Origin: Bdellovibrionales bacterium
GTDB taxonomy: Bacteria > Bdellovibrionota > Bdellovibrionia > Bdellovibrionales > Bdellovibrionaceae
DNA: 64,000 nt
Reading direction: 5' to 3'
NCBI GenBank assembly: GCA_018266295.1
Contig: JAFEAQ010000004.1
Span: 372,001 to 436,000 of the forward strand
In this document: piece by piece, positions 1 to 64,000 of the stretch
Position numbering within the stretch: position 1 is the first letter of the stretch
Layout: each line of letters opens with the position of its first letter
The notes under the pieces: model-generated
Told to the model about the DNA's origin: nothing
The model's input: only the letters and a program-made list of their open reading frames with translations
Databases searched by the model: none
Program-made: the position numbers and the translations under genes

Positions 1-264
1 CAGGGGCAGCAAAGAGCCATCATATTATCTTTCAAAATGGCTCAAATTGTGTATCATAGGAAGGCTCACGACGTTTACCCAATTTTGATGTTGGATGATG
101 TCTTATCTGAACTCGATCAACAGAAGCGGGACTCACTGATTACGTTCTTACACGAGATCAATACCCAGATTTTTGTGACGACGACAGACTTCACTCTGCC
201 GAAGAGTTTTTCTTTGGATGAAGTGACTGTTTTAAAAATTAACAACGGGCAAATTCTTCAGTGA
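1..264 (+). CDS. recF: DNA replication/repair protein RecF, C-terminal fragment
   Basis: The frame is open from base 1, so only the last 87 residues of RecF are present. The visible part contains the ABC-ATPase signature-like start (QGQQRAIILSFKMAQ), followed by the Walker B/D-loop region LMLDDVLSELDQQKR, which is typical of RecF, an SMC-like ATPase that loads RecA at gaps. The methionine at 37 is internal to the conserved block and is not a start. The order recF-gyrB-gyrA is the common origin-proximal arrangement, so dnaA and dnaN are expected to the left. The family assignment is firm and the gene is truncated by the window edge. Confidence 0.93.
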   Translation, partial: QGQQRAIILSFKMAQIVYHRKAHDVYPILMLDDVLSELDQQKRDSLITFLHEINTQIFVTTTDFTLPKSFSLDEVTVLKINNGQILQ

Positions 265-279
265 TTAAATTTTAACTGA

Positions 280-2736
<2,457 letters not shown>

Positions 2737-2756
2737 TTAATTTTTGAACTGGTGAA

Positions 2757-5222
2757 ATGATGGACAATACTAATCAAGAAAAAGGCGTAACGGTCGTAGA
2801 TATCAACAAGGAGATGCGTGATGCGTATCTTCAGTACTCGATGTCAGTGATCGTGGGCCGTGCCCTTCCAGACGTGCGTGACGGTTTGAAACCGGTTCAT
2901 CGCCGTATTTTGTTTGCTCAGCACGAACTCAGCAATACACACGATAAACCATATAAAAAATCTGCCCGTGTAGTCGGTGACGTGATCGGTAAATACCACC
3001 CGCATGGTGATGCTGCCGTTTACGAAACGATGGTTCGTATGGCGCAGGACTTCTCTCTTCGCTACCCGTTGACGGATGGTCAAGGGAACTTCGGTTCGAT
3101 CGATGGTGATAATGCGGCTGCTGCCCGTTACACCGAAGTTCGTATGACTCGTTTGGCGGAAGAACTTCTGAACGATATTGAAAAAGAAACGGTTCCATTT
3201 GGTCCGAACTACGATGACTCTTTGGAAATTCCATTAGTATTGCCGGCGAAGTACCCGAACCTTTTGGTGAACGGCTCTTCTGGTATCGCGGTTGGTATGG
3301 CGACAAATATTCCGCCACACAATTTGGGCGAAGTGATCGATGGTTGTATCCATGTGATCAACAATCCTGATTGCTCGATCGACGATGTGATGATGCACGT
3401 AAAAGGTCCGGACTTCCCGTCTTCTGGTGTAATCGCTGGTCGTGAAGGAATCATGCAGGCCTACAAAAAGGGCCGTGGCGTTATTACTTTAAAAGCGGTT
3501 GCTGAAATCGTTCAAGGTAAAGACCGCGAAGAAATCATCGTTAGCGAAATTCCTTACCAAGTGAATAAAGCAAAGCTCATTGAAAGCATCGCGGACCTTG
3601 TTCGTGATAAGCAAATCGAAGGTATCTCTGATATCCGCGATGAGTCTTCTCGTGAAGGTATGCGCATTGTGATCGTGCTTAAGCGCGGTGAAAACGCAAC
3701 TGTGATCTTGAATCGCTTGTACAAGTACACGCAAATGCAAATCAGCTTCGGTATCATTATGCTGGCGTTGGATGCGAAAAACCAACCAGTGACTTTCAAT
3801 TTGAAAAACATGTTGGAAGCTTTCGTTGATCACCGCCGCGACGTTGTTACTAAACGTTGTATCTTTGAATTGAAGAAAGCCCAAGAACGCGCACACATCT
3901 TGGAAGGTTTGAAAAAAGCCCTTGATCACATCGATGAAGTGATCGCGACAATCAAAGCCTCTAAAGAAGCCAATGCGGCTCGCGAAGCCTTGATGGCGAA
4001 GTTTGAATTCAGCGAGCGCCAAGCAGTTGCGATTCTTGAAATGCGTTTGCAGCGTTTGACAGGTTTAGAGAGAGATAAAATCCTCAACGAACTTGCTGAA
4101 TTGATGAAACAAATCGACTGGTTGAAAATGGTTCTTTCTGACGTTCGCGAGATCTATAAAATCATCGTGGCCGAACTTGAAGACATCAAAAAGCGTTACG
4201 CGGACGCTCGTCGTACCCAAATCACCGGCGATTTGACAGATATCGAAGACGAAGACCTGATTGCTGATGAATCGATGGTTGTGACAATCACAAACACTGG
4301 TTACATCAAGCGTATTCCGACTGAGGAATACCGTCTGCAAAAACGTGGCGGTAAAGGTCTTAAAGGTATCGAAACGAAAGAAGAAGATTACGTTACTAGC
4401 ATCTTTACTGCGAGTACGAAGACAATGCTCTTGGTATTCACAGATAAAGGTAAAGTCTACTGGTGTAAAGTTCATAGACTCCCGCTTGGCAACCGTACCT
4501 CAAAAGGAAAAGCGATTGCGAACGTGGTTCAATTGGCATCTGGAGAGAAAGTTCGTTCTATCCTCCCGATCGATCAATTCGAAGAGAACAAGTACATCGT
4601 TATGTTGACTGAAAAAGGGATTATCAAGAAGACCTCTTTGGATTCCTTCTCAAATCCTCGTACAGCTGGCTTGATTGCTCTGACGACAGATTTGGATGAT
4701 GCGATCATCGATTGCAAAATCTCAGACGGCACTAGCGACATCTTCATTGCGACTAAAGACGGTATGTCGATTCGTTTCAACGAAAGCGACGTTCGCGGTA
4801 TGGGTCGTACGGCTCGTGGCGTGAAAGGTATTACTTTGGCGAAAGACGATATCGTTATCGGTATGGAAGTCTTTGAAAAAGGCAGCAAAGATACTATTTT
4901 AATGGTGACTCAATCTGGTTACGGTAAACGTTCTGAGCTTGAAGAGTACAGAATCCAAAGCCGTGGCGGTGTGGGTATCATCACTCAGAAAACCACTGAC
5001 AAAGTCGGTATGGTTGTCGGAACGCGCAAAGTAAAAGCGACTCAAGAAGTGATCTTGTCGACTGATAAAGGTCAAAACATCCGTATGAAGGTTTCTGATA
5101 TTTCTGTCCTCGGCAGAAATACTCAAGGTGTTCGTTTGATCAACCTCGGCGAAAAAGAGGAAATGGTCACGAGCCTTGCGGTCGTAGACGACGAAGAAGT
5201 TGCGGGTGAGGAAGTTCACTAA
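2757..5222 (+). CDS. gyrA: DNA gyrase subunit A
   Basis: Breakage-reunion subunit of gyrase, 821 residues. The catalytic tyrosine is Tyr125 in the motif ARYTEVRM. The C-terminal half carries repeated beta-pinwheel blades, with the GyrA-box-like element [10 protein letters not shown] near residue 529 and later RGVKGI and QSRGGVG repeats. The quinolone-determining region reads [10 protein letters not shown], so the E. coli Ser83 position is alanine (Ala86) and the Asp87 position is glutamate (Glu90). ATG ATG at 2757/2760 gives two equivalent starts. The gene lies directly behind gyrB and ends one base before the next start at 5224. Confidence 0.97.
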
Positions 5223-5223
5223 A

Positions 5224-6024
5224 ATGCTTAAGCAGGTGCTGATCGTAGGTCTCACTCTCGGTCTCAGCGCCTGCTCGCCTCCAGAGGCGAAAGATTATAA
5301 ACAGGCCCAGGAAGAAATCGCCCAGGGTCACCACCACATTGCTCTCTCAAGTCTTGATCGAGTGTTAAAACGGGCTCCTGACAGCGAATACGCTGTGAAA
5401 GCAGCCCGCGATGGTGCTCGAATAGCCTCTCTTGAAATTAAAGATTATAAAAAAGCCGTCGATTATTATCAGTTTTTGGTTTTGCACTCGCCGGATCCTG
5501 AAGAGCGTTTGAATTCTCAGAAGCAACTTGCTTCTATCTACTTTGACCAACTTCAGAACTACGACAAAGCTATTCTAGAGTTGAATAAACTTGTTCGCAG
5601 CACAGAGTCTGACATTGAGGTGGCTCGATATAAGCTCGATATTGCTCGCGCAAACTATTACCAGAATAACTTTTTTCAGGCTCATAGCGAGCTCGACGAC
5701 TTGCTGAAATTGAACATCGATGATGAAGAAAGATTCTCTGCCTGGGTGCTAAAAAGTAACATCCACATTGCTCTAAAAGAGTATCCGAAGGCGATTGAGA
5801 TTCTTAAAAAGATCACCACGACTTATCCGCAAAAGTCTTTGCTGGAAAACGTGTATCAGACACTTGCCGTCTGTTATGAAGAAAGTGATAACTTTGCTGA
5901 AGCCATTAAAACTTTGGAATCAGTAAAGGACAAATATCCGCAGCCTGAATATATAGAGATCCGGATCAAACGCCTAAAAGACAGGCAGAAAAACCGCCCA
6001 GGCGCACGGGGGCTTCGAAAGTAA
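5224..6024 (+). CDS. TPR-repeat lipoprotein, function unknown
   Basis: A 266-residue protein that begins MLKQVLIVGLTLGLSAC, a lipoprotein signal peptide with lipobox LSAC, so the mature protein should be membrane-anchored and face the periplasm. The rest is helical, with tetratricopeptide-like repeats (for example DNFAEAIKTLESVKDKYPQ near the C terminus) similar in style to BamD/YbgF-type scaffold proteins. An upstream codon at 5200 lies inside gyrA and would spoil the signal peptide, so 5224 is chosen. The stop codon overlaps the next start by one base, which suggests translational coupling to the ATP synthase accessory gene. The partner is not evident from sequence. Confidence 0.8.
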   Translation: MLKQVLIVGLTLGLSACSPPEAKDYKQAQEEIAQGHHHIALSSLDRVLKRAPDSEYAVKAARDGARIASLEIKDYKKAVDYYQFLVLHSPDPEERLNSQKQLASIYFDQLQNYDKAILELNKLVRSTESDIEVARYKLDIARANYYQNNFFQAHSELDDLLKLNIDDEERFSAWVLKSNIHIALKEYPKAIEILKKITTTYPQKSLLENVYQTLAVCYEESDNFAEAIKTLESVKDKYPQPEYIEIRIKRLKDRQKNRPGARGLRK

Positions 6025-6236
6025 TGAAAAAGTACCTAATTTTTGCTTCGATCGGTTTTGAGCTCGTCGGAATTATGGTCGCTTCGATTTATTTAGGTCA
6101 GACAATTGATAAAACCTATCAAACAAAGGGTTTGGCATTAATTGCATTGATGTTCATTGGGCTCGCCAGCTGGCTGACCCATGTGATACTCCTTCTTCGC
6201 CGTTTTCAAAAAGACGAACCCGAAGATAAAGAATAA
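6024..6236 (+). CDS. AtpZ/AtpI-like small F0 ATPase accessory membrane protein
   Basis: A 70-residue protein with two predicted membrane helices (about residues 5-24 and 36-58) and a charged tail. Size, topology and position at the head of an F0 gene group fit the AtpZ family (putative F0F1-associated Mg/Ca transporter or assembly factor). The ATG overlaps the stop of the upstream lipoprotein by one base, and the next gene begins 3 bases after its stop, so it belongs to a tightly packed operon. The assignment is by context and topology. No catalytic motif is expected in this family. Confidence 0.65.
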   Translation: MKKYLIFASIGFELVGIMVASIYLGQTIDKTYQTKGLALIALMFIGLASWLTHVILLLRRFQKDEPEDKE

Positions 6237-6238
6237 GA

Positions 6239-6601
6239 ATGAAAAGAGTTCTATTATTTCAAATAGTTATGCTAGCCATCGGCTACATCTTGTTACGCCT
6301 TAACGGGCCGCAATATGCGGATCTATCTTTTGGTGTCGCTGGCCTGATCGTCATGGGGAACTTCATTTTGCTCGGATCGGGTTGGAAATTGGTTTTTCGT
6401 AAAAAACTGATTGCCCTGTCCGTTCTTATCATTGTATTTAAGTACGCGATTTTAGGAGTCATTATTTATCACTTCGTGAAGCAGAGCTGGCTGCAACCTT
6501 TTTGGTTCGCAACCGGAGTTGCTACCATGATGGGCGCCTCCTTAATCTATGCGTTAACACAAGGTTTTTTTGAAAAAGAACCTGAAGAAACAAAAGAGTA
6601 A
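6239..6601 (+). CDS. AtpI-like ATP synthase accessory membrane protein
   Basis: A 120-residue, four-helix hydrophobic protein (helices roughly 3-19, 30-49, 58-80 and 88-110) that ends in an acidic tail (FEKEPEETKE). Proteins of this size and topology directly before atpB are usually AtpI-type assembly factors for the c-ring. It is separated by 3 bases from the gene in front and 4 bases from atpB. The upstream 70-residue gene is a second small accessory, giving the pair usually called AtpZ-AtpI. Identity rests on topology and position rather than on a diagnostic motif. Confidence 0.65.
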   Translation: MKRVLLFQIVMLAIGYILLRLNGPQYADLSFGVAGLIVMGNFILLGSGWKLVFRKKLIALSVLIIVFKYAILGVIIYHFVKQSWLQPFWFATGVATMMGASLIYALTQGFFEKEPEETKE

Positions 6602-6604
6602 AGC

Positions 6605-7300
6605 ATGGCTTTTAACTGGACACAGCTAATTCCTCAAGTCGGTCACGATCACGATAAAGTAGCGGTTGCGACTTTTGCTATCACAAGCATTGCCCTGGTT
6701 TTTGTGGGTCTTCTTGGTCGCGCATCTCTTGGTAAAGGTGATGTTGCCGTTGTTCCTGCTGGAAAGTTCTCTCTTCGTGGCATCTTGGAACTCATCACGG
6801 AGTTCATTGCAAATCTTGTCGACACTGTTATCGGTCACCACGGCCGTCACTTCACGCCAATGTTCACCGCAGTTTTCTTCTTCGTATTCGTGAACAACTT
6901 GGTGGGTGTTATTCCTGGCATGACTCCAGCAACAGAAAACATCAATACCACATTCGGTATGGGTCTTTTCATGTTCCTCGCTTACAACACACTCGGTATT
7001 AAAGAAAACGGTATCGTTGCTTACCTTAAGCACTTCATGGGCCCAGTTGTTTTCTTGGCGCCTTTGATGTTTGTGATCGAGTTAGTTTCTCACTTCGTAC
7101 GTCCCTTCAGTTTGGGACTTCGTTTGGCGAACGTAATGATGGGTGACCACACAGTTGTATCTGTGTTCTTGGATTTGATTCCAATCGGTGCCCCACTCCC
7201 ATTCTACATCATGGGTTTGTTCGTCGCTTTCGTTCAGGCATTCGTTTTTACATTATTGTCTATGGTGTACGTCGCGTTCGCAACAGCACACGATCACTAA
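6605..7300 (+). CDS. atpB: ATP synthase F0 subunit a
   Basis: Stator subunit that forms the ion half-channels beside the c-ring. It is 231 residues long, near the usual length. The signature helix reads FSLGLRLANVMMGDH, with the essential arginine at about Arg173, and the later region FVQAFVFTLLSMVYVAFA matches the last transmembrane hairpin. The N terminus contains a His-rich stretch (VGHDHDKVA), and a second HDH sits at the C terminus. It follows AtpI by 4 bases and precedes atpE by 45 bases. The other F0 subunit (b) and all F1 genes are absent from this locus. Confidence 0.95.
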   Translation: MAFNWTQLIPQVGHDHDKVAVATFAITSIALVFVGLLGRASLGKGDVAVVPAGKFSLRGILELITEFIANLVDTVIGHHGRHFTPMFTAVFFFVFVNNLVGVIPGMTPATENINTTFGMGLFMFLAYNTLGIKENGIVAYLKHFMGPVVFLAPLMFVIELVSHFVRPFSLGLRLANVMMGDHTVVSVFLDLIPIGAPLPFYIMGLFVAFVQAFVFTLLSMVYVAFATAHDH

Positions 7301-7345
7301 TAGTCAGATAAAATTATTAAAATAGAAGTTAAAAGGAGAACACTA

Positions 7346-7660
7346 ATGAAAAACTTCAGCAAAAAAATGATCGTAGCTTTGGCTGCAACAATGGTAACTG
7401 CACCTGCATTCGCACAAGAAGCGGCTGCTGCTGCTCCAGCAGAAAAACAAGGTTTGGTTGCAATCGCAGCTGCTTTGGCAATCGGTTTGGCAGCATTCGG
7501 TGGTGCGATGGCTCAAGGTAAAGCAGCTTCTTCTGCTCTTGAAGGTATCTCTCGCAATCCAGCAGCGTCTGGCAAAATCTTGACTCCAATGATCATCGGT
7601 TTGGCTCTTATCGAGTCTCTCGTGATCTACGCTCTTTTGATCGCATTGCGCCTTTCTTAA
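7346..7660 (+). CDS. atpE: ATP synthase F0 subunit c with N-terminal signal peptide
   Basis: Proteolipid of the rotating c-ring, 104 residues. The core (residues about 36-103) is the usual helical hairpin with the polar loop [10 protein letters not shown] and the ion-binding Glu90 in helix 2. In front sits an unusual extension, [23 protein letters not shown] followed by QEAAAA, which looks like a cleavable signal peptide (AFA at 21-23). Alignment on the RNP loop places Gln57, Glu90, Ser91 and Tyr95 at the positions of the sodium ligands of Ilyobacter-type c subunits. The start has a strong AAAAGGAG site. A terminator follows at 7689. Confidence 0.93.
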
Positions 7661-7688
7661 TTTTAAGATCGGGACATCGATTCATGAA

Positions 7689-7717
7689 AAAGGCTGCCGA
7701 AAGGTGGCCTTTTTTTA
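7689..7717 (+). terminator. Intrinsic terminator behind atpE
   Basis: The stem AAGGCTGCC/GGTGGCCTT with a GAAA tetraloop is followed by a run of seven T. It sits 29 bases after the atpE stop and closes the gyrB-to-atpE strand. Confidence 0.85.
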
Positions 7718-7735
7718 TTTCTGAATCAGGCAATA

Positions 7736-7775
7736 AAAAAACCCGGCGCTCATCACGTCGGGTTTTGCTTTTTTA
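7736..7775. terminator. Second, bidirectional terminator between atpE and the mutase gene
   Basis: AAAACCCGGCG and CGTCGGGTTTT form a stem around a short loop. The A-run on the left and T-run on the right make it usable on both strands. On the minus strand it ends the long run of genes that finishes at 7790. Confidence 0.8.
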
Positions 7776-7789
7776 AATATCTTTAAGTC

Positions 7790-9154
7790 TTAGAGATACT
7801 TATTTACGACAGACTCAACTTTATTGCGGATTCTATCAAGACCCGCTTGGGTTGTTGCTTCGTAACGGACGACCAATACTGGCTGAGTATTAGAAGCACG
7901 GCAAAGGGCCCAGCCGTCTGCAAAGCTTAAACGAATTCCATCGATCAAGTTTGCTTTGAAATCTGGTCCGCCCTTACCGAAAGCTTCGATCATCTTTTCA
8001 ACGATCAATACTTTCTTCTCTTCCGTTGTGTCGATGCGAATTTCTGGAGTGTTGAATGCCGGTGGCAAACCCTCTAGAAGTTGCGGGATGTTTTTACCTG
8101 TCTGGTGCAAGATTTCTACGAGTCTGAGAGCCGCGTAAGGAGCATCGTCGTAACCGTAATTTCTGTCCGCGAAGAACACATGACCGCTCATTTCGCCACC
8201 GAAGGGAGCATGTTCAACTTTGATTTTTTCTTTAACCAGGCTGTGGCCCGTTTTCCACATGATTGGAACGCCACCGTGCTTCGCAATATCATCATAAAGA
8301 CGATCAGAGCACTTTACATCGCCAACGATTTTAGCGCCTTTCTGAGTCGCTAAGATGGACCGAGAGATGATGACCATCAACTCATCGCCGTAAACCATAC
8401 GGCCGGTGTGATCGACGACACCAATACGATCTGCATCACCGTCAAAGCCGATACCACAAACAGCGCCCTCTTTAAGGACTTGAGCTTGAAGATCTTTTAG
8501 ATTCTTCTCTACTGTTGGATCTGGATGGTGATTCGGGAAGCGACCATCTGGCTCTTCAAACAAGATCGTTGGATTCAACCCAACTGCATTGAAAAGGCCG
8601 CGAGCCACAACACCGCCGGCGCCGTTACCGCAATCCAAGACAACTTTGACGTTGCCGAGATTGCCGAATTCTTTTTTGTACTTTTCAAAGTACGCAGGGA
8701 AAATGTCGTGCTTGGAAACAGCTCCTTTACCATTCAGGAACTGACCTTTCTCCATAATCTTACGAAGCTTTTGAATCTCTTCGCCGAAGATGGTTGCTTT
8801 ACCGACAGAAATTTTGAAACCATTATAGTCTGGTGGATTGTGGCTACCGGTAACTTGGATCGCGCCATCAACAGGCAAAGTGAAGGTCGCGAAATAGCAT
8901 ACTGGGCTTGTGACAAGACCCAAGTGAATAACGTTACCGCCAGATTCAGTGATCCCTTTAGTAAGCGCATTGATGATGTTAGGTGAAGACAAACGAGCGT
9001 CATTACCCAGAGCCACTGTTGGGTTTGAAACGCCTTTGTTTTCTTTCATGTAAACGACATACGAGCGGCCGAGTAGCTCCGCGAAAGCGTCATCGAAGTC
9101 GCCATTGTAAACACCACGGATATCGTATTCTCTAAAGATGACTGGTTTAAACAT
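7790..9154 (-). CDS. Phosphomannomutase/phosphoglucomutase (alpha-D-phosphohexomutase)
   Basis: A 454-residue enzyme of the phosphohexomutase superfamily, which interconverts hexose 1- and 6-phosphates for cell-envelope sugars. The four expected loops are in order: phosphoserine loop TGSHNPPDYNG (near residue 100), metal loop GFDGDADRIG (near 240), sugar-specificity loop GGEMSGH (near 320) and phosphate-binding loop RASNTQPVLVVRYEA near the C terminus. The PMM/PGM (AlgC/ManB) class is favoured over GlmM by length and by the sugar loop. It is the last gene of the minus-strand run and is closed by the terminator at 7736-7775. Its preferred substrate cannot be read from the sequence. Confidence 0.92.
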   Translation of the reverse strand: MFKPVIFREYDIRGVYNGDFDDAFAELLGRSYVVYMKENKGVSNPTVALGNDARLSSPNIINALTKGITESGGNVIHLGLVTSPVCYFATFTLPVDGAIQVTGSHNPPDYNGFKISVGKATIFGEEIQKLRKIMEKGQFLNGKGAVSKHDIFPAYFEKYKKEFGNLGNVKVVLDCGNGAGGVVARGLFNAVGLNPTILFEEPDGRFPNHHPDPTVEKNLKDLQAQVLKEGAVCGIGFDGDADRIGVVDHTGRMVYGDELMVIISRSILATQKGAKIVGDVKCSDRLYDDIAKHGGVPIMWKTGHSLVKEKIKVEHAPFGGEMSGHVFFADRNYGYDDAPYAALRLVEILHQTGKNIPQLLEGLPPAFNTPEIRIDTTEEKKVLIVEKMIEAFGKGGPDFKANLIDGIRLSFADGWALCRASNTQPVLVVRYEATTQAGLDRIRNKVESVVNKYL

Positions 9155-9186
9155 TTGAAACCTCTTTTGTGAGTCAAAACACTAAG

Positions 9187-10167
9187 TTATAAATTTTTTG
9201 CCAGGCGGATACAAGCTTGAACTGCGTCAATCATCGAGTTCGCAATGGCTTTGTTTTTGCCGAAAATATCCTTCGCCGTGCCGTGATCAACACTTGTTCG
9301 AACGAATGGAATTCCGAGGGAAATATGCACGCCGCTCTTTTGGCCGTGAATAGTTTTAAAAGGAATGAGTCCTTGATCATGGTACATCGCCAGATAAACG
9401 GAATATTTTTTCCAGTTTTCTTCTAGAAAGGCGGCATCAGGAACCAAAGGACCGACAAGAGGGATCTTGGCCTTCTGGGCCTCCGAAATAGCAATCATAA
9501 TATCGGTCTGTTCCTCAAGACCAATCATGCCCTCTTCGCCAGCGTGAGGATTTAGACCCAAGACGGCGATCGGCTTCTTTTGCAGAGACTTTGGTAGCTT
9601 CAGACGAAGGCTATTTGCTGCTTCAATCCCAGAGAGTAATTCTCTGACCGTCAAGCTGTGCGGCACCTGTGATAAAGGAATATGGGCCGTATTCAGAACA
9701 ACATTGAATTTATCGCCGACAAAGCCCATATGTACTTTCGGAGATTTTGAAACGCGTTTTAAGATGTCGGTGTGACCCATGTCTTTTAGGCCCGCGCGAT
9801 GGATCTCAGTTTTTGAAAGAGGCCCGGTGACCATGCCGTGAATTTGTTTTTCTTGGCACCAAATTGCCGTTTGTTGCACCCACAAAGCTGGTGAATCAGA
9901 AGAAACTATTTCGACCAGCTGATTCGGTTTCATATCGGCTGATCGTAAGTAGCTCAGAGCTTTAATTGGTGAATTAAAACTGACGAGCTTGAACTTCTTA
10001 GAGAGTTTTTTTAGGGCGCGAGGAAACGACTTCTCGCCGCGCCAAATGAGAAAGTGCACCCCACGCTGAGGGCCGAGTTTGAGCAGTGCCTTTTCGGCAA
10101 TCTCAAGACCAATGCCGTCGGTGTCTCCGGTGGTGATAGCAATCTTCAAAGCGGCGACGGCTTTCAT
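9187..10167 (-). CDS. pdxA: 4-hydroxythreonine-4-phosphate dehydrogenase PdxA
   Basis: NAD-dependent, divalent-metal enzyme of the DXP-dependent pyridoxal phosphate pathway. It is 326 residues, the normal length. The motifs visible are ITTGDTDGIG at the N terminus, VTGPLSKTEIHRAG, the metal-ligand histidines in GHTDIL, the LNPHAGEEG segment and MYHDQGLIPFK. The start lies 3 bases after the stop of the surA-like gene, so PdxA rides in the PPIase operon, an arrangement also known from surA-pdxA in enterobacteria. No other vitamin B6 gene occurs in the window. Confidence 0.95.
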   Translation of the reverse strand: MKAVAALKIAITTGDTDGIGLEIAEKALLKLGPQRGVHFLIWRGEKSFPRALKKLSKKFKLVSFNSPIKALSYLRSADMKPNQLVEIVSSDSPALWVQQTAIWCQEKQIHGMVTGPLSKTEIHRAGLKDMGHTDILKRVSKSPKVHMGFVGDKFNVVLNTAHIPLSQVPHSLTVRELLSGIEAANSLRLKLPKSLQKKPIAVLGLNPHAGEEGMIGLEEQTDIMIAISEAQKAKIPLVGPLVPDAAFLEENWKKYSVYLAMYHDQGLIPFKTIHGQKSGVHISLGIPFVRTSVDHGTAKDIFGKNKAIANSMIDAVQACIRLAKNL

Positions 10168-10170
10168 CGA

Positions 10171-11124
10171 CTATTTTTCGTTAATACGAATGAAGGATTC
10201 TTCGCGCTTTGATTGAAGCCAGTTTTTCATTTGGCGTTTGAAGTTCTGTTCAAAAAGAGCGGACTTAATGCGTTCTTTTTCACGTTCAAACTTAGGATCT
10301 GTCGTGAGCTTCTTACCGAGAAGCTTCACGATGTGATAACCCATGCGAGATTTCACGATACCCGTTGTTTGACCAGGGTTGAGATTCTGAATGGAGTCCT
10401 CAACTTCTTTTAAAAATTCGCCGGATTTGAAAGTTCCTAGCAAACCGCCTGTTGTGAAGTTCGGATCTTCACTGTTTTGCTCAGCCAGAGTCTCAAAGCT
10501 TTCGCCCTGACGAAGCTTTTCGAGAACAGCTTGCGCGCGCTTGTACGCCTCATCAGGACCGCCCTTTTTAGGATTAAAGAAGATATGCGCGATAGTGAAC
10601 TCATTGACGCTGGATTTGTTTTCAGGGTTTTTCTTAAGGTATTCAGCTAAAGCATCGTCATCAGAAATACGAAGTTTAGAAATGATTTCGGATTCAATCA
10701 AAGATTGCTTCTCGATTTTTTCTTTCAAGAAAGCTTGGTACTCAGATTGGGAAATTCCTTGAGACTTAAAAGCTGCGAGGATCTCTGGAACAGTGACGTT
10801 ATTCTTCTTCGCCATGTCTTTGATCTCTTGATCAACACGTTCCATGGTTACGCTATGGTTCAGGCGTTTGATTTCAGATTGCATGATCTTTTCGTTAATT
10901 AAGTAATCAAGCTGAGCCTTACGATCTTTTTTAAGATCATCAACCGACTTACCCATCAAAAGGCTGTCGTCGATCAACGCCGGAGTTTTCATTTTATGCT
11001 GAAGATCTTTGAAATCAGACTCAAGAATGATCTCGTTATTTACGATGGCAACGATACGCTCAACCACCTCTGCGTTCGCAACAAAGGGAATCAACAAAAA
11101 GAAAGAGAGAAGTAGCTTATTCAT
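10171..11124 (-). CDS. SurA-like periplasmic chaperone/peptidyl-prolyl isomerase
   Basis: A 317-residue protein with signal peptide MNKLLLSFFLLIPFVANA, a helical SurA-type N domain (VERIVAIVNNEIILESDF) and a single parvulin domain (about residues 165-265, with AHIFF and MGYHIVKLLGKK). E. coli SurA has two parvulin domains, so this is the short form. The start is ATG 11124, preceded by GAGGAC. An earlier in-frame codon at 11145 would hide the signal peptide. It overlaps the upstream PPIase gene by 8 bases and precedes pdxA. The expected role is folding of outer-membrane proteins in the periplasm. Confidence 0.85.
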   Translation of the reverse strand: MNKLLLSFFLLIPFVANAEVVERIVAIVNNEIILESDFKDLQHKMKTPALIDDSLLMGKSVDDLKKDRKAQLDYLINEKIMQSEIKRLNHSVTMERVDQEIKDMAKKNNVTVPEILAAFKSQGISQSEYQAFLKEKIEKQSLIESEIISKLRISDDDALAEYLKKNPENKSSVNEFTIAHIFFNPKKGGPDEAYKRAQAVLEKLRQGESFETLAEQNSEDPNFTTGGLLGTFKSGEFLKEVEDSIQNLNPGQTTGIVKSRMGYHIVKLLGKKLTTDPKFEREKERIKSALFEQNFKRQMKNWLQSKREESFIRINEK

Positions 11125-12091
11125 TTTCAGTCCTCGTTTCGACAACGATTGAATTGATCAGGTCATTGTCTCTGAGAACTTTACTACTTCTTAGTTGGGC
11201 GTCCAACCATTTTACGAACTCAGCCTGCTCACGCTGCGCTGTCAAAGTACGGACGATCTGATTACGCACCTCTTCCATTGGTGTAATGCCGGCAGGGGCT
11301 TTTTTCTCAACTTTTACAACGTGGTAGCCAAAAGGGCTCTTGAGCTGCGTCACGCTGCCTACGGCGGTTTTAAACAAAGGATCGAAGAAGTCGACTGTGC
11401 CGATTTCAATCCAGCCCACAAGGCCGCCAGCTTTGGCTTCTGGAGAGACGGAGTATTTCTTGGCAAGTTCCGAGAAGTCCTTGGTTTTAACCTGGGACTT
11501 GAGAAGGTCGGCCTTCCCCTGCTCATCTGTCACGATTTGCCGAAGGTAAATTCGCTCTTTCTTCTTAAACTGCTCTTTGTGTTCATCGTAGTAGTGCTTG
11601 ATCTCGCTGTCTGTCGGCGGTTTTACGCGCTCGTTGAGCTTTTTAAACACGGCCCGCTCAATCAGTGTGTAGCGAAGCTCCTCGCGCCATTCAGAGAACG
11701 AAAGGTTTTCCTGAGCAAGTAATCTGCGGAAAGACAGGTCATCCGGATAATTCGCACGGTACTTATCCACCTCTTTATCCAGATCACTTTCAGTGACGAC
11801 AAGGCTATTTGCACGGGCCCAATCGAGAGTCAGGGATTTAACAATGAATGAGCGAAGGAGTTCTTCTTTGGTTCTATGAACAGTGGATGGATCTTTTGCA
11901 GTCAAAGCATCGAGGTCCTTGAGCTTTCTTGCGAGCTGATTTGAGAACTCCTTAGCCGTCAGAACATGATCGTTCACCTTCACCACGGGCTTGGATGAAA
12001 GCTTTTGATAATTCGATGTGCAGGCGCTACCGGCAAACATCAGACCCAAAATAAAAAGCCCCGTCAGTGCGGGGCTCTTAAGAAACTTCAT
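11117..12091 (-). CDS. Lipoprotein parvulin-type peptidyl-prolyl isomerase
   Basis: A 324-residue PrsA/PpiD-like protein. The lipoprotein signal carries the lipobox GSAC (AGSACTSNY), so the mature enzyme should be lipid-anchored. An N-terminal SurA_N-like helical region begins VVKVNDHVLTAKEFSNQLAR, and a parvulin domain (about 185-285) shows YLRQIVTDE and FGYHVVKVEKKAPAG. ATG 12091 is preferred over an in-frame TTG at 12097. It is the middle member of three consecutive PPIase genes and overlaps the surA-like gene by 8 bases, which points to translational coupling. The client proteins are unknown. Confidence 0.85.
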   Translation of the reverse strand: MKFLKSPALTGLFILGLMFAGSACTSNYQKLSSKPVVKVNDHVLTAKEFSNQLARKLKDLDALTAKDPSTVHRTKEELLRSFIVKSLTLDWARANSLVVTESDLDKEVDKYRANYPDDLSFRRLLAQENLSFSEWREELRYTLIERAVFKKLNERVKPPTDSEIKHYYDEHKEQFKKKERIYLRQIVTDEQGKADLLKSQVKTKDFSELAKKYSVSPEAKAGGLVGWIEIGTVDFFDPLFKTAVGSVTQLKSPFGYHVVKVEKKAPAGITPMEEVRNQIVRTLTAQREQAEFVKWLDAQLRSSKVLRDNDLINSIVVETRTENE

Positions 12092-12104
12092 GTGCAAGAT
12101 TCCC

Positions 12105-12932
12105 TTATTTCAAAACGCTTGGATTCGTTTTGATTGAATAGCCCTTTTTCAGCTTATCAAAGTATTCATTGAAAGCTTGTTTTCTTTTCTCGTCGAAAAC
12201 TGCAGCGCGAATTTGACGCTTATTAGCGTCTTCGAAAGTTCTGCGACCAGTGATTTTAATGATATGGAATCCGAACGGAGTTTCAACCAAACCTTTTACT
12301 TCGCCCACTTTTCCATTGAGCGCCGCCTCATAATACGCTGGAACAAGAGTTACGCGAGATTGCCAACCCACATCGCCACCAGCTTGTTTGCTGAGAGGGT
12401 CATCTGAGTAGAGTTTTACGAGCTCCTCAAATGGACGTTTAGATTTTTTAACTTCTTCATAGATCTCAGTCGCGCGCTTTTTGGCTTCAGCGATTTGCTC
12501 TGGAGTTGCGCCTGGCTTGAACTCGATGAGGATGTGGCTTGTGCGGATTTCAGGGTTGTTTTTGTACCAAGCCTTCATTTCAGCATCTGAAACCTGGATC
12601 TTTTGAACCTTTGGTCCCAAATCTTTTTCGAGCAACGCTTTGTAAGTCTCTTGCTGGATACGGTCGATAACTACCGGATCGTTCTGCATATTTCTTTTTG
12701 CAGCCTCTTGCAAACCCACTTCGTAGCGAACCATGTCTTCAAGGAATTGAGTTTTTGTTGGAGGATTCAAAGTCTGAGATTTGATCTCATTGAATTTCTT
12801 ATTGAATTCGTCGACCGTGATTTTTTTATTGCCGACAGTAGCGACAACTTCAGAACCTTTCGATTGAGCAAATGACATCGAAGTCGAAAGAAGAATGACG
12901 CCCATGGCGTACGTAAATGCAGTCAGTTTCAT
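12105..12932 (-). CDS. Secreted parvulin-type peptidyl-prolyl isomerase
   Basis: A 275-residue protein with Sec signal peptide (MKLTAFTYAMGVILLSTSMSFA), an N-terminal helical segment that begins VVATVGNKKITVDEFNKKF, and a parvulin domain (about residues 125-235) containing TSHILIEF, GGDVGWQSR and FGFHIIKITGRR. It is the first of three PPIase genes transcribed leftward, ending 13 bases before the lipoprotein PPIase start. It carries no lipobox, so it should be soluble in the periplasm, unlike its downstream neighbour. The triplicate arrangement suggests divided labour in outer-membrane protein biogenesis. Confidence 0.88.
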   Translation of the reverse strand: MKLTAFTYAMGVILLSTSMSFAQSKGSEVVATVGNKKITVDEFNKKFNEIKSQTLNPPTKTQFLEDMVRYEVGLQEAAKRNMQNDPVVIDRIQQETYKALLEKDLGPKVQKIQVSDAEMKAWYKNNPEIRTSHILIEFKPGATPEQIAEAKKRATEIYEEVKKSKRPFEELVKLYSDDPLSKQAGGDVGWQSRVTLVPAYYEAALNGKVGEVKGLVETPFGFHIIKITGRRTFEDANKRQIRAAVFDEKRKQAFNEYFDKLKKGYSIKTNPSVLK

Positions 12933-12991
12933 ACCTTAAAAGTCCCTTTAAAAAGTTGACGACATACCACATTAAAACGCTAGCACCGGGT

Positions 12992-13636
12992 TTAAGATTC
13001 AGCAATGACTTTAAGGGCTTGTTCTTTTGCGCTGTGTAGCAAAGTTTCGAGTTGTTCAGCGAGTTTTGGATCGCGAGGATCCTGGTCTTTCGTCGTAGGA
13101 GGAAGTGGTCCGTGCCACTGAATAACGACCTTCGCGAATGGTTTGGGAAAGAAAGTTTTATTCCACGCTTTTGGAAAATAAATTGCGCGATCTACACTAA
13201 CTCCACAGTAGTAAATCGGGCTGTCCGAAAGTCTAGAGAGCTCAAACACACCGGGCTTTACTTTGTAGATGGGTCCCTTGGGGCCATCGACAGCAAAACT
13301 GCAACTGTGTCCTTCGCGCATGAGGCGAATTAAACCTTTGAGTCCGCCGACTCCACCGCGTGTGGATGAACCTGCCGTGGTTTTTGCACCGAGAAGTCTG
13401 AGAATCACAGACATCATCTGCCCGTCTTTCGATTGCGAAGACATCGTAGCAATATGATAGCGACGGCAAAGTTGGATGAGAGCAATCTCATCACCATGCC
13501 AGTGTGCCATCAAAAAAGGTTTTCTATCACGAATAGCTTGCTTCAAAGGTTCTGGTTCAATAAGTCGCACCCGCCACGTCAGTGAAATGGTGCGATAGAT
13601 GAACCAGACTAAGAAGCCTAAAAGATATTTTCTCAA
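12992..13636 (-). CDS. DUF374-family acyltransferase-like protein
   Basis: A 214-residue protein with an N-terminal hydrophobic helix (YLLGFLVWFIYRTISLTW), the motif MAHWHGDE in the place of the acyltransferase HX4D box, then SSQSKDGQMMS, the Gly-rich stretch TRGGVGGLKGLIRLM and AVDGPKGP. This pattern is that of DUF374, related to lipid A lauroyl/lysophospholipid acyltransferases. It starts 3 bases after the etfA stop and is followed by a 59-base gap before the PPIase genes. A role in lipid A or phospholipid acylation is inferred from the family. The acyl donor and acceptor are unknown. Confidence 0.8.
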   Translation of the reverse strand: MRKYLLGFLVWFIYRTISLTWRVRLIEPEPLKQAIRDRKPFLMAHWHGDEIALIQLCRRYHIATMSSQSKDGQMMSVILRLLGAKTTAGSSTRGGVGGLKGLIRLMREGHSCSFAVDGPKGPIYKVKPGVFELSRLSDSPIYYCGVSVDRAIYFPKAWNKTFFPKPFAKVVIQWHGPLPPTTKDQDPRDPKLAEQLETLLHSAKEQALKVIAES

Positions 13637-13639
13637 GGC

Positions 13640-14608
13640 CTAGTGCTTAAGAACTTTTTTGAATTCTTCAGTGAGCTTAGGAACAACGTCGAAAAGATCG
13701 CCGACGATACCATAAGTCGCTTTTTGGAAGATCGGAGCATTTGGATCGTTATTGATCGCAACGATCACCTTGCTGCCACTCATACCAGCCAAGTGTTGAA
13801 TCGCGCCGGAAACACCCACAGCGATGTACAAAGTTGGCGCTACAGTTTTACCCGTTTGACCTACTTGCATACCGTGCGAAACCCAGCCAGCATCGACAAC
13901 CGCGCGAGACGCGCCCACTGTTGCGCCCAAAACGTCCGCAAGGTCATTCAAAAGCTTAAAGTTGCCGGCTTCTTTCAAGCCGCGGCCACCAGAAACGATG
14001 ATGTTTGCTTCCGTTAAATCCAACTTTTCAGAAGTGCCCTTAACGATTTCTTTTACCAAAGTTTTCAAGTCTGGCTTTGCAAGAGTCTGCTCAATAACAG
14101 TCGCTGTTTTTGAGCCGTCTGCCGCTGCTACGGGCAATTGATTAGCGCGCATCAAAACGATTTTGAGCGGGCTGTTTTCAAAAGCGACGTTTGCAAAAGC
14201 TTTACCAGAGTACATAGGTTTTTTTGCTGTGACGTTGTCGCCAGAGATGTTGAGCTCTGTGCAATCAGACGCAATACCTGTTTTCATACGAGCAGCAATT
14301 CTTGGGAAAAGATCACGGCCCGTGCTTGTCGCAGATGCCAACAAGATTTGCGGTTGAACTTTTTCAAGAACAGAAGCAACGGCTGCTGCGTAAAGTTCTG
14401 AGTTATAAGCATCGAGGCTCGCATCTTTGAGGATGTGAACTTCTGTTGCTCCGTGATGGCCCATTTCAGCGGCTGCTTTATCAGCGCCGGTGCCAACAGC
14501 CATACCAACAACCGTGTTGCCGGACTTTGCAGCTGCCTGCAAAAGCTCCATCGCACCACGTTTCAAAGCACCATTTTTGTGTTCTGCAAATACGAATACT
14601 TTAGACAT
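13640..14608 (-). CDS. etfA: Electron transfer flavoprotein alpha subunit
   Basis: FAD-binding subunit of ETF, which passes electrons from acyl-CoA dehydrogenases towards the quinone pool. It is 322 residues long. The C-terminal FAD domain is clear: ENIIVSGGRGLK-like element (ANIIVSGGRGLKEAG), GASRAVVDAGW, GQTGKTVAP, YIAVGVSGAIQHLAGM and NNDPNAPIF. ATG 14608 has AGGGG upstream, while a TTG at 14614 would add only two residues. It follows etfB by 9 bases. No ETF-quinone oxidoreductase or acyl-CoA dehydrogenase gene is in the window, so the partners lie elsewhere. Confidence 0.96.
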   Translation of the reverse strand: MSKVFVFAEHKNGALKRGAMELLQAAAKSGNTVVGMAVGTGADKAAAEMGHHGATEVHILKDASLDAYNSELYAAAVASVLEKVQPQILLASATSTGRDLFPRIAARMKTGIASDCTELNISGDNVTAKKPMYSGKAFANVAFENSPLKIVLMRANQLPVAAADGSKTATVIEQTLAKPDLKTLVKEIVKGTSEKLDLTEANIIVSGGRGLKEAGNFKLLNDLADVLGATVGASRAVVDAGWVSHGMQVGQTGKTVAPTLYIAVGVSGAIQHLAGMSGSKVIVAINNDPNAPIFQKATYGIVGDLFDVVPKLTEEFKKVLKH

Positions 14609-14617
14609 CGTCAACCC

Positions 14618-15394
14618 CTACAATACTTTCGCTTCGTCACGAAGCAGTTTCACAAGTTCAGCAACTTGAGCTGAAGAATCGCCAGCGATCATTTTCACAG
14701 CTGGTTTTTCCGCAGGGAGGCTGAGTTGAGTGTATTTAACTTTTGTGTCAGTTGCAGGAATGTTCAAAGAAGCGAATTCGATTTCTTTCAAAATCTTTTT
14801 CTTCGCTTTCATGATACCAGGCAAGCTTGCGTAGCGAGGAGTATTGAGGCCTTTGTTTGCGCCAACAACTGCTGGAGCTTTCAAACCCAAAACTTCTTTT
14901 GCGCCACCTTCGATGTCGCGTTCTACAGTCACACCCTCTGGAGACATAGAGAACTTAGAAACCACCGTTGCGTGTGGCATGCCTAAGAACTCAGCAACCA
15001 TTTGGCTTACTGAAGAAGCATTGTCATCGATTGCGAGTTTGCCAGTGAAGATCAAATCAGCGCCGCCTTCAGCTTTGATGACTTCTGCCAAAGCTCGAGC
15101 TGTTGAATAAGAGTCGATGTTTTCAGGAGCATTCACCACGATACCTTCATCGGCACCCATAGCGAGAGCAGTTCTCAAGGACTCAGAAACGCGCTTATTA
15201 GGACCTACGCTCAGAGCAAATACTTGAGTGCCAGCATTGGCCTCACGGTATTTAACAGCTTCTTCGATAGCGTACTCGTCGTAAGGATTGATGACCCATT
15301 TGATGCCATTTGTGTCGATAGAAGAGGCATCGGGGCCAATTTTAATCTTTGTTTCCGTGTCCGGAACTTGCTTAATACAAACAAAAATTTTCAT
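14618..15394 (-). CDS. etfB: Electron transfer flavoprotein beta subunit
   Basis: AMP-binding partner of EtfA, 258 residues, normal length. Typical features are the N terminus MKIFVCIKQVPDTETKI, the NPYDEYAIEEAVK motif, GADEGIVV and the recognition loop region LGLKAPAVVGANKGLNTPRYASLPGIMKAKKK. It is the first gene of the leftward run that continues through etfA to the phosphohexomutase. The divergent sdhC start lies 168 bases away, so that gap probably holds the promoters for both ETF and succinate dehydrogenase, two entry points into the same quinone pool. Confidence 0.96.
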   Translation of the reverse strand: MKIFVCIKQVPDTETKIKIGPDASSIDTNGIKWVINPYDEYAIEEAVKYREANAGTQVFALSVGPNKRVSESLRTALAMGADEGIVVNAPENIDSYSTARALAEVIKAEGGADLIFTGKLAIDDNASSVSQMVAEFLGMPHATVVSKFSMSPEGVTVERDIEGGAKEVLGLKAPAVVGANKGLNTPRYASLPGIMKAKKKILKEIEFASLNIPATDTKVKYTQLSLPAEKPAVKMIAGDSSAQVAELVKLLRDEAKVL

Positions 15395-15562
15395 GTTGAA
15401 CCTCGTTGGGTGGTTCTATCTCAAAGGCCACTTTTGGCAAACCTAAAAATCCCAAACTAACGTGACGCGAAAACGCCGAGAAGTGCCGTGGACAAGCAGA
15501 CTTAGCGGGAGTAAAACATAGTGAAACTCAATTGAAAATACTGCATAAAAAAGAGGTTTATT

Positions 15563-16243
15563 GTGGCTCTTTCATCGTCTCATGGTTTTTTGAGATCTTC
15601 GATCGGCAAAAAATATCTCATGGGGTTGGCAGGTCTGATTTGGGCGGGTTTTGTTTTCACCCATATGGCCGGCAACCTTCTTATCTTTGTAGGCTCTGAC
15701 GCCTACAACTTGTACAGCTACACACTGACTAGTAACAAGCTTTTGATCGTCGCTGAGGCGGTTTTGGTTTTGGCGCTGGTAGCCCATGTGTGCTTGGCGA
15801 TCAGCCTGACAATGGCCAATCGAGCTGCCGGTGGCGGCGCTGGCCGATACGCAGTGAAGGCGAAAGAGAAAAAAGCCCGCTTCGCATCCACTTGGATGGG
15901 AGTTCAGGGTTCAATTATCTTAGCTTTCGTGATTCTTCACTTGGCTACTTTCAAATACGGTACTCATTATGAAACGACGGTCAATGGTGTTGTCATGAGA
16001 GACCTCTTTAAACTCATGATCGAAGTCTTCCAAAACCCAGGCTATGTTGTTTGGTACTTGGTGGCTTTGGTGTTGTTGGCGTTCCACTTGAGCCACGGCG
16101 TTGGTTCTGTGTTCCAATCCTTTGGTTGGATGAACGGCCGTCACCAGCCGATGCTTCGCAAGCTCAGCGCTATCTACGCCATCGTCGTAGCGGCGGGGTT
16201 TATCGCGCAACCCCTTTACATTTTTCTTTTCTTGAAGGGCTAG
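15563..16243 (+). CDS. sdhC: Succinate dehydrogenase/fumarate reductase cytochrome b subunit
   Basis: A 226-residue integral membrane subunit with five helices, the b558 type that carries two hemes in one polypeptide. Histidines suitable as heme ligands lie in [28 protein letters not shown] and [16 protein letters not shown]. It begins with GTG, with AAGAGG about 7 bases upstream. With the flavoprotein and iron-sulfur genes directly downstream it forms a three-gene complex, and no separate SdhD is expected for this type. The direction in vivo, succinate oxidation or fumarate reduction, cannot be told from sequence. Confidence 0.93.
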
Positions 16244-16253
16244 GGAGAACGCA

Positions 16254-18170
16254 ATGTCTAAAACTTTAGATAGTAAAATTCCTGAGGGAACAATCGATAA
16301 AAAATGGACTGACCACAAGTTCAAGATGAAGCTTGTGAACCCTGCCAATAAACGTAAGCACACTGTGATCGTTGTTGGTACCGGCCTTGCGGGCGCGAGT
16401 GCGGCGGCATCTTTGGGTGAGCTCGGTTATAAAGTTAAAGCTTTCTGCGTGCATGAGTCTCCTCGCCGCGCCCACTCTGTGGCGGCTCAGGGTGGTATTA
16501 ATGCTGCGAAAAACTACCAGAACGACGGCGACTCCATTTATCGTCTTTTCTATGACACGGTAAAGGGCGGAGACTTCCGCGCACGTGAAGCAAACGTTCA
16601 TCGTTTGGCTGAAGTTTCTGTGAACATCATTGACCAAGCAGTTGCTTCAGGTGTTCCGCTCGCGCGTGATTACGGTGGCCTTTTGGATAACCGCTCTTTC
16701 GGCGGTGCTCAGGTTTCTCGTACATTCTATGCTCGTGGACAAACAGGTCAGCAGTTGTTGCTGGGCGCGTACTCTTCAATGATGAGACAGGTTGACATCG
16801 GCACGGTGGAATTGAAATACCGTCGCGAGATGCTGGATCTTGTGATCGTCAACGGTCAAGCTCGCGGTATTATCGTTAGAAACCTGCTGACAGGTGAAAT
16901 TGAATCACACGAAGCTGATGCAGTTATTCTCTGCACTGGCGGTTATTCAAACGTGTTCTATCTTTCAACGAACGCGATGGCATGTGCAGTAACGGCGGCT
17001 TGGAAAGCGCACAAACGTGGTGCTTACTTTGCAAATCCTTGCTTCACTCAGATTCACCCTACTTGCATTCCAGTTCATGGTGAAAACCAATCGAAGCTGA
17101 CTTTGATGTCAGAGTCATTGCGTAATGATGGACGTGTATGGGTGCCAAAAGCAAAGGGCGACAAGCGTCATCCAAATGACATTCCTGAAGATGAACGCGA
17201 TTACTATTTGGAGCGCGTTTACCCAAGCTTCGGTAACTTGGCTCCTCGTGACGTGGCTTCTCGTCAGGCGAAGTATCGCTGTGATGAAGGCCGTGGCGTA
17301 GGTGATTCTGGTAAAGCGGTTTACTTGGATTTCCGTGATGCCATCAACCGTTTAGGCGAACATAAAATCGCTGAACGTTATGGCAACTTGTTCCAAATGT
17401 ACGAGAAAATTACGGGCGAAAACCCTTACAAGCAACCAATGAGAATCTATCCAGCTCCGCACTACACCATGGGCGGCTTGTGGGTGGATTACAACTTGGA
17501 ATCAACAATTCCGGGTCTCTTCGTTGCGGGTGAAGCGAACTTCTCAGATCACGGTGCGAACCGTCTCGGTGCTTCGGCATTGATGCAAGGTTTGGCTGAC
17601 GGTTACTTCGTTTTGCCGTACACAATCGGCAACTATCTTGCGAGCAACAAGTTCGAAAAGGTCACAACTGATCACGCGTCTTTCAAAGACGCCTCTAAAG
17701 CCGTAACTGATGAAATCAATAAATTGATGAACATCAAAGGCAACCGCACAGTAGAAAGCTTCCACAAAGAGCTTGGTCACATCATGTGGGAATACTGTGG
17801 TATGGGCCGTAATGAAGCGGGCTTGAAAAAAGCTCTCGAGTTGATCCCGAAACTTCGCGAGGAGTTCTGGAAGAACGTTCGTGTTCCTGGTGAGGCAAAT
17901 TACTTGAATCCTGAACTTGAAAAAGCGGGACGTGTCGCGGACTTCTTGGAGCTTGGCGAGCTGATGTGCCGTGATGCTCTTGAGCGCCGCGAATCTTGTG
18001 GTGGTCACTTCCGCGAAGAGTACCAAGAAGATGGTGAAGCAAAACGTGATGACGTTAACTTCAGCCATGTGGCTGCTTGGGAGTGGAATGGTCCTAACAA
18101 GCCGCAAACTCGCCATATTGAAGAGCTCAAATTCGAGAATGTGAAACTTGCAACTCGTAGTTATAAATAA
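16254..18170 (+). CDS. sdhA: Succinate dehydrogenase/fumarate reductase flavoprotein subunit
   Basis: Catalytic subunit, 638 residues. The dinucleotide fold [20 protein letters not shown] lies near residue 40. The covalent-FAD histidine sits in [16 protein letters not shown]. Substrate-site motifs include [19 protein letters not shown], the active-site region near [21 protein letters not shown] and [11 protein letters not shown]. The C terminus ([19 protein letters not shown]) is normal. It starts 10 bases after sdhC and ends 9 bases before sdhB. It is closest in style to the B-type (b558) dehydrogenases of Gram-positive bacteria and epsilon/delta groups. Confidence 0.97.
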
Positions 18171-18179
18171 GGGTGTGAT

Positions 18180-18974
18180 ATGAGTGACTCATCTAAAAAA
18201 ATCAATTTGACCCTCAAAGTGTGGAGACAAAAAGGCCCGAAGGATTCTGGCGGCTTTAAAGAGTATCCTGCTAAAAACGTCTCTACAGATGCTTCTTTTC
18301 TAGAGATGCTCGATGCTGTTAACGAAGAGCTGATCTCTAAAGGTGATGACCCGATTGCTTTTGATCACGATTGCCGCGAAGGCATTTGCGGTAGCTGCGG
18401 TTTCATGATCGATGGTCAAGCTCACGGTCCCCAAAAATCAACAACGGTTTGCCAGTTGCACATGCGTGCATTTTCTGACGGCGACGTATTGACTTTGGAA
18501 CCTTGGAGAGCGGAAGCCTTTCCGATCATCAAAGACTTGATGGCTGATAGAACGGCTTTCGATCGTATCATCAAATCTGGCGGTTACATTTCTGCAAATA
18601 CTGGAAGTGCACGTGATGCGAATAGCATCTTGATTCCAAAAACGGCGGCGGACCAAGCAATGAGTGCAGCTGAATGTATCGGTTGCGGCGCGTGCGTAGC
18701 TTCTTGCAAGAATGCGTCTGCAATGCTCTTCACGTCGGCGAAAATTTCTCACATGGCTCACCTACCGCAGGGCCAGGTTGAAAGAAAAAAACGCGCGGAG
18801 CGCATGGTTGGCCAAATGGACGCAGAAGGTTTCGGCGCATGTACAAGCACGGGTTCTTGCTCTGCTTCTTGCCCGAAAGATATTAGCCTTGTGAACATTG
18901 CATTGATGAACCGCGAGTTCTTCAAAGCGACACTTTTGAAAGATGACGAAGTGGAAGTGGGCGGCGGTTTCTAG
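18180..18974 (+). CDS. sdhB: Succinate dehydrogenase/fumarate reductase iron-sulfur subunit
   Basis: Electron-transfer subunit, 264 residues. The cluster motifs appear in order: [15 protein letters not shown] with a downstream Cys for [2Fe-2S], then [15 protein letters not shown] for [4Fe-4S], then [16 protein letters not shown] for the third cluster and closing ligand. It passes electrons from the flavin in SdhA to the hemes and quinone site in SdhC. It is the last gene of sdhCAB, with a terminator hairpin 30 bases downstream. Confidence 0.97.
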
Positions 18975-19003
18975 TATCTACTAGACCAATATCGAGGTTT
19001 TTT

Positions 19004-19040
19004 AAAAGGCTCTGGATGATAGTCCAGGGCCTTTTTCTTT
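19004..19040 (+). terminator. Terminator behind sdhB
   Basis: AAAGGCTCTGGA pairs with TCCAGGGCCTTT across a short loop, followed by TTTTTCTTTTT. It ends the sdhCAB transcript. Confidence 0.85.
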
Positions 19041-19132
19041 TTGCGAGCAGTTTACGCCGCCAAGCCGCGGCTAACCCACCTAAGGTCCTAAAGAATCCTA
19101 GCAATAAGTCCGAAGAAGGATTCGAGGGACGA

Positions 19133-19393
19133 ATGAAAAAAGTTAGCGAGTTAATGGACGAGCTGGGCTTTGATCCAGAAGGATCTCCCGCCGTCAAAGA
19201 AGCATTTATTAAGTATCTTATTAAGGCGAGCGAAGGAGTGAATGTACTTACTCCGACGGAGAAAACTTTGATCAAGGCCGATCCAAACAAGATCAAAGTC
19301 CTGCCCGTTGCTCACAAGGCAGAGCAGCTCAGCTTCGGCTTCCACAATGAAACACAACCAAGGTCCAACTTTTCACGCAAAGCTCATAAATAA
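19133..19393 (+). CDS. Small cytosolic protein, function unknown
   Basis: An 86-residue ORF that starts at ATG 19133 with GAGGG about 5 bases upstream. The longer frame from 19016 would read through the sdhB terminator and is unlikely. The N-terminal two thirds look like a compact alpha-helical domain (KKVSELMDELGFDPEGSPAVKEAF), and the tail is basic and polar. There is no signal peptide, membrane segment or recognised motif. It stands alone between the sdhB terminator and the subtilase gene. I do not recognise the family; the helical, charged composition could fit a regulator or an anti-factor. Confidence 0.6.
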   Translation: MKKVSELMDELGFDPEGSPAVKEAFIKYLIKASEGVNVLTPTEKTLIKADPNKIKVLPVAHKAEQLSFGFHNETQPRSNFSRKAHK

Positions 19394-19406
19394 ATAACGT
19401 AATTAT

Positions 19407-19438
19407 TCGACCTTGGTACCATTTTGGAACTAGGTCGA
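19407..19438. promoter_or_regulatory. Interrupted inverted repeat upstream of the subtilase gene
   Basis: TCGACCT (19407-19413) and AGGTCGA (19432-19438) are perfect inverted repeats separated by 18 bases that include GGTACC. They lie 62 bases before the protease start, where an operator or a weak terminator of the small gene could sit. No T-run follows. Confidence 0.35.
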
Positions 19439-19499
19439 TGAATGAGATTCTCTCCCTAAAATTTCATCTCTGATCGAACCATCAATCCAAGGAGGGATT

Positions 19500-21137
19500 A
19501 TGAAAAGGCTTGTGAAAAAAGCCCGTCTCGTGTCAGTTGTTGGCGCACTCTTCGCCTCAGCATTTGCAACAGCAGCTCAGCCAGAAGCAGTTCCAGGTGA
19601 GTACGTCGTTAAGTTGAGAGAACCAATCTCTGCTTATAAGAATCAAATGAATGTATTGAGCCAAGAGCTCGGTTCATACATTAAGTCTTCAATTCCAGGT
19701 CAAAACATCGTAGTTATCAAACGCCCTGTGTTTGAAATGCAATCATCGGTTGTAAAAGCGATGGCGCAAAATCCAAGCATCGAAGTGATCGAGCCTAACT
19801 ATATTTATCATGCAAGCAGAACTCCGAACGATCCAATGCTCGGCCAGCTTTGGGGTATGCTCAACGTCGGCCAAGCAGATGCAGACAAGCAACAAGGTAT
19901 TGCGGGAACTGATATTGGCGCGACTCAAGCTTGGGACATCGAAACGGGTTCTAAGAATGTGATTATCGCCGTTATCGATACAGGGGTTGATTACACAAAC
20001 CCTGACTTGGCTCCTAATATGTGGACCAATGCAGCTGAATTGAACGGTAAAAAAGGTGTTGATGATGATGGTAATGGCGTTGTTGACGACATCTATGGTT
20101 ACAACACGATCAATAACAGCGGTGATCCAAAAGATGACCACGGTCACGGTTCGCACTGCTCTGGCACTATCGGTGCTAAAGGTGATGATGGCAAAGGGAT
20201 CGTAGGTGTTAACTGGAATACTCGCATCATGGCAGTTAAGTTCCTCGATGCAAACGGTTCTGGTACTCTTGAAAATGCAATCAAAGGTATCGATTACGCT
20301 TCTAAAATGGGCGCAAAGATCATGTCGAACTCATGGGGCGGCGGCGGCGAATCTCAAACTTTGAGAGAAGCTATTGAAAGATCTAACAAAGCCGGCGCTC
20401 TTTTCGTAGCAGCAGCTGGTAACGAATCTAACAACAACGATGCGAACCCTTCTTACCCGGCTTCTTACCAAGTACCAAACGTACTTTCAGTCGCAGCAGT
20501 AGATAATAGAGGCCAAATTGCTTCTTTCTCTAACTACGGTAAGAACTCAGTTCATGTTGGTGCGCCCGGTGTGAACATCGTGAGCACAACGACTAATGGA
20601 TATGAAGCATGGTCTGGGACTTCAATGGCGACTCCGCATGTATCAGGTGTTGCTGGTTTGATTGCTTCTCATGAGCCTGGTTTGAGCGCGATTGAAATCA
20701 GAAACCGCATTATCACGACAGCTCGTCCAATCGCGGGTCTTCGTGGCAAAGTTCGTGGCGCCGGTTTCGTAAACGCTTATGCAGCTTTAACAAACACAGT
20801 TCCACAACCTGACGCGAACGATCCAGCAAACTGGCAAGCAATGTCGGTGTCTGCGGCGACAGCTCATCCATATGCTGATAAGTCGAATGAAACATACGAA
20901 GTTTCTGTGCCGGGCGCGAAAGAGTTCTCTCTTTACTTCTCGAAGTTCGAAACTGAAAGAGGTTACGACACAGTTCAATTCTTCGATGCAAAAGGCAAAC
21001 TCGTAGGAGAAATGTCAGGCAATAACGATGACAGCTTCTCGCCTGTGATCACTGGTGATTATGTGAAAATCGTCTTCAAGTCCGATGACTCTGTAAGCCT
21101 CTACGGCTTTGAAGTGACAAAGGCAGCTTGGAGATAA
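19500..21137 (+). CDS. Secreted subtilisin-like serine protease (S8 family)
   Basis: A 545-residue exported protease. It has a signal peptide (cleavage near ATAA/QPEA at about residue 26), an inhibitor_I9-like propeptide (residues about 30-105, GEYVVKL to EVIEPNYIY), and an S8 catalytic domain with the triad Asp160 (VIDTGVDY), His216 (HGHGSH) and Ser375 (GTSMATPH), with the oxyanion Asn in AAAGNES. A C-terminal domain of about 110 residues follows (NDPANWQAMSVSA to the end), probably a beta-rich PPC/CUB-like module. The start has AAGGAGG. In a predator such enzymes may digest prey proteins, but that role is inference. A terminator follows. Confidence 0.93.
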   Translation: MKRLVKKARLVSVVGALFASAFATAAQPEAVPGEYVVKLREPISAYKNQMNVLSQELGSYIKSSIPGQNIVVIKRPVFEMQSSVVKAMAQNPSIEVIEPNYIYHASRTPNDPMLGQLWGMLNVGQADADKQQGIAGTDIGATQAWDIETGSKNVIIAVIDTGVDYTNPDLAPNMWTNAAELNGKKGVDDDGNGVVDDIYGYNTINNSGDPKDDHGHGSHCSGTIGAKGDDGKGIVGVNWNTRIMAVKFLDANGSGTLENAIKGIDYASKMGAKIMSNSWGGGGESQTLREAIERSNKAGALFVAAAGNESNNNDANPSYPASYQVPNVLSVAAVDNRGQIASFSNYGKNSVHVGAPGVNIVSTTTNGYEAWSGTSMATPHVSGVAGLIASHEPGLSAIEIRNRIITTARPIAGLRGKVRGAGFVNAYAALTNTVPQPDANDPANWQAMSVSAATAHPYADKSNETYEVSVPGAKEFSLYFSKFETERGYDTVQFFDAKGKLVGEMSGNNDDSFSPVITGDYVKIVFKSDDSVSLYGFEVTKAAWR

Positions 21138-21160
21138 GTTAGCGATACCTCCAATTGGTT

Positions 21161-21192
21161 AAGCCACCGTGATGAACGGTGGCTTTTTTATT
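21161..21192 (+). terminator. Terminator behind the subtilase
   Basis: AAGCCACCGT and ACGGTGGCTT pair perfectly around loop GATGA, followed by TTTTTATTTT. Confidence 0.88.
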
Positions 21193-21222
21193 TTCTGCGA
21201 GATGGTCGTAGAAAATTCGGCC

Positions 21223-22098
21223 TTAAAGCTCGTATTTTTTAAGAAAGGCGTCCATCTTCATATTGATGTAATCCGGAAAATCAAGCTGAGTGCAGTGAGA
21301 GCCATAAGGCACAACCACAAACTCACTGCCGGCAATCTTATGATGGAACTCTTGCTGGAACTTCTGAGGAGTCACATTGTCGCGTTCGCCAGAGATGATC
21401 AACGTCGGCACATTCACTGTTGGAAGAATGAGCTCGCCGTCGAATTTCATGAGCTCTTCGAATAAAACCAAGAAAGTGCGGAGATCCATGTGAGCAACTC
21501 CGCGAGCATACACTTCGATATCTTTGAAATGAGTGAGCTTCAGATTGAAGCCACCAGCAGCGCCAGCAAGGAACATCGAGAAAGGATTATCTACAGCCAT
21601 TCTCCACAAGGTTGTCCACAGATCCGGAGACTTTTCATATTGAGCTTTCACAAAATAATAAAAAGGCTCTACGACATCGAGACCGAACATGCCCTTGATA
21701 GGATTCTTAGAAAATCCGTTGATGTATGTCATTGAGCCAATACGCTCAGGAGCAACACGGAAAAGCTCTAGCAATAAAGGCGCGCCGAAGCTGTGACCGG
21801 CAAAGTGCGCTTTTGAAATTTGCAGATGATCCATGAGTCCCACGATATCATCGACAAGATCCGAGACTTTCAAATTCTGCGGATTTCCGAGGGGCTGGCT
21901 CTTATGATGACCACGAATATCGAAAGTAATCACTTTGTAGTGCTTTGAGAAATGCTCCATTTGGAAGTGCCAGTGATTCATGAGGCAGGCAATTCCATAG
22001 ATCAGAATCAACGGCTCCCCTTCACCACGAACTTCGTAGTAAATCGGAGTCTTGTCGAAGCTTTCAAAGACGCCACTTTCTTTTTCAATCATTGTCAT
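21223..22098 (-). CDS. Alpha/beta-fold hydrolase
   Basis: A 291-residue protein without signal peptide. The alpha/beta-hydrolase features are present: the oxyanion-side strand PLILIYGIA, DIRGHHKS, the nucleophile elbow GHSFGA (Ser103), the acid region SGERDNVTP (Asp near 238) and the catalytic histidine in YGSHCTQLDFP near 267. The family covers esterases, lipases, haloperoxidases and C-C hydrolases, and nothing here narrows the substrate. It is probably cotranscribed with the FHA gene, which ends 12 bases before its start. ATG 22098 and ATG 22092 are both possible starts and neither has a clear ribosome-binding site. Confidence 0.85.
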   Translation of the reverse strand: MTMIEKESGVFESFDKTPIYYEVRGEGEPLILIYGIACLMNHWHFQMEHFSKHYKVITFDIRGHHKSQPLGNPQNLKVSDLVDDIVGLMDHLQISKAHFAGHSFGAPLLLELFRVAPERIGSMTYINGFSKNPIKGMFGLDVVEPFYYFVKAQYEKSPDLWTTLWRMAVDNPFSMFLAGAAGGFNLKLTHFKDIEVYARGVAHMDLRTFLVLFEELMKFDGELILPTVNVPTLIISGERDNVTPQKFQQEFHHKIAGSEFVVVPYGSHCTQLDFPDYINMKMDAFLKKYEL

Positions 22099-22110
22099 GA
22101 GAAACAGCCT

Positions 22111-22800
22111 TTAAATATACGTGACCTTGATCAGGGTTCCGCCAATGCGAATGAGATCCCCATCTTGAAGAGTTTCGGTTTCAACGGGTTGATTGTTGAG
22201 ACTTAACTTATTCCTGCAGAGGTTTTTAATTTTGGCCAGACCATCGCCGGGGACGATTTCAAAAGCAAGGTCCGGAGCTTCAGGATCCCGCAGGTCTATA
22301 TCCAGCGAGTTTGCCCCGGCAATTCGCGGCCCATAACCCAAGTGCAAAGTTTCATCGGCTTGAATGCCCTGAACAAAGCGAAGTTTCAAAGTTGGCGAAA
22401 AAGGCAGGCCTTTCCCTTCGACCAGTTTGTTTTGAATCCAGTCGCTAGGAAGTTTTTCCACGAGGTTTTCCCGCCAAGAACGGACCCGGGCAAACTCTTC
22501 AGCCTTTGGAGTTTCCACCGTAAGAACGCGGAAATTTGTTCTACCTAAACGGAACGTGACGCCTGGCAACATAGAGACGCGTTTCACCCGCCGGTTCGAC
22601 AGCAAGATGCCATTTGAGGAGTCTAAATCAATTAAAACGTACTGACCCTTATTATCGACCTCAAAACGAGCATGCTCGCCGGAGATTTTCTCGTCGTTGA
22701 TGACGATCTCTCCGCGGTTGCGGCCGATCTTGTGGCCGTCTTCTACCTTGTATCGTGAGCCCTGATGGGGCCCATCGAGAGCCTCTATGAATAGTACCAT
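22111..22800 (-). CDS. FHA-domain protein with two FHA-like modules
   Basis: A 229-residue cytosolic protein. The first half (about 5-95) is a typical forkhead-associated domain, with GRNRGEIVINDEKISGEHARFE and DLDSSNGILL covering the conserved G-R, S-x-x-H and N-G residues used to bind phosphothreonine. The second half (about 130-229) ends DLIRIGGTLIKVTYI and looks like a second, degenerate FHA fold without the G-R and S-x-x-H residues. It lies upstream of the hydrolase gene on the same strand. The partner kinase is not in the window. ATG 22800 lacks an obvious Shine-Dalgarno sequence. Confidence 0.85.
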   Translation of the reverse strand: MVLFIEALDGPHQGSRYKVEDGHKIGRNRGEIVINDEKISGEHARFEVDNKGQYVLIDLDSSNGILLSNRRVKRVSMLPGVTFRLGRTNFRVLTVETPKAEEFARVRSWRENLVEKLPSDWIQNKLVEGKGLPFSPTLKLRFVQGIQADETLHLGYGPRIAGANSLDIDLRDPEAPDLAFEIVPGDGLAKIKNLCRNKLSLNNQPVETETLQDGDLIRIGGTLIKVTYI

Positions 22801-22896
22801 GTAATTATTGTAAGGAGCTTTTCGAAAACCTTCAACACTCCCCGCTTGTGCTTATCCTTTGGGCGTGCTAAACCATCGAACTCAGTTAAGAAAGTC

Positions 22897-22945
22897 ATCC
22901 TTGCTCCTGACATTGGGTCAGGGGCTATAAACCGAAAGGATCGAA
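22897..22945 (+). promoter_or_regulatory. rpsF leader RNA resembling the S6:S18 autoregulatory element
   Basis: ATCCTT (22897-22902) can pair with AAGGAT (22936-22941), which contains the rpsF Shine-Dalgarno sequence. Inside lies a 9-bp hairpin, 22903-22911 with 22917-22925 (loop ATTGG). The 3' side has an unpaired stretch 22926-22935 that includes CCG (22932-22934). A lower stem, an upper hairpin and a one-sided loop with CCG is the layout known for leaders bound by the S6:S18 complex. Pairing would hide the ribosome-binding site. The assignment is by eye. Confidence 0.6.
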
Positions 22946-23470
22946 ATGGAAACATCTAAAGCGACTGTAAAACGTCCTTATGAAGTAATCGTTGTCGTTC
23001 ACCCAGACGCGACCGTTGACGAACAAAAAGAGCTTTTCAGAAAAAATAAAGCTACTATCGAAACCTACAAAGGTTCTGTGTTCTCATTGGAAACTTGGGG
23101 CAAACGCACGCTTGCTAACCCTATTGGTAAGTTGAAGAAAGCTATTTTCTTCCATTCTTACTTCGAAGCAGACACTCAAGCGATCAACGAGCTTGAGCGT
23201 ACTATGCGCATCAACGAAAAAGTACTTCGCTTCATGCACACTCGTCTTGACGAGCGTACAGCTTTGGCGAAGCACGCTGAAACCTTCAAAAAAGGTTTGG
23301 CTGAATCTGCAGCACGTGAAAAAGAGCGCGAAGCAAAAATCGCAGCTCGTAAAGCGGCTTTTGCAGCAGCTAACTCTGAACGTGGTGAGCGCGGCGATCG
23401 CGGTGACCGTCCAGAGCGTGGCGAACGCGGTGATCGTGGTGATCGCGGCGATCGTTTTGAGAAGAAGTAG
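22946..23470 (+). CDS. rpsF: 30S ribosomal protein S6 with Arg-Gly-Asp-rich tail
   Basis: A 174-residue protein. Residues about 10-105 are the S6 fold (RPYEVIVVVHPDATVDEQKE, SLETWGKRTLANPIGK, AIFFHSYFEA). After residue 110 comes a charged helix (KEREAKIAARKAAFAAANSE) and a low-complexity tail built from RGERGDRGDRP-like repeats, much longer than the approximately 95-135 residues of typical S6. S6 binds S18 in the platform of the small subunit. Here rpsR is missing from the operon; the next gene encodes a membrane protein, then L9. A leader structure precedes it. Confidence 0.95.
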   Translation: METSKATVKRPYEVIVVVHPDATVDEQKELFRKNKATIETYKGSVFSLETWGKRTLANPIGKLKKAIFFHSYFEADTQAINELERTMRINEKVLRFMHTRLDERTALAKHAETFKKGLAESAAREKEREAKIAARKAAFAAANSERGERGDRGDRPERGERGDRGDRGDRFEKK

Positions 23471-23498
23471 TCTCTGACGAAACTCGAGGGTCTTTAAG

Positions 23499-24392
23499 AT
23501 GAGAGTTAAACACTCGCCCCGAAAATTCCTGGCCATTTTTTCGATTTCAGTTTTGTTATCATTACTGACGGTGGTTTTTGGGGCTCCTCTCATGCGCGTA
23601 CTACGAATTACTTACGGCGCGCTTACTTATTGGCTCTTGGGTGTCGCAGTGGCGGCCTTCTTCTGGTTTATCGATGCTCCGGCTCTCGCACTCTTTGTAG
23701 GCTCTATTTGGATGACTTTAGGGGTTTACATGGAATTGGAGAGAAAGGGCCTTCGATGGACAGCCTCCGCCCTCATTGGGATTGTCTCTGGTCTGTTGTT
23801 TTTTGCAACGGCGGCAGTGATTAATCTCGGTAAAGTTGGAGTGCATGATCTTGCTGCGGCTAAGACCCTTGTAGAACAGTTCATCAACGACAAGATCGTA
23901 GCGATGAATCCTGGTCTGCAATTAGATGCCGGTCTTCTGGTCCAGCTCATCCCATCAGCGATCGTCACTATCTTGGTAGTGGCCCTAGGTGTTGGGTTGA
24001 TGTTTGAGAAAAGAGTTTTTTCCTGGTTGGATCTTCCGCGGGAAAGAGTGGCTTCTCAACTCAAATTGTTGGAATTTCGCCTTCCAGATTTTGTGATCTG
24101 GGTTGCGATGATAGCCTTCCTTCTGACAATGGAGAATTTCAACGTGAAGGCGTTAGAGATTCTTGGATTGAATATCGTCAACGTATGTACGGTGCTTTAT
24201 TTCTTCCAGGGTTTGGCAATAATTGAGGTAAGTCTCAGATCTTTCAGAGCCGGTGCTTTGCTAAGAGCTGTGACTTATTTATTACTAGTCGGCCAATTGT
24301 TCCCAGCAGTGTGTGCAATTGGTTTGATTGATTACTGGGTTGATTTCAGAAAGCGTCTCAAAAAAATGAGACTGGCTTCTGGGAAAAACTAG
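23499..24392 (+). CDS. Polytopic membrane protein between rpsF and rplI (DUF2232/YybS-like)
   Basis: A 297-residue protein with about eight hydrophobic helices, among them [65 protein letters not shown] and [19 protein letters not shown]. Its topology and location in an S6-L9 operon match the DUF2232 (YybS) membrane proteins often found in this cluster, whose function is not established. It starts 28 bases after rpsF and ends 16 bases before rplI. I am confident that it is a membrane protein but less sure of the family name. Confidence 0.75.
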
Positions 24393-24408
24393 AAATAGTG
24401 AGGATCAA

Positions 24409-24852
24409 ATGAAAGTTATTCTTTCAAAAGACGTAAAAGATGTGGGTAAAGTTGGCGATCTCGTTAACGTATCTGAAGGTTTCGCACGCAACTTCTTGTT
24501 CCCAAGAAAGTTGGCTGCTGAAGCTACTGAAAAACGCGTAAAAGAGTGGGAACACTTGAAGCGCGTTGCTGATGCGAAGAAGAAAAAAGCGATCGCTGAA
24601 AGACAAGCTGTCTTGGCGAAAATCAACGGCACAACTGTGAACTTCAAAGTTGCAGCTGGTGAGAACGACAAACTCTTCGGTACAGTGACTACGACTGACA
24701 TCTCTAAAGAGTTGGATAAAGCAGGTCACTCTGTAGACCGCCGTGATATCCACTTGGAAGAGCCGATCAAGGTTCTTGGCCAGCACAAAGCTGTCATCCG
24801 CATGGGTGAAGGCGCTGAAGCTAAGATCATGATCAACGTAGAGCGCGCTTAA
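24409..24852 (+). CDS. rplI: 50S ribosomal protein L9
   Basis: A 147-residue protein with the classic two-domain L9 form. The N-terminal 23S rRNA-binding domain reads [21 protein letters not shown] and [14 protein letters not shown] long connecting helix follows ([19 protein letters not shown]), then the C-terminal domain with [13 protein letters not shown] and [15 protein letters not shown]. It is the last gene of the rpsF group and is closed by a terminator 28 bases after the stop. Confidence 0.97.
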
Positions 24853-24880
24853 TCGCCCGCCTTACAAAGAGAAAATCTTG

Positions 24881-24913
24881 AAAGGGATTCTGGAAACAGG
24901 ATCCCTTTTATTA
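24881..24913 (+). terminator. Terminator behind rplI
   Basis: AAAGGGAT (24881-24888) pairs with ATCCCTTT (24901-24908) over a 12-base loop, followed by a T-rich stretch. Confidence 0.8.
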
Positions 24914-25026
24914 TTTGAATCACTCAACAAGAAATGTTTACAGAAAGATAGAAATCCAGTTTCTTCTTAATTTGCCTGTGTTACCAGGTGTTCCCCCTAA
25001 ACGGAATGTATTTACACAGGAGACTT

Positions 25027-25503
25027 ATGAAACACCTTATCGTCGCACTTACAGTGCTTTTCTCTATGTCCGCGCATGCAGTATCGAAACAAGAAGCTGA
25101 AATTCTTGAAACGGTTATTAAAAACGCAAACCTTTTCACGGTGACATATTCCGACGGTAGCGAAGCTCCGGAAGAGTACGCTTTGCCGAAGCTTATTTCA
25201 GACGCCCTTTTAAATGGCTACTTCCAGTTGAAAGAAGAAAATACGGGCACTGTTGGCAGCCTCAAGTACACATACATCTCATGTGATGTAACGACAGACG
25301 ATTCAAAATCAGTGAAGGATGCGACTGTTTATGATTGCACACTGACTTTCGGACAAGGTGAATTCACAAATACAGACGAGGGTTTCACGGGCCCTGATTC
25401 TGAAGGCCAAGTGATGCTTTCGTTTTCAGCGGTGGTTCCTAATAACCCACGCTATGAAGTTGAAATTCCAGATACGAATATGGTTTTGGAAATCGGCGAC
25501 TAA
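25027..25503 (+). CDS. Secreted protein, function unknown
   Basis: A 158-residue protein that starts MKHLIVALTVLFSMSAHA, a clear Sec signal peptide. ATG 25027 has AGGAG 5 bases upstream; a GTG at 24988 would put 13 extra residues before the signal. The mature part is acidic (DGSEAPEEYALPKL, TTDDSKSVKD, NTDEGFTGPDSEG) and has two cysteines (SCDV, DCTL), so one disulfide is possible. No domain is recognised. It is monocistronic between terminators at 24881 and 25531. Confidence 0.75.
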   Translation: MKHLIVALTVLFSMSAHAVSKQEAEILETVIKNANLFTVTYSDGSEAPEEYALPKLISDALLNGYFQLKEENTGTVGSLKYTYISCDVTTDDSKSVKDATVYDCTLTFGQGEFTNTDEGFTGPDSEGQVMLSFSAVVPNNPRYEVEIPDTNMVLEIGD

Positions 25504-25530
25504 GATCTATCGATAAAAAATAATTGCGGA

Positions 25531-25561
25531 GGGGCTGCCATGATGGCGGCCTTTTTGCTTT
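25531..25561 (+). terminator. Terminator behind the secreted 158-residue protein
   Basis: GGGGCTGCC (25531-25539) pairs, with wobbles, with GGCGGCCTT (25545-25553) over loop ATGAT, followed by TTTTGCTTTT. Confidence 0.7.
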
Positions 25562-25718
25562 TCAGGAAACAGTGGGATCAGGAAGATATTTCCTTTCTGT
25601 CTAGAGGGAAGACACTTAAAAATGGCCGAGAGGAACTTTTATTTTAATAGGCTGCGGCCTCGAGTTTGCTCAGTAGGTTTGTGACCATTCCATAATCTTT
25701 TTCGCAAGGGACGTGCCT

Positions 25719-26117
25719 ATGAAAAAACAAGTTTTAGTTTCTGTAATGACTGTATTAACAGGTTTTAGTGCCATGGCGGCGAGTTCGCTGAGCAAGGGTG
25801 ATTACACTGGCCACACGAAAGATGGTAGCAATTGCGGCCTCCGCATTAAACAAAACGAAGCTATCTACGAAAGAACGACTATTCAGTTTACTTGGACAAA
25901 AAACGGTAAAAACGAATACGGTTATGTTGATATGAAAAATGACGAGATTCGCATTGATGGCAACACTTTCACTGCGCAATCTAGTAACGATATCGCTAAG
26001 GCAAAAGTGAAGCTGACTTTAGCTAACGATGGAACCCCGATCGAAGCAAAGATGGGCGTCGGATTGTTCGTGCAGCTTGGCTATGATGTAACGTGCCTTC
26101 AGCTTACACGCAAATAG
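25719..26117 (+). CDS. Small secreted protein, function unknown
   Basis: A 132-residue protein with signal peptide MKKQVLVSVMTVLTGFSAMA, probably cleaved before ASSLSK. The mature protein of about 110 residues looks beta-rich (GDYTGHTKDGSNCGLRIKQN, TIQFTWTKNGKNEYGYVDM) and holds two cysteines, one near each end, suggesting a disulfide-closed barrel or sandwich. ATG 25719 has AAGGG 8 bases upstream. No family is recognised. A shared terminator separates it from the convergent gene that ends at 26198. Confidence 0.75.
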   Translation: MKKQVLVSVMTVLTGFSAMAASSLSKGDYTGHTKDGSNCGLRIKQNEAIYERTTIQFTWTKNGKNEYGYVDMKNDEIRIDGNTFTAQSSNDIAKAKVKLTLANDGTPIEAKMGVGLFVQLGYDVTCLQLTRK

Positions 26118-26143
26118 TAGAAGAGATCTCAGTGCTATTAACG

Positions 26144-26177
26144 AAAAAGCCGTTCATCCTTGAGCGGCTTTTTTGTT
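26144..26177. terminator. Bidirectional terminator between convergent genes
   Basis: AAAAAGCCG and CGGCTTTTTT form the stem with a loop between (one mismatch near the loop). A-run left and T-run right serve both converging genes. Confidence 0.82.
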
Positions 26178-26197
26178 TTAAAGCACTCTTGCCGGAA

Positions 26198-26389
26198 TTA
26201 CGAATGGCGCTCTTTGGCTGCCAAGAGGACGTCTTGAAGGTACTCGGCCATGATCTCGCGCAAGTCTTCAGTAGTGAGAGTTTCAGCTGTTTTACCGTGT
26301 TGCTGCATGAGTGTCTGAAGCTCGCGGCGAATCTCCCCTTCTGGGAGTCCGGTCGCAAGAATGACCATCTCAAGAAGTGCATTACCCAT
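26198..26389 (-). CDS. Small cytosolic protein, function unknown
   Basis: A 63-residue helical protein that starts MGNALLEMVILATGLPEGEI, with GGAGG 6 bases before ATG 26389. Upstream in-frame codons at 26401 and 26422 lack such a site. The sequence continues with RRELQTLMQQHGKTAETLTTEDLREIMAEYLQDVLLAAKERHS, read here in separate parts as two amphipathic helices around a TLTTEDLREI turn. There is no signal or membrane segment. The size and acidic helices suggest a small adaptor or regulator, but no family is recognised. Confidence 0.6.
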   Translation of the reverse strand: MGNALLEMVILATGLPEGEIRRELQTLMQQHGKTAETLTTEDLREIMAEYLQDVLLAAKERHS

Positions 26390-26717
26390 GTTAGCCTCCA
26401 TGCTTTGTGGGTTTGTCTTCATGACAAAATCATTGCACCAATCGGTTAGTCGGAACTCAACCAAATGGTGGTGACTTAAATTGATTTAGTCCAAGGTCTG
26501 GTCCCAGTATGTCCGCATGGGAGCAACGTGTTTATGGAATCTAAAATCGTCTAACTCCTAGCCAGAGAGCCTTTTCCGAGCGGATTCAGCTACTTCCACA
26601 CTTATGCGCCAAAACGAGTGTTTGCATCGACAGGCGGATCACAGCGGGAACGTTTGTAGAGGCCAAGGACCGTGGCACCACCTGTGCAATGAAAGAAAAC
26701 ATACACAAGGGGGATGT

Positions 26718-27215
26718 GTGAAATATCTCATTACAGGCAGCTTCATCATAATGATGGCTCTATTTCAAAACTGCTCAAAGGTGGGCTTCAATTCTGATGC
26801 ATCTGCGATGGCTCTTAAATCCGGGGCTGACGGGCGCTCCGCAGGCGATGATGGAGTTCTCGGCACTGCAGACGATGTTCCTGGCGACGACGGCGCTATG
26901 AGCGGCGGTAACTGCGGTGGCGATGACCAAGCGAAAAACAAAGAAGACGAAGATGATCAGGATAGCGCGGATTGGTTATACATCCCCGGCGGTCGCGGAC
27001 ATGTACCTATGAGCTCTGTCGCGATTTGCCCTCCTGGTTCAAGGGACGAAGGACAACAAAAATGTCCTATGTTTTGTTACCAAGGAGTCGACTACGTAAT
27101 GCATAAGAGTGAAGCTCGAAACTATTTCGCTAAGCACTTTGATAAAGTGCCTAACTACGGAGGAGGAGCGGTTCCGGGAACTTGTGCAAATCCAGATTTA
27201 AAACTGAAACAATAA
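26718..27215 (+). CDS. Asp-rich lipoprotein, function unknown
   Basis: A 165-residue protein that starts at GTG 26718, preceded by AAGGGGG. The signal MKYLITGSFIIMMALFQNC has the lipobox FQNC, so the mature protein is lipid-anchored. The region 45-95 is glycine/aspartate-rich (DDGVLGTADDVPGDDG, KEDEDDQDSAD), reminiscent of calcium-binding loops. The C-terminal part has four further cysteines (ICPPG, KCPMFC, GTCANP). No enzyme motif is visible. About 250 bases upstream hold no other gene. The longer frame from 26604 lacks a ribosome-binding site and would bury the signal. Confidence 0.7.
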   Translation: MKYLITGSFIIMMALFQNCSKVGFNSDASAMALKSGADGRSAGDDGVLGTADDVPGDDGAMSGGNCGGDDQAKNKEDEDDQDSADWLYIPGGRGHVPMSSVAICPPGSRDEGQQKCPMFCYQGVDYVMHKSEARNYFAKHFDKVPNYGGGAVPGTCANPDLKLKQ

Positions 27216-27223
27216 AACCCACG

Positions 27224-27262
27224 AAAGAAGAAGAGGCGTTACAAACGCCTCTTCTTCTTTTA
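27224..27262. terminator. Strong bidirectional terminator with a 17-bp stem
   Basis: Bases 27224-27240 and 27244-27260 are perfect inverted repeats around loop ACA. The flanks are purine- and T-rich. It ends both the Asp-rich lipoprotein and dnaB. Confidence 0.9.
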
Positions 27263-27279
27263 CTGATTCTTTTTTCTGA

Positions 27280-28695
27280 TTATGTTCCAGCACCAGGAGC
27301 GAAGTTACGCGGTTTACCTGGCATTGGTGGCGGAGCCTGTGGAGGCGGCGCCATTGTCATTGGACCCACCGGTTCTGGATCTGGATCGCGGAAGCGTGAG
27401 AACTTCGCATCGAAACGGAGCTTAACAGTACCCGTGGCACCGTTACGTTGCTTACCGATGATCACTTCGGCGTGACCTTGCTTATCTGGATCATCCTTGT
27501 CGTAGTAGTCATCACGATAAAGCATCATGATAACGTCGGCATCTTGCTCGATCGATCCGGATTCACGAAGATCTGAAAGCATTGGACGACGATCTGAACG
27601 ACCCTCTACACCACGATTCAACTGCGCAAGTGCGATGACAGGAATCTGTAATTCTTTAGCAAGAACCTTCAGGGCTTTTGAAATCTCAGAAACCGCGCGC
27701 TCGCGGCTTTCCACTTTTTGTTTCAAATCCATCAACTGCAAGTAGTCAATCATGACGAGATCTAGACCGTGTTGTGCCTTCAAACGACGGCAACGTGCAC
27801 GGATCTCGAAGGGGCTTACGCCCGGAGTATCATCAATGAACAAGTTTGCTTCACTCAAAGTACCAGCAGCGCTGATCAACTTTGGCCAAGAAGAATCTTG
27901 AATACGACCGGTACGGATTTCACCCATACCGACTTTTGCCTCCGCAGAAAGAAGACGCATCATCATCGACTCTTTACCCATCTCGAGAGAGAAGTAAGCT
28001 ACAGTCTTCTTCATGCGAAGGGCTGCGTGCTGAGCGATGTTCAAGCTGAATGCGGTTTTACCCATGGAAGGACGAGCGGCAATAATCGTTAATTCGCCTG
28101 GATGAAGACCGGCAGTCATGTCATCCATCCCTTTAAAACCTGTCGCAAGACCTGTGATGTCCGCTTTGCGCTTAAAGAGTTCTTCGATTTTTTCGATAGA
28201 AGATTTAACGATCTCCATAGAGCCGACAAGACCTTGCTTGGCCTTGTTTTCGCCGACTTTCAAAACTTCGGCTTCGGCTTGGTCGATCAAACTTTCAATA
28301 TCGGCGTAGTCCTGATTGTAAGCACGCTCGATCAAGCCGTTGCTGGTTGCGATCAAACGGCGAAGCAAAGACTTTTCACGCACGATCTCGGCGTGAGTTT
28401 GAATGTTAGCTGCTGAAATTGTTTTATCCAAAAGACTCACGAGATATTCAGGACCACCGGATGTTTCAAGCTCATCGCGAGATTGAAGCAAGTTAGTGAC
28501 AGTGATGATATCGATCGGTTGGCTTTTGCCGTGGAGATCTTTAATAGCCTGATAAATCTTTTGATTTGCGGGCTTGTAGAAGTCGTCTGTATCGATCAAG
28601 TCTGCGACTTGGTCGAAGGCCTCTTGATCTAACATCAAGCCGCCAATAATCGACTGTTCAGCCTCCAGATGCTGAGGCGGGATACGTGCGCTCAT
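27280..28695 (-). CDS. dnaB: Replicative DNA helicase DnaB
   Basis: Hexameric 5'-3' helicase, 471 residues. The N-terminal domain starts RIPPQHLEAEQSIIGGLMLD. The RecA-like core has Walker A ARPSMGKT (207-214), AYFSLEMGKESMMMRL, the Walker B region LVMIDYLQLM and the arginine-finger/loop region SDLRESGSIEQDADVIMMLYRD. The C terminus carries a Pro-rich extension (MTMAPPPQAPPPMPGKP) beyond the usual end. The start has AGGAGGGG 4 bases upstream. fis and queE lie upstream on the same strand but are separated by a 106-base gap. Confidence 0.97.
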   Translation of the reverse strand: MSARIPPQHLEAEQSIIGGLMLDQEAFDQVADLIDTDDFYKPANQKIYQAIKDLHGKSQPIDIITVTNLLQSRDELETSGGPEYLVSLLDKTISAANIQTHAEIVREKSLLRRLIATSNGLIERAYNQDYADIESLIDQAEAEVLKVGENKAKQGLVGSMEIVKSSIEKIEELFKRKADITGLATGFKGMDDMTAGLHPGELTIIAARPSMGKTAFSLNIAQHAALRMKKTVAYFSLEMGKESMMMRLLSAEAKVGMGEIRTGRIQDSSWPKLISAAGTLSEANLFIDDTPGVSPFEIRARCRRLKAQHGLDLVMIDYLQLMDLKQKVESRERAVSEISKALKVLAKELQIPVIALAQLNRGVEGRSDRRPMLSDLRESGSIEQDADVIMMLYRDDYYDKDDPDKQGHAEVIIGKQRNGATGTVKLRFDAKFSRFRDPDPEPVGPMTMAPPPQAPPPMPGKPRNFAPGAGT

Positions 28696-28801
28696 AACCC
28701 CTCCTGAGACACGGTATTACCGAAAATTCTAGAACGACAGTGCGGGACACTCATAGTAGTTAGCCAAGGATGGCCCGCTGATGAAAAGTCAGGACGTTCT
28801 C

Positions 28802-29101
28802 TTAGTTATTTTTCTTAACACGAATTTTGTAATTGTCGATTTTCTTTTTCAAAGTGTTGCGATTGATGCCTAGCATTTGAGCGGTTTTAACTTGGTTACC
28901 GTTGTAGGCGCGGAGTGCTAGCTCCAGCAAAGGTTTTTCAACTTGTTCGATAACGACGTTGTAAAGGCCATTGAGTTCTACTTGCGCTTCTTTTTGTTGA
29001 GCAAACAAAACTTCGAGTTTGCTTTTTACAAGCTTCTCGAGGCTTACAGATTGAAGATTTGCAACAAAAAGATTGTCTGAACTGTTCAGGTTCGGCGTCA
29101 T
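28802..29101 (-). CDS. fis: Fis-family DNA-binding protein
   Basis: A 99-residue protein, almost the length of E. coli Fis (98). The C-terminal half matches the Fis helix-turn-helix: VEKPLLELALRAYNGNQVKTAQMLGINRNTLKKKI, of which NGNQVKTAQMLGINRNTLKK is the core. There is no AAA+ or receiver domain, so it is a stand-alone nucleoid/regulatory protein and not the tail of an enhancer-binding protein. GGGAG precedes ATG 29101. It sits between queE and dnaB; a shared transcript with queE is possible across the 69-base gap. Confidence 0.88.
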   Translation of the reverse strand: MTPNLNSSDNLFVANLQSVSLEKLVKSKLEVLFAQQKEAQVELNGLYNVVIEQVEKPLLELALRAYNGNQVKTAQMLGINRNTLKKKIDNYKIRVKKNN

Positions 29102-29170
29102 GGAACTCCCAATTATTCAAAGTGTAATTTGCTGATATCACAAGCCCGGAAAACTAAAGCCGGCTTTTGA

Positions 29171-29821
29171 CTAAACTCCGCGTTTTTCAGGAGACCAAAT
29201 ATACTTATGCAGTTGCAATTGCAACCTCGCAGATGAATTTTTTTGCAAAATAGTTTCTGCCAACCAGCGTTCAGCAATTTGGCCGTATGATGGGCTGTAT
29301 AAAACCACATATTTTTCAAATAAATCATGTTGACGACAGAATTCTTCTGACCACTCGAAGTCTTTTTCAGAACAAATGACAAACTTGAATTCCGTGCTAG
29401 GAGCAGCGAAGCGGAGATTGTCCATCAAGAAAGAATCTGCAGCGCCACTGTCGGGAGTTTTCACATCGAGAATGACTTTCACTCGTGAGTCCACGTGCTC
29501 AATGCTCTTTGAGCCGCTGGTTTCTAGCGAAACAATATGGTTGTCGTCGCACAAAGTTTTCATCAAGGTGTGCACGGGCTTTTGCAGCAACGGTTCACCG
29601 CCGGTGATGCAAACATATTTTGTTTTGTGCGATTTAATTTCCTTGATGATGTCATCGAGAGACTGATTCTCACCTTCGTAGTAAGAATATTTGGTGTCGC
29701 AATAAGTGCAGCGAAGATTGCACGCAGTGGTTCTGACAAAGACCGTTGGGTTGCCTACGTAAGTGGTTTCACCCTGAATACTATAGAAAATTTCATTTAG
29801 TTTAAGCTGACTTTTTAGCAT
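29171..29821 (-). CDS. queE: 7-carboxy-7-deazaguanine synthase QueE
   Basis: Radical SAM enzyme of queuosine (7-deazaguanine) biosynthesis, 216 residues. The N terminus NEIFYSIQGETTYVGNPTVFVR is diagnostic. The [4Fe-4S]-SAM motif is CNLRCTYC, followed by YVCITGGEPLLQ (the GGE motif) and SLETSGS. ATG 29821 has AAGGG upstream, while the open frame back to 29860 lacks a start signal. No other que gene is in the window. I looked for a preQ1 riboswitch in front and saw none. ftsK starts divergently about 100 bases away. Confidence 0.93.
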   Translation of the reverse strand: MLKSQLKLNEIFYSIQGETTYVGNPTVFVRTTACNLRCTYCDTKYSYYEGENQSLDDIIKEIKSHKTKYVCITGGEPLLQKPVHTLMKTLCDDNHIVSLETSGSKSIEHVDSRVKVILDVKTPDSGAADSFLMDNLRFAAPSTEFKFVICSEKDFEWSEEFCRQHDLFEKYVVLYSPSYGQIAERWLAETILQKNSSARLQLQLHKYIWSPEKRGV

Positions 29822-29925
29822 GTTCCAGACCCTTGTCGTGACTCTATGTACCCAGACCATATCCTTAGGTCAAGGCCAGCTCCCCAAAGCTTTCCCTATT
29901 GTAATATGTCCTGTAAATTTTTGTA

Positions 29926-32316
29926 ATGAACCTCATTTTAAAAAAATTCCGTCATGACATTCTCGCCATCTCTTTTCTTGGACTTGCCTGCTTCTTGGGT
30001 CTGGCGCTTGCTGGTTTTAACCCGATGGATCCTTCTCTCAACTCTCTGGGACAAGGGCTAAAAGCAACGAATCATTGCGGAATCGTGGGGAGCTTTCTTT
30101 CGGACCTTCTTTTTCAATTTTTCGGCCTGACCTCGTGGCTTTTGGTGGCGGGCTTTTTAAAGCTCGCGTATGCGGGTTTCCGTCGCGAGGACGTGGATCT
30201 GAAGAACATTCGCTTTATTTGGGGCTTGTTACTTATCATCAACTTATCGAGCCTGTTGTCTCTGTACATGCCAGATAAGAAGATTTTTGCGAACCAGATC
30301 TATCTCGGCGGCCTTTTGGGTTTAGGCGTGTCCCAGGCCCTTTTGCGCGCGTTTAACTACGCGGGCGTTCAGGTGGTTCTTTGGAGTCTTTCTGCGGTGC
30401 TCGTGGTGTTCTATTCAGAAAAAACCGTGAAGGAGCTTGTTCGCCTGCCTGTCGAGGTTTGGGAAGCTTTTTCTGAGTGGGGCGTAATCGCCCGCATCCA
30501 AAAAATGTTTATATCCTCTACGCCTAAGAAAAAAGCCAAGAAATCCACAGAACCTGCCGCCAGCAAGGGTTTCTTCAGCATGAAGGGCGAAGAGTTTGTG
30601 GAAAAGTCTGAGGAAAAGTCGTCACCTATTCCGGATTTATCTGCCGCTAAGCAACTTCGTCTCGAGGAAGAAGAAGAGGACGAGGAAGTCGATGATGCGG
30701 ACGAGAGCGATGAGGACAACGAGATTCCGGTGTCAAAAGCGCCAGCGAAGCGTAAAGTCGTTCTGAAGGCACGTGTTCCTCAAAAAGTCGCCAACTGGCA
30801 GATGCCGAAGCTTTCTTTACTCGAAGACCCTCCTGCAACACGCATTAAGGTCGACGAGAAAGAAATTCGCAGAAAAGCGGATTTGCTTGTGGATAAGTTG
30901 AAGCAATTCAATGTCGAAGGCCAAATCGTTGCCGTAAAACCGGGGCCTGCGGTTACCATGTTCGAATTTAAACCGAATGCCGATGTGAAGCTCAGTAAGA
31001 TCACCGAGCTTGCCGACGACTTGTCGTTGGCCCTCAGCAGTGAGTCTTTGCGGATCATTGCTCCGATCCCGGGCCGCGATGTGGTTGGTATTGAAACATC
31101 GAATGCACAACGTGAGACCGTGTATCTGAAAGACATGTTGGCTGAAGATACATTCTGGTCTGAAGATTTGAAGCTACCGATTGCTTTGGGTAAGCAAGCC
31201 AATGGTGACCCGAAGATCGTTGATCTTCGCAAGATGCCGCACTTGCTTGTTGCCGGCACGACGGGTTCTGGTAAATCGGTATTCACTGTTTCTTCGATTA
31301 CAGGAATGTTGTTTAAGCACTCCCCTAAAACTTTGCGTCTGATTTTGGTCGATCCAAAACAAGTGGATTTGGCGGCGTTCTCGCAAGTGCCTCACTTGAT
31401 CATGCCGCCGGTGACGGATCCGAAGAAAGCCGTGTCGGCACTTCGTTGGGCTGTGAAAGAAATGGAAAAGCGCAACAAATCGATGTCGAAGTTCGGCGCG
31501 CGTAAGCTCGAAGAATTCAACGAGATGGTTGCGAACATGCCGGCTGATAAAATCGCTGAGCATCAGAAATTTAATGAAGAACTTGAAAATCAAGGCATCG
31601 CAAAACTGGAACAGTACTACTACACTCCGCAGCCGTACATCGTCATCGTGGTGGAAGAGTTCGCGGACTTGATGGCGGTTGACAAAGTGAATGTGGAACA
31701 GACGATCATCCGCCTCGCGCAAATGGCTCGTGCGTGCGGTATTCACTTGATGCTTGCAATGCAATCGCCGCGCAAAGAAGTTGTGACCGGTTTGATTAAG
31801 ACAAATATTCCTGGCCGTATCAGTTTCAAAGTTGCCGGAAAAATGGATTCGCGAATTATTTTGGATGAGATGGGGGCGGAACGTTTGCTTGCAAATGGTG
31901 ACATGCTCTTCCTCGCTCCGGGTGTAGCAAAACCAATGCGTCACCATGGTCCATTCTTGAAAGATCAGGAAATCAACGGCGTTGCAAAATTCTGGTCAGA
32001 TCAAGCAGAACCAGAATTTGATCCGCTCGCGATGAAAGCACTTGATGGTTTCGCAGGTGGCGGTGGTGGTGATGGAGATTTCGCCGGCGCGAGTGGCGAC
32101 GGTTTTGATGATCAAGAGTACGACGAACGCTATGACGAAATTCTTTCTTGGGCTGCGGACCAAAAAGAAGTCAGCGCGTCGCTCATACAAAGGAAGTTCC
32201 GCCTTGGCTATCCTCGAGCTGCGAGAATTATTGAAATTTTCGAAAAAGAGGGCGTTGTGGGGCCGGCCAACGGCAGCAAGCCGCGTCAAGTTCTTGTGAA
32301 TAGTTTGAGAGATTAG
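29926..32316 (+). CDS. ftsK: DNA translocase FtsK
   Basis: A 796-residue FtsK/SpoIIIE protein that pumps DNA at the division septum. About four to five N-terminal membrane helices (LAISFLGLACFLGLALAGF onwards) are followed by a short, very acidic linker (residues about 245-268, EEEEEDEEVDDADESDEDNE). The motor follows, with Walker A AGTTGSGKS (443-451), VDPKQVDLAAF, VVEEFADLMAV and MQSPRKEVVTGLIK. A Gly-rich segment (GFAGGGGGDGDFAGAS) precedes the winged-helix gamma domain (SASLIQRKFRLGYPRAARIIE). ATG 29926 has no clear Shine-Dalgarno sequence. A 10-bp hairpin overlaps the stop codon. Confidence 0.96.
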   Translation: MNLILKKFRHDILAISFLGLACFLGLALAGFNPMDPSLNSLGQGLKATNHCGIVGSFLSDLLFQFFGLTSWLLVAGFLKLAYAGFRREDVDLKNIRFIWGLLLIINLSSLLSLYMPDKKIFANQIYLGGLLGLGVSQALLRAFNYAGVQVVLWSLSAVLVVFYSEKTVKELVRLPVEVWEAFSEWGVIARIQKMFISSTPKKKAKKSTEPAASKGFFSMKGEEFVEKSEEKSSPIPDLSAAKQLRLEEEEEDEEVDDADESDEDNEIPVSKAPAKRKVVLKARVPQKVANWQMPKLSLLEDPPATRIKVDEKEIRRKADLLVDKLKQFNVEGQIVAVKPGPAVTMFEFKPNADVKLSKITELADDLSLALSSESLRIIAPIPGRDVVGIETSNAQRETVYLKDMLAEDTFWSEDLKLPIALGKQANGDPKIVDLRKMPHLLVAGTTGSGKSVFTVSSITGMLFKHSPKTLRLILVDPKQVDLAAFSQVPHLIMPPVTDPKKAVSALRWAVKEMEKRNKSMSKFGARKLEEFNEMVANMPADKIAEHQKFNEELENQGIAKLEQYYYTPQPYIVIVVEEFADLMAVDKVNVEQTIIRLAQMARACGIHLMLAMQSPRKEVVTGLIKTNIPGRISFKVAGKMDSRIILDEMGAERLLANGDMLFLAPGVAKPMRHHGPFLKDQEINGVAKFWSDQAEPEFDPLAMKALDGFAGGGGGDGDFAGASGDGFDDQEYDERYDEILSWAADQKEVSASLIQRKFRLGYPRAARIIEIFEKEGVVGPANGSKPRQVLVNSLRD

Positions 32317-32327
32317 CCTCTCAAACT
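32302..32327 (+). other. Perfect 10-bp hairpin across the ftsK stop codon
   Basis: AGTTTGAGAG (32302-32311) and CTCTCAAACT (32318-32327) pair perfectly. The stop TAG (32314-32316) lies in the loop ATTAGC. No T-run follows, so it is probably an mRNA 3' structure and not an intrinsic terminator. Confidence 0.6.
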
Positions 32328-32390
32328 TGACTCCGTTTCTGAACATGATCTGATTGTAATCCTTAAACAACTAGTTCAAGGAGGACATCA

Positions 32391-32963
32391 ATGTTTAAAG
32401 CAATCATCGCGGCTCTTGGTTTGGCAGTAACTGTTCAAGCTCACGCTGCTCCATCAGTTTTCGACGTAGTAAGAAATATTCAACAAGCTGCCATCATGGA
32501 CCAAGCTCACACTCAAGGTTTGGACTGGAAAGTTGGCGATTCAAACTCATACACATTGGACATGGGCTTCATCAAAGGCTCTATGGTTATGACTATGAGA
32601 CAAATCGCTGCTGATGGTTACTGGTTGGATCAAGATATGGACATGGGCTTCGCTGGAAAACAAAAAGCTCAAATGCTTTTGGATCCAAATACTGGCGAAA
32701 TCAAAAGAATGGTTGTTAACGGTCAAGACCAACAAATTCCAAAACAAAACGTAGAAATCGTTGAAGTTGTTGAAGACCACATCACTGTTCCAGCTGGCTC
32801 TTTCGATTGCATCCACGCACGTATCAAAGACAAAGATACTAACCAAGAAACTAACGCTTGGATCAACCCACAACTCATCCCACTTTCTGGTATGTTGAAA
32901 ACAATCCAACCGAGCCAATTCGGTCAAGTGACTGTTGAGTTGAAATCTTTCGTTAAAAACTAA
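32391..32963 (+). CDS. Secreted/periplasmic protein, function unknown
   Basis: A 190-residue protein with signal peptide MFKAIIAALGLAVTVQAHA, cleaved before APSVFD. The mature part is beta-rich, with repeated MDMGF/LDMGF motifs (YTLDMGFIKGSMVMTMRQI, DQDMDMGFAGKQKAQMLLD) and a later TVPAGSFDCIHARIKDKDT block. The last is reminiscent of DUF3108-type or LolA-like folds, in which a segment V-P-A-G-x-F-x-C precedes a conversion to ester or lipid-binding use. That similarity is weak. ATG 32391 has AAGGAGG. Its stop overlaps the next start by one base. Confidence 0.75.
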   Translation: MFKAIIAALGLAVTVQAHAAPSVFDVVRNIQQAAIMDQAHTQGLDWKVGDSNSYTLDMGFIKGSMVMTMRQIAADGYWLDQDMDMGFAGKQKAQMLLDPNTGEIKRMVVNGQDQQIPKQNVEIVEVVEDHITVPAGSFDCIHARIKDKDTNQETNAWINPQLIPLSGMLKTIQPSQFGQVTVELKSFVKN

Positions 32964-33838
32964 TGAATTTGATTTCAGTAAGAAGAGCTGCACTATTTTG
33001 TGCGGCTCTTTTCTTTTTTCAGGGTTCTATTTCAGTTTCCGCTGAGAACAAGTCTAAAAAAGCGGAGACCTCCAAAGATATTATCGAAAAAGCTTATAAT
33101 CTAAGTCTGCAAAAAGACCGCTCTCAGGCGATCAATATCCTCGTTAATGCTATCAAGCAGGAAAATGCTCGCAAAGGAGACACGACGGAGCTGAAAAAAG
33201 CTTTGCAACAGGTGTCTTACTTATTTTATTCCGATCGCGCCCAACAGGCTTATGAGCTGGCCCTCTCTCTACGCCGAACGGATCCAGGTCAAGCGCTTCA
33301 GAAAATGAATGAGGCTGTTAGGATCGAAAGCGATAACCTGACTCTGTTTAATGAAATGCAAAGAATGATTTTGATCAAAGGTGATTGTTCAGGTGGCTTG
33401 GAGAACATCTCCAAAGAGCGTCTGCAGGATCCTTTTGATGAAAACCTGATTCTCTTGCAAGCCCAGGCCCAAGGGTGTTTGAACCAGTGGGAAGAGTATA
33501 AAAAGACCCGTGACCTTTTCGATGCAAAAAAATCCACTTTGGCTAAGTTCTGGCAGGCGCTTGAAATAGAGCTCGCTTTCTATGAAAAGAGTCCCGCTCG
33601 TGCCAAAGACATGATCGCGGCCTTGCAAAAGCTCGACGAGAAGTATCCAGAGCTCCATTATTGGCAATGGCGCGTTGCAAGCGGCTCGGACAGGCCACCG
33701 CTGGCACAAAAGTACATCAAAGAATGTAAAAACATGTCGGCAACTCTTTACAGACAGTATATGACAGACGTGAATCTCTGTCGTAGAGTAGCCGAAGTTG
33801 AGGCCGCTGCAAAAAGCACAAATGGAACCAATGAATAA
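32963..33838 (+). CDS. Secreted TPR-like protein, function unknown
   Basis: A 291-residue protein with an N-terminal signal (ALFCAALFFFQGSISVSA) and then helical repeats of the TPR/Sel1 type (DIIEKAYNLSLQKDRSQAINILVNAIKQ, QQAYELALSLRRTDPGQALQKM, NEAVRIESDN). It should be periplasmic. It starts on the last base of the preceding stop (TAATG) and overlaps the following lptM-like gene by 8 bases, so three envelope genes are translationally linked ahead of the dap genes. No catalytic motif or partner is visible. Confidence 0.75.
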   Translation: MNLISVRRAALFCAALFFFQGSISVSAENKSKKAETSKDIIEKAYNLSLQKDRSQAINILVNAIKQENARKGDTTELKKALQQVSYLFYSDRAQQAYELALSLRRTDPGQALQKMNEAVRIESDNLTLFNEMQRMILIKGDCSGGLENISKERLQDPFDENLILLQAQAQGCLNQWEEYKKTRDLFDAKKSTLAKFWQALEIELAFYEKSPARAKDMIAALQKLDEKYPELHYWQWRVASGSDRPPLAQKYIKECKNMSATLYRQYMTDVNLCRRVAEVEAAAKSTNGTNE

Positions 33839-33986
33839 AGCACTTTTAGCAACAATCATTGTTTTTGGAATCACCGCCTGCGGGGTGAAAGGGAAACCTT
33901 TGCCGCCACTGGAGCCACCATCCATTGGGATTGGTGAGCCTGTTCTCAACAAAAAAGACGAAAAGAAAAATTATCAGAAAAGGTGA
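33831..33986 (+). CDS. lptM: LptM-like small lipoprotein upstream of dapF
   Basis: A 51-residue lipoprotein, MNKALLATIIVFGITACG, with the lipobox ITAC and then GVKGKPLPPLEPPS, which matches the pattern C-G-x-K-G-P-L-x-x-P of LptM (formerly YifL). In E. coli the gene also lies directly before dapF. LptM assists oxidative maturation of the LptDE lipopolysaccharide translocon. The start at 33831 overlaps the previous gene by 8 bases; an ATG at 33822 would add three residues. The identification rests on the motif, size and context together. Confidence 0.75.
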   Translation: MNKALLATIIVFGITACGVKGKPLPPLEPPSIGIGEPVLNKKDEKKNYQKR

Positions 33987-33991
33987 TGTGA

Positions 33992-34843
33992 ATGGCTTTC
34001 TTGCCAATTCCCCTTGTGAAAATGTCTGGTGCTGGAAACACGTTTGTTTTGGTTGATGCCACAAGCAGATCGACTTGGCTCGATATTGAAAGCAAACTGC
34101 GTATTAAGCGCGTTCCATTTGTTAAAATGATTTGCGACAGAACTCTTGGCGTCAGTGCTGATGGTGTCTTGTTTCTGCAAGATGGTGTGGATGGCAATGA
34201 CTACACCTGGGACTTCTACAATGCCGATGGTTCAACGGCTGATATGTGTGGCAACGCGGCTCGCTGCTCGGCTTTGTATGTGAATGAATACCTGAGTGCG
34301 GCCGTGACCGGTACTTATAAGTTTAAAACCGGTGCCGGCCAAGTGGTCGCACAAGTTCTAGGCGATGAGCGTGTTCGAGTCTTGATGCCTCCGGTGAAAA
34401 GTTATCAGGAGTTTAAGACGCTTGAAATTGATGGACATCCCCATACATTTTCTTATGTGAATTCAGGCGTTCCACATTTGGTAATGCAGCTTGCGAACTA
34501 CAAGCACGCTGCGGACTTAAAAGAGATGGCCCGCAAAGCTCGTCATCATAAAGACCTTGGTGCGGAAGGTGCGAATGTCACTTTCTATGTGCGTGAGAAA
34601 GATAATTTGATCAAAGCGGTGACCTTTGAGCGCGGAGTTGAGGACTACACTCAAGCTTGTGGAACAGGTGCCGTTGCGGCCGCCTATGTCGAGTTTATGA
34701 AATCCAAAGTTCGCAATATTGATGTCCATATGCCGGGCGGAATTTTATTTGTGCAATTTCCTGAAGAGGGAAACCATCCATTGATGACCGGTGAAGCGGT
34801 CTTCGTGATGGAGTTCCAATATTTCTATGAGGTGGTCGGATGA
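33992..34843 (+). CDS. dapF: Diaminopimelate epimerase
   Basis: Cofactor-independent racemase that converts LL- to meso-diaminopimelate for peptidoglycan and lysine. It is 283 residues. The two catalytic cysteines are visible, Cys86 in DMCGNAARC and Cys223 in QACGTGA, as are KMSGAGNTFVLVD at the N terminus and YVNSGVPHLV. The stop overlaps the dapA start by four bases (ATGA), typical of coupled translation. It heads a dapF-dapA-dapB set. Confidence 0.96.
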   Translation: MAFLPIPLVKMSGAGNTFVLVDATSRSTWLDIESKLRIKRVPFVKMICDRTLGVSADGVLFLQDGVDGNDYTWDFYNADGSTADMCGNAARCSALYVNEYLSAAVTGTYKFKTGAGQVVAQVLGDERVRVLMPPVKSYQEFKTLEIDGHPHTFSYVNSGVPHLVMQLANYKHAADLKEMARKARHHKDLGAEGANVTFYVREKDNLIKAVTFERGVEDYTQACGTGAVAAAYVEFMKSKVRNIDVHMPGGILFVQFPEEGNHPLMTGEAVFVMEFQYFYEVVG

Positions 34844-35721
34844 AAAACTTCAAATCTACAATAACAGCTCTTATCACCCCTTTCAGCAACGGCGCCGTTG
34901 ACTTTGCCTCGCTGGAAAAGCTCATTCGTCATCAAATTCAAAACGGTGTCGAAGGCTTTGTGATTAACGGCACAACGGCCGAGAGCCCAACTTTGACTGA
35001 CAAAGAGGTCGAAGAGATTTTTAAAGCAGCACGTTCTGTCGTAGGCCCACAGTTTCCGCTCATTATGGGAACGGGCTCTAACAGCACGGCAAAAACAGAA
35101 GAGGCCTCTGAGAAAGCCGAAGCATTAGGTGCTGATGCGGTTTTGGTCGTTGTTCCTTATTACAACAAACCACCGCAGCGCGGATTGGTTCAGCACTTCT
35201 CAGAGGTAGCGAAGTCTGTCAGCATTCCTGTGATTTTATATAATGTTCCAGGTCGCACGATTACAGCATTGTCTGCGGATAGCATTCGCGAACTGAGCCA
35301 GGTTCAAAATATTATTGGCATTAAAGAGGCTTCCGGGAATATTGAATTTGCCTCTGAGATTATTCGTAAAACAAGCCCTGAGTTTGTGATGCTGTCTGGT
35401 GATGACGGTACTTATGTCGATTTCTTGCAAGCCGGTGGCCATGGCGTAATCTCGGTCGCAAGTCATGTCATCCCTCGCGAGATGCTGAACTGGAAGAAGC
35501 TTGTTAAGAGCGGAAAATATGACGAAGCGAATGCAGACTTGAAAAAGCATATGGCTTTGATCAATCACCTATTTGTTGAAGCAAATCCAATTCCGGTGAA
35601 GATGGCCCTATATTTTATGGGCTTGATTAAGTCCCCTGAGTTGCGCTTGCCACTCGTTCAGATGTCTGAAGACCTTGCGCAAAAAATGAAGCAAGAAATG
35701 AAATCCCTGGGAGTTATCTAG
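34840..35721 (+). CDS. dapA: 4-hydroxy-tetrahydrodipicolinate synthase
   Basis: Class I aldolase-type enzyme that condenses pyruvate with aspartate semialdehyde, 293 residues. The motifs seen are ALITPFSNGAVDFASLEKLI, INGTTAESPTL, VVPYYNKPPQRGL (catalytic Tyr), NVPGRT and the Schiff-base lysine in IIGIKEASGN, followed by LSGDDGTYVDF. It overlaps dapF by 4 bases and dapB begins 1 base after its stop. Confidence 0.97.
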   Translation: MKNFKSTITALITPFSNGAVDFASLEKLIRHQIQNGVEGFVINGTTAESPTLTDKEVEEIFKAARSVVGPQFPLIMGTGSNSTAKTEEASEKAEALGADAVLVVVPYYNKPPQRGLVQHFSEVAKSVSIPVILYNVPGRTITALSADSIRELSQVQNIIGIKEASGNIEFASEIIRKTSPEFVMLSGDDGTYVDFLQAGGHGVISVASHVIPREMLNWKKLVKSGKYDEANADLKKHMALINHLFVEANPIPVKMALYFMGLIKSPELRLPLVQMSEDLAQKMKQEMKSLGVI

Positions 35722-35722
35722 A

Positions 35723-36439
35723 ATGAAGCAGAAGTTGAAAGTGGGATTGGTCGGCGCCAGTGGCCGCATGGGACAAGAGATCACTGAGATTTTGAAAACA
35801 AAACCGGATCTCGAACTTCATCTTGCGGTTTGCAGATCAGCTTCTTTGGCTGAATTTGCCTACACGCGCGCTACACCAAGTTGTCCAGAGGCAAAAGAAG
35901 TCGACATCTGGATTGATTTCTCAAGCCCGGAGCTTTTGAAAAAACTTTTAACGGTTGCTTCGAAAAATAAAACACCGGTAGTTTCTGGAACAACAGGGCT
36001 GACTCCTGCTGATCAGGCGGCTTTGAAGCGAGCTGCGAAGAATATTCCGGTGCTTTGGGCCTCAAATATGAGTTTAGGCGTTGCGGTTGTGACGGAAGCG
36101 CTGAAGGTTTTTTCTCGTATCAGCAACTTTGATTTCCAAATCGAAGAGTTTCACCACAATCGTAAAAAAGATGCACCCAGCGGAACAGCAAAGAGTTTAC
36201 AAGAAAGCCTCGAAAAAGCCGTTGGCCGCAAACTGCCTGCCCCCCTTTCTATTCGTGGTGGTGGCATTTTCGGAATCCACAAAATTCACGCGATGGCCGA
36301 AGAAGAGCATATTGTGTTTGAGCATATGGCCTTAAATCGAGCTGTTTTTGCTCGTGGTGCGGTGGAAGCCGCCCAATGGTTGTGTTCGAAGAAAAAAGGC
36401 TTCTACAGCATGCGCGATGTTCTTTACAATAATGGCTGA
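35723..36439 (+). CDS. dapB: 4-hydroxy-tetrahydrodipicolinate reductase
   Basis: NAD(P)H-dependent reductase after DapA, 238 residues, slightly shorter than the E. coli enzyme (273). The Rossmann motif GLVGASGRMGQEI lies at the N terminus, then VVSGTTGLTP, WASNMSLGV and the substrate motif FHHNRKKDAPSGTA. The shortening is in the region between the first strand pair, where the segment after LHLAVCRSASL is brief. Its TGA overlaps the next ATG by one base, tying the HPPK-like gene to the dap operon. Confidence 0.95.
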   Translation: MKQKLKVGLVGASGRMGQEITEILKTKPDLELHLAVCRSASLAEFAYTRATPSCPEAKEVDIWIDFSSPELLKKLLTVASKNKTPVVSGTTGLTPADQAALKRAAKNIPVLWASNMSLGVAVVTEALKVFSRISNFDFQIEEFHHNRKKDAPSGTAKSLQESLEKAVGRKLPAPLSIRGGGIFGIHKIHAMAEEEHIVFEHMALNRAVFARGAVEAAQWLCSKKKGFYSMRDVLYNNG

Positions 36440-36924
36440 TGAAAGTTTTCAATCACCAGACGTTGGTTCACATTGTTACTGACTTAGTCGGCGGCACTCC
36501 CGTTGCGCAAAGTCTCGTCACTGAAATGGGGAAGATCGGCGAAATTACCGCCGTTTCATCCGTTTATAAGCGCTACCTCAGCAATAGCCGTGTGGACCTC
36601 AATGCAAATATTGAAGCGGTCGTGCGCTTAGCGACGGATTGCGAAGTGGACGAGCTTCTGTGGTATTTCAAGCAGTACGTGAAAGACAAAAAGGCATCAT
36701 TGAACCTCCTGTCTTACGATGACTTGGTGGTTTTGTCACCGCAGCTCACCTTGCCACACCCGAGCCTCCATACGGACTTCCTTATTGTTCGCTGTGCTTC
36801 CGAAGCATGGACGCAGTTTGAACACCCGATTATTCAGAAAACGCTGAGTGAAATCACTTCTTTGACCTTTCCTGCTATGGATGCTGAGTTTTTCATGCAA
36901 GGCAAAAGCTTGGTTGCTTTTTAA
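36439..36924 (+). CDS. Degenerate HPPK-like (FolK-related) protein
   Basis: A 161-residue protein that follows the layout of 6-hydroxymethylpterin pyrophosphokinase. [12 protein letters not shown] (35-46) lines up with the family's strand and S-x-x-Y motif. [20 protein letters not shown] (57-76) matches the N-A-V-V to L-L-x-x-L block. [15 protein letters not shown] (103-117) matches the L-P-H-P-R-L-H-E-R-x-F-V hallmark. The catalytic D-L-D-I-L-L-Y element reads SLNLLSY (87-93), so both magnesium-binding aspartates are Ser87 and Asn89, and the N-terminal G-S-N-L-G-D loop is absent. Kinase activity is therefore unlikely. It may be a pseudoenzyme with a binding role. Start overlaps the dapB stop. 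Confidence 0.6.
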
Positions 36925-36962
36925 TATCAGCAGACGTACAAAAAAGGGAATTGGAGGAGACT

Positions 36963-37607
36963 ATGAAGTTCTTTATCGACACGGCTGAAATCGAAGAAAT
37001 CAGACAAGCTAACCTGCGTGGTTGGGTAGATGGTGTAACAACTAATCCATCTTTGATTGCTAAATCTGGAAAGGATTTCTTCACCGTTATTAAAGAAATT
37101 TGCAAAGAAGTTTCTGGTCCCGTTTCCGCAGAGGTTATCAGCCTGAAAGCGGATGAGATGGTTCGCGAAGGCTTGGAGCTTGCGAAGCTTGCCAGCAATG
37201 TTGTTGTGAAAATTCCTATGTGCGAAGACGGCATGATTGCTGTTAAGAAATTAAAAGCTGAAGGCATCAAGACCAACGTCACGTTAGTGTTCTCGCCAAT
37301 GCAAGCGTTGCTAGCTGCTAAAGCTGGCGCGACAATGGTTTCTCCGTTCGTAGGTCGTCTTGATGATATTGGTGTCGAAGGCATGCAGATGGTTAATCAG
37401 GTTATTCAAATGTACCAAAACTACGACTTTGATACTGAAGTTCTCGTAGCAAGTGTGCGTAGCCCGATGCATATCCAAATCGCGGCTGAAATGGGCGCTG
37501 ATATCGCGACCATTCCATTCAAAGTTATGCAGCAAATGACTCATCATCCGCTTACAGACAAAGGTATTAAGATGTTTATGGATGATTGGGCGAAGGCTAA
37601 GAAGTAA
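36963..37607 (+). CDS. Transaldolase-family protein (TalC/fructose-6-phosphate aldolase type)
   Basis: A 214-residue short-form transaldolase. It shows [34 protein letters not shown], the Schiff-base Lys83 in [27 protein letters not shown], and [13 protein letters not shown]. This length is shared by TalC transaldolases and FSA aldolases, which sequence alone cannot separate safely. The start ATG 36963 has GGAGGAG 6 bases upstream; the in-frame TTG at 36951 is part of that site. It probably links the pentose phosphate pathway to glycolysis. Confidence 0.93.
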
Positions 37608-37610
37608 TCC

Positions 37611-38048
37611 ATGAAAAAGGTCTGGGTATCGTCGTTGCTATCGCTTTTAGTCTTCGCGGGTTGTCAAACCAGCGGAGTCTATTTGCGTGAGACGCCATTA
37701 AACGTGAGCGATACCCGCAAGGCCGTTGTTTCCGTCATTGGCCAACCTCGTTTGACGAGTGAAAACGGCCGTGAACTCCTCTCTAAGTACTACGATCGTA
37801 AAGGAAATTCCGACGATCAGATGAAAACGGCTCGTGAGCGCCTCACGACGCATGTTACGATCCTTGGCGACCGCCGCCCTTACGACATCCAGATCGAAGT
37901 CGTGGTCGAGATCCGCGATAAAGAAGGCGTCTATCAGATCGTCGAGCGCGATGACGCTCGTGCTGAAAAAATCGCAAAAGACATCCAAAAAGCTCTTGTC
38001 CAAAGTCGCGACAACCGCAACATCATTGACGATTTCAAGCCCTACTAA
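37611..38048 (+). CDS. Lipoprotein, function unknown
   Basis: A 145-residue lipoprotein, MKKVWVSSLLSLLVFAGC, lipobox FAGC. The mature part begins QTSGVYLRETPLNVSDTRKA and contains an alternating charged region (DIQIEVVVEIRDKEGVYQIVERDDARAEK) that may form a small alpha/beta domain. It starts 3 bases after the transaldolase stop and could be cotranscribed. No family is recognised. Confidence 0.75.
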   Translation: MKKVWVSSLLSLLVFAGCQTSGVYLRETPLNVSDTRKAVVSVIGQPRLTSENGRELLSKYYDRKGNSDDQMKTARERLTTHVTILGDRRPYDIQIEVVVEIRDKEGVYQIVERDDARAEKIAKDIQKALVQSRDNRNIIDDFKPY

Positions 38049-38097
38049 ATATCATTAAAGAATAGTCAAATATGGATATTTGACAGGGGTTTATAGT

Positions 38098-40008
38098 TTG
38101 ATTGGTAAGGCGCTAGTTCTGCCTACTCTTATGTTCGCACTCGTTTCGATTCTTCCTGTGACCGCGGGAAAATTGAAGTTCGTTCCTATTTATAAAACCC
38201 TTACGATTAAAGCGAACAAAAAACTTCCTCCGCACATTGCCTATATGGATAGTCATTTCGAATCTCAAGATAATGAGTGGAATGATCTCGAGAAAAAAAC
38301 AAAGCAGCCAATCGGTGTTGGCTTGAACGAGGTGGGCGTGCAAGGTCCTTACGTGCTGACGCAAAAACGTGCGCTCGAAGGATTCACTATTCATAAGAGT
38401 GTTGAGACTGTTGCTCTGAACACTTCCGGCGTTTACAAAACGAGCGCTCAAGCTGTTCAAGAAAACGAAGGACCGCAGTGGTTGAAAAATATCGTGCGTG
38501 AGCCGGCAGCTTTGGGTAAAGCTCCTGCTGTGCAAGAAGAGCGTCCGCAAAACATGATGGCGGCAAAACGCGTGACAGGTCCGATTGAATTGACTCAAGG
38601 ACTTGCGGTTACCAATGAGCATCACATCGAAATTCGTCGCAGTGATGAGGGCGTCTTTCGTGAAATGGGTCAAGTTGATCTAATGAAAGGCTCTTACAGC
38701 ATCGATATCGATGAGGCGACCGGCGCCATAGTTGCAAGACTGCTTGATAAATCCGGCATTGTTCTTGGTGAGGGTAGCATTCGCTTGAGCAAGCTTCAAG
38801 TGGGTGAAGGCCGTTTGATCTATGGTCCGCGTCTTGAAATCTCTCCGAGCCCGACTTGGACAGGAAAAGTCTCTTACTACTATCCAAATACTAAGAAAAC
38901 AGCGGCCCCTCCCTATGTCACAACATTCGGTGGTCAAAACCAAGTTGTTGTGAACCAAAAGGGCGAAATCAGTTTGGATAATGTTTCTAAGAACTCAACG
39001 ACGATTGTTCGTGCTGAAGCTGAAGACTATATGCCAGCAAGCAAGATCATGGTTGCAGGTGAAAAATCTTTTGGTATTTCTATGTTCCCGAATTCGATGA
39101 TGGAGGCTTTGAAAACCATCGTTGCAGATCAGAAGAACATGGTTCATAGCCGTCTTAAAGATAGCTCGATCGTTTGGGGTACAGCGACTCTTGATGGCAA
39201 ACCGCTTTCAGGAGTGACAGTAATTTCCGAAACCGATCCAGAAGCCAAAGCGATTTACTTTAATGAGTTTCTCATTCCAGATCCGAAGCTGACTTCAACA
39301 AGCTCTAGCGGATTGTATGCTTTTGTCGACCTTGGTGAGGGCTTTCATGCCCTGCTCGCGCAAAGAGGTGATTCTTATTTTGGTCACCAAAATGTTGAAG
39401 TTGAAGCTGGCAGTGTTGCTATTGGCGATATTCAAAGCACTTTACACACAGAACCGGTTCGCGTTCGCGCGTTTGATGCGTTTAGTGGTGAGCCCGTTTC
39501 TTTAGTAGCAAATCTGCAAAGCTTATCTGAGCCACTGCAAATTAATGAGGGCTCCGCATCGATTGTACTACCGCAAGTTTCTCGTATGAGCATGATCTAT
39601 ACTGAAGCACCGGCAGCTTACGTGAGCGCAAATTATTTCTATAACGATCAAGATTCTTTCATTCACTTACCAATGATTAATCCTGAGTGGCTCGCTGAAC
39701 TTAAAACAATTGCAAAAGCGAATGAGACTCCACAAACAGGAACCATCATTGGTTTCTTTGGTGAAGAAAGATTTGAAGCTTATCTTGCGGGCCAAGACAA
39801 AGATTCACCGGCGACAATTATTTACTTTGATGCTGCAGGAAGAGTTGTTGATGGTCGCCAGGGAGTTGCTGGCGGTGGTTTTGTGATCTTCAATGCGCCT
39901 TACGGCACCCAAGAAACTGTGATCGTCGGCGCATCGGAGAAAGTTTTCTCTAAAGTCGTTCCAGTCGATACCGACACAGTTTCAGTTCTAAACTTTACTT
40001 CTTACTAG
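38098..40008 (+). CDS. Large exported protein with a carboxypeptidase-regulatory-like domain
   Basis: A 636-residue protein. I start it at TTG 38098, with AGGGG about 7 bases upstream, giving signal peptide MIGKALVLPTLMFALVSILPVTAG. A TTG at 38080 would add six residues. The mature protein is beta-rich. Around residues 360-430 the segment GTATLDGKPLSGVTVISE to SSGLYAFVDLGEGFHALLAQR resembles a carboxypeptidase-regulatory/SpaA-like beta sandwich, and several similar strands follow. It is probably a surface or periplasmic structural protein. The last 14 bases overlap the end of the convergent murD gene, with no terminator between them. Confidence 0.75.
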   Translation: MIGKALVLPTLMFALVSILPVTAGKLKFVPIYKTLTIKANKKLPPHIAYMDSHFESQDNEWNDLEKKTKQPIGVGLNEVGVQGPYVLTQKRALEGFTIHKSVETVALNTSGVYKTSAQAVQENEGPQWLKNIVREPAALGKAPAVQEERPQNMMAAKRVTGPIELTQGLAVTNEHHIEIRRSDEGVFREMGQVDLMKGSYSIDIDEATGAIVARLLDKSGIVLGEGSIRLSKLQVGEGRLIYGPRLEISPSPTWTGKVSYYYPNTKKTAAPPYVTTFGGQNQVVVNQKGEISLDNVSKNSTTIVRAEAEDYMPASKIMVAGEKSFGISMFPNSMMEALKTIVADQKNMVHSRLKDSSIVWGTATLDGKPLSGVTVISETDPEAKAIYFNEFLIPDPKLTSTSSSGLYAFVDLGEGFHALLAQRGDSYFGHQNVEVEAGSVAIGDIQSTLHTEPVRVRAFDAFSGEPVSLVANLQSLSEPLQINEGSASIVLPQVSRMSMIYTEAPAAYVSANYFYNDQDSFIHLPMINPEWLAELKTIAKANETPQTGTIIGFFGEERFEAYLAGQDKDSPATIIYFDAAGRVVDGRQGVAGGGFVIFNAPYGTQETVIVGASEKVFSKVVPVDTDTVSVLNFTSY

Positions 40009-41284
40009 AATAGAAGCCCTTTACCATTTCTTTAAAAACACGGCCGCGATCTTCGAAGCTTTTAAACTCGTCCAGGCTTGTTCCGCCGGGACTTAGTAAA
40101 ACAATGTCATTACTTTGAACGTGAGAAAAAACATCATTCAATGCCTCGCCAAGGGTTGCAAATTGAGGACCTGGCAGGCCAGATTTGCTTTGAGCCACTG
40201 CGCGCCCTTCCCCGAAAAAGGAGAAATAGGTTCTTGGCAAGATTCCGATTTCAGAAATCTCTTCCCAAGGAAGATTTTTATCACGCCCACCGATTAAAAG
40301 GTGCAAGCGTCCATTCGGAGCTAAGTATTCATGCGCCACTTCGGCCGCTGTGATCACACTATCAAGAGCTGTTGCTTTGCTGTCGTTAATGTAACGAACG
40401 CCATCAAAGATGCCGACGTTTTCAAGACGATGCTCAAGTCCTTCAAAACCTTTCATTCCTTGAATGGCAGAAATAGGCCAATGGCAATGCAACGCAATTT
40501 GCGAAGCCAAAGCTAAGTTATCCTGATTATGGGACCCTAGCAGGGCACTTTGAGAAAGCGCATGAGGCATTAAGGCCTTGTCCTGACGGGAAACAATCAC
40601 ACAACGAGAGAACTCCGGTTGCTTTTCTGCGAAGCTGACAAGATCACCCCCGTTTTTATTGAGAAACATAGCTCCTGATGTCTGATCAATCATATGCCAC
40701 TTGGTAAGATAGTAATCTTTAAGGGAGTCGTATCTTTCCATATGGTTTGCCGACAAAAAGGTAATTGCTGAGTGATCGAGCTTGAGATCCTTACAATTTT
40801 CAAGCTGATAACTGGAAAGCTCAAGCACGATCCATTGAGCCCGCGGCCGTTTTCCGGTGAGGACTCCTAAAGCATAATCACAGAATGGAGTGCCAAGGTT
40901 GCCACCTACAAAAGCGTTTTTATCAAAGGCAGCAAGACCGGCGCCCAAAAGTGAAACTGTCGTACTTTTACCTAGAGAGCCTGTCACGCCAATAACTTTT
41001 TCATCTGCAAGAACTTCGCAGGCAAGATTGATTTCGCTTGTGATTACCACCCCGGACTTTTGGGCTTCAATAATCCAAGAAGACTTTAGCGGGACCCCTG
41101 GAGAAACCACGAGTGTTTTTGGTCTTCCTTGGGACATCAAAGTTTGGGGATCTTTAAATTGAGCGGGAGCTTTTTGATCAAAGGTCAGAACGTCCTCACG
41201 CTTCAGGCCGCGAGCCAACAAAAAGCGCTCGGCACTTTCCCCACTTCTAGCCATTCCTACGATTGCAACCGGTGTTTGAATCAT
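39995..41284 (-). CDS. murD: UDP-N-acetylmuramoyl-L-alanine:D-glutamate ligase
   Basis: Mur ligase that adds D-Glu to the peptidoglycan stem, 429 residues. It contains the ATP loop GVTGSLGKSTTVSLLG, FVGGNLGTPF, VLELSSYQLE, LSANHMERYDSL, INDSKATALDSVI and LLIGGRDKNLPWEE, all typical of MurD. The N-terminal domain starts TPVAIVGMARSGESAERFLL. ATG 41284 has GAGGGAG upstream; the open frame extends to 41383 but lacks signals and runs into the divergent gene. The lysine of the usual G-x-x-G-K-S/T motif is present. The gene stands apart from any mur-fts cluster. Confidence 0.94.
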   Translation of the reverse strand: MIQTPVAIVGMARSGESAERFLLARGLKREDVLTFDQKAPAQFKDPQTLMSQGRPKTLVVSPGVPLKSSWIIEAQKSGVVITSEINLACEVLADEKVIGVTGSLGKSTTVSLLGAGLAAFDKNAFVGGNLGTPFCDYALGVLTGKRPRAQWIVLELSSYQLENCKDLKLDHSAITFLSANHMERYDSLKDYYLTKWHMIDQTSGAMFLNKNGGDLVSFAEKQPEFSRCVIVSRQDKALMPHALSQSALLGSHNQDNLALASQIALHCHWPISAIQGMKGFEGLEHRLENVGIFDGVRYINDSKATALDSVITAAEVAHEYLAPNGRLHLLIGGRDKNLPWEEISEIGILPRTYFSFFGEGRAVAQSKSGLPGPQFATLGEALNDVFSHVQSNDIVLLSPGGTSLDEFKSFEDRGRVFKEMVKGFYSSKK

Positions 41285-41361
41285 GAACTCCCTCGTCCTC
41301 GCGAAATAATGACTTAAATTTGGCCCTTTGCAAAGGAATGATTCTAGGTCAAAATTAAATA

Positions 41362-42813
41362 ATGAACGGCGAAACTTCTCCAAGCTTCAAAAGCGCAAAA
41401 TACACAGCCATTATTAGCGACCTGCATCTGTGCGAGGCCGAGCCTATTAATCCCAAGTTTCCCCTCTGGAAAAAGTTTAAGACCAAGCAGTTTTTTTTCG
41501 ACGATATCTTCACAAATTTTCTGCAGGAAATAGAAAACAAAGCCAAAGGCGAAATCGTCGAGTTGGTTTTGAACGGCGATATTTTTGATTTTGATAGCGT
41601 CCTGCGTTTGCCTGAAGAGCCGATTTTTAGAGTGAGCCGTCTTGAAAAAAGACGCGGTCTTTATCCGCGTGCTGAGCGTTCTAGTTTCAAAATCAAAGTG
41701 ATTCTTGAGGACCATGCGATCTTTATGCGTTCATTGCGTGAGTTCATCCGTCGCGGAAATCGTGTAGTCTTTGTGATCGGTAATCACGATCTTGAGCTTC
41801 ACTTTCCGGAAGTTCAGCAAGAAGTTCGTCACGCATTGGATCTGACGGAAGAACAACAACATCAGGTTCGCTTTGTGGAATGGTTTTATATTTCAAATGA
41901 AGACACCCTGATTGAACACGGAAACCAGTACGATCCTTATTGTATGTGTGAGGACCCGATCAACCCGTATGTGCAAGGATATAACTTTGTTTCGCTCAGG
42001 CTGCCGTTTGGAAATCTCGCGTGCCGGTATATCATGAACGGCTTGGGATTCTTTAATCCCCATGTCGATTCAAACTACATCATGGGTATTACAGATTATG
42101 TGATGGTCTTTTTGCGTTACATGGCCCGCGCTCAGCCCTTCATGGTCCTTACTTGGTTCTTTGGGTCGATCATGACCCTGATTCAATCCTTTAAAGACCG
42201 CTTGGCGGCGCCCATCCGGAATCCACTCAAGATTGAAGACCGTATTGAGGCCATTGCCCGTAATTCAAACGCCGAACCGAGGATGGTGCGCGAGATGAAA
42301 GAGCTTTTTGTGGCTCCGGCGGCCAGCAATCCGTTCTTGCTTGCCCGCGAGCTGTGGTTGGACCGGGCTTTCTTGATTTGTGTCGCGTTCTTTTTGATCT
42401 TTGAGCTGATGATTTTTGTTCGGCAGGTATATGATTTGTCGTTTTTCTGGGCATTTATTCCGATGTTCATCTTGCTGCCGTTTTTTCTCTTTTATAGCAA
42501 ATCCGTTACTTCGTTGGTTTCCAGTTATAAAGAGCCGAATGAAAGAATCTTGGCGATGACGAGTACGATTACGAAGGTCAAACGCGTCATCTATGGGCAT
42601 ACTCATCACGTTCGCCACGAAATGATTGGCGCAGTAGAACACTTGAACTCAGGCTGCTGGTCACCGGCTTTTTTAGATATCGAGTGTACGAAACCACTGG
42701 ATCAGAAAACGTACGTGTGGATTTCTCCCCTTGAAACCGGAGAAAGACAGGCGGAACTTTACAAATTTATCGACGGACAATCGCAACTCTTTATGTCGGC
42801 AGGCATTCGCTAG
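41362..42813 (+). CDS. Membrane-associated metallophosphoesterase
   Basis: A 483-residue calcineurin-like phosphoesterase. Metal ligands are seen as Asp20/His22 (SDLHL), Asp73 (LNGDIFD), Asn141/His142 (GNHDLE), His186 (IEHGNQYD) and His413/His415 (GHTHH). Between GNHD and GHTH lies an insertion of about 200 residues with hydrophobic segments at roughly 258-275, 336-353 and 359-379, so the two halves of the active site are joined through membrane helices. The fold recalls LpxH/UDP-sugar hydrolases, but the membrane insert is different. The substrate is unknown. murD is divergent, 77 bases away. Confidence 0.85.
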   Translation: MNGETSPSFKSAKYTAIISDLHLCEAEPINPKFPLWKKFKTKQFFFDDIFTNFLQEIENKAKGEIVELVLNGDIFDFDSVLRLPEEPIFRVSRLEKRRGLYPRAERSSFKIKVILEDHAIFMRSLREFIRRGNRVVFVIGNHDLELHFPEVQQEVRHALDLTEEQQHQVRFVEWFYISNEDTLIEHGNQYDPYCMCEDPINPYVQGYNFVSLRLPFGNLACRYIMNGLGFFNPHVDSNYIMGITDYVMVFLRYMARAQPFMVLTWFFGSIMTLIQSFKDRLAAPIRNPLKIEDRIEAIARNSNAEPRMVREMKELFVAPAASNPFLLARELWLDRAFLICVAFFLIFELMIFVRQVYDLSFFWAFIPMFILLPFFLFYSKSVTSLVSSYKEPNERILAMTSTITKVKRVIYGHTHHVRHEMIGAVEHLNSGCWSPAFLDIECTKPLDQKTYVWISPLETGERQAELYKFIDGQSQLFMSAGIR

Positions 42814-42920
42814 TTAAAAAAGCCTTTGTTATGCGCCGCGCGAAAAATAGAATTTGTCAATGACCAGGCGCTATGCAAACCTCTTAATGTTTTTAAAAGC
42901 GAAAACGGAGGCTAAGGACT

Positions 42921-43115
42921 ATGTCAGAAGTACTAGTTGTAACTAGCAAAGTAAAAAAATTGATCAAGGAAAAAGGCGGAATGAATACTTCTGCTGAAAC
43001 GATCGACGTTTTGAGCAAAGCGATTGAGCAACTCTGCCTTAAAGGCATTGATAGCGCGAAAGCTGACGGTCGCAAGACTGTAATGGCTCGTGATATCGTT
43101 ATTGATCACTTGTAG
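42921..43115 (+). CDS. Bacterial histone (single histone-fold protein)
   Basis: A 64-residue protein that is one histone fold. Helix 1 is SKVKKLIKEKG, loop 1 GMNTS, long helix 2 AETIDVLSKAIEQLCLKGID to SAKADG, loop 2 RKTV and helix 3 MARDIVIDHL. The archaeal-type motif R-x-T-x-x-x-x-D is intact (Arg51, Thr53, Asp58), the arginine-aspartate clamp of histone dimers. It resembles Bd0055/HBb of Bdellovibrio bacteriovorus, an abundant chromatin protein. There are no tails. The start has GGAGG and AAGGA upstream. It is monocistronic, with its own terminator at 43157. Confidence 0.9.
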   Translation: MSEVLVVTSKVKKLIKEKGGMNTSAETIDVLSKAIEQLCLKGIDSAKADGRKTVMARDIVIDHL

Positions 43116-43156
43116 AAATTAGCCTTACACCACGGGCTTTTTATTTCGAACTTTAA

Positions 43157-43189
43157 AAAGAAGCTCGCAAGGGCTTCTTTTTTTATTTT
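43157..43189 (+). terminator. Terminator behind the histone gene
   Basis: AAAGAAGC (43157-43164) pairs with GCTTCTTT (43173-43180), followed by TTTTATTTTT. Confidence 0.85.
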
Positions 43190-43214
43190 TGTGGCTTATG
43201 CTTTAGGTAAAGCT

Positions 43215-43775
43215 ATGGAAAAAGTATTTCCGCCATCGAAAATTCCACTCACCCACGCCCTACTTAAACGAAGAAACATCAAAGACGTTTATTCTGCTTT
43301 CGAATGTGTCGATAGTGATCGCACGCGTTTGCGTGAATTTCTGCCCTGGGTGGATGCTTCGAAGTCCGTTGAAGATCAAGTTTGGTATGTTGGCGAATGT
43401 CTCAAGGATTGGGATGCCGGCAAACTCTTCGATTACGGAATATTTAATGCTGAGGATGAGTTTATCGGTGCGATGGGCGTTCATAATATTCAATGGGACC
43501 ATAATCGCTGTGAAATCGGTTACTGGATTCATCAAAGATATGAAGGCCAAGGGTTTATCACATCAGCTTTGCAGGCTTTAGAAAAAGAATTCTTTGGAAT
43601 GGGTTTTCATCGCATTGAGATTCGTTGCGATCCTCACAACAAGAAATCGGCATCAGTTCCAATTCGAAATGGCTATACCTTTGAAGGCATTCTTCGCCAA
43701 GATACTCTGCGTGCCGGAAGCTATCGTGATACGGCAGTCTATGCGAAGCTTAAGACTGACCTAAAAAAAGCATAG
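43215..43775 (+). CDS. GNAT-family N-acetyltransferase (RimJ/RimL type)
   Basis: A 186-residue acetyltransferase. The GNAT core is visible: EFIGAMGVHNIQ (strand), CEIGYWIHQRYEGQGFITSAL (acetyl-CoA loop with R-Y-E-G-Q-G), LQALEKEFF, HRIEIRCDPHNKKSASVPIRNGYTFEGILR. The RimL-like group acetylates ribosomal proteins or small molecules. ATG 43215 has AGGTAAAG upstream, whereas the frame back to 43191 lies in the histone terminator. The last 26 bases overlap the convergent gene. Its place beside the histone gene is notable, but a functional link is only a guess. Confidence 0.88.
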   Translation: MEKVFPPSKIPLTHALLKRRNIKDVYSAFECVDSDRTRLREFLPWVDASKSVEDQVWYVGECLKDWDAGKLFDYGIFNAEDEFIGAMGVHNIQWDHNRCEIGYWIHQRYEGQGFITSALQALEKEFFGMGFHRIEIRCDPHNKKSASVPIRNGYTFEGILRQDTLRAGSYRDTAVYAKLKTDLKKA

Positions 43776-44190
43776 CTCCACCAATTAAGATCGAGCTCAG
43801 CACACCGATAAAAAGAATCCAGGCCACCATACGGCGCTTGAATTTTGTTTTGTCTGCCTTTGCGCGCACAAAGACATCTTCGCTTGTATCCGTTTCAAGC
43901 TCTTTTGGAAATTCCGGTAACTCCGTTGGAAAGCCAAGGCGCTCCAGAGTTTTAGAAATCTTTGATAGATCTTTGGTTGCCAAGGTGACGTAGAAAATCT
44001 GGCCAAGATATTGTTCTGTCCGATACTCCACTTGATTAACGAGGTTTGAGAAATTATTGGAGCTAAATTTCTTCTCAGCATCTTCGTCTTTTTGAATTTC
44101 AAAAGGAATATTTTTTAGCTGAAGTTCGCGTACGAAGCTATCGAGCTCTTGCGGAGTTAAAGGACCGTACTGAACTGTCTTATCTGCCAT
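43750..44190 (-). CDS. Tail-anchored membrane protein, function unknown
   Basis: A 146-residue protein, MADKTVQYGPLTPQELDSFV, with an N-terminal soluble part that alternates charged helices and strands (ELQLKNIPFEIQKDEDAEKK, GQIFYVTLATKDLSKISKTL) and a single C-terminal membrane helix (MVAWILFIGVLSSILIGGAMLFL) preceded by KFKRR. This suggests a cytosolic domain anchored by its tail. It starts 2 bases after the ligA stop and is likely cotranscribed with it. It overlaps the GNAT gene by 26 bases at the 3' end. The family is unknown. Confidence 0.75.
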   Translation of the reverse strand: MADKTVQYGPLTPQELDSFVRELQLKNIPFEIQKDEDAEKKFSSNNFSNLVNQVEYRTEQYLGQIFYVTLATKDLSKISKTLERLGFPTELPEFPKELETDTSEDVFVRAKADKTKFKRRMVAWILFIGVLSSILIGGAMLFLGQS

Positions 44191-44192
44191 AT

Positions 44193-46560
<2,368 letters not shown>

Positions 46561-46568
46561 GGAATAAA

Positions 46569-48038
46569 ATGGATTTGATTAACGCCTCCATCACAGAAAT
46601 TGCAGACGCGGTTAAGTTAAAGAAAACCAGCGCCAAAGAAGTAACGACTCAGTTCATGAAGCGTGCGGAGAGCCTCAATCCAAAATTGAATGCTTACACA
46701 AGTTTGAATAGTAATGCACTCAAAGAGGCCGAAGCTATTGATGCGCGTATCGCAAAGGGCGAGGATATCGGCGCGATGGCTGGTGTTCCATTTGGTATTA
46801 AAGAAATGTTTTGCACAAAAGGCATTGTCACAAATGCTGGATCAAAGATTCTACAAAACTTTGTTCCTCCGTATGATGCAACAGTCGTTGCGCGCTTAAA
46901 AAAAGCTGGAATCGTTATTACGGGGAAATTGAATCAAGATGAATTTGCGATGGGCTCCTCGAATGAAACATCTTTCTATGGTGTGACTAAGAACCCATGG
47001 AATCTCGAGTGTGTTCCCGGTGGATCTTCCGGCGGCTCGGCGGCGGCACAAGCCGCGCGTCTATGTGCAGGAACTTTGGGCACAGATACCGGTGGATCGA
47101 TTCGTCAGCCTGCAAGTTTCTGCGGGATTGTCGGTGTGAAGCCAACTTATGGCCGCGTCAGCCGCTATGGTATTATCGCCTACGCATCTTCGTTAGACCA
47201 GGCGGGACCGATGGTGAGCTCTGTTAAAGATGCGGCGCTAACTCTCGAAGTGATCAGTGGTCATGATGAGATGGACTCAACAACGTCACAAAGAAAAGTT
47301 CCTGCTTACAGCAAAGACCTCACAGCCAATGTAAAAGGTATGAAGATCGGTTTGATCCGAGAATACATGCAAGGTGGTTTGCATCCCGATGTGCAAAAAA
47401 CCGTGGATCAAGCAATCAGCGCACTAAAATCTCAAGGTGCTGAGTTTGTTGAAGTGTCTGTTCCCATGACAGAGTTCGCAGTTCCTGTGTATTACCTCGT
47501 GGCCGCGAGCGAGGCGTCCAGCAATCTTGCTCGGTATGACGGTGTAAAATATGGATACCGCGCGGAGTTCCCGAATCTTTCAGCAGTTGATCTTGAAGAG
47601 TTCTATGGAAAAACCCGTGGCGAAGGCTTCGGCAAGGAAGTCAAACGCAGAATTATGCTGGGGACGTATTGTCTTTCTAGCGGTTATTATGATGCTTACT
47701 ATAATAAAGCCGGACAGGTTCGCCGCATGATCATGAATCAATACCGCGAAGCTTTCCAAAAATGTGATGTCATCCTAAGTCCTGTGACAACGTCACCTGC
47801 TTTTAAAATTGGTGAACGAGTTTCAGATCCACTTACGATGTACTTAAATGATATTTTCACAACCTCTACAAACTTAGCGGGCCTGCCGGGCATGAGCGTT
47901 CCATTTGGAATGTCAGCCGATGGCTTACCTATTGGCGTGCAACTGACGGGAGCTCATTTCGACGAGCAAAGAATGCTGAACGTCGGCTACGCATTGGAAG
48001 GTGCTTCTTCCGTGAAAGGCAAGGCTCCAAGTGTATAG
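46569..48038 (+). CDS. gatA: Asp/Glu-tRNA(Asn/Gln) amidotransferase subunit A
   Basis: Amidase-signature glutaminase subunit, 489 residues. The catalytic triad Lys-cisSer-Ser is visible in GVPFGIKEMF (Lys), PGGSSGGSAAA (cis-Ser) and GTDTGGSIRQPASFCG (nucleophile Ser). ALTLEVISGHDEMDSTTS and GLPIGVQLTGAHFDEQRML also match GatA. It overlaps gatB by 8 bases, which supports coupled translation of the complex. Confidence 0.97.
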   Translation: MDLINASITEIADAVKLKKTSAKEVTTQFMKRAESLNPKLNAYTSLNSNALKEAEAIDARIAKGEDIGAMAGVPFGIKEMFCTKGIVTNAGSKILQNFVPPYDATVVARLKKAGIVITGKLNQDEFAMGSSNETSFYGVTKNPWNLECVPGGSSGGSAAAQAARLCAGTLGTDTGGSIRQPASFCGIVGVKPTYGRVSRYGIIAYASSLDQAGPMVSSVKDAALTLEVISGHDEMDSTTSQRKVPAYSKDLTANVKGMKIGLIREYMQGGLHPDVQKTVDQAISALKSQGAEFVEVSVPMTEFAVPVYYLVAASEASSNLARYDGVKYGYRAEFPNLSAVDLEEFYGKTRGEGFGKEVKRRIMLGTYCLSSGYYDAYYNKAGQVRRMIMNQYREAFQKCDVILSPVTTSPAFKIGERVSDPLTMYLNDIFTTSTNLAGLPGMSVPFGMSADGLPIGVQLTGAHFDEQRMLNVGYALEGASSVKGKAPSV

Positions 48039-49461
48039 AGGGTATGAAGCCGTTATCGGCATTGAAATTCACGTTCAGCTAAACACTGCCAGCAAAATCT
48101 TTTGCGCGGATGGCACTCAATTTAATGCTGGCGATAACGAAAATACCTCGCCTGTCAGTGTAGGAATGCCCGGGACTTTGCCTGTAATAAATAAACGCGC
48201 TGTGGAGTTTGCAATCAAGACGGGCTTAGCTCTTGGTTGTAACATCCGCAAAAAATCTATTTTTGCGCGTAAAAACTATTTTTATCCTGACTTACCAAAA
48301 GGCTATCAGATTTCGCAGTACGATCAGCCAATTTGCGAAAATGGCACCATCACTTTCAAAGTCGGTGATCAAACTAAAACAGTGAAAATTGTGCGAGCTC
48401 ATCTTGAAGAAGATGCCGGCAAATCAAGTCACTTGGGCGACTTCACGATGATTAACTACAATCGTGCAGGTATTCCGCTCCTTGAAGTGGTGACTGGTCC
48501 TGATATGCATACGCCACAAGAGGCTGCTGAGTATGGCCGTACGATTCGTCAGATTGTGCGCTACCTCGGCGTTTGCGATGGAAACTTAGAAGAAGGCTCC
48601 ATGCGCTGTGATTGTAACGTGAGCGTGCGCAAGGTCGGTGATCCAAAGTTGGGAACTCGAACAGAGCTTAAGAACATCAACTCATTCCGCTTTGTTGAAA
48701 AAGCTATCGAGTATGAAATCGAAAGGCAGATTGATGTTGTTGAGCGGGGCGAAAAAGTAGTACAGGAAACTCGTCTGTGGGATCCGGATAAAAATAAAAC
48801 CTTCACCATGCGAAGCAAGGAAGAAGCACAAGACTATCGTTACTTCCCGGACCCAGATCTATTGCCACTTGTCGTGAGTGATGAGCTTATCAGTAAAATG
48901 AAAGCAGAGTTGCCGGAACTTCCGATTGCGAGAAAGAACAGATTTGTTTCTGCTCATGGTTTGCCAGAACACGATGCCGAAGTTCTTACTTCAGAAAAAG
49001 ATTTGGCGGATTTCTACGAAGAAACTGCAAAAGTCAGTAAGAATTTTAAAAGCAGCGCGAACTGGATCATGACTGAAGTGATTCGCGAGTTAAACGACAG
49101 TAAGCTTGAAATCGCGGCATCGCCAATTAAGCCGGCGCAACTGGGTCAGTTGATTGCGCTGATTGATAAGGGCACTATTTCTGGAAAAATCGCTAAAACG
49201 GTTTTCTCTGAGATGTGGAAGACCGGAAAAGAGCCTGAAGCCATCATCAAAGAAAAAGGCCTGGTGCAAGTATCAGATCCGGCGGTGATCGAAAAGATCG
49301 TTGATGAAATCCTTGCAGCGAACGCACAGCAAGTTGCGGGCTATAAATCTGGTAAGACAAACTTGTTTGGATTCTTCGTTGGTGCCATTATGAAAGCTTC
49401 GAAGGGACAGGCAAATCCTGAGTTGGTTAACCAAATTCTACAAAAGAAACTGAACGGATAG
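48031..49461 (+). CDS. gatB: Asp/Glu-tRNA(Asn/Gln) amidotransferase subunit B
   Basis: Kinase/tRNA-binding subunit, 476 residues. It shows YEAVIGIEIHVQLNT, CADGTQFNA, KNYFYPDLPKGYQISQYD, RAHLEEDAGKS, YNRAGIPLLEVVTGPD and EEGSMRCDCNVSVR. The C-terminal YqeY-like helical tail ends NQILQKKL. The start codon is GTG inside the end of gatA. With gatA and gatC it makes up one operon, followed after 2 bases by the Ppx/GppA-type gene. Confidence 0.97.
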   Translation: MYRGYEAVIGIEIHVQLNTASKIFCADGTQFNAGDNENTSPVSVGMPGTLPVINKRAVEFAIKTGLALGCNIRKKSIFARKNYFYPDLPKGYQISQYDQPICENGTITFKVGDQTKTVKIVRAHLEEDAGKSSHLGDFTMINYNRAGIPLLEVVTGPDMHTPQEAAEYGRTIRQIVRYLGVCDGNLEEGSMRCDCNVSVRKVGDPKLGTRTELKNINSFRFVEKAIEYEIERQIDVVERGEKVVQETRLWDPDKNKTFTMRSKEEAQDYRYFPDPDLLPLVVSDELISKMKAELPELPIARKNRFVSAHGLPEHDAEVLTSEKDLADFYEETAKVSKNFKSSANWIMTEVIRELNDSKLEIAASPIKPAQLGQLIALIDKGTISGKIAKTVFSEMWKTGKEPEAIIKEKGLVQVSDPAVIEKIVDEILAANAQQVAGYKSGKTNLFGFFVGAIMKASKGQANPELVNQILQKKLNG

Positions 49462-49463
49462 TT

Positions 49464-50378
49464 ATGAAAGTCGCAGCCCTTGATCTTGGCACAAATACTT
49501 TTCTTTGTCTTATTGTCGAAGGCGACAAATCCGGGATCAAAAGAGTCCTTTCAGATCAGGCAAAGGTCGTTCGCTTGGGTCAGGGAGTCGACAGGACGGG
49601 CGCATTTCACCCGGAGGCTCTTGCAAGAGCAAAGACCTGTCTGACGGAGTTCAAAAAAGAAATCGATCGTCACGGTGTGGACCGCATTCTCGCCATGGCG
49701 ACCTCGGCGGCCCGCGATGCCTCAAATGGCAAAGAGCTTTTTAAGATCGGCGAAGACCTCGGCATTCCTATTGAAATTATCCCAGGTGCAGACGAAGCAC
49801 GTATTACGTTTGCGGGAGCGACAGAAGGCAGTATTCAAGGCAAAGAAAACTGTGTTGTGATTGATGTGGGTGGCGGCTCGACGGAATTTATTGTTGGTAA
49901 CACAGATACACTTCATTTTTCAAAGAGCCTTAATATCGGCTGCGTGCGTATGACCGAGAAATATATTACAGCTCAGCCGCTATCGCAGAAAGAAAGACTC
50001 TTTGTCGAAGAAGCAGTTGGCGAACAGCTTCGCACGATCATGCCCGAAATCAAAAAATATCCGGCGGAAGAAATTCTCGCGGTTGCGGGGACGCCATCGG
50101 CGCTTGCCGTTGCCGAGCTTGGCGGAAAATTTGATCCGGATAAAGTTCACGGGTTCATTTTAGATCAGGACAAACTTAAAAAGTGGTGCGACACACTTGC
50201 CAATACCACGATCCAGGAAAAGATTGATAAATACAAAATTGAAGCTGGACGTGCAGACGTTTTATTTGTCGGCGCAACCATTCTTCATCAATTCTTATTG
50301 CAGTTAAATAAACCTTCCATGAAGGTTTCAATTAAAGGAGTGCGATATGGTGTCGCCTTGGAAGCTCTTCGCCGCTAG
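49464..50378 (+). CDS. ppx: Ppx/GppA-family phosphatase (exopolyphosphatase)
   Basis: A 304-residue protein of the ASKHA fold. It has the phosphate-1 loop ALDLGTNTFLCLIVE, ATSAARDASNG, VIDVGGGSTEFIV (phosphate-2) and LAVAGTPSALAVA. It is of the short class (about 300 residues), like the actinobacterial and delta-type Ppx1 proteins, without the C-terminal HD domain of the E. coli enzymes. It removes phosphate from polyphosphate or pppGpp; which one cannot be told. The end overlaps the DUF192 gene by 32 bases. Confidence 0.9.
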   Translation: MKVAALDLGTNTFLCLIVEGDKSGIKRVLSDQAKVVRLGQGVDRTGAFHPEALARAKTCLTEFKKEIDRHGVDRILAMATSAARDASNGKELFKIGEDLGIPIEIIPGADEARITFAGATEGSIQGKENCVVIDVGGGSTEFIVGNTDTLHFSKSLNIGCVRMTEKYITAQPLSQKERLFVEEAVGEQLRTIMPEIKKYPAEEILAVAGTPSALAVAELGGKFDPDKVHGFILDQDKLKKWCDTLANTTIQEKIDKYKIEAGRADVLFVGATILHQFLLQLNKPSMKVSIKGVRYGVALEALRR

Positions 50379-50820
50379 TTTTCTGATCTGGTCCAGTGCT
50401 TTTGCCGGAAAAATGCCAGAGGCTAAACAGGACGTCACATTTAAGAAAGAAAAAATCACGCTTGCTGGAAAAACTATTTCCGTCGAAGTCGCGGAAACAC
50501 CAGAACAACATGAGCATGGCTTAATGTTCAGAAACAGCATGCCTGAAAATGATGGAATGATTTTCATCTTTGGCGAAGAAGACACTCGTTACTTCTGGAT
50601 GAAGAACACCTACATAGACTTAAGTATTGGTTACTTCGATAAAGATAAAACGCTCATCGATATTCAAGAGATGAAAGCGACCAGCATGATGGAAACTAGA
50701 CCTCCGTCATATCCAAGTGCGAAGCCTGCGATGTACGCGCTCGAGATGAACAAAGGTTGGTTCGCAAAAAACAAAGTAAAACTAGGTCAGAAGTTTCAAT
50801 TTTCTATGCGCCGACAATAG
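50347..50820 (+). CDS. Exported DUF192-family protein
   Basis: A 157-residue protein with signal peptide MVSPWKLFAASFLIWSSAFAG, then the DUF192 pattern ISVEVAETPEQHEHGLMFRNSM, MIFIFGEEDTRYFWMKNTYI-type motif and ALEMNKGWFAKNKVKLGQK. The family is widespread and of unknown function, often exported. The start at 50347 has AAAGGAG and lies inside the end of the phosphatase gene, so it is read by coupling. No metal-binding cluster is obvious, although the family is suspected to bind a ligand. Confidence 0.85.
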   Translation: MVSPWKLFAASFLIWSSAFAGKMPEAKQDVTFKKEKITLAGKTISVEVAETPEQHEHGLMFRNSMPENDGMIFIFGEEDTRYFWMKNTYIDLSIGYFDKDKTLIDIQEMKATSMMETRPPSYPSAKPAMYALEMNKGWFAKNKVKLGQKFQFSMRRQ

Positions 50821-50863
50821 TCTAGATGGCTTCGCCCTTCAACTAGGTCCGGGCATAAATTAT

Positions 50864-50892
50864 TTGCAAGGCTCTATTCTTATGTTTAAATC
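50864..50892 (+). promoter_or_regulatory. Possible sigma70-type promoter for the LysM lipoprotein
   Basis: TTGCAA (50864-50869) and TAAATC (50887-50892) are spaced by 17 bases, 56 bases before the start at 50948. The match to TTGACA/TATAAT is moderate. Confidence 0.35.
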
Positions 50893-50947
50893 AAGATAGA
50901 TTATTTTTGAAACAGAACGTTTCAGCGCATTAATCAAGGATGAATAT

Positions 50948-52264
50948 ATGTTGAAAAAGTTTGTTGTAATTCTCGCCTGCTTAGGAGTTCTTCAACTCAC
51001 GAGCTGCACGTCGAAAGACTCGAAAGAGGACGGCGGCGAAGAAATGGCCATTGATGCAGCGGCCGCAGACTCTGCAGAAGTCGAAAAAGTTGAAGGCGAA
51101 CAAAGCCTTGATATCGCAGCCGATGACTCTTCAGCTTCACTCTCCAACAACGACGCGCTCCCAGAAGATGCACTTGGCGATGCTCCACCTCCAGCGCCAG
51201 ACACAGCAGCTGCTCCCCAAATCGAAGACAATCCTTTGGCTGAGTCTTCTCCAGCAGAGCCACCTCCTGCTGTAGACACTCTTCCACCAGATACGTTGGG
51301 TGATTCAGTCGTTGAAAACGCTCCTCCGGTGATGGAGACCAGCGAGCCTGTTCACGAAACGAAACATGCAAGCAGCAAAGCTTCTGTGGAAACTCCGGCA
51401 GAAGAAGCTCCGAAGCCACAAGTTTCTTACCGCAAAGTCGAACACACTCCATGGAAAGAAGGCGGCAAGATCTTGAACACGGTTTACGTTGCTCGTGAGG
51501 GCGATTCTTGGGCGAGTGTGAGCTCAATGATCTATGGAACTGAAAAAGCCAGCGAATTGAAAAAGATGAATCCATCGATCAAGGGCCGTAAGTTGAAAGT
51601 GGGCGATAAAGTTTATTACAACTCCCCACACCGTCCTGATGATGAGACACAAGTTCTTACTTATTACGCTGACAGTGGTATCGCCCCTGAAGTGTATATC
51701 GCTAAAGGCGGCGATAACTTGAAGAAAGTGGCAAAGGAACTTTTCGGTTCTGAACAGGGCTGGAAAGAACTTTATGCTACAAATGATTTTGAATCTAAAG
51801 GCGCGTTGGATGAAGGTACACAGATTAAGTACTGGAGAACGGTAGCCGCAGCTCCGAAAACTGAAGTTGCAGCCGCTCAACCTCCTCCAGCTCCGCCAAT
51901 GAATGAAATGCCACCTGCTCCTCCGGCTCCGTCGGCAGAAATGCCGCCACCACCACCGCCGGGAGACATGGCAGCGCCGCCACCTCCGCCTCCACCTGCG
52001 GACATGGCTGCAAACGAGATGGCTCCGCCACCACCTCCACCACCACCGGTTGAAGCTGTGGCTCCGCCACCTCCTCCGCCACCGCCAATGGCGAAACAGC
52101 ACAAGCCTGAAGAAGGCGCTGGTGCAAGTCCTCTCGAGGATGATCAGATGACAACATTGGCCGGCGGTGCAGTCCTTGCCGTGGCCCTGGCTCTCTTCAT
52201 GATTATGAGAAGACGCCGTAAGAAAGAATTGGAACAAGCCATCCAAGATACACAAGTTGGCTAA
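50948..52264 (+). CDS. LysM/polyproline lipoprotein with C-terminal membrane helix
   Basis: A 438-residue protein. The lipoprotein signal ends LTSC (Cys20). Next comes a low-complexity acidic Ala/Pro region (about 25-155), two LysM-like modules (VYVAREGDSWASVSSMIYG and VYIAKGGDNLKKVAKELFG), then a long polyproline region with five runs of up to eight prolines, a hydrophobic helix (MTTLAGGAVLAVALALFMIM) and the basic tail RRRRKKELEQ. A lipid anchor at one end and a membrane helix with cytosolic basic tail at the other could span the periplasm. FimV-like pole or pilus proteins have a similar plan. Polyproline runs imply dependence on EF-P. Confidence 0.82.
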   Translation: MLKKFVVILACLGVLQLTSCTSKDSKEDGGEEMAIDAAAADSAEVEKVEGEQSLDIAADDSSASLSNNDALPEDALGDAPPPAPDTAAAPQIEDNPLAESSPAEPPPAVDTLPPDTLGDSVVENAPPVMETSEPVHETKHASSKASVETPAEEAPKPQVSYRKVEHTPWKEGGKILNTVYVAREGDSWASVSSMIYGTEKASELKKMNPSIKGRKLKVGDKVYYNSPHRPDDETQVLTYYADSGIAPEVYIAKGGDNLKKVAKELFGSEQGWKELYATNDFESKGALDEGTQIKYWRTVAAAPKTEVAAAQPPPAPPMNEMPPAPPAPSAEMPPPPPPGDMAAPPPPPPPADMAANEMAPPPPPPPPVEAVAPPPPPPPPMAKQHKPEEGAGASPLEDDQMTTLAGGAVLAVALALFMIMRRRRKKELEQAIQDTQVG

Positions 52265-52276
52265 GCTCAAAAAAAG

Positions 52277-52304
52277 AAAGGGTCCTCAGGGACCCTTTTT
52301 TATT
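52277..52304. terminator. Terminator between the LysM lipoprotein and the PilZ gene
   Basis: AAAGGGTCC and GGACCCTTT pair around a four-base loop, with T-runs on both strands, so it can serve both convergent genes. Confidence 0.88.
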
Positions 52305-52326
52305 TCATTAAGGTGAAGCTTAATTC

Positions 52327-52692
52327 TTAAGATACTTTTTTAAAGATCTTGTCGAGAACATCGCGACGACCGTCACGATTGTTTTCAACGAAGTAAATTA
52401 AATCATCAACAATTTGAACATCGCGATTGTTCGTAGGCATGAACTTGATCCCGCAACCAAGTGAGTTGCACCAGACAACGGCTGCTGCAATTTTTCTTTC
52501 ACGACCGCTCACTACGAATCGTAAATGAAGCTTTTCATTCGCACGGAAAGATTCTCCGCGGAATTCGAGGAATGCTCCTGAAAGGCTAATGTTCTTCAAC
52601 GTGCCTCTCACTTCCTCACGGGCGTAATTTCTCTTAAAACCAACCTCTAAATATAGAGGCGTCCGTGGAGCTGGTTGTTTTGCTGTGTCCAC
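52327..52692 (-). CDS. PilZ-domain protein (c-di-GMP receptor candidate)
   Basis: A 121-residue single-domain protein. The two c-di-GMP signatures are present: R-x-x-x-R as RNYAR (Arg21, Arg25) and N-x-S-x-x-G as NISLSG (34-39). They are followed by GAFLEF, KLHLRFVV and CGIKFMP, the PilZ barrel. It may bind c-di-GMP and act on a partner. It converges on the LysM/polyproline gene and is divergent from rho. Its promoter must lie in the 408-base gap shared with rho. Confidence 0.88.
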   Translation of the reverse strand: MDTAKQPAPRTPLYLEVGFKRNYAREEVRGTLKNISLSGAFLEFRGESFRANEKLHLRFVVSGRERKIAAAVVWCNSLGCGIKFMPTNNRDVQIVDDLIYFVENNRDGRRDVLDKIFKKVS

Positions 52693-53100
52693 ATTTATCT
52701 CCTTTGGTAGTTCCTAGGCTAAGTGTGTGTATTTAATATCGGTTTTTGTCCGCAAAAACTGTAGGCCGGTTGGGTTCTCGGGAATTTTGTGGAGTTCAAA
52801 GTCTCACTTTGATCGTCTCATAAATAGGCTATCTATTTGAAAAGACGTGAAAAAGTCTAAACAAAAAGAGACCTTAGAACAGATTTTAGATGTTTGCGGA
52901 CAGAAGTCGTAACGGGATTTTCCGTTGACAAAACTAGACCCCTTCGCCAAATTGAAAGGGAACTCAAATAATATCAAAGCTCAAACCCTGAGCCCAATTC
53001 TGTATCTCAAACGATACCTAAACACATAAATTCATTCATAAATTTAAAAATAATCTATATTTCAAAATATATCTGAAAATCGAATACTAAGGAGTAAAGT
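52693..53100. promoter_or_regulatory. Long pilZ-rho intergenic region with inverted repeats
   Basis: No gene is visible in these 408 bases. TGTCCGCAAA (52747-52756) and TTTGCGGACA (52893-52902) are perfect 10-base inverted repeats 136 bases apart. The first also lies in a local hairpin (GTTTTTG/CAAAAAC). AACGG/CCGTT forms a further hairpin at about 52911-52926, next to a TTGACA (52925-52930). The last 150 bases before rho are AT-rich, with an AAGGAG ribosome-binding site at about 53090. A leader that mediates rho autoregulation is plausible, since many bacteria attenuate rho in its 5' region. Confidence 0.45.
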
Positions 53101-54864
53101 TTGTCAGACCCAAAAGATTCGCAAAACGTTGAGGTTGTTAAAAAGCGTCCTACCCGTGCTAAGGCAAAAGCCGACACCGAAGCTGCCGCTCCAGAAGCAG
53201 CACCCGAAGCACCCGCTGAACCACCTCCTGCCGCAGAAGCTCCAGTTCAAGCATCTGCTCCAACTGAAAATACCCCGTCAGAAAACCCATCTCCACAACA
53301 AAGAGAACATCGCGAACACCGTGATAATCGAGACAACCGTGGTGGCGGTGACCGTGGTGATCGCAACAGTAATCAACATCGCAGATTTGATAATAAAAAC
53401 AGAGACAATCGTGACAACCGCGGCGGTGGCGGACACAGACATCAGCAAGGTGGCGGCGGACAACGCCGTGATAATTTCCAGAAATATGAAAACCGCGATC
53501 GCGGACCTCGCAATGAAGATCTTGGACCTCAAGACGAGCAAGCAGCTAACCAAAACAATATCGAAGTTGATCTCGCAGATATCAATCTGAGTGACGAGGA
53601 GAAAAGCTGGCTCAACTCGAAAGACCTCAAATCTAAAAACATCCAACAGCTCACAGACCTTGCATTAAAATTGAAAATCGAAAATGCGGCCGGTATGCGC
53701 CGTCAGGATATGATTTTCGAAATCTTGAAGCGCGCTGCGAAGCTCGGTCAGGACATCTATGGCTCTGGCGTTCTTGAAATCTTGCCAGATGGTTACGGCT
53801 TCTTGCGTTCACCAGATTACAACTATCTTCCGGGTCCGGATGATATCTACGTAAGCCCATCACAAATTCGCCGCTTCGGTCTTCGTACCGGCGACACGGT
53901 GACAGGAACAGTTCGCCCACCAAAAGACGGCGAAAGATACTTTGCACTTCTCAAAGTCGACTCTCTCAATTTCGAGACGACTGAAAAAGGTAAAGACAAA
54001 ATCCTTTTCGACAACTTGACGCCTCTATATCCAAATGAGCGTTTGAGACTTGAACACAACCCAGCTGATAACACGACTCGCGTTGTGGATTTGATGGCGC
54101 CACTTGGTAAAGGTCAACGCGCTCTGATCGTTGCTCCGCCAAGAACGGGTAAAACAGTTCTCATGCAACATATCGCGAATGCGATCACAACAAATCACCC
54201 TGAAGTGAAGCTCATCGTTCTTCTGATCGATGAGCGTCCGGAAGAGGTGACTGACATGCAACGTACGGTAAAAGGCGAAGTGATTTCGTCTACGTTTGAC
54301 GAGCCACCAACTCGCCACGTTCAAGTTGCAGAAATGGTTATCGAGAAAGCAAAACGTCTCGTAGAACACAAACACGACGTTGTGATCCTTCTTGATTCTA
54401 TCACGCGTCTGGCTCGTGCTTACAATACGGTGGTTCCACCATCTGGTAAGATCTTGTCGGGCGGTGTTGACTCGAATGCCCTTCACAAACCAAAACGTTT
54501 CTTCGGTGCTGCTCGCAATATCGAAGAAGGCGGCTCTTTGACAATCATCGCAACAGCGCTTGTGGATACAGGCTCTCGTATGGACGAGGTTATCTTCGAG
54601 GAGTTTAAAGGGACGGGTAACGCCGAGATCCACTTGGATCGTAAGCTGATGGAAAAACGTATCTTCCCTTGCATGGACATCAATAAGTCCGGCACTCGTA
54701 AAGAAGATTTGCTGATCGACAAGGGTGATTTGAATCGCTTGTGGATCTTGAGAAAAGTTTTGGCGCCAATGAATCCTATCGACGCGATGGAATTCTTGAT
54801 CGACAAAGTACAAGCTACAAAAACAAATGGCGATTTCTTGAAAGCCATGTCAGGCAACGGTTAG
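53101..54864 (+). CDS. rho: Transcription termination factor Rho with long disordered N-terminus
   Basis: A 587-residue RNA helicase; E. coli Rho has 419. The start is TTG with AAGGAG 7 bases upstream. Residues about 20-150 are disordered: an Ala/Pro/Glu part ([16 protein letters not shown]), then Arg/Asp/Asn/Gly repeats such as [14 protein letters not shown] and [13 protein letters not shown]. The usual core follows: the RNA-binding domain ([21 protein letters not shown]), Walker A APPRTGKT (about 345-352), [13 protein letters not shown], the Q-loop/R-loop region ([20 protein letters not shown]) and [13 protein letters not shown]. Such inserts are known in other phyla and may drive condensates. 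A terminator follows. Confidence 0.95.
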
Positions 54865-54892
54865 TTGCTAACAAAAACAGATTTAAGAATAG

Positions 54893-54924
54893 AAAGCCGC
54901 TCATCCGTGAGCGGCTTTTTTATT
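54893..54924 (+). terminator. Terminator behind rho
   Basis: AAAGCCGCTCA and TGAGCGGCTTT pair around TCCG, followed by TTTTATTTATT. Confidence 0.9.
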
Positions 54925-55052
54925 TATTGATGATGTCGTGAAAGCGCCAGGTTTGAACTGTTTTGATTGCGATGAAAAAAACCAAACCCCAGAAAACTCC
55001 GGTGCTTTTTTACGGGAAAGATATTCTTAAATACCTCTTGAAGGAGATTTCT

Positions 55053-55457
55053 ATGGAAGTTGAAAAAGAACCCCAACGAGCTCCACCGCCTATGGAAGTT
55101 TCGAACGTTGAAATTAAAAGCTTCGAGAAGCCCAAGGAAATAAGAAATTTTCCCCATGGACACATCGAACTGATCGAAGTGGCAGACCGCATGGTCGGCC
55201 GCGCAACTTTTGAACCGGGTTGGAAGTGGTCCGAAGATGTTCAGCCTATTGCCAAAACAAAAAGCTGTGAGGCGGCCCATGTTCAGTATCATCTTTCAGG
55301 AGTTTTGATGGTTCGCATGGACACGGGTGAAACCTATCAATGTCGTGCGGGCGATGTCTCGGTTCTGCCTCCGGGGCATGATGCTTGGGTTGTGGGTGAT
55401 GAGCCCGTTGTCGTCGTTGATTTTCAGGGCATGGTGAACTACGCCAAAAATCCATAA
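55053..55457 (+). CDS. Cupin-domain protein
   Basis: A 134-residue protein with the start at ATG 55053 and AAGGAG 7 bases upstream; the open frame extends to 54963 without a better start. A single cupin barrel is visible: VGRATFEPGWKWSEDVQP, AHVQYHLSGVLMVRMDTGE, YQCRAGDVSVLPPGHDAWVVGDEPVVVVDF. The first motif (G-W-x-W plus H and E positions) and the second (P-P-G-H-D) could hold a metal, although the ligand set is not complete (His in CEAAHVQYHLSG). The substrate is unknown. It lies alone between rho and rpmE. Confidence 0.8.
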   Translation: MEVEKEPQRAPPPMEVSNVEIKSFEKPKEIRNFPHGHIELIEVADRMVGRATFEPGWKWSEDVQPIAKTKSCEAAHVQYHLSGVLMVRMDTGETYQCRAGDVSVLPPGHDAWVVGDEPVVVVDFQGMVNYAKNP

Positions 55458-55597
55458 GCTATTGATTATAAATGCCTTTTCCTTCGATGGCTAAAGCCTA
55501 AAAAATTAGCGATTTCTGATAGACATCGCTTGGCCCCCTATGTTACAAAACTGAGCCTTACGGCCAATAATATTCAATATTTAGAAGGAATTAGGTC

Positions 55598-55843
55598 ATG
55601 AAAAAAGATCTTCATCCAAAAGTTAATACAGTTGTTTTCAAAGATATCTCTTGTGATTTCAGCTTCTTGGGCACTTCCACTTTGCACTCTGCAGAGACAG
55701 TAAAATGGGAAGACGGTAAAGAATATCCTTTGATCAAAGTTGAGATCTCTTCTGAATCTCACCCGTTCTACACTGGTAAGCAACGTGTGATGGATACAGA
55801 AGGTCGTATCGATCGTTTCAAAAAGAAATACGGCAAGAAGTAA
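55598..55843 (+). CDS. rpmE2: 50S ribosomal protein L31, type B (zinc-independent)
   Basis: An 81-residue protein, [16 protein letters not shown], ending [19 protein letters not shown], with [36 protein letters not shown]. Length and the S-S-x-S-H-P-F-Y-T-G block are those of L31. The four cysteines that hold zinc in type A are missing (only one Cys, position 19), so it is the zinc-free type B. AAGGA precedes the start. L31 before prfA and prmC is a common order. A terminator hairpin follows. Confidence 0.92.
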
Positions 55844-55885
55844 ATACGCAAACCTCCGCAATCTGCTGGAGGGCTACTGCATAGC

Positions 55886-55919
55886 AATGCGGCCCACAAT
55901 GAGGCCGCATTTGTTTTTT
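55886..55919 (+). terminator. Terminator behind rpmE2
   Basis: ATGCGGCC (55887-55894) and GGCCGCAT (55903-55910) pair around an 8-base loop, then TTGTTTTTT. A weaker CCTCC/GGAGG hairpin precedes it. Confidence 0.85.
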
Positions 55920-55975
55920 CTGAGCTTCGTTTTTCCGATTTGATCACAGACTCCTTCAATCCAGAGGCATGAAAG

Positions 55976-57052
55976 ATGTTTTCAAAACTTGCTGAAGTCG
56001 AATCCCGTTATGAGCAGGTAAATCTCCAACTGCAAAGGCCCGATATTGCCTCTGATCAGAAGCAATATCGCGCTTACATGAAAGAGTTGGCAGATCTTGA
56101 AAAGATCGTTGTGGTTTATCGTGACTACAAAACGAAAACTGCAAACTTGAAGGCCAGCAAAGAGTTGATGACGGCTGAGACCGACAACGAAATGCGTGAG
56201 CTCATCCGTGAAGAAATCAAAGAACTCGAAGCTGCGATCCCTGAGTTGGAACAGCAACTTAAGATCTTGTTGATTCCCAAAGATCCAAACGACGACAAGA
56301 ACATCATCCTCGAGGTCCGTGCGGGTGCCGGTGGTGATGAAGCTTCTTTGTTCTGCGATGAGCTTTTCCGCGCTTACGTGCACTATGCTTCTACCCAGGG
56401 TTGGAAAGTCGAAATGATGTCCTTCTCTGAAGGTAACGTGGGCGGCGCTAAAGAGGTGATCGCGACGATCTCCGGCACTTCTGTTTTCAGTAAATTGAAA
56501 TTCGAATCTGGTGTTCACCGCGTTCAACGTGTTCCTAAAACAGAAGCTGCGGGGCGTATTCATACTTCAACTGTAACCGTTGCGGTCATTCCTGAAGTTG
56601 AAATCAGTGACATCAAAGTCAACATGAACGACTTGCAGTTCGAGACGATGCGTTCACAAGGTTCTGGTGGTCAGTCGGTCAACAGAACTGAGTCTGCAGT
56701 CCGCGTTGTGCATATTCCAACCGGCCTTGATGTGAAGTGCCAAGAGGGTAAGTCACAGTCGTCCAATCGTGAGCGCGCAATTCAGATCCTTTACGCTAAA
56801 CTTCAGCAAATCGAAGATGAAAAGAACCGTAAGCAAGCTTCCGACGCTCGTCTTGAGCAAATCGGAACCGGAGACCGCTCTGAGCGTATCCGTACTTACA
56901 ACTTCCCTCAGACTCGCATCACGGACCACCGTATCGGTTTGACGATCCATCAGTTGGATTCAGTCATGGGCGGCGCATTTGAGTTGCTGATTGATCCACT
57001 CGTTGCTAACTTCCAAGCAGAGGCATTGAAACAACAGACCTCTGCAGGGTAA
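55976..57052 (+). CDS. prfA: Peptide chain release factor 1
   Basis: Class I release factor for UAA/UAG, 358 residues. The domain-3 GGQ motif reads [16 protein letters not shown]. The codon-recognition region includes [12 protein letters not shown] and the RF1-type tripeptide neighbourhood. The N-terminal helical domain begins [15 protein letters not shown]. The stop overlaps the prmC start by one base (TAATG), so the factor and the enzyme that methylates its GGQ glutamine are coupled. Confidence 0.95.
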
Positions 57053-57933
57053 TGAAGCTAAAAGAAGTTCTGGATAAAACCACCCAATTCTTTAAAGAAA
57101 AAGGCATTGATTCTCCTCGTCTCGATGCCGAATTGCTTTTGGCGCATGGCCTGAAGCTTGAGCGCATGCAACTTTACCTCAAATTTGATCAACCTCTGGG
57201 GGATGCAGAACTTGCTGCGTGCCGCGAACTTGTTCGTCGTCGCGTTCAGGGCGAGCCTGTCGCTTATATCTTGGGTTCAAAATATTTCTTTGGTTATAAC
57301 TTTATCGTTAATTCTGCCGTGCTCATTCCACGTCCCGAGACGGAGCACATTGTTGAGTCAGCAATTGCATGGGCTCAAGATAAAGATGCCATCTATAGCA
57401 TTGTCGATTTGGGCTCCGGCTCTGGAGCAATCGGTCTGACGCTTCTTAAAAAACTTCCGAATGCAAAGCTTGTAGCAGTAGATACTTCTGAGAAGGCTCT
57501 TGAAGTCGCGAAAGCCAATGCTGAAGCCTTGGGAGTAGCAGATCGCGTCCGTTTCGCTCATAGCGATGCTGCGAACGTGGACCAGGTTCTGGCCACAGTA
57601 CGGGACTTTACGGGAGCAGCGGAAATTCACATCTTGGTTTCGAATCCGCCGTATATTGCGACGGACGATAAAGATGTTGAAGAAAACGTGAAAAAATTCG
57701 AACCAGAAATCGCTCTCTTCGCCCCTGAAAATGGGTTAAAGTTTCTCCTCGATTGGTCACAAAAATATGTTTCATTTCTCTCAGACAAAGCCATTGTTTT
57801 AATGGAAATGGGAATGTCTCAAGGACCAGCGATGAAAACTCACTTCGAGGGGTTAGGTGTTTTCAACAAAGTGGATGTCATCAAAGATCTTGCGAGTCTT
57901 GATCGCGTCATCAGAGGGGTAAAAAATGGATAA
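57052..57933 (+). CDS. prmC: Release factor glutamine methyltransferase PrmC
   Basis: SAM-dependent enzyme that methylates the GGQ glutamine of release factors, 293 residues. The N-terminal helical substrate domain contains DSPRLDAELLLAH, GEPVAYILGSKYFFGYNF and LIPRPETEH. The Rossmann part has IVDLGSGSGAIGLTLLKKLP (SAM loop) and the catalytic VSNPPYIAT (NPPY). It overlaps prfA by one base and murA by 8 bases. The order rpmE-prfA-prmC-murA is conserved in many bacteria. Confidence 0.95.
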   Translation: MKLKEVLDKTTQFFKEKGIDSPRLDAELLLAHGLKLERMQLYLKFDQPLGDAELAACRELVRRRVQGEPVAYILGSKYFFGYNFIVNSAVLIPRPETEHIVESAIAWAQDKDAIYSIVDLGSGSGAIGLTLLKKLPNAKLVAVDTSEKALEVAKANAEALGVADRVRFAHSDAANVDQVLATVRDFTGAAEIHILVSNPPYIATDDKDVEENVKKFEPEIALFAPENGLKFLLDWSQKYVSFLSDKAIVLMEMGMSQGPAMKTHFEGLGVFNKVDVIKDLASLDRVIRGVKNG

Positions 57934-59179
57934 GATGTTAGTAACAGGCGGAGCAAGCCTGCATGGAACTGTTCACACAAGTGGTGCAAAGAATGCGGCG
58001 TTACCAATCCTCTTCTCGACGCTCTTAGCTGAGGGTGAGCACGTATTCACAAACGTTCCTGATTTGAAAGACATCGAATCTACAGCGGCATTGCTTGAGA
58101 GCCTCGGTTGCGAGACTCGTCGTGATGGCAGTACTTTCCGTGTAAAAGTGAATAAGCTTCAATCCATCGAAGCACATTATGATCTCGTTCGTAAAATGAG
58201 AGCCAGCATTCTTTGCTTGGGTCCGATCCTCACGAAATACGGTGAGGCGGTTGTATCAATGCCTGGTGGTTGCGCGATCGGAACCCGTCCGATCGATTTG
58301 CATTTAGAAGGTATGAAAGCCCTCGGTGCTGAGATCACTTTGAAAGAAGGTTACGTTCACGCAGCCGCGAAGCGCTTGCAAGGTGGAACGATCCTTTTTG
58401 AAACCACCACTGTGGGTGGAACTGAAAATGTTATGATGGCGGCAACCCTTGCAAAGGGTAAAACCATTCTTGAAAACGCAGCGAAAGAACCAGAGATCGT
58501 TGATTTAGCAGAATACCTCATCAAGATGGGTGCGAAGATCACAGGTCACGGCACGAGCATCATCACGATCGAAGGTGTTGATCAGCTGAAGCCTGCAGAA
58601 CACTCCATTATGCCAGATCGTATCGAGGCAGGGACATTGTTGATCGCCGGTGCGATTACAAAAGGCGAAGTGACTGTTGAGAAGTGTGTTCCTGCTCACC
58701 TTGAGGCGTTGGTTCTCAAAATGCGCGAAGCCGGATTTAAAATTGAACAAGGTAAAACGTCACTTACTGTGATGAAGGCGAACTCTTGGGAAGCTGTGGA
58801 TATTACGACGGCTCCTCACCCGCTTTTCCCGACGGACTTGCAGGCTCAGTTCATGGCCTTGATGACAGTTGCTAATGGTACGAGCGTTATCAGTGAAACG
58901 ATTTTTGAAAATCGCTTCATGCACGTTCAAGAATTGATTCGCTTAGGCGCGGATATCACACCGAAAACTCGTGTGGCCGTTGTTCGCGGAAAGCCTGATG
59001 GTTTGACGGCAGCTCCGGTGATGGCGACGGACTTGCGTGCGAGTGCTTCGTTGGTGCTTGCTGGCTTGGTCGCTAAGGGCGACACGACCGTCGGTCGTAT
59101 CTATCACTTGGATCGCGGTTACGAAAATCTTGAGGCGAAACTGCAAAGCTTGGGCGCGAAGATTAAGCGCGTTGAGTAG
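57926..59179 (+). CDS. murA: UDP-N-acetylglucosamine 1-carboxyvinyltransferase MurA
   Basis: First committed enzyme of peptidoglycan synthesis, which transfers enolpyruvate from PEP, 417 residues. It begins MLVTGGASLHGTVHTSGAKNAALPI-type (read as GGASLHGTVHTSGAKN and AALPILFSTLL). The fosfomycin-target cysteine is Cys116 in GGCAIGTRPIDLHL. Later motifs are HPLFPTDLQAQFMAL and YHLDRGYENLEAKL. The fosfomycin-binding Cys is retained, so the enzyme should be sensitive in principle. A structured RNA region starts directly after the stop. Confidence 0.96.
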   Translation: MDKMLVTGGASLHGTVHTSGAKNAALPILFSTLLAEGEHVFTNVPDLKDIESTAALLESLGCETRRDGSTFRVKVNKLQSIEAHYDLVRKMRASILCLGPILTKYGEAVVSMPGGCAIGTRPIDLHLEGMKALGAEITLKEGYVHAAAKRLQGGTILFETTTVGGTENVMMAATLAKGKTILENAAKEPEIVDLAEYLIKMGAKITGHGTSIITIEGVDQLKPAEHSIMPDRIEAGTLLIAGAITKGEVTVEKCVPAHLEALVLKMREAGFKIEQGKTSLTVMKANSWEAVDITTAPHPLFPTDLQAQFMALMTVANGTSVISETIFENRFMHVQELIRLGADITPKTRVAVVRGKPDGLTAAPVMATDLRASASLVLAGLVAKGDTTVGRIYHLDRGYENLEAKLQSLGAKIKRVE

Positions 59180-59265
59180 AGGTCCGCAGGGGTCTCTGCA
59201 TCCTGACAATCGAGGACTCTGTCCTCGAGCTCCTGCTGCTGACGGACGTCGTGTCCGTCAGACCT
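59180..59265 (+). other. Three-hairpin RNA structure in the murA 3' region
   Basis: Starting at the base after the murA stop, three hairpins follow: GCAG/CTGC (59186-59189/59196-59199), an 8-bp stem TCGAGGAC/GTCCTCGA (59210-59217/59221-59228, loop TCT) and a 9-bp stem CTGACGGAC/GTCCGTCAG (59239-59247/59253-59261). AGGT (59180-59183) and ACCT (59262-59265) can close them as an outer stem. No T-run follows, so a simple terminator is unlikely. Rho protection, an mRNA 3' stabiliser or an sRNA are options. Confidence 0.5.
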
Positions 59266-59370
59266 TTGTATCTTTAGGACAATAGAAATAACTTTGAGTA
59301 CATTTTGAAATGGCGATGTGTTTGCGAATCGGCTGATTTGCCGGCTCTGTTATTCCGTGAATTCCGGGCA

Positions 59371-59410
59371 AAAAAAAGCCTCGTTGGGAGGGGGTCCTTT
59401 CGAGGCTTTT
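59371..59410 (-). terminator. Minus-strand hairpin 1 with C-rich loop
   Basis: AAAAGCCTCG (59374-59383) pairs with CGAGGCTTTT (59401-59410). On the minus strand it is followed by TTTTTT, so it works as a terminator in that direction. The 17-base loop holds minus-strand GGACCCCCTCCC. A shorter T-run makes it weaker on the plus strand. Confidence 0.75.
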
Positions 59411-59419
59411 GAAGGGATT

Positions 59420-59459
59420 AAAAAAAATGTCCCAGTCCGGAGGGGGTGGACTGAGACAT
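59420..59459 (-). terminator. Minus-strand hairpin 2 with loop ACCCCCTCC
   Basis: Bases 59427-59438 and 59448-59459 pair (11 of 12 positions). The minus-strand loop is ACCCCCTCC, followed by TTTTTTT. It lies directly behind the small secreted ORF and 10 bases before hairpin 1 in the minus direction. Confidence 0.75.
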
Positions 59460-59474
59460 CCAATGGTATCGAAG

Positions 59475-59684
59475 TTATTTACTAACTTCTCTAGTACCGA
59501 AACTTAGCTTCGTCTTGCAAGGCCCGTTGGCACCAAAACCAGGGAGGGGGTCCACAGTGATTGGCTGAATAACGGGTCCCGCAGGACGTTTAGGCTCAAA
59601 AACAATCTGGGATTCAGCGCGCGACACAGCAGAGATTGCTAGAACTGCCAAGATGTAGAGTGCTATGAGTGCGTTGCGAATCAT
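59475..59684 (-). CDS. Tiny secreted protein upstream of two C-rich-loop hairpins
   Basis: A 69-residue ORF, MIRNALIALYILAVLAISAV, with signal-peptide cleavage expected after SRA. The mature peptide of about 47 residues is Pro-rich (EPKRPAGPVIQPITVDPLPG) with one cysteine (NGPCKTKL). GGGAGAG precedes ATG 59684. The codons for DPLP contain the same 12-mer GGACCCCCTCCC found in the first downstream hairpin. The ORF could be translated, or it may mainly serve as the 5' part of an RNA, as with small ORFs before cuckoo-type sRNAs. The family is not recognised. Confidence 0.55.
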   Translation of the reverse strand: MIRNALIALYILAVLAISAVSRAESQIVFEPKRPAGPVIQPITVDPLPGFGANGPCKTKLSFGTREVSK

Positions 59685-59925
59685 TAAAGTTCTCTCCCAG
59701 TACAAACTCCTTAAAGCAACTCGCGTGCCAAAGGTTTTGACAGCTCAAAGTTCATTAAATTCAGTTTCAGATGAAAAACCACTAACTAAACTCATGAAAA
59801 GTAATTCCAGAATGGGTTTGGTGATTCCAATTTGGGACCTAAGTCTAAAGACTTTTGTAGGGACCTTTTCAGGAACTCAGCAGATGCTAGGCCGCGGCTA
59901 AAAAGCGAAATATAATCAACTATCT

Positions 59926-62793
59926 ATGACGCGCGTTCAAATCCACTGGATCGTAAAAACCACCGCAGGCCAAACCAAAGGGCCTTACACTACCGAAGCA
60001 CTCATGAAGCTGATTGGTGAAGGCGTTTTTTCTGGTTCTGAAATGGTGGCGCGTTATCCCGGCGGTCAATGGACTCTGCTGTCTCAGGAAACACAGTTTT
60101 ATGACAAATTGCTCGAGGCTCTCGAGAGTTCTGTAGAACCTGTTCCTAGTAAGGGCAATAACGAGAACGCTGAAACCATTGTGGGACCGGTGCCTGAGCA
60201 TTTAAAAAACCCGCAAGGTTCGCGCCCACTTTTGGAAAAAACAAATGTGACAGGTGGCAGTGCGGTTCCTCAGCACGCGAACACCGTGAAGGCTCATGCA
60301 ACTCCGGCGAAGGCATCTTCAAAACCGGCTGAGCCTGCAGTGATCGAGCTTAAGAACATTGCTCAAGTGACAAAGAAAGAACTCGCAAAGAGCGCAAAGT
60401 TGCCATTGATCTTGGTGGCCGCGGCGTTGCTTTTGGTTGTGTATGTGCTTTTGCCGGATGGACCTGACAGCGGCGAGAAGATCAGCTTGATCGCACCGAA
60501 AAAAGGTTCCGCAGCAATGAGTGATCAGCAGGCGAAAGAAAAATACGCGGCTGCGATTGCTGCGATTGAGGCCGATACTATTGAATCATACCTGGTTGCC
60601 CAGAATCACTTGGTATCCGTGGTTGAAGGGGCGCCGTCGAATCTCGAAGTTCGCGGTTTGTTGTGTTTGGTTTATAAAGAGCTCTGGCCGTATGCGAAGC
60701 AAGATGCCAATGACATTCGTACGATCTCAAGCGTGACTCAGTCGACGCGTGCGTTGAATGCCGTTGGTCTATACGGAAATATCTGTGAAGTCGTGAATCT
60801 TGAAACTTCAGGCCACTACAAAGAGGCTCGCGGTGTTGTAGAGTCTGCGCTGGAAAATGCGGACCACTTCTCGCTCCTGCCGGTATTGTATGAATTCAAG
60901 GCGGAGTTGCTCGAAGCGGACAAAGATTATCTGAACGCCAATCCTTATTATGAAAAGTCGGCTCAGCTTTGGGAAAAATGGCTTCGTCCTCAAGTCAAAG
61001 CGGGCGTGATGGCGGCGGTTCAGAATCAAGGACCGAAAGCTTCGCAGTATTTCCGCGGAGTACTTGAGAAAAATCCAAATCATCGCGAGGCAAAGATTCG
61101 CCAAGGGATCTTGGAGTTCCGCGCATTTAAGCAAGAGGATAATGCGTTTAAATATTTAAAATCGGCAATGAGCTCCCAAGCCCGCGTGCAAAGAGATCTC
61201 GAGGCCGAAGGATATTTTGTTTTGGCCGAGCTTTACTTGAATAAAAGCGAAAAGAGTTCAGCGCTTGATGCCGCCCAACACGCCTATCGCCTAAGTCCGA
61301 ATACGACTCAGTACAAGCAGCTTGTAGTACGCCTCGGTGGCTCTGATCGCATCAAGGAAAAGTCTTCGAATAGCGAGATGATGTTCGTTGGGGATCAGTA
61401 TGCTCGTACGGGCGATTGCCTGGCGGCGCAAGCGGAGTATAAAGCTGCGTTTGAGATGGATCCAAAGAACGGCATGGCGGCTGTGAAAGCTGCGAAATGC
61501 TTGTGGCAACTGAATCAAAGTTTTGAGGCTGTCGAGTGGCTGACAAAAGCGACGAAGGCTGAGCCGAATCTGATTACAGCTTATGTGTTGCAGGCTGATT
61601 ACATGTCTCAGCGCTATAATTTTATCGGTGCAGCAAACGCACTGACGGCGGCAGCGAGAATTTCGCCGAACAACTATGAGGTTCTTCGTGGCATGGCTTT
61701 GATGGAGTTCCGTCGCGGCAATATGCAGGGTTCAATCAATTTTGCTCAGCGAGCGTTACGGGCGTATGATGCTGATATTGAGACCTACACCCTGCTCGCG
61801 AAATCGAATGCGGCACTATATTCTTCAACGATTGCGGCGACCAAAAAAGATATTGATGCCCGTGAAACTTATCAGCGGGATGCTCTTCGTTTTGCCACGA
61901 AGGCGGTTGAGATCGATAACACCAATACTGAAGCGCAAGTGACTTACGCGAAAGTGATGGCGCAAATTAACGGCGTGGATTCCGGTGTGAATTACGTGAA
62001 AGAGTTGATTAAGAAATATTCTTACTCGACAGAATACCGAATCGCGCTGGCTGAGATCTATCGTGCGGATGAAAAGTATTCGCAAGCTCAGGAATTTTAT
62101 GAGCAAGTGACCGAGGCAGATCCCCGCAATAAGAAAGCCTTCATCGGCTTAGGCGAATGTTATAAAGCATCTGGTCTAGATAAGCAGGCTTTAAAGGCCT
62201 TTTTGTCGGCGGCGGTTTTAGATCCGTCGGATGGCGAAGCTCTGTTCCAGGCGGCGAAGTTGCAGCTTGAAACCAACGAGTACGAAAAGGCCATCGCGCA
62301 ATTTAAACGGGTTCAGTCGATTAATCCGAACTTCCCGCGCACTTATTACTATATCGGCAAAGCCGCGGTGCTTGCTGGTAACTACAACATGGCGCTGGAA
62401 GCGATTAAAAGAGAGAAGCAGGACAACCCGAACTTAGCCGACAGTTATTTGTTGGCCGGGGAAATCTATGCGGCCAAGAAGCAATTTGCTGAGTGTGCGG
62501 CGGAGTATTCTCAGTCGATGAAGCTCAGATCCCAAGGGGCGGATACTTATGTGAAAGCCGCTCAGTGTTATCGCCTGTCTGGGTCTGTCGATATTGCTCA
62601 AGATTTGCTATCTATGGCATCAAGCCGCGAGTCGGGCTATGCTGATATATATAAAGAGCAAGGCGCGATTTATGAAGTGCGTGGAGACATTCGGGCAGCC
62701 GTTCAGTCTTACAATAAATACTTAGCGCTCTCGCCAAATGCTCCGGATCGTGCTGAAATTGAAAATCGCATCAACCGAATTGGTGGCGGTTAA
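59926..62793 (+). CDS. Large TPR protein with GYF_2-like N-terminal domain
   Basis: A 955-residue protein. Residues 5-60 (HWIVKTTAGQTKGPYTTEAL to GGQWTLLSQ) match the GYF_2/DUF4339 pattern W-x-x-G-P-x-T-x-x-x-L. A Pro/Ala linker follows, then one membrane helix (LPLILVAAALLLVVYVLLP, about 159-177) and about 750 residues of tetratricopeptide repeats (for example QAQEFYEQVTEADPRNKKAFIGL and EKAIAQFKRVQSINPNFPRT). The likely topology is a cytosolic GYF domain with TPRs in the periplasm. ATG 59926 has no good Shine-Dalgarno sequence. Possible roles are assembly of an envelope machine; no partner is visible. Confidence 0.8.
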   Translation: MTRVQIHWIVKTTAGQTKGPYTTEALMKLIGEGVFSGSEMVARYPGGQWTLLSQETQFYDKLLEALESSVEPVPSKGNNENAETIVGPVPEHLKNPQGSRPLLEKTNVTGGSAVPQHANTVKAHATPAKASSKPAEPAVIELKNIAQVTKKELAKSAKLPLILVAAALLLVVYVLLPDGPDSGEKISLIAPKKGSAAMSDQQAKEKYAAAIAAIEADTIESYLVAQNHLVSVVEGAPSNLEVRGLLCLVYKELWPYAKQDANDIRTISSVTQSTRALNAVGLYGNICEVVNLETSGHYKEARGVVESALENADHFSLLPVLYEFKAELLEADKDYLNANPYYEKSAQLWEKWLRPQVKAGVMAAVQNQGPKASQYFRGVLEKNPNHREAKIRQGILEFRAFKQEDNAFKYLKSAMSSQARVQRDLEAEGYFVLAELYLNKSEKSSALDAAQHAYRLSPNTTQYKQLVVRLGGSDRIKEKSSNSEMMFVGDQYARTGDCLAAQAEYKAAFEMDPKNGMAAVKAAKCLWQLNQSFEAVEWLTKATKAEPNLITAYVLQADYMSQRYNFIGAANALTAAARISPNNYEVLRGMALMEFRRGNMQGSINFAQRALRAYDADIETYTLLAKSNAALYSSTIAATKKDIDARETYQRDALRFATKAVEIDNTNTEAQVTYAKVMAQINGVDSGVNYVKELIKKYSYSTEYRIALAEIYRADEKYSQAQEFYEQVTEADPRNKKAFIGLGECYKASGLDKQALKAFLSAAVLDPSDGEALFQAAKLQLETNEYEKAIAQFKRVQSINPNFPRTYYYIGKAAVLAGNYNMALEAIKREKQDNPNLADSYLLAGEIYAAKKQFAECAAEYSQSMKLRSQGADTYVKAAQCYRLSGSVDIAQDLLSMASSRESGYADIYKEQGAIYEVRGDIRAAVQSYNKYLALSPNAPDRAEIENRINRIGGG

Positions 62794-62803
62794 AGGGGAA
62801 AAC

Positions 62804-63112
62804 ATGGGGATCTCAGATAAAATGCAGGGTTTTTCGACCAATGTTCAAGATGGAGTGAAAACTTCGTCGGTGTCCTTGATCTGCCTCACCCTTCGTGTGC
62901 TGACTGGATTTATGCTGGGTCTAACGCTGGCGTTGATTGGCCAAGAGCTGATTGGCTATGGAACTCTGGCGCTGGTTTTCATGATGGTGGTTGTGATGGG
63001 CTTGGTGCTCAAGACGACATCGGGATGGAACATTGGCAAAATCCTCATTTTAGATCTCATTCTCGTCCTTGTGGCTATGCTCCTCAGGATGTATATTCTC
63101 GTCGCTCCGTAA
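62804..63112 (+). CDS. Small polytopic membrane protein, function unknown
   Basis: A 102-residue protein that starts at ATG 62804 with AAAGGGG upstream; an open frame from 62738 overlaps the TPR gene. After a short polar N terminus (MGISDKMQGFSTNVQDGVKT) come three membrane helices (SVSLICLTLRVLTGFMLGLTLALIG, read in parts; TLALVFMMVVVMGLVL; ILILDLILVLVAMLLRMYILV). It lies 10 bases after the TPR gene and 18 bases before serS. It may assist the TPR protein in the membrane, but this is a guess. Confidence 0.7.
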   Translation: MGISDKMQGFSTNVQDGVKTSSVSLICLTLRVLTGFMLGLTLALIGQELIGYGTLALVFMMVVVMGLVLKTTSGWNIGKILILDLILVLVAMLLRMYILVAP

Positions 63113-63130
63113 TTTAGAAAGGACTGCAAC

Positions 63131-64000
63131 ATGATCGACATTAAACTTCTCGAGAAAAAAGCCGAGAACGGCCCTAGCTATTTTGATGAATACAAGCAAT
63201 CCCTTTTGAATCGCGGCGCTTCGGCAGAAGTGCTTGAGCAAATCGTTGAGCTCAATAAAAAACGCCGTGAGATGATCACCATTGCTGAGAGCGAAAAAGC
63301 AAAACAGAACAAACTCAGTGGTGAAATCGGCAAACTCAAGCGCGAAGGTGGCGACGTTTCTACGATCATGGCTGAGGTTGAAAAACTTAAGGGTACAGTG
63401 AAGGATCTCGAGGCGAAAGCGGCCGAGATCGACTTGCAAGTGACGAACATTGCTTTGACGATGCCGAATAAGCCGAACAGCTCTGTGCCGGTGGGTGCTT
63501 CTGAAAAAGAAAACAAAGTGATGAAAACTTGGGGAACGCCTCCGACTTTCGGGTTCAAAGTAAAAGAACACTGGGAGTTGGGTGAAAGCCTCGACATCAT
63601 TGATTTTGAACGTGCTGGTAAAACCACGGGAACTCGCTTTGCCTTCTTGAAAGGTGCGGCGGCTCAGATGGAACGTGCTTTGATCCAATTCATGATGGAT
63701 ATGCACTCTACGAAGCATGGTTATACTGAGATGATTCCGCCGTTCATGGTGAACAGCAATAGCTTGCTGGGAACAGGTCAGTTTCCGAAGTTTAAAGAGG
63801 ACGTCTTTAATTTGTCTGGGACGGATTTATACCTGATTCCGACAGCGGAAGTGCCGGTGACGAATTACTATAATAATGAGATTTTGAATGAAACCGATCT
63901 TCCTAAGAGCTTCTGTGCTTACTCTCCGTGCTTCCGTTCTGAAGCCGGCAGTGCCGGTCGAGACACCAAGGGTTTGATCCGTCAGCATCAGTTCGACAAG
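63131..64000 (+). CDS. serS: Seryl-tRNA synthetase, N-terminal part
   Basis: The frame runs to the window edge (290 residues visible of about 425). It starts MIDIKLLEKKAENGPSYFDE, with AAAGGA upstream. The N-terminal tRNA-binding coiled coil is followed by class II core motifs: TTGTRFAFLKGAAAQMERAL (motif 1 region), YTEMIPPFMVN, GTGQFPKFKEDVF, PTAEVPVTNYYNNEIL and motif 2 with FRSEAGSAGRDTKGLIRQH. It charges tRNA-Ser, and also selenocysteine tRNA if present. The C-terminal motif 3 lies outside the window. Confidence 0.95.
   Translation, partial: MIDIKLLEKKAENGPSYFDEYKQSLLNRGASAEVLEQIVELNKKRREMITIAESEKAKQNKLSGEIGKLKREGGDVSTIMAEVEKLKGTVKDLEAKAAEIDLQVTNIALTMPNKPNSSVPVGASEKENKVMKTWGTPPTFGFKVKEHWELGESLDIIDFERAGKTTGTRFAFLKGAAAQMERALIQFMMDMHSTKHGYTEMIPPFMVNSNSLLGTGQFPKFKEDVFNLSGTDLYLIPTAEVPVTNYYNNEILNETDLPKSFCAYSPCFRSEAGSAGRDTKGLIRQHQFDK

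Follow-up and report, generated by a model that had tools for sequence, protein, structure and literature searches.

A positional orthologue of the Bdellovibrio histone HBb in the near-origin region of a Bdellovibrionales genome

The small histone of Bdellovibrio bacteriovorus, HBb (Bd0055), has already been isolated, crystallised in free and DNA-bound form (PDB 8fvx, 8cmp, 9ezz and 9f0e) and tested, and ranks first in abundance among the proteins of the nucleoid fraction of this species (PMC10627809). In the published work it is an abundant dimer that bends DNA independently of sequence and thereby makes the nucleoid more compact (PMC10627809, PMC11317129, PMC11390915), with dimerisation in solution, DNA bending and the lack of sequence specificity reported in PMC11317129. 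B. bacteriovorus has a second histone, Bd3044, of the ZZ type, in which a histone domain follows an N-terminal zinc-finger domain. More distant relatives include the FtF histones HLp of Leptospira (9qt0) and HTkC of Thermococcus (9f2c), which are reported as tetramers, with HLp wrapping about 60 bp of DNA (PMC12701072). We compare with these proteins a histone encoded in a 64,000-nucleotide stretch (hereafter the window; bases 372001-436000 on a 767-kb contig) of the 4.2-Mb genome of a Bdellovibrionales bacterium. The relatives searched included no other genome of the same genus, and the same family includes B. bacteriovorus-like genomes.

The gene (Table 1) has an ATG start preceded by a GGAGG ribosome-binding sequence, 64 codons and a TAG stop. 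Its product is identical to the Bd0055/HBb crystal sequence at 60 of 64 residues over the full length (94%, E = 1.8e-33), a match far beyond chance; archaeal and Leptospira histones rank next among natural proteins. The four substitutions relative to HBb (A2S, Q20G, V43I and E44D) leave all published DNA contacts unchanged, and the two proteins share length, fold, Cys39 and the RD clamp (R51, K52, T53 and D58), along with D49 and the alpha-1 lysines K10, K12 and K16. A sequence-only reading had assigned the product to the Bd0055/HBb kind from an Arg51-x-Thr53-x4-Asp58 motif in a protein of no other domain, and each of these points is borne out: the protein is a singlet that clusters by sequence with HBb. 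The gene is thus real, and its product is a bacterial-dimer (alpha-3) histone of the HBb type. HLp and HTkC have the same alpha-3 histone fold, but at 34-40% identity. The finding is correct but ordinary: a further member of the Bdellovibrio lineage has the expected copy of the small B. bacteriovorus histone, which adds little beyond one more orthologue; a search for a second HBb-like histone in this genome found none. The Pfam model CBFD_NFYB_HMF scored 21.4 bits, exactly its cut-off, the genome-wide Pfam search missed the protein and the NCBIfam archaeal histone model scored it under the cut-off, so that an annotation pipeline could leave such a gene unlabelled.

Table 1 Features of the window discussed in the text (positions counted from the first base of the window).
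Feature	Position	Strand	Remarks
gyrB and gyrA	280-5222		
Fis	28802-29101	-	HTH_8, E = 1.4e-13
Metallophosphoesterase, conserved upstream neighbour	41362-42813	+	PF00149, E = 3.8e-07
Conserved block TTGTCA-N12-TATGCAAACC	42854-42881	+	aligned in Bdellovibrio-like loci L001-L007
Histone gene, HBb/Bd0055 orthologue	42921-43115	+	64 aa; 94% full-length identity to PDB 8fvx/8cmp
Intrinsic-terminator-like hairpin and T run, 3' of histone gene	43155-43190	+	12-pair stem
NAD-dependent DNA ligase (ligA), convergent conserved neighbour	44193-46541	-	named from sequence
gatC-like ORF	46216-46560	+	

An AlphaFold2 model, built for the monomer only from 35 orthologues, was of moderate confidence (mean pLDDT 84, pTM 0.62) and shows two long helices, spanning residues 2-19 and 25-48, followed by a truncated alpha-3 in the form of a short turn (56-58). 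In a Foldseek comparison with the PDB, the five HBb chains ranked highest (TM 0.78-0.84, E 4e-8 to 5e-7), the best matches being 8fvx (TM 0.84), 9ezz and 8cmp, which cover HBb both free and DNA-bound; HTkC, HLp and archaeal histones came after these with much weaker E-values. The complete histone fold proposed from the sequence is therefore recovered as an HBb-like one, and this ranking, together with the Bd0055 alignment, speaks against a non-histone fold and against a protein without alignment to Bd0055-type histones.

Residue conservation was assessed across 81 orthologues (the window histone and 80 further loci). Twelve residues are invariant (S9, K10, K12, N22, T23, C39, D49, R51, K52, T53, R57 and D58), and T8, K16, S24 and G50 have one exception each. 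The ten DNA-contact residues published for HBb (N22, R57, S9, T53, T8, S24, K10, K12, K52 and K16; PMC11317129) are all identical in the window histone and invariant or nearly so throughout the set, and codon differences between the window gene and its nearest orthologues are mostly synonymous (22-29 synonymous versus 3-5 nonsynonymous). The initial description had singled out Cys39 and a GMNTS first loop as features of this copy. Cys39 is no peculiarity, being present in 81/81 orthologues including HBb; the loop is present as described but does not distinguish the protein, since residue 20 alone differs from HBb (G for Q) and positions 20 (G, E, Q or D) and 21 (C, M, F or Y) vary freely across the class. 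Both were consequently discarded as special features. Cys39 also occurs in the ZZ histone and in the diverged histones described below, and since the term 'Cys' is absent from the body of the article on HBb (PMC11317129), that article assigns it no role.

With family, fold, orthology and contact-residue conservation established here, and with dimerisation, DNA bending, high abundance and likely essentiality carried over from the work on HBb, the window protein would almost certainly act as an abundant nucleoid homodimer that binds DNA independently of sequence, locally bends rather than wraps it and compacts the chromosome. By analogy, the homodimer would form through crossed alpha-2 helices, the L1-L2 loops and alpha-1 would hold the DNA backbone with no sequence preference, and local bending instead of wrapping would lead to compaction. 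The unusual DNA-binding mode attributed to this type in the sequence-only reading corresponds to the straight filament first reported for Bd0055 (PMC10627809), an account since revised to DNA bending (PMC11317129), and the two publications disagree. The two modes are not separable from the sequence. That the histone covers straight DNA with an unbroken nucleohistone filament, with no bending, is favoured by the original co-crystal and in vitro results for Bd0055 (PMC10627809), but we consider it unlikely given the later crystal structures and the tethered-particle, ligation and simulation data showing that HBb bends DNA (PMC11317129).

The genomic position of the gene agrees with that of HBb. 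The metallophosphoesterase gene lies directly 5' of the histone gene in 53 of 74 orthologous loci, and ligA, convergent with the histone gene, lies 3' of it in 76 of 80, followed in the window by gatC-gatA-gatB (the listed ligA ORF probably starts too far upstream, as it overlaps the gatC-like ORF). Between 21 kb and 52 kb (~30 kb), the genes of the window follow the order of the B. bacteriovorus-like genome G006, and the HBb locus of B. bacteriovorus-like genomes has the same neighbourhood and the same distance from dnaA; the window histone is therefore the positional orthologue of HBb. The dnaA gene is located at contig position 368781, 46.1 kb from the histone gene and 3 kb before the start of the window, in which gyrB and gyrA are also found. 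The gene had been described as next to the origin region: near-origin it is, while 'next to' is loose, with dnaA 46 kb off and outside the window. Among 34 genomes (including this one) in which a single contig carries both genes, 32 have them 42-66 kb apart and one 101 kb apart, and in genome G033 the distance became 50.6 kb once the circle of 3,769,537 bases was closed by hand, giving 33 of 34 at 42-66 kb; counting only such pairs biases fragmented assemblies towards short distances, although the single-contig genomes agree. This conserved place, ~48 kb from dnaA, probably entails early replication and a higher gene dosage during growth. The near-dnaA position and the contact residues kept across the whole order fit a housekeeping chromosome role of the HBb gene.

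The window encodes a second nucleoid protein, Fis, as the sequence-only reading had stated, and this Fis is 98% identical to its G006 counterpart. The pair of near-origin nucleoid-protein genes is thus an arrangement held in common with B. bacteriovorus, where the two are Bd0039 (Fis) and Bd0055 (histone; PMC11318664). A search for RNA families in the window found none.

The block TTGTCA-N12-TATGCAAACC, ~40 bases 5' of the histone start codon, is shared by the nearest relatives and could plausibly serve as a promoter or as the binding site of a regulator. Its exact, complete form occurs once in the window, at the histone gene, and it is only partly kept in more distant loci; a variant (TTGT-N13-14-TATGnCA) was observed at a similar place in some distant relatives (8 of 78 loci versus 12 of 8000 random 160-base slices). 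Inspection by eye revealed no fit to canonical sigma-70, FliA or RpoH spacing. Re-use of the block across the genome was considered and rejected, the short pattern showing a modest excess (12 versus 5 for the reversed-pattern control) and the searches returning the longer block only at the histone gene. The downstream hairpin is weak by itself, as shuffled sequences give 0.6 on average, and most of the relatives L001-L007 show other hairpins in a comparable position. The stable neighbourhood with the phosphoesterase and ligA would fit a local transcription factor or partner of adjacent genes in place of a nucleoid protein acting globally, but the histone gene's own upstream block and terminator-like hairpin, the sequence independence of HBb (PMC11317129) and its top abundance in the nucleoid fraction (PMC10627809) make such a role extremely improbable.

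Of the 144 genomes of the class, 135 yielded a histone homologue (E ≤ 1e-5), as did 104 of the 106 of good quality, a few of them with only a ZZ-type paralogue or a diverged copy. Complete loss in the lineages lacking a match was rejected, since a profile search recovered diverged HBb-type histones in most genomes of genera g53, g62 and g63 (1.4-2.0 Mb; loci L132-L136 and L139-L141). In three loci examined, these adjoin ligA and gatA-gatB, the orthologous place. The diverged proteins lack Asn22, Arg51 and Asp58 and keep Lys52-Thr53 and the Cys, so that a few small-genome relatives provide natural histone variants without clamp residues. Across the first 60 codons, three g62 genomes differ by 19-22 synonymous and 0-1 nonsynonymous changes, indicating strong purifying selection on the diverged form. 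No convincing match was found in G112 or in five low-completeness or fragmented genomes (G028, G096, G101, G117 and G136).

The histone domain of Bd3044 is similar to the window histone (47% identity), but the 64-aa protein lacks the N-terminal ZZ zinc finger and is thus not a ZZ histone. A full-length ZZ histone query matched in about half of the class, an upper bound in which matches to HBb-type genes are also counted. Sequence and profile searches of this genome found no histone domain of the ZZ type. That the ZZ histone was here reduced to a stand-alone zinc finger, leaving the HBb type as the only histone, with the freed finger acting on that histone or taking over part of its regulation, is a speculative scenario to which we give little credence. 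A stand-alone gene for a 75-aa zinc-finger protein is present (C17:23188-23412, minus strand; locus L137:1495-1722), with no histone remnant found in a search beside it; its product is 61% identical to the zinc-finger (N-terminal) half of Bd3044 and matches that half only. Similar ZZ-only matches were observed in genomes G044 and G142.
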